A stretch of 43,333 nt of DNA from positions 1 through 43,333 of the forward strand of contig VXLT01000247.1 of assembly GCA_009841475.1 (NCBI GenBank). Reading direction: 5' to 3'. The position numbers and the translations under genes are program-made. The notes beneath the pieces are model-generated. The model had not been told where the DNA came from. It made no database searches and saw nothing but the letters and a program-made list of their open reading frames with translations. How positions within the stretch are numbered: the stretch's first letter is position 1; each line of letters starts with the position of its first letter. Below are positions 1 to 43,333 of the stretch, piece after piece. The stretch is from Gemmatimonadota bacterium (GTDB lineage Bacteria; Gemmatimonadota; Gemmatimonadetes; Longimicrobiales; Gaopeijiaceae).

Positions 1-81
1 CCCAGTCCTACCGCGCTTGCCCCTTGTCTCGCGGGCCCGGTTATGTGAATACGAGACCGGGCCGAACTCGCGAACCTGGCG

Positions 82-333
82 GTGAGCGCCGAGCGGCGTG
101 GCCGGGGGGCGGGGGAGGCGCTGCTTGCCCACGCACTGGACATTCTGCGCGAACGCGATGTCAGCTGGGTCTACCTGGCCGTGCGGGCCTCCAACACCCG
201 GGCGGCGGAACTGTATCGCCGCTTCGGCTTCCGGGAGATCGGCAGGCACCGTTCGTACTACGCCGAACCCCCTGAGGATGCCCTCGTCCTGGCGATGGAC
301 CTTACGCCCCGAGGCTGTTCCGGAGCCGGTTGA
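82..333 (+). CDS. RimI-like GNAT N-acetyltransferase, C-terminal part only
   Basis: This is the C-terminal half of a GNAT acetyltransferase of the RimI type, which acetylates the N-terminal alanine of ribosomal protein S18. The acetyl-CoA loop is visible as RRGRGAGEALL, followed by the RimI-like segments VRASNTRAAELYRRFGFREIG and EDALVLAMDL. Homology in this frame begins at about position 61 (AELANLAV), but an in-frame TGA at 46-48 closes the frame upstream. A GYV triplet that would fit the preceding family segment is in another frame (39-47). The spacing to AELANLAV is also several codons short, so a small deletion with frameshift is likely. The N-terminal half is either outside the window or lost. 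GTG at 82 is a formal start only. The 3' end overlaps the convergent minus-strand gene by 32 bases. Confidence 0.6.
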   Translation: MSAERRGRGAGEALLAHALDILRERDVSWVYLAVRASNTRAAELYRRFGFREIGRHRSYYAEPPEDALVLAMDLTPRGCSGAG

Positions 334-1174
334 GAAGAGCTCCCTGGTGCCGCTGCATCCGCTTCAGGGTCGGCGAGCCCGGTAGCCGCACCGCCTCGCG
401 GGCCAGTTCGGAAAACCGCAATGCCCCGTCCCGCACTGTGAAGAAGTCGCTGAACTCGTGCTCGGCGGCGGTGGCGAGCACCCTGGTGACGCGCGTGCGC
501 ATCTTCCGGCGGGCGGACGCCGTGGAAACGCTCCACGCGGGGTGCTCAGCGCAGATCTCCGCGATTTCCAGCCGCTGCTTCCCCCCGGTCGCACGTGCCA
601 CCACCCTGGGGATGATCGCCTGGGCGATCTCTGCCGGGTGCGACCCGTGATCGTAGGGGATCCAGCCCAGCGGACTCGAGTCCCAGTCCAGCGCCAGGAC
701 CGGACGGAAAGCGTTGGCCAGCCCCACCTTCGGGAACGGGTTGGCGTCGATGACGAGCCCCTCGCGGGTCCGAAGCAGCAGGGTGGGTCTGATCCTGCTC
801 TCGGCGATCCCGTCGCGCAGGCTCTCGCGGTGTTCTTCGAGTCCGAAGACCGCCACGCTGTACAACTCGGTCTGATCCTGGGTAAGCGGCGTCTCTTCGC
901 GCAGATGCACGGCGCTGACCTTCGAGTACCTGTCGAGATCAGCAAGATCAACCCGTTTTCCCGAAAAGACTTGCACGAATACAGAATGTCGGTATTCGGT
1001 GGACGCGAGGACCAGCACGGGATCTGCCGCCGCTCCGCTGCTCCCAAGTGCTGTTCCCGCGATCCAGCGGTCGCGATACCCCATCTGCCGAATCGTCCGG
1101 GGGAGGCCCGGCGACCCCCGGCACATCCCGATCAAGAGGTTGTAGACCGCGAGTCTATAGCTGGAATATCTCAC
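302..1174 (-). CDS. Unrecognised protein with C-terminal winged-helix-like region (cassette gene B)
   Basis: I do not recognise this family. The protein is 290 aa, soluble, with no signal peptide or membrane segment. A GTG start at 1174 is chosen because an AGGA sits about 6 bases upstream on the minus strand. This start overlaps the end of the upstream gene by 20 bases, so the two are translationally coupled. The N-terminal part has a strand-rich stretch, VFVQVFSGKRVDLADLDRY. It resembles the core of PD-(D/E)xK nuclease-fold proteins (usually hydrophobic-E-x-K-SG...L.RY), but the acidic and lysine positions are Q and F. If the fold is right, the site is degenerate. The last 110 residues (from QRLEIAEICAEHPAW) look like a winged helix rich in Arg. 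The conserved-looking motif DWDSSPLGW lies mid-protein. Both domain suggestions are inference. The 3' end overlaps the rimI remnant by 32 bases. Confidence 0.72.
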   Translation of the reverse strand: MRYSSYRLAVYNLLIGMCRGSPGLPRTIRQMGYRDRWIAGTALGSSGAAADPVLVLASTEYRHSVFVQVFSGKRVDLADLDRYSKVSAVHLREETPLTQDQTELYSVAVFGLEEHRESLRDGIAESRIRPTLLLRTREGLVIDANPFPKVGLANAFRPVLALDWDSSPLGWIPYDHGSHPAEIAQAIIPRVVARATGGKQRLEIAEICAEHPAWSVSTASARRKMRTRVTRVLATAAEHEFSDFFTVRDGALRFSELAREAVRLPGSPTLKRMQRHQGALLNRLRNSLGA

Positions 1175-2312
1175 ACTCGTCCTGGTCAAGCAGGCGCACC
1201 CGGGGATCCAGGTGGTGCTGAAGGTTCGTGTAGAAGCGCACGACGGTTCCGCCGGAGGTGTCTCTCGGCAGGAACAGCCTGATGAACTCCGGTGTGAACT
1301 CGAAAGCCAGTCCCTGGCCAAAGTTCAGGTCGACGGCCGCGACACTCACGCTGTCGGGGCCCCGCACCACCGGCATTCCCCAGAGCAGGAACGGATTCGC
1401 CGAGGAAAACACCATGCGGCAGAAGCGCTCCAGGTGCCGGATTGGACGGGTCAGGTGGAGGGTCAGCGACCTGCCGTGCAAAATCCCGTCACGTCCGTTC
1501 ATTCGTACGGCGTGGAGCGACTCGAGCCGTTGGACCTGGCGGGCATAGCACCCCTGAAGGGCGGCTGTCAGTTCAAGGTGGGCCTGGAGGGAGGTGCCAC
1601 GCGTGATGATTCGGCCGTCCCATCTCAGGTCGTCCAGGCAGAACACGCTGTCGTCTCCAGCGTCGGGCTGGTGCTTCACCTGTATGGTCGAAAGCGCGAT
1701 GCCTTCTTCGAGGGCCCCTGGGACGCGCACCAGCGACAACAGACGGCCGGCCCGGGTGCCCCAGATGCGCGCCTTCACGAAATCGGAGGCACCCCTGCCG
1801 GCGCCGGGCTCGAATACGCGGCGTTCCTGGCCAAGGGTCAGGGCGACGGTGGACCCCAGCGCGGCCGCATTCTCCAGGAACTCGCCGGGAAGGGCCGCAC
1901 GCCCCACACCACGCCGGGCCGCGGCCAGATTCGACACGAAACGGTCGGCCAGCCTGCTCATTGCGAACGTGTGGAGCAGCCAGTGTCGGGAATCCGCCCA
2001 GTCCACGTACACGAACGCGCGTTCGTCGTCCTGCGCGATTTCGATCGTTGCCAGATCGGGATCGTCGGCGGGATGCACCCGCGTCGAGTACATGCCACGC
2101 AGCACCGGGTCCGCGGCCATCTCGGCGAGCGTGACGAACGGACCCCGATGGTCGCCGGCTTTCGGCGGCACGGGTCCGCGCCCTTCCATCAGGTAGGTCT
2201 TGACCGGCACGGCCTCCCCGTTCCGCCGGGCATCGCCGGTCCCGTCCCGGGAAACGCGCCGGATCTGGCCCTCCAGAATGGCGGCCAGATGGCTGCGGCT
2301 GCGAGCGATCAT
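1155..2312 (-). CDS. Unrecognised 385-aa protein (cassette gene A)
   Basis: No known family could be assigned. The predicted protein is 385 aa and soluble, without signal peptide or membrane segments. It has an Arg-rich N-terminus (residues 1-35), then a long alpha/beta body with blocks such as GPFVTLAEMAADPVLRGMYS, FVYVDWADSRHW, DFVKARIWGTRAG and ANPFLLWGMPVVRG, and ends in DECEIFQL. The ATG at 2312 is the best start available. The open frame extends farther upstream but runs antisense into the galE-like gene and lacks protein character. Its last 20 bases overlap gene B, so the pair forms one transcription unit, probably driven from the divergent region at 2423-2469. Context is accessory: the pair sits between a damaged rimI and a housekeeping operon. 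Paired unknown genes of this kind are often defence or mobile-element cargo, but nothing in the sequence proves that. Confidence 0.72.
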   Translation of the reverse strand: MIARSRSHLAAILEGQIRRVSRDGTGDARRNGEAVPVKTYLMEGRGPVPPKAGDHRGPFVTLAEMAADPVLRGMYSTRVHPADDPDLATIEIAQDDERAFVYVDWADSRHWLLHTFAMSRLADRFVSNLAAARRGVGRAALPGEFLENAAALGSTVALTLGQERRVFEPGAGRGASDFVKARIWGTRAGRLLSLVRVPGALEEGIALSTIQVKHQPDAGDDSVFCLDDLRWDGRIITRGTSLQAHLELTAALQGCYARQVQRLESLHAVRMNGRDGILHGRSLTLHLTRPIRHLERFCRMVFSSANPFLLWGMPVVRGPDSVSVAAVDLNFGQGLAFEFTPEFIRLFLPRDTSGGTVVRFYTNLQHHLDPRVRLLDQDECEIFQL

Positions 2313-2390
2313 CTTGCGACGCTTACCCCTGTTCCCGTGACTGTTTCGCGCAACGTTCCGGGGCTGTACCCGGTTCCGGCGTCGGGTATC

Positions 2391-2411
2391 ACCTCGTGTC
2401 GTAGTTGGCCA
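2391..2411 (-). other. Possible 7-codon upstream ORF in the leader of cassette gene A
   Basis: On the minus strand a short frame ATG GCC AAC TAC GAC ACG AGG TGA (about 2411 down to 2388) encodes MANYDTR. It lies between the putative divergent promoter and the start of gene A. No clear ribosome binding site precedes it, so this is only a candidate leader peptide. Confidence 0.15.
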
Positions 2412-2422
2412 TCGTGTAGGCA

Positions 2423-2469
2423 GTATATGCCTTCCGCTACCCCGGCCGCCACTTTCCGTTAGCATATAC
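2423..2469. promoter_or_regulatory. Divergent promoter/operator region with perfect 8-bp inverted repeat
   Basis: GTATATGC (2423-2430) and GCATATAC (2462-2469) are perfect inverted copies separated by 31 bases. Each carries a -10-like hexamer pointing outward: TATACT on the minus strand (2427-2422) toward cassette genes A and B, and TATACA/TACAAT (2465-2472) toward the galE-like gene. A direct near-repeat lies between them (TTCCGCTA at 2432, TTCCGTTA at 2454). No good -35 hexamer is visible on either side. The symmetry suggests either two mirrored promoters or a dimeric regulator site controlling both directions. Confidence 0.45.
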
Positions 2470-2505
2470 AATGCGGAGGCAGACCACAGCAAAAGGGGGA
2501 CGGGC

Positions 2506-3486
2506 CTGAAGACCGATTCCGGCGATACGCGCAGGATTCTCGTCACGGGCGGCGCCGGCTTCGTCGGGAGCCACGTGGCCGACGCGCACCTCTCGCGGGG
2601 CGATCGCGTGTGGGTTATGGACGACCTCTCTTCGGGTCGGCTCGACAACGTTCCCGCCGGTGCCGAGTTCGTGGAGATGGACATCGCGGACCCTCGTGCC
2701 GCCCGGCTGATCCGGGATGTCGGCTTCGACCTGATCAACCACCACGCGGCCCAGATCGATGTTCGCGCGTCGGTCGCCGATCCCGTCGCGGACGCAAGGG
2801 TGAACATCGCGGGTCTCCTCAACGTGCTCGAGGCCTCGCGTGAATCCGGGACCCGGCGCTTCGTGTTCGTCTCCAGCGGCGGCGTGGTCTACGGCGAGCC
2901 GGAGACGTATCCCACCCCGGAGAACGCGCCCAAGCAACCCGTGTCCCCCTACGGGGTATCCAAGCTCTCTGGTGAAAGCTACCTCAACTACTATCGTGAA
3001 GTGCATGGCCTCGACTACGTGGCGCTGCGCTACGGCAACGTCTACGGTCCTCGGCAGGATCCGCACGGAGAAGCCGGGGTAGTGGCCATCTTTTGCAACC
3101 GCCTGATCGAGGGCAAGCCTCTGACCATCTACGGCGATGGCGAACAGGTGAGGGACTACGTGTACGTCGAAGACGTGGCGAGTGCCAACCTGATGGCATC
3201 GGAGATGGTGCTGGAGAAGCGTCCCGGGATGGACGCTCGTGCCTACAACGTGGGAACGCAGAACCCGACCAGCGTCAACACGCTGGCCACCCTCCTGGAA
3301 GAGATCGCTGGAGTGCACCGGGGCCGCGTGCATCGTGACGAACGTCCCGGCGATGTCCGCCGCAACACCCTCGACACGGCGCGGATTCGGGCGCTGGGGT
3401 GGGCGCCCGCGCACAACCTGCGCGAGGGGCTCACCCGCACTTTCCGACACATCGCGTCGTGCAGGGCGAAGGCGGGCGCAGCGTGA
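2506..3486 (+). CDS. galE: NAD-dependent epimerase/dehydratase, UDP-glucose 4-epimerase-like
   Basis: This is an extended short-chain dehydrogenase of the GalE type, acting on nucleotide sugars for envelope polysaccharide synthesis. The NAD-binding motif TGGAGFVGSH starts at about residue 14. The catalytic residues are SS at 123-124 and YxxxK with Y149 and K153 (YGVSK). The family segment NVYGPRQDPHGEAGVV follows. No ATG, GTG or TTG lies at a sensible place before the glycine motif. The first such codon, GTG at 2575, would delete the Rossmann motif. The best start is CTG at 2506, with an AGGGGG stretch about 7 bases upstream, giving MKTDSGDTRRILVTGG and a normal-length 326-aa protein. The tolQ gene begins at a GTGA overlap. 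The exact sugar substrate (UDP-Glc, UDP-GlcNAc, dTDP-sugar) cannot be read from sequence, so the symbol is approximate. Confidence 0.85.
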   Translation: MKTDSGDTRRILVTGGAGFVGSHVADAHLSRGDRVWVMDDLSSGRLDNVPAGAEFVEMDIADPRAARLIRDVGFDLINHHAAQIDVRASVADPVADARVNIAGLLNVLEASRESGTRRFVFVSSGGVVYGEPETYPTPENAPKQPVSPYGVSKLSGESYLNYYREVHGLDYVALRYGNVYGPRQDPHGEAGVVAIFCNRLIEGKPLTIYGDGEQVRDYVYVEDVASANLMASEMVLEKRPGMDARAYNVGTQNPTSVNTLATLLEEIAGVHRGRVHRDERPGDVRRNTLDTARIRALGWAPAHNLREGLTRTFRHIASCRAKAGAA

Positions 3487-4250
3487 TCACTTCGGCCCCG
3501 ACCCACGTCCTGGCCGCCTTCATGGACGCCCCGGCGCCCGCGAACGCCCTCGCCCGGCAGCCGGACCCGTCGCGGGACATCCTCGACATGATCGTCGGGG
3601 CCAGCCCCCCAACGCACGTCGTGCTGGGTGTGCTGGGTCTCTTCTCGGTGGTCTCGCTCTGGGTGATCATCGCCAAGGTGCGCCACTTCCGCCGCGTGCG
3701 CGCCGAGGGGGACCGCTTCGTCGCGCATCTGGGGTCGGTGGCCAACCTCGGTGAAGCCTACCAGGCCGTGCAGCAGCTGCCTCCGTCCCCCTACACCCGC
3801 CTCTTCCAGGGGGGGCTGGGCTTCTTCGACGACCTGCGCCCGGGCGCGCTGGGCGGCTTCAGCCCGGCGACGGGTCTGTCGCTCACGCAGCTGGAAGCCC
3901 TCCGCATGGTGATCGACAAGATCGAGGCGGAGGAGATCGACGACCTCGCTCACGGCCTCAACTGGCTCGCGGTCATCGGTTCGGTCTCGCCGCTCCTGGG
4001 GCTGATGGGGACGGTGATCGGCGTGATGAACACCTTCATCGGGATCACACGGGCGGGCTCCGCCAACATCGGAGCTGTTGCCCCGGGGGTGGCCGAGGCG
4101 CTCGTGACCACCGTCGTCGGGCTCGCCGTGGCCATCCCGTCGGTGATCGCCTACAATCACTTTGCGTCCCGCCTCAACCTCGTGCTCGGTGAGTTCGAAG
4201 GGTTCGCCAGCGAGTTCATCGGCAGCCTGGCCAAGGACGGCCACGTATGA
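3483..4250 (+). CDS. tolQ: TolQ/ExbB/MotA-family proton channel protein
   Basis: Inner-membrane subunit of the Tol-Pal energising complex, which uses the proton gradient with TolR to move the periplasm-spanning transducer. Three membrane segments are visible: TM1 at about residues 44-62 (VLGVLGLFSVVSLWVIIAKV), then the signature TM2 (WLAVIGSVSPLLGLMGTVIG) and TM3 (EALVTTVVGLAVAIPSVIAY). The GTG start at 3483 overlaps the upstream stop as GTGA; an ATG at 3522 is an alternative. Its stop overlaps the tolR start (ATGA). ExbB is the close alternative, but tolB, pal and cpoB downstream favour TolQ. Confidence 0.93.
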   Translation: MITSAPTHVLAAFMDAPAPANALARQPDPSRDILDMIVGASPPTHVVLGVLGLFSVVSLWVIIAKVRHFRRVRAEGDRFVAHLGSVANLGEAYQAVQQLPPSPYTRLFQGGLGFFDDLRPGALGGFSPATGLSLTQLEALRMVIDKIEAEEIDDLAHGLNWLAVIGSVSPLLGLMGTVIGVMNTFIGITRAGSANIGAVAPGVAEALVTTVVGLAVAIPSVIAYNHFASRLNLVLGEFEGFASEFIGSLAKDGHV

Positions 4251-4669
4251 ACCTGCCGAACCAGCGCCGCCGCGGCCGCAATCCCCACCAGGTCCGCGCC
4301 GAGATCAACGTCACCAGCCTCGTGGACGTGGCCTTCACCCTGCTGGTGATCTTCATTATCACGGCGCCGGTGCTGCAGGGGGGCATCGAGGTGAACCTGC
4401 CGAGCGGGGACGTGGGCTACATAGAGGCCACGGACAAGGTGCTGATCGTCGCCGTCTCGGCAAGCGATTCGGTCTACTTCGACGAGTTGCCGGTGCCGAG
4501 TGAGGACGCGCCGTCGGCCCTGCGCCAGTTGATTCGCGCCAACGAGCTTGAATCGGTGCTGTTCAAGGGCGATGTCCTCGCCTCCTGGGGCACCGTCTTT
4601 TCGATCATGGAAGCCACCTACGGCGAGGGGGCGAGGTTCTACGTGATCGCGGAGGACGACCTCCCATGA
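4247..4669 (+). CDS. tolR: TolR/ExbD-family biopolymer transport protein
   Basis: The 140-aa partner of TolQ. It has one N-terminal membrane helix (SLVDVAFTLLVIFIITAPVL) carrying the conserved proton-path aspartate near its start, then a periplasmic domain. The N-terminus is short and Arg/Asn-rich (MNLPNQRRRGRNPHQ), consistent with the cytoplasmic side. The gene overlaps both neighbours by four bases, so tolQ, tolR and the transducer gene should be translated together in fixed ratio. Confidence 0.92.
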   Translation: MNLPNQRRRGRNPHQVRAEINVTSLVDVAFTLLVIFIITAPVLQGGIEVNLPSGDVGYIEATDKVLIVAVSASDSVYFDELPVPSEDAPSALRQLIRANELESVLFKGDVLASWGTVFSIMEATYGEGARFYVIAEDDLP

Positions 4670-5484
4670 CTCCCGCGAATCACTCCAACGCGGTGCCGGG
4701 ATTCGGACGCCGGCCTCTGGGGGCCGGCTCCCTCACCGTCTCGGTCATCATCCACGTGGTTGCCCTCGCGGTGACGTTCTGGGTAATCCCGGTGTTCCAG
4801 CCGGACCGCGAGGTCTACAGGGTTGTCGCACTCGAATTCGTCTCCACACCGCCGCCCGAAGCGCCGCCCCCGGAAGAACCGGAGCCCCCGGCGCCCGAAG
4901 AGGAGCTGGTGGTCGAGACCCCCGAGGAACCGGAGCCGCCCAAGGTGGTGGAGGAGGAGCAGGTGCCCGTGCTCGAGGAAGACCCCGAGCCGGAGCCGGA
5001 ACCCGAGCCCGATTCCACCGAGACCCCCGAGCCCGAACCCGAAGAGATCCCGCCCCTGGAGGATATACCCGTCCCCGCCGAGCCCGAGGAGGACGAGGAG
5101 GATGAGGAGGATGAAGGAATCGCCGACCTGCAGGTCCGCCAGGAGGGATTCAAGGCCGACTACCCCGAGTACTACGCCAGAATGCTGGTCCAGGTGAATC
5201 GCTGCCTGCAGCGTACCTCCCAGGGCCGGACCGCGCAGAACCTGGAGGCGACCGTTCGGTTCGTGGTCGAGCGGGACGGGGCCACCGCCGACTTCGGCGT
5301 CGTCCGTACCTCCGGCCGCACCGCCTTCGACATCGATGTGCTCACTGCGATCGAGTGCGCGGGGATGGCGGGCCGCCTTGGGCCGCTCCCGGAAGACTAT
5401 CCCTACGGGGTCCTCCCCATCACGCTGGTGGTCAGCCCCAAGGGGGGCGGATCCCTGGTGCCGGCGACGGAGGACGAAGGCTGA
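4666..5484 (+). CDS. TonB/TolA-like energy transducer with acidic proline-rich linker
   Basis: Probably the periplasm-spanning arm that links TolQ-TolR to outer-membrane Pal/TolB. The 272-aa protein has a single membrane anchor at about residues 21-42 (TVSVIIHVVALAVTFWVIPV). A linker of about 100 residues follows, made almost only of Pro and Glu (PEPEPEPEPDS, EEDEEDEEDEG). The C-terminal domain from about residue 165 ends in a TonB/TolA-type beta region (ATVRFVVERDGATADFGVV). Classical TolA has an Ala/Lys-rich helical linker, whereas TonB linkers are Pro-rich, so by architecture this is TonB-like but by position it is TolA. The linker DNA is simple-sequence GAG/GAC/CCC repeats. TolB starts one base after it (TGATG junction). 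Confidence 0.85.
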   Translation: MTPANHSNAVPGFGRRPLGAGSLTVSVIIHVVALAVTFWVIPVFQPDREVYRVVALEFVSTPPPEAPPPEEPEPPAPEEELVVETPEEPEPPKVVEEEQVPVLEEDPEPEPEPEPDSTETPEPEPEEIPPLEDIPVPAEPEEDEEDEEDEGIADLQVRQEGFKADYPEYYARMLVQVNRCLQRTSQGRTAQNLEATVRFVVERDGATADFGVVRTSGRTAFDIDVLTAIECAGMAGRLGPLPEDYPYGVLPITLVVSPKGGGSLVPATEDEG

Positions 5485-6977
5485 TGCGCGCACGGCATAC
5501 AGGAGCGAGTCTCGCCTCACCCGCCGGATCCTCTGCCGGGCCCGCCGCCCACGCGCGGATCGCCCCCGGGCTGATTGCGGGGATCCTTGCCCTGCTGGCG
5601 GGTGCCGCCACACCACCGCCCTCGGCGGCCCAGGAGCCGGAAGGCCAGATCCCCGGCGTGGAACTCACCCTGCTCTACGAGAACCTGTACATTCCGCCCC
5701 TCGCCATCCTCCCCTTCCGCACCACCGGGGACAGCCCCGAAACCGGGGCGCTCGTGCACGGCATCGTGGCCCGGGATCTGGACTACAGCGACCGCTTCCG
5801 GATCATCGATTCCCTGCCCGCGCTTTGGAACGACCAGCAGGGCGTGCAGTACGCGTTCTGGGACCAGTACGGTGTCGACTGGCTGGTCATCGGCACGGTG
5901 GAGCGGGTCGCGGGTTCCCGGTTTCTTGCGGTCGAGCTGCACGACATCGTCACCGCCAGCGCTCGCGCGCGGGGACGCTTCCCGCTCCCCGCGCCCGACG
6001 ATCCCGGCTTCCGCATGGCCGTCCATCGCGTCTCCGACGAGATCGTGATGTGGGCGACCGGCGAACAGGGGATCGCCGCGACGCAGATCGCCTTCAGGAT
6101 GCCCGCCCTCGGAGACCCCGCGAGCAAAGAGATCTACATCGTCGATTCGGACGGGGCGAACCGGAGGAGGCTGACCTGGGATGCCGACCTCGCGGTATCC
6201 CCGGCGTGGTCGCCCGATGGGTCGCGCCTCGCCTACACATCCTACAAATCCGGTGTGCCCAAGATCTACGAAATCGAACTGGCCACGGGCACCGAGCGCA
6301 TGATCGGCCCGGGCGGAAGCGGACAGCAGCACTCTCCCGCGTACCACCCACACGGCGGCGAGATTTCGTTCACCCTGACGGACCGCGGGAGCAAGGGTGT
6401 CGTCAGCTACAACATCCGGGACGGTTGTTGCCTGAGAATGCTCGCCGGCGGCCGCGCGCCGAACATTCAGCCAGCCTATTCCCGCGATGGACGCACACTG
6501 GCCTTCGTGTCCCTCAGGCTGGGCTCCGCCACACCCCAGGTCTACACGATGCCCTCGGAGGGCGGGACGCAAACACTCCTGTCGCCCTACCGCTACGGGC
6601 AGGGAGGGTACTTTACCGATCCCGACTGGTCGCCGGTCTCCAACCAGGTGGCTTTCGCGGGCGGGATCGTGAACCGCCGGACTGTTGGCCGCTACCACAT
6701 CTTCATCGCCGACCTGGACACGAGCGACAACCGCCTGATCCAGCTTACCCGCGAGGGGAACAACGAAGATCCAAGCTGGGCTCCGGACGGGCGCCACCTC
6801 GTTTTCAAGGGCGAAAGAAGGAACGGTCTCGGGATCTTCATCGTCGATGCCGCCACGGGCCGCCAGCGTGTCCTGGTCGCGAACGTGGACGCCGAAGACA
6901 CCGACTGGTCGCCGTGGCTGGGGAATTCCGGCGGGGCCGGTCAGAGCCCCGGCAATCTCCCGCGTGGAGGCCGCTGA
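5484..6977 (+). CDS. tolB: Tol-Pal system beta-propeller protein TolB
   Basis: Periplasmic TolB, 497 aa, which binds Pal and outer-membrane porins and connects them to the Tol motor. There is a signal-peptide-like N-terminus (hydrophobic LIAGILALLAGAATPPPSAAQ). The TolB N-terminal domain follows (LAILPFRTTGDS, GIVARDLDYSDRFRIIDSL). The C-terminal propeller has WD40-like blades with the repeated pattern SPAWSPDGSRLAYTS, QPAYSRDGRTLAFVS, DPDWSPVSNQVAFAG, DPSWAPDGRHLVFKG and DTDWSPWLG. ATG 5484 shares one base with the stop of the upstream gene. A longer in-frame reading upstream is antisense-type noise and was not used. Confidence 0.95.
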   Translation: MRARHTGASLASPAGSSAGPAAHARIAPGLIAGILALLAGAATPPPSAAQEPEGQIPGVELTLLYENLYIPPLAILPFRTTGDSPETGALVHGIVARDLDYSDRFRIIDSLPALWNDQQGVQYAFWDQYGVDWLVIGTVERVAGSRFLAVELHDIVTASARARGRFPLPAPDDPGFRMAVHRVSDEIVMWATGEQGIAATQIAFRMPALGDPASKEIYIVDSDGANRRRLTWDADLAVSPAWSPDGSRLAYTSYKSGVPKIYEIELATGTERMIGPGGSGQQHSPAYHPHGGEISFTLTDRGSKGVVSYNIRDGCCLRMLAGGRAPNIQPAYSRDGRTLAFVSLRLGSATPQVYTMPSEGGTQTLLSPYRYGQGGYFTDPDWSPVSNQVAFAGGIVNRRTVGRYHIFIADLDTSDNRLIQLTREGNNEDPSWAPDGRHLVFKGERRNGLGIFIVDAATGRQRVLVANVDAEDTDWSPWLGNSGGAGQSPGNLPRGGR

Positions 6978-6997
6978 CCGGATGCGCGACGAGTTAC

Positions 6998-7026
6998 TTG
7001 CGTCCCCCGGAATGATCGCCTATATA
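6998..7026 (+). promoter_or_regulatory. Promoter upstream of pal
   Basis: TTGCGT (6998-7003) and TATATA (7021-7026) are separated by exactly 17 bases in the tolB-pal gap, which is more AT-rich than its surroundings. This predicts initiation near 7033 and a leader of about 58 bases. It would let pal and cpoB be expressed above the level of the tol operon. Confidence 0.6.
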
Positions 7027-7090
7027 CAAGTGTCCCGCGGCCTCGGAACCGTGTACCGCATTGCTCACCTGTACCAGATCGGGAGTCGGT

Positions 7091-7681
7091 ATGTGTAACG
7101 CTCGCTTCGTTCTTGGCGCCTTCGCGGCGTCGTTGCTCATCGCTGGTTGCGGCAGAGGGCAGCCGGTTCAGGAGACACCCACCCCGATCGAGCAGCCGCC
7201 TGGCCGGACACCGCAGGAGATTGCCGACTCGATCGCGGCCGAACGGGCCAGGCAGGACAGTATCCGGGCCGCGCAGCTTGCCGCGGAGCAGGCGGCGCAG
7301 CGAGCCGCCCGGGCCGCGCGCCAGACGCTCGAGGGGACCGTGTACTTCGACTACGACGAGTCGACCATCACCTCGGCCACCGAAGCGGCACTCCGCGCCA
7401 AGGTGGAGGTCCTGCGCGCCAACCCGGGAGTGCGGCTGCGCATGGAGGGCCACGCGGACGAACGGGGCACCTCCGAATACAACATCGCTCTGGGCAATGA
7501 ACGCGCGGAGTCGGTCATCCAGTTCCTCACCAACTTCGGACTGAGCGGCGATCGCTTCAGTTCGGTCTCCTACGGCGAGGAACAGCCGGCGATGCAGGGT
7601 TCCAACGAGGAGGCCTGGGCGCTCAACCGGAGAGTCGAGTTCGTGATCACCGCGGGCGGCGACTCGATCGTCGGAAGCTAG
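7091..7681 (+). CDS. pal: Peptidoglycan-associated lipoprotein Pal
   Basis: Outer-membrane lipoprotein that anchors the membrane to peptidoglycan and is the TolB partner. The ATG at 7091 gives a lipoprotein signal with lipobox LIAGC. An earlier in-frame TTG would only lengthen the signal region. A Gln/Ala/Arg-rich helical stretch (about residues 50-80) precedes an OmpA-like domain with VYFDYDES, the peptidoglycan-binding MEGHADERGTSEYNIALGNER and NRRVEFVI. The 196-aa length is usual for Pal. It has its own predicted promoter and is followed 19 bases later by cpoB. Confidence 0.95.
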   Translation: MCNARFVLGAFAASLLIAGCGRGQPVQETPTPIEQPPGRTPQEIADSIAAERARQDSIRAAQLAAEQAAQRAARAARQTLEGTVYFDYDESTITSATEAALRAKVEVLRANPGVRLRMEGHADERGTSEYNIALGNERAESVIQFLTNFGLSGDRFSSVSYGEEQPAMQGSNEEAWALNRRVEFVITAGGDSIVGS

Positions 7682-7700
7682 GAGGGCTCCGGCCGGTCCC

Positions 7701-8507
7701 ATGTTTCGACGGATCGGTGCCTTCGTCCTGGCGGTGGCCCTAGGGGCCTGCGCGACCAAGCGCGACCTCGTCGACCTGCAGGCCGAGATACGCGAGTCGG
7801 ACGTCCGCCAGCAGGCCCGCATCAACGCGCTGGCGACCGCGATTCAGCAGGGCAACCGCCAGGCGCTGGACTCGGTGGCCGCCGCGTCCGAGCTCGTCTT
7901 CGACTTCCGCGGCGACCTGGTCAATGCGATCCGCGACATCGAGCGCGACCTCATGCTGACGCGCGAGGTCGTCGGGGCGAACCAGAGCAGCCTGACCATC
8001 GTCCTCGAAAGGCTGGACCAGCTGAGCCGCGATGTCCAGGCGCTCAGCCGGGCCGTGAACCGGCTCCAGCAGGACTCGGTGGTAGTGGAGGGCGAAGGCG
8101 GGGCTCCGGATCCGGCGCCCGTCGCCTCCAGCGATCCGGACGACGACTTCGCGGCGATCGTGCGGGCTTTCGAGAACGGCAGCTTCACCGTCGCGCGCAT
8201 GCAGTTCGAGCGCTTCGTGACGGAGTTCCCGGACCACGAACTCACGCCGTCCGCCCACCTCTACCTCGGCGAACTCCTGGCGGTCGAACAGCGCTTCCAG
8301 GAAGCGATCGACACCTACCTTCAGATCCCCCAGCTCGACGCGGACGCCGACGAGGCGCCGCAGGCCCTCTACCGCGCCGCGGTGCTCTACCTCGATGAGC
8401 TGGACGACACCGACCGGGCCCGCGCGCTCCTCGAGACGGTGGTGGAGTCCTACCCCGACCACGGCGTCGCCGAGCTTGCCCGCGAGAAGCTCGCGGAGAT
8501 TCCCTGA
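7701..8507 (+). CDS. cpoB: Tol-Pal system protein CpoB/YbgF
   Basis: Coordinator of Tol-Pal activity with peptidoglycan synthesis. The N-terminus MFRRIGAFVLAVALGAC is a lipoprotein signal (lipobox ALGAC), whereas the E. coli protein is soluble and periplasmic. A coiled-coil region (about residues 22-120) comes next. The C-terminus is a TPR domain (FENGSFTVARMQFERFVTEFPDH, APQALYRAAVLYLDELDD). The 268-aa length and its position right after pal support the call. Confidence 0.92.
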   Translation: MFRRIGAFVLAVALGACATKRDLVDLQAEIRESDVRQQARINALATAIQQGNRQALDSVAAASELVFDFRGDLVNAIRDIERDLMLTREVVGANQSSLTIVLERLDQLSRDVQALSRAVNRLQQDSVVVEGEGGAPDPAPVASSDPDDDFAAIVRAFENGSFTVARMQFERFVTEFPDHELTPSAHLYLGELLAVEQRFQEAIDTYLQIPQLDADADEAPQALYRAAVLYLDELDDTDRARALLETVVESYPDHGVAELAREKLAEIP

Positions 8508-8575
8508 CCCGGCACCGCGGGTGGTGAGCAGGATCGCCCCGCCCGCGGTCGCCCGGGCGCGGTGAGAGCCCCCGG

Positions 8576-9100
8576 ATGCGTTGCCCGCGCTGCGACGGTG
8601 ATTCGAGCAAGGTGGTGGACACCCGTTCGGCGAGGGGCGGGCGGGCAGTGCGGAGACGGCGCGAGTGCCTGGGTTGCGGCGAGCGCTTCACCACCTACGA
8701 GCATATCGAGAAGCGCCCGCTGCAGGTGGCCAAGCGCGACGGCAGCGCGGAGGTGTTCACGCGGGACAAGGTGCGCGCGGGGATCGCCGCGGCCTGCACG
8801 AAGCGTCCGGTGTCTGCAGCCGAGATCGAGGCTCTCGTCGACCGGATCGAGGACCGGGTCACGCAGTCCGCCGGCGTCGAAATCCCGTCGTCGCGAATCG
8901 GCGAGGCCGTGATGGAGGAGCTGAAGCCACTGGACCGGGTCGCCTACATCCGCTATGCCTCCGTGTACCGGAACTTCCAGCGCATCGACGAGTTTCAGGA
9001 AGCTGTGGACGAACTGATTGTCAGAGAGCGGCGTGAGGCCCAGGCGAGGGCCCAGCGCGAATTTGCCCTGGAGGAGGGCGGAAGCGGAGAAGGAGACTGA
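8576..9100 (+). CDS. nrdR: Transcriptional repressor NrdR
   Basis: Represses ribonucleotide reductase genes in response to ATP/dATP. The N-terminal zinc ribbon has CPRC and CLGC pairs (MRCPRCDGDSSKVVDTR, RECLGCGERFTTYE). The ATP-cone follows (VAKRDGSAEVFTRDKVRAGI through IRYASVYRNFQRIDEF). At 174 aa it is a little longer than most family members because of an Arg/Glu/Ala-rich tail (about residues 150-174). No nrd gene is in the window, so its targets are elsewhere. The stop overlaps the tatC start (TGATG). Confidence 0.95.
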   Translation: MRCPRCDGDSSKVVDTRSARGGRAVRRRRECLGCGERFTTYEHIEKRPLQVAKRDGSAEVFTRDKVRAGIAAACTKRPVSAAEIEALVDRIEDRVTQSAGVEIPSSRIGEAVMEELKPLDRVAYIRYASVYRNFQRIDEFQEAVDELIVRERREAQARAQREFALEEGGSGEGD

Positions 9101-10026
9101 TGGATCGCCTGCGTGACGGGCTGCTGGCGCGGATACGGAGCAACCCCAAGGCCGAGATGCCGTTCCTGGACCACCTCGAGGAGCTGCGCTGGCGGATTCT
9201 GTGGAGCCTCGGAGCGCTGGTTTTGGGCACGCTGGCCGGGGCGGCCATGATCTACTTTTTCGACCTGTTCGAGCTGCTGGTCGCGCCGGCCCGGCACGAG
9301 GATGTCCTGGGCGAGGACTTCAAGCCCCTGCTCCTTTCGCCCCTGTCCGCCATTTACGTCTACCTGCAGGTGGCGGTCACGGTCGGCTTCGTACTCGCTT
9401 CCCCGGTCATCTTCTACCAGATCTGGGTTTTTCTCGCCCCGGCGCTGGAGAAGCACGAGAGGCGCGCCATCGTTCCGACGCTGTGGATGGGGCTGGTCCT
9501 CTTCGCGGCGGGCGTGGCGCTGGCGTATTTCGTCGCCCTGCCCATCTCCCTGAAATTCCTGAGTTCGATCGAGCCCGATATCCTCGAGCCGGGGTGGACG
9601 GCCAACTATTACCTGCGTTTCGTCGTCCAACTACACCTGGCCTTCGGAGTGATCTTCGAACTGCCGGTGGTTGTCCTTGTTCTGAGTGCGCTCGGACTGG
9701 TGAGCCCGACGTTTCTCAGGACGAAGCGGAAGCACTCGATCGTAGGCATCCTCATTGTGGCATGCCTGCTGTCGCCCGGAGACGCGATTCAAGTCACAGC
9801 AATCATGATGGTCCCGATGATCGCCTTGTACGAGTTCAGCATCCTTCTCTCGGTGCTCGTGTGGCGGGGCCGCTTGCGCAGGGAGCGCGAGCTGGAGGCG
9901 GCTGCGGCCGCACCGGAGGACTCGGTCCCCGCGGATTCACCCGGCGATGACCCGGAGCCCACCCCCTACAACCACGGGGATCCCGCGGGCGGAACCGCGC
10001 CGACCGGGCCGGAGAATGAAGAGTAG
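9100..10026 (+). CDS. tatC: Twin-arginine translocase subunit TatC
   Basis: Inner-membrane receptor for folded Tat substrates. It carries the N-terminal family motif MPFLDHLEELRWRI and six hydrophobic segments, including LGALVLGTLAGAAMIYFF, VAVTVGFVLASPVIFYQIWVFLAPAL with the conserved FLAPAL signature, and HLAFGVIFELPVVVLVLSALG. An extended hydrophilic tail (about residues 255-308, Ala/Glu/Pro-rich) is unusual in length. The partner tatA lies about 7 kb downstream at 17358. No separate tatB is present in the window. Confidence 0.95.
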   Translation: MDRLRDGLLARIRSNPKAEMPFLDHLEELRWRILWSLGALVLGTLAGAAMIYFFDLFELLVAPARHEDVLGEDFKPLLLSPLSAIYVYLQVAVTVGFVLASPVIFYQIWVFLAPALEKHERRAIVPTLWMGLVLFAAGVALAYFVALPISLKFLSSIEPDILEPGWTANYYLRFVVQLHLAFGVIFELPVVVLVLSALGLVSPTFLRTKRKHSIVGILIVACLLSPGDAIQVTAIMMVPMIALYEFSILLSVLVWRGRLRRERELEAAAAAPEDSVPADSPGDDPEPTPYNHGDPAGGTAPTGPENEE

Positions 10027-10036
10027 CCGGCAGTCC

Positions 10037-10074
10037 GTGGATGAATCCGCCCGGGCACCGAGAGCGGCGAGGCG
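10037..10074 (+). repeat. Dispersed 3'-flanking repeat, copy 1a
   Basis: It begins 11 bases after the tatC stop with GTGGATGAATCC and continues GGGCACCGAGAGCGGCGAG. The core GCACCGAGAG is shared with copies at 28325 and 33227 and, inverted, at 40084. The preceding TAGCCGG, which supplies the tatC stop codon, also appears before the copy at 28325. Confidence 0.6.
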
Positions 10075-10212
10075 CCGCGTTGGCAAGGCGGGACGACGAG
10101 GAATGGCAGCGCCATTTCGAGGAGGAGCAACGCAGAGCGGTGCTTGTGGAACCGGGAAAAGTGAAGTTAACATGACAATTCGTAAGGTTCTCTTGACATT
10201 GCGAACGCGTGA

Positions 10213-10280
10213 GCACCGCGATCCAGCGCGGATGCATCGCCGCTCGAATGCCGGGGGGACTTTGTCCACGGGCTGCTCGG
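10213..10280 (+). repeat. Dispersed repeat, copy 1b (distal part)
   Basis: It matches the copy at 28325-28412 over about 70 bases with few gaps. Shared blocks are CGGATGCATCG, GAATGC, GGGGAC and CGGGCTGC. It begins with GCACCGCG, the degenerate form of the core. Confidence 0.6.
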
Positions 10281-10357
10281 CAGTGGAAGAAACCCGCGTC
10301 GCACTGAGGGCCGCTGCCGGCCCGCCCGGACCTCGCCGGTTCGGTTGGACGGCTCGC

Positions 10358-13309
10358 GTGGGCGTCCGCGGCGCGCTGCTGGCCGCCGCGCTGCTGTTGC
10401 CGGCCGTCCCTGAACCCGTTGCGGCACAGGAAGTCAGCGACTCCCTCCGCCAGGTCATACAGGAGCGCCTGGAGCGCCTCACGCGGGGCGTTGGCGACTC
10501 CACCGGCCTCCGTCCCGACACCCTCGCCGGACGGCGCGACGAGGCCGGCCAGAGCCAGGACTCGCTGCTGCTCGCGCTGCTGGAGCTGCCCGGCTACGGC
10601 CTCACCCAGTACCGCAGCAACGGCGCGCGCTTCGACCCCCGGATGCGGATCTGGGAACTCCTCGGCGACGACAACACCGATGCAGTGCTGATCAGGGACG
10701 GGCGCGAGCTCGCCGCCGACACGGTGATCTTCGACGACAACACGGGCAGGCTGGTGACCTACGGCGACGAGGCCAACTACCAGCCCGAGACCGGGAACGA
10801 GATCGTCGCGCAACGACTGATCTTCGACCTGAACGAGGATCGCGGGACGGCAACGGACGCGCGCACCGAAATGGGGGCCCTGTCGGGGAGCTGGATTGTC
10901 CACGGGGACTTCCCCTGGGTGGGCCAGGACCTGTCGTACGGGCAGGACCTGATGTTCACGAGCTGTCCGGACAGCGTGCCCCACTACCACTTCGTCGCCA
11001 CCAACGCCAAGCTCTCGCAGAGCGGCATGCTGATCGCCCGGAACGTGTTCCTTCACTTCGGTGATGTCCCCGTCTTCTGGCTTCCCTTCCTGGCGCAGAG
11101 CACGGAGCAGGGGCGCCGCTCGGGTCTGCTCCCGGTGCGGTTTTCCGTCAACGACATCGTGCGCACTTCGGACAGCTATTCGCGGCGGGTCTCCAACATC
11201 GGCTACTACTGGGCGATCAGTGAATATGCGGATGCCCAGGTCGGGCTCGACTGGTGGTCCGGCAACTACACCGGGATCAACGGCGCCCTCCAGTATCGCT
11301 GGTTGCGAATGGGCCAGACCGGACGTGCCGAGTTCCGCCAGTTCTGGCGGGAGAACGGCGGGTCCGAGCTCGCCTTCAACACCAACTACGGCTGGGAGAT
11401 CTCCGAGCGCACCCGGGTGAGCGTCAGGGCAAGCTACGCATCGAGTTCCTCGTTCGTGCGGCAGAACTCCTTCGATCCGCGCGAAGTCACCCAGTCGATC
11501 GACTCGGACGGGGGATTCGACCGGCGCTTCGATTGGGGACAGCTCTCGCTCGGCGGCAACCGCCGGCAGTTCCTCTCGGACGACCGGGTGGAGATGACGC
11601 TGCCCACACTCAGCCTGTCGCTTTCCACGATTCAACTCTTCCGGGCCCCGCCGAACCGTGCCCGCTTCTACAACAACTTGACGGTTTCCGCGTCCGCCCG
11701 AGGCTCCAGGTCCATCCGCGACCTGCCAGCCCAGGACCTGGCCGAAAACCCCTTCAGCTTCGGATTGGCCGACACCGAGAACTGGCGCGGCACCGTCTCG
11801 GGCACGGTGTCGGCCGGGGCGCTGTCGATCTCCCAGAACGTGAACTACGGGCGCAACTCGACGCTAGACGTCCCGGCCGGCTACTTCGATCCGGCTTCGA
11901 CGACCGCGATGGCCGGGATTGGAAGCGTGGCGGACCTGCAGCGCCCCGCCTTCTTTCCGGGTGCGTTGCTCGAAGGGGGGTCGTTCAACGCCGACGAACT
12001 GACCTGGTCCACGACGATCAACTACCAGCGCACTCTCGTCGGGTCCACGACCATCACGCCCCACGTGTCGCTGTCGGGGAGGTCCGTCAATTCGGACACG
12101 CTTTCCGTTGGCGACGGTTTCGTCGCGGCACCCACGCGCGTGGCCATCGGGGCGCAGCTCAAGTCGGACATCTACGGGTTCTATCGCGGCGGGAGCGTTC
12201 GCCACAAGGTTTCGCCCAGCTTCGATTACGCCTTTACCCCCAGGACGGAGCCGACCGACATCCAGGCATCCCTCTTCGGACCGCGGGGCGCGCAGCCTCG
12301 CAACGAGCTGAGGATCGGGCTGAACCAGACCATCGAGGCCAGAGTGGGGGACGCGCCAACCGACTCGGCGGCCGAGCAGGGGCCAGCCGATCGCGAAGCG
12401 GGACCGCGCCGGTTGCCGCAGTCGCGCAAGGTCATGGTCCTGGCGTGGCGCACCAGCGCCGTCACCTACGACTTCGAGCAGGCCGGCGAGCTGGGCCACT
12501 ACACGCGGGGCTTCGCCGACAACCTGACGATTCAGAACCAGTTCAGTTCGGACCTGCTGAGGGGTCTGAACGTATCGATCGACACCGACATCTTTGACGA
12601 TTCCGAGGTGACGGCGATGGGGGGACAGCGCAGGTTCTCGCCGTTCGTGTCGAGCATGAATCTGTCCTTCAGCCTCAACAACCGGTCGGGCCTGATGACT
12701 TGGCTGGGTGGGCTGGGACGCGGGCGGGGCGGGGAGGCCGCGGATTCGGCCGCGGCCGGGGGCGAGGCCGGCACGGACGCCGCGGAGGCGACCGAAGCCG
12801 AGCCGGGAGCGCAGCCGGGGCCCGGGTTTCAGCAGGAGGAGGCGGACATCGGACCGGACGAGGATCCCTACGCCGATCCCACCGGTTTCGAGACCGAGGA
12901 CATGGGTGAGGCCACCGTCGTTCCGGGGCGTGGGCGCTCTCCCGGCCGCGCTCAGCAGAGCCGGCGGCGGGGCGGAGTGGGGGACTGGAACGCGTCCATT
13001 TCGTATTCGCTCTCGCGCAACCGGGGCGTGGACTTCGGCGGCAGCCAGATGCTGCAGACCTCGCTTGCCTTCGACCCGACCGAGAAGTGGTCCGTTCGCT
13101 GGCGCAGCTCGTACGATGTGCAGGCCGGGGTCTTCAACGACCACACCATCAGCCTCGAGCGCGACCTGCACCGCTGGGACGCGAACTTCTCCTTCCGGCA
13201 GACGCCCACCGGCAACTGGAGCTTCGTGTTCGAGGTCGCCCTGTCGGACAACCGCGATCTCCACTTCGACTACGAGCAGCGGACCGCGCTCGACCGCCAG
13301 CGCCGCTGA
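10358..13309 (+). CDS. lptD: LptD-like outer-membrane LPS-assembly/OstA protein
   Basis: Large outer-membrane beta-barrel of the LptD (OstA/Imp) type, which inserts lipopolysaccharide in the outer leaflet. From GTG 10358 the 983-aa product has a signal peptide (GALLAAALLLPAVPEPVAAQ). An OstA-like N-terminal domain (YGDEANYQPETGNEIVAQRL) follows. Then comes the LptD family core DVPVFWLPFLAQSTEQGRRSGLLP and a long barrel of alternating aromatic strands ending LHFDYEQR. An acidic, Gly/Ala-rich insert of about 95 residues (encoded near 12720-12970: AADSAAAGGEAGTDAAEATE, DIGPDEDPYADP) interrupts the barrel and is probably an extracellular loop. ATG 10171 or 10231 would add a long Arg-rich leader; both lie in or before the repeat region. 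The cysteine pairs of enterobacterial LptD are not evident. No lptE is adjacent. Confidence 0.82.
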   Translation: MGVRGALLAAALLLPAVPEPVAAQEVSDSLRQVIQERLERLTRGVGDSTGLRPDTLAGRRDEAGQSQDSLLLALLELPGYGLTQYRSNGARFDPRMRIWELLGDDNTDAVLIRDGRELAADTVIFDDNTGRLVTYGDEANYQPETGNEIVAQRLIFDLNEDRGTATDARTEMGALSGSWIVHGDFPWVGQDLSYGQDLMFTSCPDSVPHYHFVATNAKLSQSGMLIARNVFLHFGDVPVFWLPFLAQSTEQGRRSGLLPVRFSVNDIVRTSDSYSRRVSNIGYYWAISEYADAQVGLDWWSGNYTGINGALQYRWLRMGQTGRAEFRQFWRENGGSELAFNTNYGWEISERTRVSVRASYASSSSFVRQNSFDPREVTQSIDSDGGFDRRFDWGQLSLGGNRRQFLSDDRVEMTLPTLSLSLSTIQLFRAPPNRARFYNNLTVSASARGSRSIRDLPAQDLAENPFSFGLADTENWRGTVSGTVSAGALSISQNVNYGRNSTLDVPAGYFDPASTTAMAGIGSVADLQRPAFFPGALLEGGSFNADELTWSTTINYQRTLVGSTTITPHVSLSGRSVNSDTLSVGDGFVAAPTRVAIGAQLKSDIYGFYRGGSVRHKVSPSFDYAFTPRTEPTDIQASLFGPRGAQPRNELRIGLNQTIEARVGDAPTDSAAEQGPADREAGPRRLPQSRKVMVLAWRTSAVTYDFEQAGELGHYTRGFADNLTIQNQFSSDLLRGLNVSIDTDIFDDSEVTAMGGQRRFSPFVSSMNLSFSLNNRSGLMTWLGGLGRGRGGEAADSAAAGGEAGTDAAEATEAEPGAQPGPGFQQEEADIGPDEDPYADPTGFETEDMGEATVVPGRGRSPGRAQQSRRRGGVGDWNASISYSLSRNRGVDFGGSQMLQTSLAFDPTEKWSVRWRSSYDVQAGVFNDHTISLERDLHRWDANFSFRQTPTGNWSFVFEVALSDNRDLHFDYEQRTALDRQRR

Positions 13310-13329
13310 CCCGCACGGCACCGCGAGCC
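13310..13329 (+). repeat. Possible degenerate copy of the dispersed 3'-flanking repeat
   Basis: CCCGCACGGCACCGCGAGCC follows the lptD-like stop codon directly. It matches the core of the copy at 33227 (CCCGCTTCGGCACCGAGAG) at most positions. It is short, so the match could be chance. Confidence 0.35.
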
Positions 13330-13411
13330 ACATGGCGGCGTTGACCGCTGAACGGCGCACACCGGCCGCGGAGTGTCCGGGCCCCGACCCCCCCCGGGCG
13401 CCCGGGTGTAC

Positions 13412-13451
13412 CGGGATGTCTTCAGCCGCGTCCCCGGGGTGGGACATCCCG
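13412..13451. promoter_or_regulatory. 9-bp inverted repeat in the lptD-lipoprotein gap
   Basis: CGGGATGTC (13412-13420) and GACATCCCG (13443-13451) are perfect inverted copies with a 22-base loop. A small GCCGG/CCGGC hairpin follows. There is no U-tract, so it may be a protein-binding site or an RNA stem rather than a standard terminator. The rest of the 13330-13592 gap shows nothing recognisable apart from TGCATCCATGCA at 13513-13524. Confidence 0.4.
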
Positions 13452-13592
13452 CCGGCCCTCCGGCAACGATAAATGCCGGTGCCGCAACAGCATAGTGCCG
13501 TGGTACGCCTCGTGCATCCATGCAATTGCGGGTCGGCGCGGCAGAGTCCGGCCGGGACCCGTACGAGGACTACCGGAAGCGAGAGAAGCAGA

Positions 13593-14723
13593 ATGCGATT
13601 TCGAATCAGACTATCGGCGCTGGTGGTGTTGGCGGCCCTGGCCGTTGCCGGTTGTGACAGCGAGTTGCTGGTGGTGGTGGACGAGCCCGCCGCCCCGAGG
13701 GACCTCGACGCCTACTACTACGCCGAGGGGGTCGACATCCACTGGCGTACCGGCGCAGGCTGGAACGGCGAGACGTTTCTCGTCTACGGGAAGAGGGCCA
13801 GCGATCCCGAGTATTTCTTCATCGCCGAGGTGACCAGCTGCATCGACGGGGGTTGTGTCTACCGCGACGTGAACGTGCTGCCGCAGGTAACGTACGAATA
13901 CTACGTTTCGGCATTCGACGAGGAATCGGGACTGGAGACGGCCAGCCCGTATTCCGTCGAGGTGCACGTTCCGGACCCGGTTCCTCCGGCCGTTCCGGAG
14001 GAGGTGACGTCCGTGGCCCTGGACAACTCCGCGTACGTGCACTGGGATCACTCGGCGTCGGGAGAGGCGGACTTCGCGGCGTACCGCGTCTATCTCGCGG
14101 ACGCGGACGGCGATCTTTTTCTTGGGGAGACGGACTCTCCAGGTTTCATCGACCTTCTGGCCGAGAACGGCCTGACCTACACCTACTACGTGACCTCGGT
14201 GGACGACCAGGGCCACGAGAGCGACGCGAGCGGGGTGGTGACCTGCACCCCGAGACCCGACTACACGGGCGAGGTCATCTATTCGCACGGGGACTACCCC
14301 GAGCGGTCCGGTTTCCGCTTTCGGGAGGCCGAGGACCTCGAAGCAGTGATGGAGGGGGACCGGCGTGACCGGCACTTCCGGATCGAATCGGACAGGGACG
14401 GGGTCTGGATCGTGCCCGCTTCGGGGGTGCGGATCTACCCGGAGGTCCGCTGGACCACGAGCCTGAAATGCGGGCCGGCTGCCGACGAGGATTGCGTTTC
14501 GTGGGAGCTGGCGCCGACGAGCGGGTATTCGTCGAGTCGGCTGGAGCTCCTCCCCGGCTACACCTATATGTTTCGAGTAGCCGGTGACGACGGCGAGGTC
14601 CGTTTCGGATCGATCCGGCCGAGCATCATGGGATTCGATCAGGACCGGAGGGAGCTGGTCATCTTCGACTGGGCCTATCAGACGCAGGCGGGGAATCCCA
14701 GGATGAGTCCCGCCGGTGGTTGA
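13593..14723 (+). CDS. Lipoprotein with fibronectin type III-like domains
   Basis: A 376-aa predicted lipoprotein: MRFRIRLSALVVLAALAVAGC gives a clear lipobox (AVAGC). Two fibronectin type III-like repeats follow. The first is about residues 30-125 (APRDLDAYYYAEGVDIHWR through VTYEYYVSAFDEESG). The second is about residues 130-220 (PPAVPEEVTSVALDNSAYVHW through LTYTYYVTSVDDQGHES). A beta-rich C-terminal part comes last. ATG 13593 has a GAGAGAAG purine stretch upstream. The open frame begins earlier (13473), but that would bury the signal peptide. Its role is unknown; such proteins are usually surface- or periplasm-exposed adhesion or scaffold modules. Confidence 0.85.
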   Translation: MRFRIRLSALVVLAALAVAGCDSELLVVVDEPAAPRDLDAYYYAEGVDIHWRTGAGWNGETFLVYGKRASDPEYFFIAEVTSCIDGGCVYRDVNVLPQVTYEYYVSAFDEESGLETASPYSVEVHVPDPVPPAVPEEVTSVALDNSAYVHWDHSASGEADFAAYRVYLADADGDLFLGETDSPGFIDLLAENGLTYTYYVTSVDDQGHESDASGVVTCTPRPDYTGEVIYSHGDYPERSGFRFREAEDLEAVMEGDRRDRHFRIESDRDGVWIVPASGVRIYPEVRWTTSLKCGPAADEDCVSWELAPTSGYSSSRLELLPGYTYMFRVAGDDGEVRFGSIRPSIMGFDQDRRELVIFDWAYQTQAGNPRMSPAGG

Positions 14724-14774
14724 TCTCGGCCCAGTGATCCCGGGCCGCCTGTTGTACAGGGGCTGCCGCTGGGC

Positions 14775-15707
14775 ATGATCCCGGTCCTGGAAACGGTCCC
14801 CAACTTCAGCGAAGGCAGGGATCCGGGCTTCGTGGAGGCCGTCCGCGGCGCGTTCGAGCGTTCCGGGTGCGACGTTCTCCACACCACGATGGATCCGGAC
14901 CACCACCGGTCGGTGGTCACGGTTATCGGGCCGCCGGGTGCGGTGGAGGACGGAGCGGTGGCCGCGGCGCGGCTCGCTCTGGAGCGTATCGACCTGCGAA
15001 AGCACAGCGGCGTGCACCCCCGGGTCGGGGCGCTGGATGTTCTTCCCTTTGTGCCGCTGCAGGGGCAGGGGATGGACGACGCGGTGCGATCCGCGCGCCG
15101 TGTCGGCGCACGGATCGCTGCACTGGGCCTCCCGGTGTACTTCTACGCCCAGGCCTCGAAGCCGCCCGGGCGCACCCTGGCCAGCGTGCGCCGGGGCGGC
15201 TTCGAGGCGCTGCGGGAGCGGCGCGGCCACGGTGGCGCGGCCGATCTTCCCGGCAGGGATGCGGGCGCCTCCCCCATCCACCGCTTTGCGCACCCGTCGG
15301 CGGGTGCGGTGTGCGTGGGGGCACGCGCGGTTTTGCTCGCCTGGAACGTCGACGTGGAGGGACTGTCCCGCGAGGCGGCGCGGGGCATCGCGGCGGGCAT
15401 CCGCGAAACGGCGGGCGGTTTCCGGGGGCTCAGGGCGCTCGCCTTCCGCCTGCGCGGGCAGGGCCGCACGCAGATCTCGATGAACCTCGAGGACCCGTCG
15501 GCGACCGATCCGGTCGAGGTGTTCACCAGGATCGAGCGAGAGGCGTCCCGGCTGGGAGGCACGGTGGCCGGGACCGAGGTCGTCGGCCTGGCTCCCGACG
15601 CACTCGCGTCCCCGGCTGCCGTGCGGGCGATGCGCATTCGTGACTGGTCGGACGAGCGGCTTCTGCGCCGCAGGGTGGACGCCTGGATTGCCGCCGCGGG
15701 CGGCTGA
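14775..15707 (+). CDS. ftcD: Glutamate formimidoyltransferase
   Basis: Transfers the formimino group from N-formimino-glutamate to tetrahydrofolate, the last step of one histidine-degradation route, or acts as a 5-formyl-THF:glutamate transferase. Family blocks are VPNFSEGRDPGFVEAVRGAF at the N-terminus, DPDHHRSVVTVIG, and HSGVHPRVGALDVLPFVPL with the conserved His residues. RTQISMNLEDPSATDPVEVF occurs later. At 310 aa it is the transferase module alone, with no cyclodeaminase domain fused. No hut genes are nearby, so a role in folate one-carbon metabolism is equally possible. Confidence 0.9.
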   Translation: MIPVLETVPNFSEGRDPGFVEAVRGAFERSGCDVLHTTMDPDHHRSVVTVIGPPGAVEDGAVAAARLALERIDLRKHSGVHPRVGALDVLPFVPLQGQGMDDAVRSARRVGARIAALGLPVYFYAQASKPPGRTLASVRRGGFEALRERRGHGGAADLPGRDAGASPIHRFAHPSAGAVCVGARAVLLAWNVDVEGLSREAARGIAAGIRETAGGFRGLRALAFRLRGQGRTQISMNLEDPSATDPVEVFTRIEREASRLGGTVAGTEVVGLAPDALASPAAVRAMRIRDWSDERLLRRRVDAWIAAAGG

Positions 15708-15710
15708 GCG

Positions 15711-15738
15711 TGTTATCGCGGCGCGCAGTCGCTACCTT
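15711..15738 (+). promoter_or_regulatory. Candidate promoter of the polyprenyl synthase gene
   Basis: TACCTT at 15733-15738 matches the TANCTT box seen upstream of several other genes here. An upstream TGTTAT at 15711 is a poor -35. It lies in the 165-base gap 15708-15872, which has no other visible feature. Confidence 0.35.
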
Positions 15739-15872
15739 TCTATGTTGCTCCGCGGTGGCCGTGGCCTTTGCCCTGCACCCGCCGCGTCCACGTTCCTCCA
15801 GACTCCGCGAGGGGATGTCGCGGAAAGGGTTTCGGGGTGGCGCGTCGCGCCCCAGGGCCCGACATACGGCCG

Positions 15873-16877
15873 ATGACGAACCACACGACAGCCGCCTATG
15901 GGACTCCGGTCGGGCTACGCGCGATCCGGGCTCCGGTGCGGGACCGCCTGGAGCGGGTGATGGAAGAGCTCGGCCGCATCGCGGTCGCCGACTTTTCCAT
16001 GGTCAACGAGGTGAACGACTACCTCATGAAGGTCCCCGGGAAGCTGTTCCGGCCGACGCTCGTGCTTCTTGCCAGCGACATCGAGCGGAAGTCGCCGCCC
16101 TCCGCGCTGACGCTGGCCGCCGTGGTGGAGCTGGTGCACATCGCGACCCTTGTCCATGACGACGCGGTCGACCACTCGGTGCTCCGGCGCGGCATGCCGA
16201 CGGTCAACTCCGTCTGGTCGCATCAGATTGCCATCATCATGGGCGACTACCTGTACAGCCGCGCCGTGACGGAGCTGGCCCGGCTGGGCGACCTCGAAGC
16301 GGTCCGGGTGCTGGCGTCGGCGGCGAACCGCATGAGCGTGGGAGAGATGCGCCAGCTCCTCGCGTACGACGACGTCACCTACTCCGAAGCCGAGTACTTC
16401 CGGCTCATCGACGCCAAGACGGCCTCGCTCATGTCGGCCGCCTGCGAGCTGGGCGCCCTGGCGGGGAGCCCTGCGCACCGTCTCCCGCTGAGGCGCTACG
16501 GGCATGCGCTCGGGATGGCCTTCCAGATTACCGACGACATGCTCGACTACGAGGGGACCGAAAGCGTGACCGGAAAACCGGCGGGGCTCGACCTGCGGGG
16601 TAGAAAGGTCACGCTTCCCCTGGTGGGCGCATTGCGCGAAATGTCACCGGCGGAGGCCGATCAGATCCGGCACCTCTTTACTCTCGTGGAACCGGGCGAC
16701 GACGAGGTCGAAAGCGCAATCGAACTCGTGACGCGGAACGGCGGGCTGCAGTACGCCCGCCACAAGGCGATGGAGTACGCGAATTCGGCGGAGGCCGCGA
16801 TCCGCGCACTGACGCCGGGGCCGGCGCTCGATGCACTGCGCGACGCGGTGCTCCATGTCATGAATCGGTCGAGGTAG
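15873..16877 (+). CDS. Polyprenyl diphosphate synthase (long-chain trans-prenyltransferase)
   Basis: Condenses isopentenyl diphosphate onto an allylic primer to make the chain for quinones or other isoprenoids. Both aspartate-rich motifs are present: LVHDDAVD (first, DDxxD) and ITDDMLDYEG (second). The family blocks GKLFRPTLVLL and GDYLYSRA are also seen. The 334-aa length fits hexaprenyl/octaprenyl synthases, but chain length cannot be fixed from this reading. ATG 15873 gives MTNHTTAAYG. An earlier in-frame start at 15768 would add an Arg/Pro-rich leader without family character. Confidence 0.92.
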   Translation: MTNHTTAAYGTPVGLRAIRAPVRDRLERVMEELGRIAVADFSMVNEVNDYLMKVPGKLFRPTLVLLASDIERKSPPSALTLAAVVELVHIATLVHDDAVDHSVLRRGMPTVNSVWSHQIAIIMGDYLYSRAVTELARLGDLEAVRVLASAANRMSVGEMRQLLAYDDVTYSEAEYFRLIDAKTASLMSAACELGALAGSPAHRLPLRRYGHALGMAFQITDDMLDYEGTESVTGKPAGLDLRGRKVTLPLVGALREMSPAEADQIRHLFTLVEPGDDEVESAIELVTRNGGLQYARHKAMEYANSAEAAIRALTPGPALDALRDAVLHVMNRSR

Positions 16878-16882
16878 ACGGC

Positions 16883-17158
16883 ATGCAACCATTGAAGAAA
16901 CGCGGAATCGCGCGGGGAATCGCCGCGCTCGCGGTCGGGATGTTCCTCGGAGGGCTCCTGACGAAGCTCGCCGAGAACTTCCTGCCCGAGAGCGCGGCCC
17001 GCTCTTTCCTGACCAGCTCGGTGTCCTCGATGATCGGTCCGTTCTATGTGGACCTGGTCGCGGTGACCCTCACCCTGGGCCCGATCTCGTTCGTTCTCAA
17101 CGTCCTGACGCTGGTCGGCATAATCATAGTCGCGGTAATCCTGCGCTCCTGGTTGTAG
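16883..17158 (+). CDS. DUF4321-family small membrane protein
   Basis: A 91-aa protein with two hydrophobic segments: GIARGIAALAVGMFLGGLLTKL near the N-terminus and ISFVLNVLTLVGIIIVAVILR at the C-terminus. The central VDLVAVTLTLGPISF resembles the DUF4321 pattern of small membrane proteins of unknown function. It lies 5 bases after the polyprenyl synthase stop, so it is likely cotranscribed with it. No function can be given. Confidence 0.8.
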   Translation: MQPLKKRGIARGIAALAVGMFLGGLLTKLAENFLPESAARSFLTSSVSSMIGPFYVDLVAVTLTLGPISFVLNVLTLVGIIIVAVILRSWL

Positions 17159-17272
17159 CCGTCCCGCCCGGCGCCCCGCCCGGGCGCCCCGGGGCGCGGT
17201 CTGGAGGTGGCGTGCCCGCCGCCCCGATCGCGGTCTCCGCCCCCTTACTTTCGCCTCGGCGCCGGTTTGCGT

Positions 17273-17278
17273 TAGCTT
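17273..17278 (+). promoter_or_regulatory. Candidate -10 box (TAGCTT) upstream of tatA
   Basis: GTTAGCTTGTCCC lies 80 bases before tatA. The same GTTAGCTT string occurs on the minus strand ahead of the PpiD-like gene. The upstream TTTCGC at about 17249 is a weak -35. The rest of the 17159-17357 gap is GC-rich and shows nothing else. Confidence 0.4.
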
Positions 17279-17357
17279 GTCCCTACACATCCGGGGGGTG
17301 CCTTCGGTCACGGGAGGGTCCCGCCGCAGTTTCGGGGCACACGGAGGTAAGACGACA

Positions 17358-17612
17358 ATGCCATTCAATCTTGGCCCGATGGAGATGATCCTGGTGCTGC
17401 TGGCCCTGTTGCTTCTTTTCGGGGCGAAACGGCTCCCCGAGATCGGCACCTCTCTCGGCAAGGGAATCAGAGAGTTCAAGTCGTCGATCCGCGAAGTCGA
17501 GTCTTCGGTACGCGTCGACAAGGAAATCGCCGCGCCCCCCCAGGAGAAGCCGCTGCCCAGCGAACCCGAAGCACAGGAAGAGGGTGCGCCCCGGCGGCTG
17601 ACGACGGGCTGA
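17358..17612 (+). CDS. tatA: Sec-independent translocase protein TatA
   Basis: Pore-forming subunit of the Tat system, 84 aa. It shows the standard pattern: one N-terminal membrane helix (GPMEMILVLLALLLLFGAKRLPEIG) with the conserved FGxKRLPEIG, the amphipathic helix SLGKGIREFKSSIRE, and a charged tail. It works with TatC at 9100. ATG 17358 is preceded by GGAGG at a spacing of 11. The gene ends only 3 bases from the end of the convergent PpiD-like gene. Confidence 0.94.
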   Translation: MPFNLGPMEMILVLLALLLLFGAKRLPEIGTSLGKGIREFKSSIREVESSVRVDKEIAAPPQEKPLPSEPEAQEEGAPRRLTTG

Positions 17613-17615
17613 CTC

Positions 17616-19445
17616 CTACGGGAACACGCCCGCCACTTCCTGCTCGTCCGCCGGCGCCAGCACCTGTTCGCGGCGGTCGACGATGCTGGCCGACTGGCGC
17701 AGGGCTTCGATCCACAGGTTGAGCCGGGCCTGTCGGAGGATGAGGAGTTGTTGCTGGCGCTGCAGATCCAGTTGCTCCATCCAGGCGATGCTGTCCGCCG
17801 GTTGCGAAGCCGTACGTTCGACCACGAAGACGTTCTGGTTCGCTTCGACCACGTCCGACACCTCGCCGACCTCGAGCCCGAACGATGCACCCACCGCCGC
17901 GTTGAAGCGGCCGAGCCCGGGGACGAACTCCTCCCGCGTGAAGGGGCCGGCATCACGGAGCTCCACCGCGAACTCCGGTGCCACCTCCGAGAGCGAGCGG
18001 CCCGCCCGCACCTCGTCGACCAGCTCGCGCGCCTCCTCCGCCGCTACCGCTATCCGCTTGTCGACACCGATGTATCCCCGGATTGCCGACCGCGCCTCGG
18101 CTTCGGTCTGGTAGCGTGCCGGATCCACCGACACCAGTTCGAGCGAATAGAACGCCAGCCGGTTCTCGAACACGGGGCTCACTTCTCCCAGCGAGGTTTC
18201 CGGGTCGAAGATCCACTCGCCGCCCTCCGCGACATCGCCGGCGCGAGGGGCGAAGGGCCGTGTCTCAAGCAGATCCAGCGTATCGGCTTCGAGCCCGAGT
18301 ATGGTGGCCGCTTCGGCAAGCGACATGGACGCCGCGAGTTCCTCAAGGGAGTCCGCCATGGCGAACAGTGCAAACTCGGAATCTTCGGTGCGCACGATGT
18401 CGAGCACGATGTGGCGCACGCTGGCGGAGTCCTGGCTCCATCGTTCCGTCACCTCGAGGAGATGAACGCCGAATGACGTCGCAATCGGCTCGGACAGACG
18501 ACCCGGGCGGGCGCTGAAGACGACCGAGTCCAGGCTGGGCACCATTGCTCCCTTGCCGACCACACCCAGATCCCCCCCCTCGGCGGCGGTGGGCCCGGCC
18601 GACTCGCGCATCGCGACCTCGGCGAAATCCTCTCCGTCAAGGATCGCCTGCCTCAGTTCCCCGGCCCTGGTCAGAACGGCGGTGGTGTCGGCCGCGGTGG
18701 GCGCCTTGGTCATCGCCACCGATACCACCCTCGCGCTGGCGGCCATGAAGAAGGATTCGCGGTTTTCCCGATAGTACTCGGAGATCTCTCCCGGTGTGAT
18801 CTCGAACTGGTCGTCGGAGACGCGGGTCAGGGGTTCGAAGGTGACATAGCTCACGCTGGCCGTTTCGTTTTCCTGCCTGTACTGGTCCCACAATTCGCTG
18901 TCCGACATGTGGATGCCTGAACCGATCTGGCGGGCCAGCTTGCCGCGCGGGATGACGTCCCGGTAGATGACCTCCAATTGCAGCAGCCACTGGGGTCCGG
19001 CGTTGGCAACCCACTCCTGGTACCGGGTGAGGTCGAACTGGCCGTCGGTCTGGAAGGCCGGGTCTTGCATGAGGTTCGGCGGCGGGCTGAAGAGGGCCGC
19101 GCTTCGGATCTCCTCGTCGGTGACGCGGATGCCGCGGCGTTCGAGCTCCTGGTCGATCAGAATGGCGTTCACGACCTCGTCCCACGCTTCGTCTTCGATC
19201 TGCGAGTTCTGCGCGTTCGTGATGGGGTCTTCCTGAAGGGACGCCCTCTGCTCGTAGATGTTGCGGTACGTCGCCTGGTACTGCTCGTTAAGAACGGGCG
19301 TGCCGTTGACGCGGCCGATCTCTCCGAGGGACCCGGCAGAGCGGCCGGAGATGTCCATCCCCCATTCGAAGACCATGAGCCCCACAAAAGCCAGGGCGAC
19401 CAGGATCATGATCCATTTCGTGCTGTTCCTCAGTTGCTGCATCAT
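17616..19445 (-). CDS. PpiD/SurA-like peptidyl-prolyl isomerase, membrane-anchored
   Basis: Periplasmic folding factor anchored in the inner membrane. The N-terminus is PpiD-like: short basic stretch then one helix (WIMILVALAFVGLMVFEWGMD), next GEIGRVNGTPVLNEQYQATY, the SurA-N type chaperone region. A parvulin domain sits mid-protein (FAEVAMRESAGPTAAEGGDLG, FSARPGRLSEPIATSFGVHLLEV). A second, degenerate parvulin-like segment may lie toward the C-terminus. ATG 19445 is preferred (AAGGAGGTGA upstream). GTG 19457 overlaps the ribosome-binding sequence itself and is less likely. The product is 609 aa. A TAGCTT box lies about 31 bases upstream. Confidence 0.9.
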   Translation of the reverse strand: MMQQLRNSTKWIMILVALAFVGLMVFEWGMDISGRSAGSLGEIGRVNGTPVLNEQYQATYRNIYEQRASLQEDPITNAQNSQIEDEAWDEVVNAILIDQELERRGIRVTDEEIRSAALFSPPPNLMQDPAFQTDGQFDLTRYQEWVANAGPQWLLQLEVIYRDVIPRGKLARQIGSGIHMSDSELWDQYRQENETASVSYVTFEPLTRVSDDQFEITPGEISEYYRENRESFFMAASARVVSVAMTKAPTAADTTAVLTRAGELRQAILDGEDFAEVAMRESAGPTAAEGGDLGVVGKGAMVPSLDSVVFSARPGRLSEPIATSFGVHLLEVTERWSQDSASVRHIVLDIVRTEDSEFALFAMADSLEELAASMSLAEAATILGLEADTLDLLETRPFAPRAGDVAEGGEWIFDPETSLGEVSPVFENRLAFYSLELVSVDPARYQTEAEARSAIRGYIGVDKRIAVAAEEARELVDEVRAGRSLSEVAPEFAVELRDAGPFTREEFVPGLGRFNAAVGASFGLEVGEVSDVVEANQNVFVVERTASQPADSIAWMEQLDLQRQQQLLILRQARLNLWIEALRQSASIVDRREQVLAPADEQEVAGVFP

Positions 19446-19475
19446 GTCAGACTTCACCTCCTTGCAGGGAAAGGG

Positions 19476-19481
19476 AAGCTA
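19476..19481 (-). promoter_or_regulatory. Candidate -10 box (TAGCTT) of the PpiD-like gene
   Basis: On the minus strand, AATTGTTAGCTTCCC is placed just before the AAGGAGG ribosome-binding sequence. It shares GTTAGCTT with the tatA upstream region. No convincing -35 hexamer is visible 16-18 bases upstream. Confidence 0.4.
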
Positions 19482-19558
19482 ACAATTCACAGCCGTGGAC
19501 GGGATACCCGCCGCAATGACCGGGGAGCGGGGCATTGGTGCCCGCCCCCGCGCCGGCG

Positions 19559-19586
19559 GATGGAGGACCGGTGATGGAGGACCGGT
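19559..19586. repeat. Perfect 14-bp tandem repeat upstream of the aroQ promoter
   Basis: GATGGAGGACCGGT occurs twice in a row (19559-19572 and 19573-19586), ending six bases before the TTGACA of the predicted aroQ promoter. Position and exactness suggest a tandem regulator site, though a simple slippage duplication is possible. Confidence 0.6.
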
Positions 19587-19591
19587 GTCCG

Positions 19592-19621
19592 TTGACACCC
19601 TCGGGCCATGAAATCTACCTT
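19592..19621 (+). promoter_or_regulatory. Promoter of the aroQ-efp-acc operon
   Basis: A consensus -35, TTGACA (19592-19597), is followed after 18 bases by TACCTT (19616-19621). This is the best promoter in the window. It predicts initiation near 19628 and a leader of about 100 bases containing two direct repeats. Confidence 0.55.
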
Positions 19622-19624
19622 TGT

Positions 19625-19656
19625 GCGCGGGCTGGCACGGCGGCGCGGGCTGGCAC
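19625..19656 (+). repeat. Two 14-bp direct repeats in the aroQ leader
   Basis: GCGCGGGCTGGCAC is present at 19625-19638 and 19643-19656 with an 18-base period. A looser third copy (GCGCGCTGGTAC) follows at about 19667. They lie at and just after the predicted transcription start. Confidence 0.55.
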
Positions 19657-19728
19657 CGTGGGGTCCGCGCGCTGGTACCGCGAGATCCGTGAGACCGGGA
19701 AGCTTCAAGTCGCGCGAAAGGATCGCCC

Positions 19729-20205
19729 GTGAGGATTGCCGTCGTTCACGGCCCCAATCTGAACCTGCTCGGAGTCCGGGAGCCGGACGTGTACGGCACC
19801 GCGACGCTGGACGACGTCAACCACGCGCTGGCCGGCCTGGCGGACGAGCTCGGCGCCGTGGTCGAGCCCTTCCAATCGAACAGCCAGGGTGCGATACTCG
19901 ACTTCCTCGCCGAGGTGCGGGGGCGGGTTGAGGGGGTGGTGGTCAATCCCGCGGGGCTGGGGCACACCTCGGTTGCGCTTCTGGACGGCCTGCTGGCCAC
20001 CGCCAAACCCTTCGTCGAGGTGCACCTGAGCAACCCGGCGAGCAGGGAGCGCTTCCGGCGCCACTCGTACCTCACCCCGGCGGCGGTGGGGGTGGTCGCA
20101 GGCTTCGGAGTGGACAGCTACCTTGCGGCGCTTCACTGTCTCGTCAACCACCTCCGCCGGCAGCGCGGCGCGGATCCGGGGGAGACCCCGCCGGGCCGCG
20201 GCTAG
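19729..20205 (+). CDS. aroQ: Type II 3-dehydroquinate dehydratase
   Basis: Third step of the shikimate pathway. Family motifs are HGPNLNLLGVREPDVYG (with the active-site Arg and Tyr region), FQSNSQGAILDFL, NPAGLGHTSVAL, and VHLSNPASRERFRRHSYL with the catalytic His. The 158-aa length is typical. The common QSNxEG is QSNSQG here, a mild variant. GTG 19729 is supported by AAGGAT six bases upstream. The aroQ-efp-accB-accC order is common in bacteria. Confidence 0.95.
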   Translation: MRIAVVHGPNLNLLGVREPDVYGTATLDDVNHALAGLADELGAVVEPFQSNSQGAILDFLAEVRGRVEGVVVNPAGLGHTSVALLDGLLATAKPFVEVHLSNPASRERFRRHSYLTPAAVGVVAGFGVDSYLAALHCLVNHLRRQRGADPGETPPGRG

Positions 20206-20238
20206 AACCCAACGACAGGACCCCGATACCCGACTTTC

Positions 20239-20805
20239 ATGGCAACGACCGCAGATTTTCGCAACGGCATGGTGCTGGAGATCGACACCGCGCTCTGGAC
20301 GATCACCTACTTCCAGCACGTGAAGCCCGGCAAGGGCGGCGCCTTCGTGCGCACCAAGCTCAAGAACGTGCTTACGGGCGCCGTGGTGGACAGGACGTTC
20401 CGGGCCGGCGAGCGCGTCAACAGCGTGCGGCTGGAGCGCCGCCCCGTGAGCTACTCGTACACCGACGGGCAACTGTTCCACTTCATGGACCAGGAGACCT
20501 GGGACATGATTCCCATCAGCAGGGAGATGCTGGGCAAGAGCCAGCTGAAGTACCTGAAGGAGAACATGGAGTGCCATGGACTTGTGCACGACGGCAACGT
20601 TCTCAGCGTGGAACTCCCGGACTTCGTGGAGCTCGCCGTGAGCGACACCGATCCGGGATTCAGGGGCGACACCGCCCAGGGCGCCACCAAGCCCGCCACC
20701 CTGGAGACGGGCGCCGTGGTGCAGGTCCCCCTCTTCGTCGAGGTCGGCGACGTACTGAAGATCGACCGGCGTGAAGACAAGTACCTGACAAGGGTAAGCG
20801 GATGA
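20239..20805 (+). CDS. efp: Elongation factor P
   Basis: Relieves ribosome stalling at polyproline stretches. The full-length 188-aa protein starts MATTADFRNGMVLEID. It has KPGKGGAF in the domain I loop, with Lys32 at the position modified in other bacteria (beta-lysylation and related). The Arg-type loop that goes with EarP rhamnosylation is absent. The C-terminus [19 protein letters not shown] is family-typical. Polyproline-rich products such as the TonB-like transducer here are plausible clients. No modification enzyme is in the window. The stop overlaps accB (ATGA). Confidence 0.97.
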   Translation: MATTADFRNGMVLEIDTALWTITYFQHVKPGKGGAFVRTKLKNVLTGAVVDRTFRAGERVNSVRLERRPVSYSYTDGQLFHFMDQETWDMIPISREMLGKSQLKYLKENMECHGLVHDGNVLSVELPDFVELAVSDTDPGFRGDTAQGATKPATLETGAVVQVPLFVEVGDVLKIDRREDKYLTRVSG

Positions 20806-21299
20806 TCGACCTCGAGTTTCTCGAAGCGCTGGTACGCCTCCTGGACGAGTCGTCTCTCGACCGGCTGGAGATCGACCGGGAGGGAACCCGCATCCGGTTG
20901 GCGAAGTCGCCGAAGGGCATTGGAGCGGGCGTCGCCGTCCCGGTGCCATCGGCCCTCCCGGCAGCGGCCCCGCCGCCGCCGGCCGAGGATGCGGCGGATC
21001 CGGCCGCACGGGTGGAGGCCGCGGCCGGGCCGGCCTCGGCGGAGATGCCTTCCGCGAACCTGGTCGACGTCACCTCGCCGATGGTCGGGACCTTCTACCG
21101 CGCGCCGTCGCCGGAGGCCCCGCCCTACGTCGAGATGGGCGCCGCGGTGGCTGCCGGCGACGTGCTGTGCGTCATCGAGGCCATGAAGCTGATGAACGAG
21201 CTCGAGTGCGAGGTGTCCGGGCGAATCGTGGAGATCTGCGCCGACAACGCGGAACCGGTGGACTACGGACAGCTTCTGTTCCGCGTCGACCCGGCCTGA
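20802..21299 (+). CDS. accB: Acetyl-CoA carboxylase biotin carboxyl carrier protein
   Basis: Carries the biotin that shuttles CO2 in malonyl-CoA synthesis. The 165-aa product has an N-terminal helical region ([24 protein letters not shown]), an Ala/Pro-rich linker (residues about 48-85) and the biotinyl domain with EAMKLMNE; Lys129 is the biotin attachment site. It overlaps efp by four bases and is followed by accC, its carboxylase partner. Confidence 0.97.
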
Positions 21300-21315
21300 T
21301 CGGGCTGCCGGGCCG

Positions 21316-22665
21316 ATGTTCAGGAAGCTCCTGATCGCGAACCGGGGCGAGATCGCGCTGCGCATCGTGCGGGCGTGCCGCGAACTCGACATTGCGACGG
21401 TCGCGGTCTACTCGGAGGCGGACCAGGAAGCGCTCCACGTGCGCTTTGCGGACGAAGCCGTGTGCATCGGGCCGCCCCGTGCCGCGCAGTCGTACCTGAA
21501 GGTGCCGCGGATCATCGCCGCCGCCGAGATCACGGGGGCGGAGGCCGTGCACCCGGGGTACGGCTTCCTCGCCGAGAACGCGGAATTCGCGGAGATCTGC
21601 CGGAGCTCCGATCTGGCGTTCGTGGGGCCGACGCCGGACCAGATCCGTGCCATGGGCGACAAGGCCGTTGCCCGCGAGACGATGCGCGCGGCAGGCGTTC
21701 CGGTCGTCCCCGGCTCGGGCGGGACGGTGGAGGACGAAGACGAGGCGCTGAATCTGGCCGGCGAGATCGGGTATCCGGTCATGATCAAGGCCACGGCGGG
21801 CGGCGGAGGGAAGGGGATGCGAATCGCCGGGTACGAAGGCTCCTTCCTGCGGCACTTCACGGCGGCGCGGGCCGAGGCCGAGGCCGCCTTCGGCGACGGC
21901 GGCGTCTACCTGGAGCGCTGCGTGGAACGGCCGCGCCACGTCGAGTTCCAGGTATTCGGCGACACTCACGGGCGGGTCCTTCATCTGGGCGAGCGCGACT
22001 GCTCGATTCAGCGCCGCCACCAGAAGCTGGTGGAGGAGTCGCCGTCGCCGGCGCTCACGCCCGAACTGCGCCGGAGGATGGGCGATGCCGCCGTCCGCGC
22101 TGCCGAAGCGATCGGCTACGTCGGCGCGGGGACGGTCGAGTTCCTCCTCGACGCCTCCGGCGAATTCTACTTCATCGAGATGAATACCCGCATCCAGGTC
22201 GAGCACCCGGTGACCGAAGCCACGACGGGCCTCGACCTCGTCAAGGAGCAGATCCGGGTCGCGGCGGGGGAGCCGCTTTCCTTCCCCAACGGCGAGCAAC
22301 CCCACCGCGGGCACGCGATCGAGTTCCGGATCAACGCCGAGGACCCCGCGCGCGGCTTCGCGCCGTCGCCCGGGCTCATCACCACCTTCCACCAGCCCGG
22401 GGGTCCGGGTGTGCGCGTGGACACCCATGTCTATTCGGGCTACCGCGTGCCACCCTTCTACGATTCGCTGATCGCGAAGCTGGTAGTTTGGGGGAACAGC
22501 CGCCGGGAGGCGGTCGTGAGGGGGCGCGAGGCGCTTGAGTCGTTCGTTGTCGAAGGAGTCTCCACCACCATCGACTATCTGGCCGGCATCACCCGGGACG
22601 ACGAGTTCCGGGCCGGCGAGGTCGACACGGGCTTCGTGGAGGCATTCCAGGACAGGAGGTCGTGA
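21316..22665 (+). CDS. accC: Acetyl-CoA carboxylase biotin carboxylase subunit
   Basis: ATP-dependent carboxylation of biotin on AccB. The 449-aa protein begins [17 protein letters not shown], carries the ATP-grasp glycine loop [11 protein letters not shown], the catalytic region [15 protein letters not shown], and [14 protein letters not shown], all hallmarks of biotin carboxylase. Its stop overlaps the ftsK start (GTGA). The carboxyltransferase genes accA and accD are not in the window. Confidence 0.97.
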
Positions 22666-25139
22666 TCGTGGCCAGGTTCGCGGGACGGAGGGGTTCGGGC
22701 GCGCGCTCGGCCGGCCGGAAGCGTGGCCGTGCAGCGAAGGGCTCCGCGAAGAAGCGCGTCGCGAAGAAGGGCAAGGCGGGCGACCGGGTCGTCGATCCGC
22801 GCGCCACCCTCGCCGTCCTGATCGCGGTCATCGCCCTTCTGGTGGGGGCCGCTCTCTTCCCGCTGCGCTGGCTCGGTACGGCCGCCGAGGTGTTCCCGGC
22901 CGGCAACCCTGTGGGTGAGGTTGGAGGCCGGCTGAAGGTTCTGCTGGTGACCTGGCTGGGGCTGGGCCGCGCGGCCGTGCCCCTCGGGCTGCTCGCGGCC
23001 GCGGCGTCGACCGGGGGCTGGTGGGGTCCGGCGGTACGCAGGTGTCTCTGGATCCTGGCGGCGTCGCTGCTCCTGATCCTGCCCGTCGCGGGTCTGCTCG
23101 CCGGTGGTGACGCCGGGGTCAGCGGGCGCCTTGGCAGGGTGCTGGGAGAGCCATTGTGGCGCGAACTAGGCGCGGCCGCGTGGGTGGTGGTGGTGGCCGC
23201 CGCGGTCGTCACCTCGATCGCCGCGTTCCGGTTCAACCCGCTGGAGCCGTCGGCGGCGCTGGCCGGGACGGTGGGCCGCGCAGCCGCGCGGGGGATGCGG
23301 AAGGCGGGGTCGGGGGTGCGCGGATGGTGGGCCGATCGTCCCGTGCCGGAGAGTGGGATCAGTGCGGGCAAGGAAGCCGTGCCGGGGGATGGGGTGGCAT
23401 CCGCCGTTGCCGCAGGCTGGCCGGAGCCGGGGGCGGGCGAGGATCCGTTTCTGCCGCCCGGGGCCGAGGCGGTGCCGGAAGCGGATCCCGCGCCGGACGT
23501 CGCGGACGTGGGGCAGCCGGGGTCCGATGGGGGGACCGCCGCACCTGCCACGGCGCGCGGGTACGATGCGGCGGCGGGAGAAACGCTGCCGCCGGAGGAT
23601 CGGCCGCCCGCGGACTTTCCCCTGCCGCCAATCGAGCTCCTCACCGCCCCGAGGCTGACGAACCGTTACGGGATGGAACGCGATCTCGACAAGCTCGCCG
23701 GAGTGCTGCTCAACACGCTGCAGACCTTCAACATCGAGTGCGAGATCGCCGGACGGACCACGGGACCCGCGGTGACCCAGTACGAGGTCGTTCCCGCCGC
23801 CGGGGTCAAGGTCAACCGGATCGCCAACCTGGAGGCCGACCTGGCGCTCGCGATGAGGGCCCGAAGCGTCCGGATCGTCGCGCCCATCCCGGGCAAGGGT
23901 GCGGTCGGAGTCGAGATTCCGAACCCGCGTCCCGAGATGGTGCGGCTTCGGGAGATCCTGGAGACGGGTGCATTCGTGCAGTCGCGCGGCGCCCTGCCGC
24001 TGGCGATGGGCAAGGATCTCACCGGCCGGCCGTACGTGGCCGATCTGGCGGGCATGCCGCACGCGCTCATCGCCGGGGCGACCGGTTCGGGGAAGTCGGT
24101 ATGCCTCAACACCATCATCACCAGCCTGGTCTACAGGCACGGGCCGGAACGCCTGCGCATGCTGCTGATCGACCCCAAGATGGTGGAGCTGTCCGCCTAC
24201 GCCGACCTTCCGCACCTGCGGCACCCGGTCGTCACCGACCCGAGGGAGGCCGCGGGCGTGCTCAAGTGGGCCTGCATGGAGATGGATCGCCGCTACGCCC
24301 TGCTGGGCGCGAACGGCGTGCGGTCGTTGCAGGAATTCAACGCGCGTCTGGCGCAGGGAGCCGAGCTGAGGCTGCCCGCGCCGGCCGGCCCCGAGGAGGA
24401 CCCCGAGAGCTGGAAGTACACGGAGGGGCCACTCCCCTGGATCGTAGTGGTCGTGGACGAACTGGCCGATCTCATGATGACGGTGCAGGCCGAGGTCGAA
24501 CGGCCACTGGCGCAGCTGGCCCAGAAGGCGCGTGCGATCGGCATCCACCTGCTGGTTGCGACCCAGCGCCCCAGCGTTAATGTGGTGACTGGGCTCATCA
24601 AGGCCAACTTCCCATGCAGAATAGCGTTCCGGGTCGCTTCGAAGACCGATTCCAGGACCATCCTCGACCAGAATGGAGCGGATTCCCTGCTGGGCCAGGG
24701 CGACATGCTCTTCCTCCCTCCCGGGCACGGCGAGCCGGTGCGCATGCAGGGTGCCTTCATCTCGACCGACGAGACCGGGAAGCTGATGCAGTGGTTCCGC
24801 GAAGAGTCCGACACCCTCGAGGCGATCAAGGCTCGCGTGCAGGCCGGGGAGTCCGACATCCTCACGGAGGTGCAGGCCGTGGGGGTGGACGGGGACGGGG
24901 AGGACGGGGCCTTCGCGGCCGAGTGGGATGAGCTTTTCCGCGACGCGGCGGAGGCCTGCATCGTCCAGGGATCGGGGTCGACCTCGCTCCTACAGCGAAA
25001 GTTGAGGATCGGGTACGGCCGCGCGGCGAGGATCGTCGATCAGCTTCACGACGCAGGCGTTCTGGGGCCTCCCGACGGCTCCCGGCCGCGGGAAGTGCTT
25101 GTCGACCTGGACGGATTGGACGAGATATGTCCCGCATGA
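22662..25139 (+). CDS. ftsK: DNA translocase FtsK
   Basis: Septal DNA pump that clears and aligns chromosome termini during division. The 825-aa protein starts with a strongly basic stretch (residues 5-45), then about four hydrophobic segments ([19 protein letters not shown] and others), an Ala/Pro/Glu-rich linker, and the alpha-beta motor with Walker [11 protein letters not shown] (Lys478) and Walker [12 protein letters not shown] (Asp599). The C-terminal gamma winged helix ([20 protein letters not shown]) recognises KOPS-type sequences in known homologues. GTG 22662 overlaps accC. An internal GTG at 22668 is an alternative. LolA overlaps its end. Confidence 0.96.
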
Positions 25140-25855
25140 CACTGCCACGCGCACCCGGCCCGGGTCGCCCGGCCTTGCGGGCCCTGGTCCTGCTGGCCTC
25201 CGCTCTCGCCTGGACGATGCCCGCGTCCGTCCTGGCGGCGCAGCAGCCCGCTCCCGCCCTGGTCGAGGCGGCCCGCCGCTACAGCGAGGTGCGCGCCATC
25301 TGCGCGAACTTCGAGCAGGTGATCGAGGTGCGGCTGCTCCGGCGGACGATCGAGAGCGCGGGGCGGATCTGCCAGCAGCGGCCGAACCTCCTGTCCATGC
25401 GCTTCACCGACCCGGAGGGCGACATGGTGATCGCGGATGGGGAGTACGTCTGGGTCTACTATCCGAGCAACAACAGGGACCAGGTGAATCGCTTCCCGGC
25501 TGCGGGTTCGCCGGGACGCGAGGACTTCTTCCGCGAATTCCTGGAAGACCCCGGCACAAAATACGACGCCGAGGAGGGCGGGATCGAGGCGGTTGGGGGC
25601 CGGGACTGCCGCGTGGTGGTTCTCACGCCCCGAGAGGGTGCGTCGTACCGCCGGGCACGTCTCTGGCTGGATGTCGGCAGCCACGTGATCCGCCGCGTCG
25701 AGATCCACGAACAGAACGAGAACGTCCGCACCCTCACCCTCAGTGACATCGATCTCACGTCCACGCCCGACCCGGAACTCTTCGTGTTCGAGGTTCCCGA
25801 GGGCGCGCGCGTGATGCGACTGCGCGGCCCCGGCGCCCCTCCTGCGCTCCAATGA
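25127..25855 (+). CDS. lolA: LolA-like outer-membrane lipoprotein carrier
   Basis: Periplasmic chaperone that ferries lipoproteins from inner to outer membrane. It has a signal peptide (ALRALVLLASALAWTMPASVLAAQ) and the LolA-type half-barrel strands (SEVRAICANFEQVIEVRLL, GDMVIADGEYVWVYYPSNNRDQVNR, LWLDVGSHVIRRVEIHEQN). The 242-aa length fits the family. No lolB is present in the window, as in many non-proteobacterial diderms. It starts inside the end of ftsK (13-base overlap) and ends at an ATGA junction with rimO. Confidence 0.88.
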   Translation: MSRMTLPRAPGPGRPALRALVLLASALAWTMPASVLAAQQPAPALVEAARRYSEVRAICANFEQVIEVRLLRRTIESAGRICQQRPNLLSMRFTDPEGDMVIADGEYVWVYYPSNNRDQVNRFPAAGSPGREDFFREFLEDPGTKYDAEEGGIEAVGGRDCRVVVLTPREGASYRRARLWLDVGSHVIRRVEIHEQNENVRTLTLSDIDLTSTPDPELFVFEVPEGARVMRLRGPGAPPALQ

Positions 25856-27306
25856 GGCTCCGGACCCGCGATCTCCCGGTCTTTCCGGTCAGCGCCGGGC
25901 CGGTGCGGCCCGGGGTCGATCCGGGTGTGAAGGCCGTCGATTCGCGCGCCTTCGCGATCGGGCCGCCGGACGGGCCCCGCCTGGGGCTCGTCACCCTCGG
26001 GTGCGACAAGAACACGGTCGACTCAGAGCACATGATGGCGGCGCTCGTGGCCGCCGGAGCGAGGGTTACCAGCGAAGTCGAGGACGCCGACGTGGTGGTG
26101 GTCAACACCTGCGGCTTCATCGACGCCGCGAAGGAACAGTCGATCGACACGATCCTGGCGGCGTGCGAACTCAAGGCTCGCGGGAAGGTGCGCGCCGTGG
26201 CGGCTGTCGGGTGCATGGTGCAGCGCTACCGGGACCATCTGGAGCAGGAGATCCCCGAGGTGGACCTGTTCCTGGGGATCGCGGAAATGGGGCGCCTGGT
26301 GCCGGAGCTGCGGGCCCGCGGCTACGTCGGCGACGACTTCGTGCCGAACATGGAGCGGCCGCTGCGCATCCTGAGCACGGAGACGCGCCACACATCCTTC
26401 CTCAAGGTGAGCGAGGGGTGCGACCACCGTTGCGCCTTCTGCGCGATCCCGCACATGCGCGGCCTGCACCGCAGCGCGGACCTGGATGCCCTGGTCGCCG
26501 AAGCGCGGGCGCTGGGGCGGCAGGGGGTGCGGGAACTCAACCTGGTTTCGCAGGACACGACCTGGTACGGCCGGGACCTGCGGCGGAGGAACCCGGCGGC
26601 GCCCCTTCTGCAGGATCTGCTGGAAGCGCTCCTGGAGGGCACTGAGGTGGACTGGTACCGGCTCCTCTACATGTATCCGTCGGGGATCACGCCGGCACTG
26701 GTCGACCTCATCGCGAGCCAGCCCCGGCTGATTCCGTACCTGGACATGCCCCTGCAGCACGGAAGCGACCGGGTGCTCGCGCGCATGCGTCGTCCCGAGC
26801 GCCAGGAGACGGTGCGGCAGCGCGTGCGCTGGCTGCGGGACAGCATCGAAGACCTCACGCTACGCACCACCGTCATCGTGGGTTTCCCCGGCGAGACCGA
26901 TGACGATCTGAGCGTCATGATGGACTTCCTTGAAGAAATACGTTTCGACCGGGTCGGAGCCTTCACCTACTCCATCGAGGAGGGGACTGCCGCCGCGGAC
27001 ATGCCGGACCAGGTGCCCGAAGAGGTGAAGGCGGAGCGGCTCGACAGGGTGATGGAGCATCAGCGCGACCTGTCGCTCGAGTCCAATCTGCAGAGGGTGG
27101 GAACCCGGGCGAGGGTCCTGGTGGATGAAATGACACCCGGCGAGCCGCGCCACGACGCGGTCGGGCGGACAGAGGGGCAGGCGCCGGAGGTGGACGGACT
27201 GACCTTCCTGACCGGCGCGAGCGGAGTCGCAGCGGGTGACATCGTGGATGTCGAGATCGTCGATGCGGACGACTACGACCTCACCGGGAGGTTGGTCAAT
27301 GCGTGA
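25852..27306 (+). CDS. rimO: Ribosomal protein S12 methylthiotransferase RimO
   Basis: Radical SAM enzyme that methylthiolates an aspartate of ribosomal protein S12. The N-terminal UPF0004 domain supplies three cysteines (VTLGCDKN, VNTCGF, VGCMVQRY) for one cluster. The radical SAM motif is CDHRCAFC (Cys190, 194, 197). A TRAM-like beta domain ends the protein. VTLGCDKNTVDSEHMM distinguishes RimO from MiaB. With ATG 25852 there are about 44 residues before the first motif. GTG 25927 would give a more typical N-terminus. Confidence 0.95.
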   Translation: MRLRTRDLPVFPVSAGPVRPGVDPGVKAVDSRAFAIGPPDGPRLGLVTLGCDKNTVDSEHMMAALVAAGARVTSEVEDADVVVVNTCGFIDAAKEQSIDTILAACELKARGKVRAVAAVGCMVQRYRDHLEQEIPEVDLFLGIAEMGRLVPELRARGYVGDDFVPNMERPLRILSTETRHTSFLKVSEGCDHRCAFCAIPHMRGLHRSADLDALVAEARALGRQGVRELNLVSQDTTWYGRDLRRRNPAAPLLQDLLEALLEGTEVDWYRLLYMYPSGITPALVDLIASQPRLIPYLDMPLQHGSDRVLARMRRPERQETVRQRVRWLRDSIEDLTLRTTVIVGFPGETDDDLSVMMDFLEEIRFDRVGAFTYSIEEGTAAADMPDQVPEEVKAERLDRVMEHQRDLSLESNLQRVGTRARVLVDEMTPGEPRHDAVGRTEGQAPEVDGLTFLTGASGVAAGDIVDVEIVDADDYDLTGRLVNA

Positions 27307-28321
27307 GGCCGGGGGCCGCAGGGTCCGGATCGGCGTGGTGGGCACGGGCGTGATCGGCCAGCTCATGCACCTTCCGATCCTGGCCGAGCGCGGGGATGTG
27401 GAGCTGTCCGCGGTTGCGGACCTCGACCGGGCGAAGGCGAAGACCATCGCCGGCCGCTTCGGCATCCCGCGAGTGCTCGACGACGACGCGCTCGTGGCCG
27501 ACGCGGAGATCGGCGGGGTCGTGATCTGTGCGCCCAGCTTCGTCCACGAGGACCTCGCAACGGAATGTCTCAGAGCCGGGAAGCACGTGCTGGTCGAGCG
27601 TCCGCTGGCGCTGTCGGCGGGGGGTGTACGGCATCTCCTTCGTGTCTCCGAGGAAACCGGCAAGGGAATGGTGCTGGGGATGTCGCACCGCTACCAGCCC
27701 AATGTGCGGGCGCTTCGGTCCGCAATCGCCGACGGGACCCTGGGCGAGATCAGCGCCGTGCGGGTCGACTGGCTGAACCGGGCCGTGCGCCGCCCCAGGA
27801 CGGGTTGGCGCCGCCGTGCCCTCGAATCGGGCGGCGGCGCGCTCATGGACATCGGTGTCCCGGCGCTGGATCTGGCGCTGTGGGTTCTGGGCTATCCCGC
27901 GGTGGAGCGCGTCTCGGCGATGACCCCCGGCGACGGCTTCGATGTCGAGGAGGAGGCGCACCTCCACGTCATTACCGAGGGTGGCGTCGTCCTCTCCATG
28001 GCGGCCAGCTGGCGCCTCCACGCGCCGGCGGACCGGCACGGCCTGTGGGTTGTGGGTTCCGAGGGGGGCGCGCGGCTCTCGCCCCTCACGATCTTCCAGC
28101 AGGTGGGCGGGCGCACCGTCGAAGTCACCCCGCGGCAGCCGATTCCACGCGGAGGCGAGGACCTCTTCACCAACGGGTACCGGCGCCTCCTCGACAAGTT
28201 CGTGCGGGTCGTCGCGGGGACCGCGGCGGCCGAGCCGCCGGCCGAGCAGATCACCCTGATGAGTCTGGTCGAGGCCGCGTACGACTCGGCCCGGGAGGGC
28301 TGCGAAACCCGCGTGCGCTAG
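27299..28321 (+). CDS. Gfo/Idh/MocA-family oxidoreductase
   Basis: NAD(P)-dependent dehydrogenase of sugars or related polyols; the substrate cannot be told. It has an N-terminal Rossmann fold (VRIGVVGTGVIGQLMHLPIL). The family EKP-like motif appears as VERPLAL, with R in place of the catalytic Lys found in most members. A C-terminal beta-sheet domain follows (GGGALMDIGVPALDLALWVLG). ATG 27299 overlaps rimO by eight bases. The 340-aa length is normal. The stop TAG leads into a copy of the dispersed repeat. Confidence 0.9.
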   Translation: MREAGGRRVRIGVVGTGVIGQLMHLPILAERGDVELSAVADLDRAKAKTIAGRFGIPRVLDDDALVADAEIGGVVICAPSFVHEDLATECLRAGKHVLVERPLALSAGGVRHLLRVSEETGKGMVLGMSHRYQPNVRALRSAIADGTLGEISAVRVDWLNRAVRRPRTGWRRRALESGGGALMDIGVPALDLALWVLGYPAVERVSAMTPGDGFDVEEEAHLHVITEGGVVLSMAASWRLHAPADRHGLWVVGSEGGARLSPLTIFQQVGGRTVEVTPRQPIPRGGEDLFTNGYRRLLDKFVRVVAGTAAAEPPAEQITLMSLVEAAYDSAREGCETRVR

Positions 28322-28324
28322 CCG

Positions 28325-28412
28325 GTGGATAATCCCCGCGTCGCACCGAGGGCGGCCAGCCCGGATGCATCGTCGGCGGAATGCAGTGGGGACCTGTTCG
28401 GCGGGCTGCCGG
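28325..28412 (+). repeat. Dispersed 3'-flanking repeat, copy 2 (fullest)
   Basis: It starts three bases after the oxidoreductase stop and contains both halves. The proximal half is GTGGATAATCCCCGCG then GCACCGAGGGCGG. The distal half is CGGATGCATCG, GAATGCAGTGGGGACCTGT and CGGGCTGCC. The proximal half matches copies at 10037, 33227 and (inverted) 40084. The distal half matches 10213-10280 and the inverted copy. It is non-coding and lies before the prfA promoter. Confidence 0.65.
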
Positions 28413-28459
28413 ATGGCCCCGGCGTTCAGGATCGCGTCTCCGGCGTACAGACGTTTCCG

Positions 28460-28488
28460 TTGAACCCCGGTCGACCCTCTGACATATT
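28460..28488 (+). promoter_or_regulatory. Candidate promoter of prfA
   Basis: TTGAAC (28460-28465) and CATATT (28483-28488) are separated by 17 bases. Predicted initiation near 28495 would place the AAGGAG ribosome-binding site and ATC codon of prfA about 15-28 bases into the transcript. This excludes the upstream GTG at 28325 as the start. Confidence 0.5.
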
Positions 28489-28522
28489 TCGCGTTTGTCA
28501 CCCGCCCCCAAGGAGCCTCCCC

Positions 28523-29604
<1,082 letters not shown>

Positions 29605-29608
<4 letters not shown>

Positions 29609-30492
29609 GCACGCCCGCGGCCGCGCCACCGCGCACCTGGCGGGTGCTGGACATCATCCGCGTCAGCGCCCTCTACCTGGAGGAACGCGGAGTCGATAAC
29701 GGCCGCCTGAACGCCGAATACCTGCTGGCGCACGTTCTGCGGATGGACCGGCTCCACCTCTACCTTCACTTCGACCGTCCGCTCACCGGCGGCGAGCTGG
29801 AGCGCTACAGGCCGTTGCTGCGACGACGCGGCGCGCGCGAGCCGCTCCAGTACGTACTCGGCTCGGCCCCGTTCCGTGACCTGGAGCTCGAGGTCGGCCC
29901 GGCGGTCGCCATCCCGCGCCCCGAGACCGAATACCTGCTGGACATGTTGCGGAGTATGGCGGGTCCGGACCGGGTATTCGACGCGGCGCTCGACCTGGGG
30001 ACGGGCTCGGGCTGCATCGCGATCGCGCTGGCCGCCGAGGGAATCGCCCGCGCGGTGGTTGCCACCGACATCTCCGCGGACGCGCTGCGGGTCGCCCGGC
30101 GCAACGCACGGCGGTGCGGGCGGACGGAGATCGACTTTCGTGCCGGGACCCTGCTGGAGCCCGTTGCCGGGATGACCTTCGACCTGGTGCTCGCCAACCC
30201 GCCGTACCTTGCGGACGAGGAGTGGCGGAGCGCGAAGCCCGAGGTGAGGGAATGGGAGCCGTCGACGGCCATGGTGGCCCCGGACGGCGGCCTCGGGGTG
30301 ATTCGCGGAGTGATCGCGGGGTTGGGAGGGATTCTTCGCCCGGGAGGCTGGGCGGGTATGGAGGTAGGCAGCTCACAGACGGAAGTGGTCGCGGGACTGC
30401 TGCGCGAATGTGCGGGCCTCTGCGAAGTGGGCGTTCACGAGGATCTCGGCCGGCGACCCCGCTATGTTATTGCACGAGCTCAAGGAGGCTAG
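29605..30492 (+). CDS. prmC: Peptide chain release factor N5-glutamine methyltransferase PrmC
   Basis: Methylates the glutamine of the GGQ loop in release factors. The N-terminal helical domain ([28 protein letters not shown]) is followed by the Rossmann methyltransferase domain with [14 protein letters not shown] for SAM binding and the catalytic NPPY at residues 198-201. The start is TTG 29605, overlapping the prfA stop, which keeps enzyme and substrate coupled. Product length is 295 aa. Confidence 0.95.
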
Positions 30493-30495
30493 GAG

Positions 30496-30855
30496 ATGTC
30501 CAGGATCGAGGAACTGGCGGAGTCGCTCGGACGCGCTCTCGGCGGGACCCCGGAGTACCGCACGCTGGCCAGGGCGAAGGAGTGTGCTGACGATGACCGG
30601 GAGATGACGCGGTTGCGCAACCGGCTGGTAGAGATCGAGGGTTCGCTGCAGACGGCGTTGCAGCGCGGCGAACAGCCCGCATCCGGCGACATGGAGAACT
30701 ACGAGGCCGCTCTGGGGGAGCTGCAGGCGCTGTCCGTGTACCAGAGCCTGGTCGCGGCGCAGTCGAACTTCGACAGGATCATGCACAGGGCGGATGCGGC
30801 CATTCAGCAGGGAATGCGCGCCGGCTCCTCGTCCCCGATCATCCTGACCTCCTGA
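30496..30855 (+). CDS. YlbF/YmcA-family protein
   Basis: A 119-aa all-helical protein (MSRIEELAESLGRALGGTPEYRTLARAKE through YQSLVAAQSNFDRIMHRA). It matches the YlbF family pattern, including the characteristic YQSLVAAQSNFDRIM segment. In Bacillus, YlbF and YmcA form the Y-complex affecting RNase Y processing, sporulation and competence. In this organism the role is unknown. It lies between prmC and tmk, with an AAGGAGG ribosome-binding site before ATG. Confidence 0.82.
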   Translation: MSRIEELAESLGRALGGTPEYRTLARAKECADDDREMTRLRNRLVEIEGSLQTALQRGEQPASGDMENYEAALGELQALSVYQSLVAAQSNFDRIMHRADAAIQQGMRAGSSSPIILTS

Positions 30856-30872
30856 GGGGACGGGCCTCGCAG

Positions 30873-31520
30873 GTGCCGCGCGGGCGCTTCATCGTCGTCG
30901 AGGGAGCCGAGGGGACCGGCAAGACGACCCAGGCCGGACGGCTGCGCGCATTCCTGCGCGCTTCCGGCCGGGAGGTGGTCGGCACGCGCGAACCGGGCGG
31001 GACGAGCGTGGGCGAGCGGATTCGCGAGATTGTCCTCCACGCCAGCGACCATCAGGTGCTCCCGGAGACCGAACTGCTGCTGATTCTGGCCGCTCGGTCG
31101 GCCTTCGTCCGAACCGTGGTGGAGCCCGCGCTGGCCGGCGGCCGGTGGGTGGTGTCCGACCGTTTCGACATGAGTACCTTCGCCTACCAGGGCTACGGAC
31201 GGGAGATCGACGTGGAGCGCATCGCCCCGCTGAACGCCTATGCGACCGGAGGTCTCGTGCCCGACCTGTACGTCGTGCTCGACCTGCCGGTCGAGGAAGG
31301 GATGGGCCGCCAGAGGCGCCAGGGGAAGGGCGACGACCGGTTCGAGTCGGCGGCTGCCGACTTTCACCACCGGGTGCGACAGGGGTATGTTGAACTGTCA
31401 GCGACCCACGGCAACGCGGTGCTGGTGCCCGCGTGCGGCAGTCCCGATGAGGTCGAAAACCTGATCCGCGGCGAAGTCGTTTCGAGATTCCCGGAGACCT
31501 CCGGCATTGTTGGGGGCTAG
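30873..31520 (+). CDS. tmk: Thymidylate kinase
   Basis: Phosphorylates dTMP to dTDP. The P-loop is EGAEGTGKTTQ with Lys17, followed by TREPGGTSVGERIREI. The DR motif is SDRFDMSTFAYQGYGR, and the LID-region is RRQGKGDDRFE. The 215-aa length is typical. GTG start at 30873, 17 bases after the YlbF-like gene. It is followed by the S41 protease. Confidence 0.95.
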   Translation: MPRGRFIVVEGAEGTGKTTQAGRLRAFLRASGREVVGTREPGGTSVGERIREIVLHASDHQVLPETELLLILAARSAFVRTVVEPALAGGRWVVSDRFDMSTFAYQGYGREIDVERIAPLNAYATGGLVPDLYVVLDLPVEEGMGRQRRQGKGDDRFESAAADFHHRVRQGYVELSATHGNAVLVPACGSPDEVENLIRGEVVSRFPETSGIVGG

Positions 31521-31550
31521 TTGCATCAGAGGACGACGCGAAGGAGGACG

Positions 31551-33209
31551 ATGAAAAAGGCGAGGTCGGCACGGCTGCCGGGACTGGTCTTCATTGTCGC
31601 GGTCGTTTGCGGCGGATGGTTCCTCCAGAGCGACATCGGCTCGGGCAGCAACATGTACTTCCATGCGCGCGTCCTCGACGAAGTCATCCGGCACATCGAG
31701 AACGATTTCGTCGAGGAGGTGGATGTCGACGAACTCTACGAGCTTGCCATCAATGGTCTGGTTGGCCAGCTCGAGGATCCCAACTCGCGGTTCCTGCCCG
31801 CCACGGCCTGGGAGGAGGAGCGGATTCGCACGCAGGGCGACTATGCGGGGGTCGGCATCGAAGTCATCAACCTGGACGGATTCATCACGGTCTCCGCCCC
31901 GATCCCGGAGACGCCTGCCGCGAGGGCCGGGATGAGGCCCGGCGACCGGATCGTGGAGGTGGATGGCGAGTCGGTCGAGGGGTGGGTGCATGACCAGGCC
32001 GTGGAGCTGCTCAGGGGAAGGCCGGGGACGAGTGTGCGGATCGGGGTGAGGCGCCCCGGCGTCGAACGCGTCATCACGTTCGAGGTCACGCGCGCCCTGA
32101 TTCACGTGCCGTCGGTTCCGTTCGCCGCCATGCTCGAGGGTGGGGTCGGGTACATACCGCTCCTCATCTTCAACCGCACCACTACCCGGGAGGTCCGCGC
32201 AGCCATCGATTCGCTGGCGGCCGAAGGCATGACCTCGCTCATCCTGGATCTGCGCAGCAACCGGGGCGGCCTGCTCACCGAAGGTGTGGCGCTCACGGAT
32301 CTCTTCCTCGACCGGGGCAAGCCGATCGTCGAGATCCGCAGCCGGTCGGCGGAGCCCGAGGCCTTCGTCGCCATGCGAGAACACGTCTATCCGGAGCTGC
32401 CTGTGGTCGTCCTGGTCGAGGGGATCAGCGCGTCGGCCGCGGAAATCGTGGCGGGAGCACTCCAGGACCACGATCGCGCCCTGCTGATCGGTGCCGCGAC
32501 GTACGGGAAGGGATCCGTCCAGTCGCTCTTCGAACTCCCCGGCGGCAACGTACTGCGGCTCACGACCGCGCGCTGGTTCACGCCGGCCGGCCGTTCGATC
32601 GAACGTGACGGAAACGCGGGGACCGCGCTCCTCGGGCACGCACCGATCACCGTACAGGGGCATCCCGCGGAGCGGCCCGATCTGGGCGACAAACCCCGCT
32701 TCACCTCCGCCGGGGGACGCCTGCTGCACGGCGGGGGCGGCATCGTTCCCGACCTGTGGGTATTGCAGGATACGCTCACCTCGGGCGAGCGGGCAGCGCT
32801 GGACGAGATCCTCGCTTCCGCCAACGGCTTCTTCGCGGCCCTGCAGAACTGGGCGGTCAACTACCTCGGCGAGCACCCGGATCTGGAACCCGGCTTCGTG
32901 GTCACCGACGCGGATCTCGAAAGCTTCCACGCCGCTCTGCAGGAGCGCGGCGGCGAAGTCTCCCTGGAAACGTTCATGAGCGCGCGCAACACGCTGGCGT
33001 TTCGCCTGGGCAGCGAAGTCGCGTTGCTAGCGTGGGACGACCTGGGGCGGTTCAGGCGCACCCGCGGGGACGACGCCCAGCTCGGCCGGGCGTTGGAGTT
33101 GCTGCTGGCGGCGGAGAACCAGGCCGAACTCTTCGCGCTCGCGGGATCGCCGCTGGCCGCGACCGCGCCGGCCCAGGGAGCACCCGGTTCGGGGGATGGT
33201 CCGCGCTGA
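31551..33209 (+). CDS. S41-family C-terminal processing peptidase with PDZ domain
   Basis: Periplasmic or membrane-tethered CtpA/Prc-like serine protease, 552 aa. ATG 31551 has GAAGGAGGACG just before it. An N-terminal hydrophobic anchor is at about residues 10-25 (LPGLVFIVAVVCGGWFL), followed by a helical region and a PDZ domain (GVGIEVINLDGFITVSAPI). The catalytic core carries Ser295 in GISASAAEIVAGALQD and Lys320 in TYGKGSVQ, 25 residues apart as in Tsp. Beyond the core is a C-terminal extension of about 150 residues (GFFAALQNWAVNYLGEHPDL) not typical of short CtpA proteins. Confidence 0.92.
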   Translation: MKKARSARLPGLVFIVAVVCGGWFLQSDIGSGSNMYFHARVLDEVIRHIENDFVEEVDVDELYELAINGLVGQLEDPNSRFLPATAWEEERIRTQGDYAGVGIEVINLDGFITVSAPIPETPAARAGMRPGDRIVEVDGESVEGWVHDQAVELLRGRPGTSVRIGVRRPGVERVITFEVTRALIHVPSVPFAAMLEGGVGYIPLLIFNRTTTREVRAAIDSLAAEGMTSLILDLRSNRGGLLTEGVALTDLFLDRGKPIVEIRSRSAEPEAFVAMREHVYPELPVVVLVEGISASAAEIVAGALQDHDRALLIGAATYGKGSVQSLFELPGGNVLRLTTARWFTPAGRSIERDGNAGTALLGHAPITVQGHPAERPDLGDKPRFTSAGGRLLHGGGGIVPDLWVLQDTLTSGERAALDEILASANGFFAALQNWAVNYLGEHPDLEPGFVVTDADLESFHAALQERGGEVSLETFMSARNTLAFRLGSEVALLAWDDLGRFRRTRGDDAQLGRALELLLAAENQAELFALAGSPLAATAPAQGAPGSGDGPR

Positions 33210-33226
33210 GAGGGACGGGCCCGGTA

Positions 33227-33262
33227 GCGGACACACCCGCTTCGGCACCGAGAGTCCCGAGG
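33227..33262 (+). repeat. Dispersed 3'-flanking repeat, copy 3
   Basis: It begins 18 bases after the S41 protease stop: GCGGACACACCCGCTTCGGC then ACCGAGAGTCCCGAG. The core GGCACCGAGAG is identical to copy 1a. Both are also followed farther on by ATGGCAGCGCC (10093 and 33321 regions). The remainder of the 33210-33363 gap shows no promoter. Confidence 0.6.
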
Positions 33263-33363
33263 CAGCGGGTTGCCAGGGCCCACCCTGACCGACCCGCATC
33301 TGCCCCGCGCCCATCGCACCATGGCAGCGCCCCCCCGAAGCCTCCATTGTTGAGCATCGCCGG

Positions 33364-34368
33364 ATGCGTCCTCCGATGAGACCGGGCCGCCGGCCCCTGA
33401 CCATTTCGGTGCGCAGGGGACCGCTCCTCGAGTCGAGCCACCGGGTGCATGCGGTGATCACGGACGCCGCGGGACGCATCGCCGGCAGCTGGGGGGACGC
33501 CGCGCGCGCCACGGTGCTGCGGTCGGCGGCGAAGCCGTTTCAGGCTCTACCACTGGTGGCGGACGGGGCCGTGGATCATTTCGGGTTCTCGGGCGAGGAG
33601 ATCGCGCTGTGCTGCGGTTCACACAACTCGGAGGAAGCGCACCTTTCGGTTGCGCGCTCGATGCTGGCCAAGGCGGGTGTGGCCGAGTCGCTGCTCGTCT
33701 GCGGCCCGCATCCCCCGTTGCGGCGCGAACGCGAGCGGGAACTCGCCGCCGCGGGAACGCCGCTGACCCCGATCATGAGCAACTGTTCGGGAAAACACGC
33801 GGGGATGCTGGCGCTGGCCGCCTTCCATTCGTGGCCGCTGGAGGGCTACGAGAATCCGGCACACCCCGTCCAGCTGCGCATGCGCCTCGAACTCGCCCGT
33901 TGGGCGCGGTGCGATCCCCGCGCGATTCCGACGGCCGTGGACGGTTGCGGCGTGCCCACCTTTGCCATTCCGCTCGCGGACCTGGCCGTAGCGATGGCGC
34001 GCCTGGCTGTGGCCGCGGAGGAGGGTGGCGCGCCCGGCCGCGTGGTCGGCGCCATGGCCTCGCACCCCTTCATGGTGGCGGGCACCGACCGGCTCTGCAC
34101 CCGGCTCGTCCAGGCGGAGGAAGGGCGCGTGATCGCCAAGACGGGGGCGGAGGGAGTCTACGCGGCCGCCGACCGGACGCGCGGGCTCGGCGTTGCGGTC
34201 AAGGTGGAGGATGGAGCGTGGCGGGCGGCCCCGCCCGCGCTGCTGGCCGTTCTGGCCAGCGCCGGCATCCTTTCGCAGGCCGCGGCGAGGGCACTGGCGG
34301 AGCATGTGGAGCCACCGCTCACCAATACGCTGGGGAACGTGGTGGGCCACTTGGCCGCGGACCCGTGA
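33364..34368 (+). CDS. Class 3 (Rhizobium-type) L-asparaginase
   Basis: Hydrolyses asparagine to aspartate and ammonia; belongs to the COG4448 asparaginase family, unlike the EcAII type. Its hallmarks match the structurally studied rhizobial enzyme: a SxxK tandem RSAAKPFQ (Ser54, Lys57), CGSHNSEEAH (Ser86), the metal-site pair Cys141/Lys144 in NCSGKHAGM and Cys195 in DGCGVPTFA, and AKTGAEGVYAA with the second catalytic Lys. At 334 aa it is full length. ATG 33376 is a possible later start. Physiological role here (nitrogen scavenging) is inferred. Confidence 0.9.
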   Translation: MRPPMRPGRRPLTISVRRGPLLESSHRVHAVITDAAGRIAGSWGDAARATVLRSAAKPFQALPLVADGAVDHFGFSGEEIALCCGSHNSEEAHLSVARSMLAKAGVAESLLVCGPHPPLRRERERELAAAGTPLTPIMSNCSGKHAGMLALAAFHSWPLEGYENPAHPVQLRMRLELARWARCDPRAIPTAVDGCGVPTFAIPLADLAVAMARLAVAAEEGGAPGRVVGAMASHPFMVAGTDRLCTRLVQAEEGRVIAKTGAEGVYAAADRTRGLGVAVKVEDGAWRAAPPALLAVLASAGILSQAAARALAEHVEPPLTNTLGNVVGHLAADP

Positions 34369-34390
34369 GAGCGCGCGGGGAGGGGATGCG

Positions 34391-35419
34391 ATGTTCCTTG
34401 ATTCGGTGACGATCGAGGTCCGCGGCGGTCGCGGCGGCTCGGGGGCGGAGGCTTTCCGGCGCGAGAAGGGGGTGCCGCGCGGAGGGCCCTCGGGTGGTGA
34501 CGGGGGAAGGGGGGGTGATGTGCGGCTGGTGGCGGACCCCGGGCTCACCACCCTGAGCGACTTCCGCTACAAGCGTCACTACCGAGCCGAGCGGGGGATG
34601 CACGGCGAAGGCTCCAACCGGACGGGAAGGAGCGGGCGCGATCTGGAGTTGCGGGTGCCGTGCGGCACGATTGCCTTCGACGACGCAAGCGGTGTAGCAG
34701 TGGGCGAACTGCTGGAGGCGGACGCGGCCGTGGTCGTCGCGCTCGGGGGACGGGGAGGACGCGGGAACGCCAGCTTCACCTCCGCCACGCGGCAGGCGCC
34801 TCGCCGATGGGAGGCGGGCGGCGAGGGAGAGGAGCGGAAGGTCCGCCTCGAACTCAAGCTTCTCGCCGATGTCGGCCTGGTCGGCGAGCCCAATGCCGGC
34901 AAGTCCACCCTCCTGGCCCGCATCAGCCATGCACGGCCGAAGATCGCGGACTACCCCTTCACGACGCTCACGCCCAACCTGGGAGTTGCCGAGCTGCCCG
35001 GGTATCGCTCCTTCGTGGTCGCCGACATCCCCGGGATCATCGAGGGGGCGCACGAGGGCAAGGGGCTGGGCCACCGCTTTCTCCGCCATATCGAGCGCAC
35101 CCGTGCGCTGGTGATCCTGCTGCCCGTGGACGGGCCGGACCCCGCGGAGACGCTCGCCGGACTGCTTGACGAACTGGAGCGCTACGCGGCGTTGCACGCC
35201 CCCGGGCTCGCCGATCTGCCATACGCGGTGGCGTTCTCCAAGATGGATCTCCACGCTCCCGGCAACGACCCGCCCGCGGTGGCGGCCCCGGATGCGTGGG
35301 ACATCTACCGGATCAGCGCCGTCACCGGAGAGGGACTCGGCGGGTTGCTGGAGGGGTGCTGGCGGCAACTCGCCGCGTCGCCCGCCGCGACGGCGGCGTC
35401 GGACCGGGAGGAGCCGTGA
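34391..35419 (+). CDS. obgE: Obg-family GTPase ObgE/CgtA
   Basis: Essential ribosome-assembly and stress GTPase. The Gly-rich Obg fold (residues 1-155: RGGRGGSGAEAFRREKGVPR) precedes the G domain with G1 GEPNAGKST (Lys171), G3 DIPGIIEGAHEGKGLG and G5 ISAVTGEG. Two odd points: residue 166 is Glu where the family has Phe (GFPNAGKS), and the G4 guanine-specificity motif NKxD is SKMD (Ser283-Asp286). At 342 aa it lacks the C-terminal OCT domain. The stop overlaps dprA (GTGA). Confidence 0.94.
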   Translation: MFLDSVTIEVRGGRGGSGAEAFRREKGVPRGGPSGGDGGRGGDVRLVADPGLTTLSDFRYKRHYRAERGMHGEGSNRTGRSGRDLELRVPCGTIAFDDASGVAVGELLEADAAVVVALGGRGGRGNASFTSATRQAPRRWEAGGEGEERKVRLELKLLADVGLVGEPNAGKSTLLARISHARPKIADYPFTTLTPNLGVAELPGYRSFVVADIPGIIEGAHEGKGLGHRFLRHIERTRALVILLPVDGPDPAETLAGLLDELERYAALHAPGLADLPYAVAFSKMDLHAPGNDPPAVAAPDAWDIYRISAVTGEGLGGLLEGCWRQLAASPAATAASDREEP

Positions 35420-36486
35420 TCGAGGCTCTGACCCTGTACTGCGTGCCGGGGGTCGGCCCCGGGCGTTTCAAGAAGCTGGTCGACCACTTCGGGTCGGCGG
35501 GTGCGGCGCTGGTGGGAGACAATGACGAGTTCGCGAAGGAGGCGGACCGGCGGGCCGAGAAGGCGCGGCACGGTGCGGCACCGGCCCGCCGCGCGCGCAA
35601 CCTCCTGCGGCAGTGTACGGAAGCCGGCATCGGGATGCTCGCCTACGGAAGCGGCGCGTACCCCGGGCGGCTCGGCCACCTGGATAACCCGCCGCCGGTT
35701 CTCTTCACCCTGGGCAGGACGGAGTTGCTGCACGGTCCGTGCGTCGCCGTGGTGGGATCCCGGCGCGCGACCGCGTACGGGCGCCGGGTTTCCCGCTCGC
35801 TGGGAGCCCGGCTGGCGGAGCAGGGGCGGTGCGTGGTGTCCGGGATGGCGATGGGGGTCGACGCCGAGGCCCACCGGGGAGCGCTGCCCGGGCCCACCGC
35901 CGCCGTGCTCGGCTCCGGTGTGGATGTCCCCTCGCCGGCGAGCAACACCAGGCTCTACCGCGAGATCCTCAAACACGGCGTGGTCGTCTCCGAGTTCGAA
36001 CCCGGGACACGCGCCGAGCCGCACCACTTCCCCAGGCGGAACCGGATCATCGCCGCGCTGGCGACCGATGTGGTGATCGTGGAGGCGTCGGGGCGCAGCG
36101 GCGCGCTCATCACCGCCGATCACGCCCTGGACGTGGGGCGCGAGGTGCATGCCGTGCCGGGACCGATCGATCGCGCCACCAGCCAGGGGACGAACCGGCT
36201 GATCGCGCAAGGGGCCACCATCGTAACGGATACGAACCTGGGACACGATTCCTTCACCGTGCGGTCCCTGCCAGGGGAACCTGAGCTGCGCGATCTGCTC
36301 GCCGCCGTCCCCGGCGCCCCGATAACCGTGGAGGAGGTGGCGGAGGCGGCCGGACGCGCTGCGGACGAGGTGGGGGCGTCGCTGATGATCCTCGAGATAC
36401 GGGGGTATGTCGTGTCCACCCGGGACGGGCGGGTCATGCGGACGCCGGGCCGCCGGCCGATGATGGTGCGGGAGGGCGCCGCGTGA
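35416..36486 (+). CDS. dprA: DNA-processing protein DprA
   Basis: Loads RecA on incoming single-stranded DNA in transformation. The 356-aa protein has a helical/SAM-like N-terminus (PGVGPGRFKKLVDHFGSAGAAL), the Rossmann core (VAVVGSRRATAYGRR, VVSGMAMGVDAEAHRGAL, FPRRNRIIAALATDVVIVEA, GPIDRATSQGTNRLI) and a C-terminal winged-helix-like region. GTG 35416 overlaps the obgE stop, and the hemW start overlaps its own end. Presence implies possible natural competence, but no other com genes are in view. Confidence 0.95.
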   Translation: MIEALTLYCVPGVGPGRFKKLVDHFGSAGAALVGDNDEFAKEADRRAEKARHGAAPARRARNLLRQCTEAGIGMLAYGSGAYPGRLGHLDNPPPVLFTLGRTELLHGPCVAVVGSRRATAYGRRVSRSLGARLAEQGRCVVSGMAMGVDAEAHRGALPGPTAAVLGSGVDVPSPASNTRLYREILKHGVVVSEFEPGTRAEPHHFPRRNRIIAALATDVVIVEASGRSGALITADHALDVGREVHAVPGPIDRATSQGTNRLIAQGATIVTDTNLGHDSFTVRSLPGEPELRDLLAAVPGAPITVEEVAEAAGRAADEVGASLMILEIRGYVVSTRDGRVMRTPGRRPMMVREGAA

Positions 36487-37733
36487 AGGGGCCCGGCGAG
36501 GTCCGCAACGTGTATGTGCACGCGCCGTTCTGTGCGCGGCGCTGTTGCTACTGCGACTTCGCGGTGGAGGTGAACCGCCGTCCGGACAGCGCGGAGTGGC
36601 TGGCCGCGATCCGGACTGAGCTGGACGGGGTGCGTGGGTCGGGACGCGTCCGGCTGTCTTCGGCGCTGGAGTCCCTCTACGTGGGCGGCGGCACCCCGTC
36701 CGTGCTGGATCCGCGCCACGTGGCGGAGTTGGCGGCCGTGGTGGGACGGGAGCGCACCCTGGCGCCGGGATTCGAATGGACCGTGGAGGCCAATCCCGAG
36801 TCCTTTACCGGGTCGGTCGCGAGGCGGTGGGCGGAGGGGGGCGTCAATCGGGTGTCCTTCGGCGTGCAGAGCTTCAGCTCCGCGGCGCTGCGCTGGATGG
36901 GCCGCCTGCATTCGGCCGAGGACGCCGGCGAGGCCCTGAAGTCAGCGAGGGCTGCCGGGATCTCCAACCTGTCCGTCGACCTCATCTTCGGACTCCCCGC
37001 CTCGATCTCCCGCGACTGGAGGAACGATCTGGAACGTGTGCTGGACCTGGAGGCGCCGCACATCTCGCTGTACGGGCTGACCGTCGAGAAGGGAACACCG
37101 CTGGCGCGCGCGGTGGGGCAGGAGCGAATCACCCCCTGTGGGGAAGCGCGCTACAGGGAAGAATACCTCCTCGCCGCCGAGACGCTGGCCGACGCCGGCT
37201 ACCACCACTACGAGGTGTCGAACTTCGCCCGGCCCGGGTTCGGCTCCCGGCACAACACCGCCTGCTGGAAGGGGGCATCCTACCTGGGGCTGGGGAACGG
37301 GGCGCACAGCTACTCGGGCGGGCGGCGCTGGTGGAACGAGCGCGGCTGGGCGGTGTACCGGGACCGGGTCTCCCGGTCGGGAAACGGGCGCGCGGGCAGC
37401 GAGGTACCCACCGCGCAGCAGACCCGGCTGGAGACGATCTGGCTGGCGCTGCGGACGCGTGACGGACTTCAGGCGGCTGTCCCGGGATCCGCCGCGCTAT
37501 CCGTCGTGCGCCGCTGGGAGGCCCGGGGCCTCGCCGAGCTGCGGAACGGTGCTGTTCGCCTCACGCCGGAGGGCTGGCTCGTCATGGATGCCCTGACCCT
37601 GGAACTCGATGGCGCCCTCCAACGGCACGGTTCGGAGGGGCCGCCCGGCCCTCCCGCGGTGTCCGGACCGGTTGACGACGGCGATCCAGGGGAGATTTTC
37701 AAGTACCCAGGGTTTTGCCACGGAACGATGTGA
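36483..37733 (+). CDS. hemW: Radical SAM heme chaperone HemW
   Basis: HemN-like radical SAM protein that binds and delivers heme rather than oxidising coproporphyrinogen. It carries the CX3CX2C motif near the N-terminus (Cys17, Cys21, Cys24 in CARRCCYCDF), SLYVGGGTPSVLD, and the HemW tail with LGLGNGAHSYSGGRRWWNE. The 416-aa length fits. GTG 36483 overlaps dprA. An additional Cys22 sits inside the cluster motif. Confidence 0.93.
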   Translation: MKGPGEVRNVYVHAPFCARRCCYCDFAVEVNRRPDSAEWLAAIRTELDGVRGSGRVRLSSALESLYVGGGTPSVLDPRHVAELAAVVGRERTLAPGFEWTVEANPESFTGSVARRWAEGGVNRVSFGVQSFSSAALRWMGRLHSAEDAGEALKSARAAGISNLSVDLIFGLPASISRDWRNDLERVLDLEAPHISLYGLTVEKGTPLARAVGQERITPCGEARYREEYLLAAETLADAGYHHYEVSNFARPGFGSRHNTACWKGASYLGLGNGAHSYSGGRRWWNERGWAVYRDRVSRSGNGRAGSEVPTAQQTRLETIWLALRTRDGLQAAVPGSAALSVVRRWEARGLAELRNGAVRLTPEGWLVMDALTLELDGALQRHGSEGPPGPPAVSGPVDDGDPGEIFKYPGFCHGTM

Positions 37734-37735
37734 TC

Positions 37736-38794
37736 ATGGAAACGCGACACCGGACAGCGCACCCGCCGCTCTCGGAACGGGAGCGTGCGGTTCTCGAAGC
37801 GGTCATTCGCCGTTACGTCGAGACCGCGGAACCGGCGGGGAGCCGCACGCTGGCCCGCCGCTACAACTTCGGAGTCTCGCCGGCCACGATCCGCAACACG
37901 ATGGCCGACCTCGAGGAGGAGGGCTACCTGACCCACCCGCACACGTCGGCGGGCCGCGTTCCCACCGACCTCGCCTACCGGTTCTTCGTCGACAGCGTCG
38001 TGCAGCCGGAAAGCCTGACCGAGCAGGAGAAAGCCCGGATCGAACGGGAGCTGTGGACGGAGGACTCGGCCCTGGAGCGGATCCTCCAGAACGCGGCGCG
38101 GGCGCTCGGAATCCTGGTCAACGAACTGGGCGTCGGATCCGTTCCCCAGCTCGACAACGCCCGCCTGGAGAAGATCGACCTGATCCAGCTGTCGTCGCAC
38201 AAGGTGCTGATGGTCGCGACCGTCCAGTCCGGGATGGTCCGCACCGTGTACGTCGACCTGCCGGGCGAGGCGCCGTCCGACATCCTGGACCTGATCCGGC
38301 AGGTCCTCAACGAGCGGCTCGGCGGGCTCACCTTCGTGGAGATCCGGCGCTCTTTCGGTGACCGTCTCAGGGACGCGGTGGAGAACCCCGCCGCACGCGA
38401 CATCCTCAACATCTTCGTCGAATCGGGCGAGGAGTTCTTCGCCGCTGAAACCGCCGGCAAGGACCAGGTCGTACTGGGTCAGACATCCTCGATTGCGGCG
38501 CAGCCGGAGTTCTCGACCAGCGACCGCCTCAAGGACCTCATCGCGCTGACGGAGCAGAAGGAGCTCCTTGCGAAGGTCCTGGGCACCCGCGTCGCGCGGC
38601 GGGGGCCTTTCGTCACCATCGGGTCCGAACACGCGCCGGAACTCGCCGGGTTCACCCTCGTCACCTCGGGATACCGGTTCGGGCGGCTGCGCGGAATCCT
38701 GGGCGTCATCGGTCCCACGAGGATGCCCTACGAAAAGGTCATCGCAATCGTGGACTACACATCATCCCTCGTCACCCGCATGCTGGAGCCCTGA
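37736..38794 (+). CDS. hrcA: Heat-inducible transcription repressor HrcA
   Basis: Represses groE/dnaK operons through CIRCE elements. The N-terminal winged helix is clear (RERAVLEAVIRRYVETAEPAGSRTLARRYNFGVSPATIRNTMADL), followed by EEGYLTHPHTSAGRVPTDLAYRFFVD and the GAF-like ligand domain. The 352-aa length is normal. ATG 37736 is chosen; GTG 37730, overlapping the hemW stop, is an alternative. No CIRCE inverted repeat (TTAGCACTC...GAGTGCTAA) was found nearby, so its targets are elsewhere. Confidence 0.95.
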   Translation: METRHRTAHPPLSERERAVLEAVIRRYVETAEPAGSRTLARRYNFGVSPATIRNTMADLEEEGYLTHPHTSAGRVPTDLAYRFFVDSVVQPESLTEQEKARIERELWTEDSALERILQNAARALGILVNELGVGSVPQLDNARLEKIDLIQLSSHKVLMVATVQSGMVRTVYVDLPGEAPSDILDLIRQVLNERLGGLTFVEIRRSFGDRLRDAVENPAARDILNIFVESGEEFFAAETAGKDQVVLGQTSSIAAQPEFSTSDRLKDLIALTEQKELLAKVLGTRVARRGPFVTIGSEHAPELAGFTLVTSGYRFGRLRGILGVIGPTRMPYEKVIAIVDYTSSLVTRMLEP

Positions 38795-38813
38795 GCGCGA
38801 TGCATAGACTCCC

Positions 38814-38831
38814 CGCGGCACTCGAGCCGCG
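38814..38831 (+). other. Hairpin in the hrcA-dnaJ gap
   Basis: CGCGGC and GCCGCG form a perfect 6-bp stem with a 6-base loop (ACTCGA), 20 bases after the hrcA stop and 34 bases before dnaJ. There is no U-tract. It could tune read-through or stability between the two genes. Confidence 0.35.
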
Positions 38832-38865
38832 AAGCACCCGCGACGGATAGCCGCCCATCACATCC

Positions 38866-40005
38866 ATGTCCGACTACTACTCCCTGCTCCGCATTCCGAG
38901 GACCGCCAGCCCGGAAGAGATCAAGAAGGCCTACCGCAAGGTGGCGCTCGAGTACCATCCGGACCGGAACGCGGGCTCCAGCAAGGCGGAAGAACGCTTC
39001 AAGGAAGTCACGGAGGCGTACGAGGTGCTGAGAGATCCCGAGAAGCGGGCCCGCTACGACCGCTACGGAAAGGAAGGGCTCCGGGGACCGGGCGGGTTCG
39101 GTGGTGGACTGGACTTCTCCGACGCGCTGGAGGTCTTCATGAGGGACTTCGGCGGCTTCGGGGGGCTGGAGGGGCTGTTCGGGACGCGCAGGCGCGGCAA
39201 CCGGCCTACCCGGGGCAAGTCGCTCCGGATCAGGCTGCCCCTGTCGCTGAAGGATGTGCGCGGCGGTGCCACCAGGAAGGTTCGCGTGTCGATTCTGGAC
39301 ACCTGCGAGTCCTGTTCCGGAACGGGGGTGAAGGACGGCGCCCGCCCGCTGACCTGTCCCGGCTGCAACGGGGCGGGGGAGGAGCGCCGCGTCGAACGCT
39401 CGGTCTTCGGCCAGTTCGTGAGCGTGACGCCGTGCCGCCGCTGCGCTGGGGAGGGGACGATCATCTCCGAGAGCTGCCATCGCTGCCGGGGCGACGGGCG
39501 GGTGCGCGCCGAGCGCGAGATCCAGGTGGACATCCCGGCCGGGGTCTCGTCCGAGAACTACATCACGCTGCGCGGCGAGGGCAACGTGGGTCCGCGCGCC
39601 GGGCCCCGTGGTGACATCATCGTTCTGCTCGAGGTCAAGGAGGACGACCGGTTCGCGCGGCGGGGCAACGACCTGATCCTCGAGGTCCCCCTGACCTTCA
39701 GCCAGGCCGCGCTCGGGAGCCGGATCACCGTGCCCACCGTGGACGGGAGCACCTGGGTGGACGTGCCGGCCGGGATCCAGAGCGGCGAGGTCATCCGGAT
39801 CGAGGGCGAGGGAGTTCCCGAGTTGAACGGCCGCGGGCAGGGCGATCTGCTGGTCCGGTTCGCGGTCTGGGTTCCGACCCGGCTCAGTTCCGAGCAGGAG
39901 ACCCTGTTGCGCAAGCTCCGCCGGATCGAGGACGCCCCGCCCGAGAAGATCGAACGCGGGCAGCGGCGCGGCTTCTGGTCCAGGGTGAGGGAAGCGCTGA
40001 GCTGA
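38866..40005 (+). CDS. dnaJ: Chaperone protein DnaJ
   Basis: Hsp40 co-chaperone that stimulates DnaK ATPase. Domains in order are the J domain with HPD at residues 31-33, a Gly/Phe-rich linker ([20 protein letters not shown]), and the zinc-finger domain with four CxxCxGxG repeats ([32 protein letters not shown]). The C-terminal substrate domains follow ([20 protein letters not shown]). The 379-aa length is typical. Neither grpE nor dnaK is adjacent, although hrcA is. Confidence 0.97.
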
Positions 40006-40030
40006 TCCCCACCAGTGGCTGAAAGCGTGG

Positions 40031-40084
40031 CGGGCCGTGGGACAGGTCCCTCACCGCATTCGGTGCCACGCGGAGATTGTCCGC
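40031..40084 (-). repeat. Dispersed 3'-flanking repeat, copy 4 (inverted)
   Basis: On the minus strand it reads GCGGACAATCTCCGCGTGGC then ACCGAATGCGGTGAGGGACC and TGTCCCACGGCCCGCC. The first part matches the proximal half of copy 2, and the second its distal half (GAATGCAGTGGGGACCTGT). The middle segment is missing. In this orientation it lies 3' of the minus-strand gene 40136-40573, as the other copies lie 3' of their + strand genes. Confidence 0.6.
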
Positions 40085-40135
40085 GGCCTGCCGGAACGCA
40101 GCCCCGCATCTCGCCGAGGGCGGTAATGGCTCATT

Positions 40136-40573
40136 TCACGGACCGCGCCAGGCGCGCCGCCGCATGTGGGGGGACCGGGGCCTCGTGTCGAGGGCAGTCG
40201 AGCATGCGTGCTCCGCGCAGCGTGCCGTGCGGATCCAGCGGCACACCTGCACCCTGGAGGACATGTCCAGATCTTCCGCCAGCGTTGCCAGGCTCCGCCA
40301 GAGCTCTCCGGCGATCTCCGGCCGGGTGGGACAGTCTCGCGGGTCGGTCAGGAATACCCAACTCTCGACCACCGTGCGCTCAGGGTCGTCCAGTCGCAAC
40401 TCCAGAAGCGCGACGCGGCCGTCGGACTCGTCGATGAGGTGTTCGAGCCTTTGGCGCGTCAGCAGGACGGGGGGACGAGACCGCCTCAGCTCTGCCGTGA
40501 GCCTCCGGGTCGACAGGGCCCCGGGACCACCCCGGCGCAGGATGTCCACCACACACTCCGTTGTCCAGGCCAT
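40136..40573 (-). CDS. Small unrecognised protein, possible winged-helix regulator
   Basis: A 145-aa frame on the minus strand with an AGGGAG ribosome-binding sequence five bases before its ATG. The N-terminal part (VVDILRRGGPGALSTRRLTAELRR then LTRQRLEHLIDESDGRVALLELRL) has the spacing of a winged helix. The middle, VVESWVFLTDPRDC, and a Cys/Arg-rich tail resemble nothing I recognise. Support for coding comes from amphipathic helix patterning, the ribosome-binding site, a divergent intergenic region with a palindrome, and a dispersed repeat at its 3' side. It could still be a chance frame. Regulator function is inference. Confidence 0.6.
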   Translation of the reverse strand: MAWTTECVVDILRRGGPGALSTRRLTAELRRSRPPVLLTRQRLEHLIDESDGRVALLELRLDDPERTVVESWVFLTDPRDCPTRPEIAGELWRSLATLAEDLDMSSRVQVCRWIRTARCAEHACSTALDTRPRSPHMRRRAWRGP

Positions 40574-40665
40574 TGTGCTCCCTGTAGTCGCTTGGGGGTC
40601 CGCGGGGGGACATGTACGGTATCACCGCTGTGCGGAACCTCGTATGGCTCGATGGGACGCCGTGT

Positions 40666-40684
40666 CCGAAATCGGCGATTTCGG
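40666..40684. promoter_or_regulatory. Perfect 19-bp palindrome between divergent genes (operator candidate)
   Basis: CCGAAATCG, a central G, then CGATTTCGG: two perfect 9-bp half-sites around one base. It lies between the minus-strand small gene (start 40573) and the YqeY-like gene (start about 40801), 67 bases before the TATCTT box. This is the size and symmetry of a dimeric repressor operator. Confidence 0.55.
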
Positions 40685-40750
40685 CGGTGCCATGGTCTGG
40701 CCACGGCGCTGCGGACCGTCCCCGACTCCCCCGCGACGCCTCCCCGCGGG

Positions 40751-40756
40751 TATCTT
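40751..40756 (+). promoter_or_regulatory. Candidate -10 box (TATCTT) of the yqeY-mutS2 operon
   Basis: GGGTATCTTGAGG fits the TANCTT pattern. Initiation near 40763 would leave only about 8 bases before ATG 40771, but a 38-base leader with a good ribosome-binding site before TTG 40801. No good -35 is visible. Confidence 0.35.
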
Positions 40757-40800
40757 GAGGGATCACTGCGATGGCTCACGGCCGAGAGGAGTCGACTGCG

Positions 40801-41238
40801 TTGAAGGGTTCACTGAAGGACCGGCTGAGGTCGGACTTGAACGAAGCGCGCCGGGCCAGGGACAGGGTTCGTACACTGGTCCTTTCGACGACGCTCGCCG
40901 AACTCAGAAACAGGGAGATCGAGACCGGTGGCCCGCTGGACGACGACGGGGTGCGCACGGTGGTGGCGCGGGCGATCAAGCAGCGCCGGGACGCCGCCGC
41001 GCAGATGAAGGCGGGCGGGCGCGAGGAGCTGGCTGCCCGCGAGCGGGAGCAGGAACTGGTGCTGACGGGCTACCTTCCGCCCGAACTGAGCGCAGAGGAT
41101 GTGCGCGGGATGGTGCGTGAACTCATCGACGGCGGAGCGGGTGACATCGGGGCCGTGATGGGTGGGCTGATGCCCAGGATCCGCGGCAGATTCGACGGAC
41201 GGGCGGCTTCGGCGATCGTCCGGGAGGAGCTCGGCTGA
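40801..41238 (+). CDS. GatB/YqeY domain protein
   Basis: Stand-alone YqeY-like helical protein related to the tail domain of GatB and thought to act in tRNA-linked amidation; its exact role is unknown. Family blocks are LKDRLRSDLNEARRARDRVRTLVLS, RDAAAQMKAGGREELAAREREQELVLTGYLP, and the C-terminal GDIGAVMGGLMPRIRGRFDGR. TTG 40801 is chosen because GAGAGGAG precedes it by nine bases and the family starts there. ATG 40771 is an alternative adding ten residues. mutS2 starts two bases after the stop. Confidence 0.88.
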   Translation: MKGSLKDRLRSDLNEARRARDRVRTLVLSTTLAELRNREIETGGPLDDDGVRTVVARAIKQRRDAAAQMKAGGREELAAREREQELVLTGYLPPELSAEDVRGMVRELIDGGAGDIGAVMGGLMPRIRGRFDGRAASAIVREELG

Positions 41239-41239
41239 C

Positions 41240-43333
41240 ATGCCGGACCGCGCCCTCCAGGTCCTCGAATTCGGCCGGGTCCTGGAGTTCGTTGCGGGAT
41301 TCGCGTCGACGGCGGCGGGAAGAGAAATGGTCCGGGGGCTCCGCCCCTCCTCCAGCACGAATGCGGTCCGGGCGCGGCTGAACGCGGTGGCGGAGACGGT
41401 CCGTTTCCTCGAGCCGCGCGGCGATTGGGGACTGCCTGCGGTTCCTGATGCGCGGTCCGACGTGGCGCGCCTGGAAGTGGAGGGCTCGGTCCTCCCGGCG
41501 GCCGGCCTGGCGCGGCTGGGAGGCCTCCTGGCGGCTGGGCACACCCTGGACCGTGCTCTGAACGAGGGCGCGGACGGACTGCCCGTGCTGGAGGATCTGC
41601 GCACCCGTCTGTTGGTTCACCCCCGGCTGCAGGCCTCGATCGAGCGCTCGGTGGATCCGGACGGGACGGTGCTGGACGGCGCGAGCAGGGAGCTCGGACG
41701 GATCCGCGCGCGCCTGCGGGGTGCCCACAACCGTGTGGTCCAGCACCTGGAAGGCCTTCTGACCGGCATTGACGAGCGCTACCGGGTTCCGGAGGCGTCC
41801 GTGTCGATTCGCGAGGGGCGCTATGTGATCCCGGTGCGCAGGGAGGGCAGGAGGGTGGTGGGGGGGTACGTCCACGACGAGTCGTCCTCCGGCGCCACGG
41901 TCTTCGTCGAGCCTCCTTCCGCGATCGAGGAGATGAACCGGGTGCGTGAACTGGAGCGGGCCGAGGTGCGCGAGGTGCGGCGCATCCTGCGGGAGCTGAC
42001 CGAGCGGAGCCGCTCCCTCGCCCGGGAGTTGGCCGGCTCGCTCGCGGCGCTCACGCTGATGGACGCCCGGGTCGCTCTTGCGCGCGCGGGGGCCCGGTGG
42101 GAAGGGACGGTGCCGGAGGTTACGGAGAGCCTGGCGGAAACCGGCGCGGGCGGGGGGATATGCATTCGCCGGGGACGCCACCCGCTGCTGGCTACGGGAG
42201 GCACCGAAGCGGTGCCCTTCGACCTCGAACTCGACGCGCGGCAGCGCGTGGTCGTCGTAACGGGTCCCAATACGGGAGGCAAGACGGTCTTCCTCAAGTC
42301 GGTGGGGCTGATCGCGTCCCTGGCGCAGTCCGGGGTGGTCCCCCCGGTGGGGCCCGGCACCCGCATCCCCGCTTTCGATTCCTTCTACGCCGATGTCGGC
42401 GACGAACAGTCAATCGCCGATTCCCTGTCCACCTTCTCGGCTCACCTCCGCAACCTGCAGGATGTGCTGCTCAACGCGGGACCGCGCTCGCTGGTGCTCA
42501 TCGACGAGCCCGGCGCCGGCACCGACCCCAGGGAGGGCGAGGCTCTGGCGCGGGCCCTGATCGAGACGCTGGTGGAGCGGGGCGGCCTCGCCGTCGTGAC
42601 CTCGCACATGGGGGGGCTGAAGCGGCTGGCCGCGCCCGGCAACGGCATCGTCAACGCCTCGCTCGAGTTCGACGGCGACCGCCTCGCACCCACCTACCGC
42701 TTCGCGACGGGGCGCCCGGGCCGCAGCTACGGACTGGCGATCGCCCGCGGACTTGGCTTCCCGGACGAGGTGCTGAACCTCGCCGACGGCTACCGCGACC
42801 GCGCCGAAGCACGCCTCGACGACCTCCTGGAAACGCTGCAGCGAAAGGAGCGGCGCGTTTCGCGCCTCCTCGATGCTCTGGAGAACGAGAGGCGGCGAGC
42901 CCGCGACCTGGAGGCCGAACTGGCGACGCGCGAGGCCGTGCTGCGGCGCTCCGAGCGCGAAGCCGCGGCCCGGGCCCGCCGGGAAGCGCGCAGGATGCTC
43001 CTCGAGGCGCGCCGTGAAGTGGAGGCGGCGATCACGGGCCTGCAGGACCGGGAGCGGGACGGCGTGTCCGAGCGTGAAGCCGCGCGGCGCGCCCGCAGGA
43101 CGGTGGAGGAGGCCGCGAGGGCGCTGGAGGATCCCGCGCCGGATGGCGCAGGACCGCCGCGGGATGCCGGCGGGCCGGATGCGCCGGAGCTGGAAGCCGG
43201 TGCGGCGGTCCGGATGAGCGACACGGGGGCCGAGGGCACGGTCCTGGAGGTCGAGGGGGACCGGGTCGCGGTCCTGGTGGGCGGGGTGAGGATGCGGGTG
43301 CCGCGCAGCCGTCTGGGCCGCGTGAGGGGTGGC
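41240..43333 (+). CDS. mutS2: Endonuclease MutS2, 3' end outside the window
   Basis: MutS family protein of the MutS2 type, implicated in suppressing recombination and, in some bacteria, in rescuing collided ribosomes. The first 698 codons are present and open to the window edge. Visible parts are the N-terminal core and lever (SIREGRYVIPVRREGRRVVG, HDESSSGATVFVEP), the ATPase with Walker A TGPNTGGKTV (Lys348), and Walker B LVLIDEPGAGTDPREGEAL. A long Arg/Glu coiled coil follows (about residues 530-640), then a KOW-like beta region (GAAVRMSDTGAEGTVLEVEG). The C-terminal Smr nuclease domain should follow beyond the window. ATG 41240 lies just after the yqeY stop. Confidence 0.96.
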   Translation, partial: MPDRALQVLEFGRVLEFVAGFASTAAGREMVRGLRPSSSTNAVRARLNAVAETVRFLEPRGDWGLPAVPDARSDVARLEVEGSVLPAAGLARLGGLLAAGHTLDRALNEGADGLPVLEDLRTRLLVHPRLQASIERSVDPDGTVLDGASRELGRIRARLRGAHNRVVQHLEGLLTGIDERYRVPEASVSIREGRYVIPVRREGRRVVGGYVHDESSSGATVFVEPPSAIEEMNRVRELERAEVREVRRILRELTERSRSLARELAGSLAALTLMDARVALARAGARWEGTVPEVTESLAETGAGGGICIRRGRHPLLATGGTEAVPFDLELDARQRVVVVTGPNTGGKTVFLKSVGLIASLAQSGVVPPVGPGTRIPAFDSFYADVGDEQSIADSLSTFSAHLRNLQDVLLNAGPRSLVLIDEPGAGTDPREGEALARALIETLVERGGLAVVTSHMGGLKRLAAPGNGIVNASLEFDGDRLAPTYRFATGRPGRSYGLAIARGLGFPDEVLNLADGYRDRAEARLDDLLETLQRKERRVSRLLDALENERRRARDLEAELATREAVLRRSEREAAARARREARRMLLEARREVEAAITGLQDRERDGVSEREAARRARRTVEEAARALEDPAPDGAGPPRDAGGPDAPELEAGAAVRMSDTGAEGTVLEVEGDRVAVLVGGVRMRVPRSRLGRVRGG

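Follow-up and report, generated by a model that had tools for sequence, protein, structure and literature searches.

An overlapping gene pair at a fixed site in a Gemmatimonadota genus, a putative restriction-like system in which the nuclease-type partner has lost its catalytic residues

Gene pair and its chromosomal site

The analysed stretch of DNA (the window) was a whole contig of 43,333 nucleotides from a Gemmatimonadota bacterium, base 1 of the window being base 1 of the contig. Close to its start, two genes of the minus strand were found between rimI and galE. Gene A (1155..2312, ATG start, TAG stop) encodes a 385 aa protein with a predicted tandem TBP-like architecture (beta-alpha-beta4-alpha, twice). 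Gene B (302..1174, GTG start) encodes a 290 aa protein, in which a putative PD-(D/E)xK-type core (residues ~1-175) without the first acid and the Lys is followed by a winged-helix-like domain (residues ~180-255). The end of A and the start of B overlap by 20 bases (1155..1174), suggesting translational coupling, and both genes are oriented opposite to the surrounding rimI and galE-tolQRAB-pal, all of which lie on the plus strand. Neither protein of the window had a match in Pfam or PADLOC, while NCBIfam returned nothing for A and a single chance-level match for B (E 0.27). A PADLOC search with eight relatives of the pair gave only one weak, chance-like match (E 0.029). The preliminary description of two overlapping genes of no nameable family, running against the main strand, agrees with these coordinates and searches.

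Since both frames are open in 11 other carriers of the genus and dN/dS lies at 0.11-0.26, A and B are real genes. Among close relatives the values were 0.11-0.22 for B, 0.13-0.26 for A and 0.12-0.16 for galE, with broadly similar dS for the three genes. In codon use, A and B resembled the remaining genes of the window least, although rimI and galE scored only slightly higher. No repeats suggesting a mobile element were found around the pair.

The left flank of the insertion site is the C-terminal part of rimI (GNAT acetyltransferase; 61..333, plus strand), cut by the contig start. Its homology begins at base 34 and includes one in-frame TGA at 46-48, less than 50 bases from the contig end. The rimI of the closest relative (L003) is likewise cut by a contig end, and the gene is intact where the contigs of relatives are longer (172 aa in L028). 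True damage and an assembly error look alike in such a fragment, and the damaged rimI of the preliminary description is unproven; because of its place at the contig end, it is also unusable as evidence for an accessory slot. The right flank is a galE-type NAD-dependent epimerase (2518..3486, plus strand), followed by tolQRAB-pal. The intergenic region between the divergent A and galE (2313..2517) holds AT-rich -10-like elements in both directions. The elements GTATATGC (2423-2430) and GCATATAC (2462-2469) together form an inverted repeat, and related AT-rich elements resembling -10 boxes were seen in relatives. Because of its place between the divergent promoters, the repeat was considered as an autoregulation operator and rejected: the elements align as -10-like boxes and give no evidence of an operator.

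Within the genus, 12 of 23 genomes carry the pair. It adjoins galE wherever the contig shows this side, and its usual place is between rimI and galE. Of the 11 genomes without the pair, eight have rimI directly followed by galE, and all 11 possess the galE-tol operon. Further genes lie between B and rimI in two carriers. In their main groups, the A and B trees are concordant with those of the flanking genes, and the history in the genus fits one acquisition, perhaps one subclade loss, and vertical descent thereafter. Because the carriers share one site and the tree of the pair agrees with that of its flanking genes, the pair is not mobile within the genus. Mobility of the pair was thus not upheld here (12/12 carriers at one site, tracking the flanking-gene tree), while the proposal of an undescribed two-gene module was sustained.

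No recognised defence neighbours were found at this site across the 12 carriers, with one possible exception (G008), the neighbours being housekeeping genes. In G008, a 483-aa protein that appears AlbA_2/Schlafen-like by eye lies beside B (L036 6668-8119). In G022 (L030 11122-13342), an SDR-type and an M20-peptidase-type gene, both assigned by eye, lie between B and rimI, the left border being variable.

A fixed, divergent position beside galE-tol in 12 genomes, purifying selection and AT-rich elements in the shared intergenic region would also suit a transcription regulator, acting on the pair itself or on the divergent galE-tol through the winged helix of B and/or a TBP-like saddle of A. However, conservation of B within the genus is lower in the winged-helix part than in the other half, the intergenic elements resemble ordinary -10 boxes, and the galE-tol operon does without the pair in those 11 genomes. 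We therefore consider a regulatory role in the genus unlikely.

Predicted fold of protein A

An AF2 model of A (pLDDT 66, pTM 0.72) was obtained from an input alignment of five rows, as was that of B, which limits both models. The order beta-alpha-beta4-alpha was seen at residues 37-132 and again at 282-367, separated by a poorly modelled stretch (residues ~150-222). In a VIA-align comparison with the PDB, the model matched CENP-N (Z 7.8), CENP-L/Iml3 (Z 6.0-6.4) and RnlA (Z 5.7-6.0), as well as many TBP entries (Z 5.4-6.2, rmsd 2.9-3.4, ~80-86 residues). Matches in BFVD included an Orpheovirus protein (E 2.6e-5) and, among weaker ones, viral TFIID/TBP proteins (at best E 8.7e-4); an RNaseLS-like phage protein was also matched. 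These matches are weak, none in the PDB exceeding Z 7.8 or reaching E <0.001 and the best in BFVD (E 2.6e-5) having low TM-scores. As the theme of the matches is consistent and the topology agrees, although the values are weak singly, a TBP-like fold is the best assignment for A, though not a proven one.

In its predicted element order, present twice, A resembles the TATA-binding protein and TBP-fold proteins such as the RNase HIII N-domain, CENP-N/CENP-L and Rep_trans/Rep-Arvir. It differs from them in having no sequence similarity, Z values of only ~5-8 and a long stretch between the repeats. In TBP and RNase HIII, domains with a TBP-like fold bind nucleic acid, and such domains are also present in relatives of RNase LS (PMC3710099).

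At the sequence level, comparison of the two halves of A by hhalign revealed no similarity, and an internal duplication was not detected in this way. PDB sequence searches with profiles of 14 and 26 members gave nothing credible. Eight residues are invariant over 26 A members (K38, R109, G233, H245, E264, G312, D328 and R359). The only Pfam family seen among these 26 was DUF7770, weakly and in two of them (best E 1e-4); in a follow-up of ten, the matching members were not found.

Loss of the catalytic motif in protein B

Outside the genus, every one of the 21 B relatives has an intact (D/E)...(D/E)xK motif, such as PDVVL...VDCKS (Halobacterium), PDVIL...FECKS (M. jannaschii) and PELIL...LEIKS (G079). 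In the genus, neither the first acid nor the Lys is found in any of the 12 B proteins, that of the window included. The catalytic signature is thus carried by the wider B family but not by the window's B, and the earlier impression of a PD-(D/E)xK core with replaced residues is borne out by the intact motif of the relatives. G079 (L037), of the same order, has an intact motif, and both the A and the B tree place it beside the genus; the loss in the genus is therefore derived, and probably occurred as a single event.

Motif and alignment are what point to B as a relative of the PD-(D/E)xK superfamily: outside the genus, two predicted beta strands carry the (D/E)...(D/E)xK residues, and a conserved (Q)xxxY stretch comes after them. 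Unlike known members, B has no sequence match to Pfam families of this kind or to solved structures, is paired with a TBP-like protein and has no methylase of its own, and in the genus it lacks the catalytic acid and lysine. Among 26 B members, Pfam matches were limited to DUF7609 or PH_21, in single proteins. The N-terminal core of the AF2 model (pLDDT ~33-54) is too poor for an alpha-beta-beta-beta-alpha-beta fold, as in the superfamily, to be judged, and a fold search with this model gave no significant or credible PDB match in the core. Structure-based comparison of the two proteins thus yielded a weak TBP-like answer for A and no significant match for the B core. For residues 180-254 the model shows the order H-E-H-H-E-E (block pLDDT ~60-82), as expected from the winged-helix-like C-terminus noticed earlier, and weak matches to winged-helix chains were obtained (Z 4-6.4). 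The C-terminal domain of B is a probable winged helix.

Of 51 positions of B that are invariant in the genus, 42 fall within the first 180 residues, the dead core. With a dN/dS near that of galE, B is maintained, and the invariant positions place this maintenance chiefly in its former nuclease core. The lost catalytic residues and the patchy presence (12/23 genomes) might suggest that the pair is a decaying, functionless remnant in the genus, but open frames in 12/12 genomes and dN/dS values of both genes close to that of galE make this disfavoured explanation very improbable.

Distribution and pairing across lineages

Sampling covered 589 genomes, namely 98 relatives, 194 Halobacteria and 297 Actinomycetes. 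Among these, B never occurred without A, and A occurred without B only once, as a remnant. A and B were found in the identical 13 genomes of the relatives (12 of the genus and G079 of another family), in the identical 13 genomes of Halobacteria and in the identical four of Actinomycetes. The co-occurrence looked for on the basis of the preliminary description is therefore complete, at 30/30 genomes with intact genes. A fifth Actinomycete genome carries a fragment of A only; this lone C-terminal piece (L072, G486:C684, 2165-2569) is remnant-like.

A profile search over 298 genomes of the phylum confined A to the window's genus. By tblastn of plasmid records, A was detected in Lysinibacillus irui, Halobacterium hubeiense, Methanocaldococcus jannaschii and Metabacillus, with B adjacent each time; further hosts, from a genome scan, were Natronocalculus, Halonotius, Haladaptatus and Micromonospora. 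Such a wide and patchy distribution indicates transfer between phyla. A constant locus in all relatives, which the preliminary description had set against an undescribed system, is found within the genus but does not extend across phyla. A viral origin of the pair was considered and rejected: no relative of A was located in phage records or in viral_contigs, where one match gave no distinct locus.

A and B always lie on one strand and mostly overlap. A precedes B in 30 loci but follows it in three Actinomycetes, so that the pair, not the order, is kept. The A and B trees have 23 of 29 splits in common.

An overlapping two-gene operon, obligate pairing and presence on plasmids could also describe a type II-like toxin-antitoxin module, with B as nuclease toxin and A as neutraliser; in the genus the toxin would be dead, with A persisting alongside it. 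The resemblance of A to the N-terminal domains of the RnlA toxin and the RNaseLS-like phage protein among the BFVD matches point the same way. Both proteins are, however, large (~290-440 aa) compared with typical antitoxins, neither a stand-alone B nor an intact stand-alone A was found, and a clade-wide dead toxin at dN/dS ~0.15 is unexpected for a decaying module of this type. One close comparison is the E. coli RnlA-RnlB (RNase LS) anti-phage toxin-antitoxin, likewise a two-gene operon linked to defence and, through RnlA, among the structural matches of A. TBP-like N-terminal domains have been described in some members of the RNase LS family (PMC3710099). In contrast to RnlA-RnlB, the nuclease motif of A-B is of a different kind and lies on the partner protein. 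Pfam comparison of 26 members each of A and B returned neither HEPN nor RnlB. Taken as a whole, a toxin-antitoxin function seems improbable.

Defence genes near the pair outside the genus

Neighbours of the pair were compared with PADLOC models (E <=1e-10) at 14 loci of Halobacteria and Actinomycetes. The 100 neighbours matched 267 models and 96 controls elsewhere on the same replicons matched 27, figures that count models, not proteins, and include two near-duplicate loci of Halobacteria. Clearly identified defence proteins were present in about six of the 14 loci, while the matches of the controls were mostly to Cas12f/TnpB-like, CARF and cysteine desulfurase-type models. The neighbourhood of A-B outside the genus is thus enriched in defence genes, as the proposal of a defence module had anticipated, but that of the window's own site is not.

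Type I restriction-modification genes adjoin the pair in L069 and L082, a HmaB-like methylase and a PLD/SNF2 helicase in L076, and an HKD+Snf2 helicase and a type IIG-like enzyme in L080, to which L081 is nearly identical. In L083, the neighbour is a type IV GmrSD-like enzyme. In M. jannaschii, genes for HsdR, an ATP-dependent endonuclease and a VapC toxin are found close to the pair. Several Halobacteria and Actinomycetes have A-B directly beside type I restriction-modification and DISARM/BREX-like helicase systems; unlike these, A-B has no methylase, helicase or ATPase, and it adjoins them without being a known part.

Among initiators, Rep_trans and Rep-Arvir contain TBP-like folds. The Rep-Arvir proteins combine a TBP-like fold with a winged helix (PMC13107129), and the pair lies on plasmids of Lysinibacillus, Metabacillus, Halobacterium and M. 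jannaschii, so that a role in replication, partition or maintenance of plasmids or mobile elements, with chromosomes reached secondarily, was weighed as well. Many copies are nevertheless chromosomal, some of them beside type I restriction-modification or PLD/SNF2 helicase genes, no match to DUF7845 or Rep_trans was obtained, and viral contigs and phage records yielded no located relative. This explanation is disfavoured and appears quite improbable.

Proposed function

We give somewhat better than even chances to the explanation that A and B each supply one subunit of a putative, undescribed nuclease system, restriction-like or directed against mobile elements, which is present in the genus as a fixed, non-cleaving derivative. 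In most lineages, B would act as a nuclease of PD-(D/E)xK type that ends in a winged helix. A, as a tandem TBP-like protein, would provide recognition, probably by binding the target nucleic acid in a complex with B. In the window's genus, the pair probably goes back to a single acquisition, at the chromosomal site flanked by rimI and galE; there the catalytic residues of B were lost, yet purifying selection on both genes continued. As B of the genus is without the usual active site, the pair should act by binding, or by an unrecognised activity of A, and the version in the window most likely works as a complex that does not cleave but binds to nucleic acid or to a partner. Pairing, loss of the catalytic residues, selection, the fixed site and the defence-rich surroundings in other lineages are directly shown by the data, while a complex of A and B, binding of nucleic acid by A, nuclease activity of intact B proteins and a role in defence are inferred.

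A bolder form of this proposal is a new, widespread two-protein immunity of bacteria and archaea, in which TBP-like A selects and PD-(D/E)xK B cuts, and which one genus has turned into a permanent, non-cutting chromosomal silencer or roadblock. We grant this form only a modest chance of being right.

The literature searched contained no description of the pair or of the genes in M. jannaschii. Both folds are known singly, and their combination in A and B is new in the searched libraries and literature. If the restriction-like explanation is true, a two-gene system without annotation has escaped notice in hosts ranging from M. jannaschii to Bacilli. The dead-nuclease clade would then naturally separate binding from cutting, and its comparison with intact pairs would reveal the target of A. 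To our knowledge, TBP-like folds have rarely been described in bacterial defence proteins, the relatives of RNase LS being one case, and A would broaden this picture.

Near the pair in Halobacteria, two large proteins of 1103 aa (L078 3360-6668) and 716 aa (L075 4812-6959) matched no PADLOC model at E 1e-40; by eye, the 716-aa protein resembles an OLD-like ATPase.
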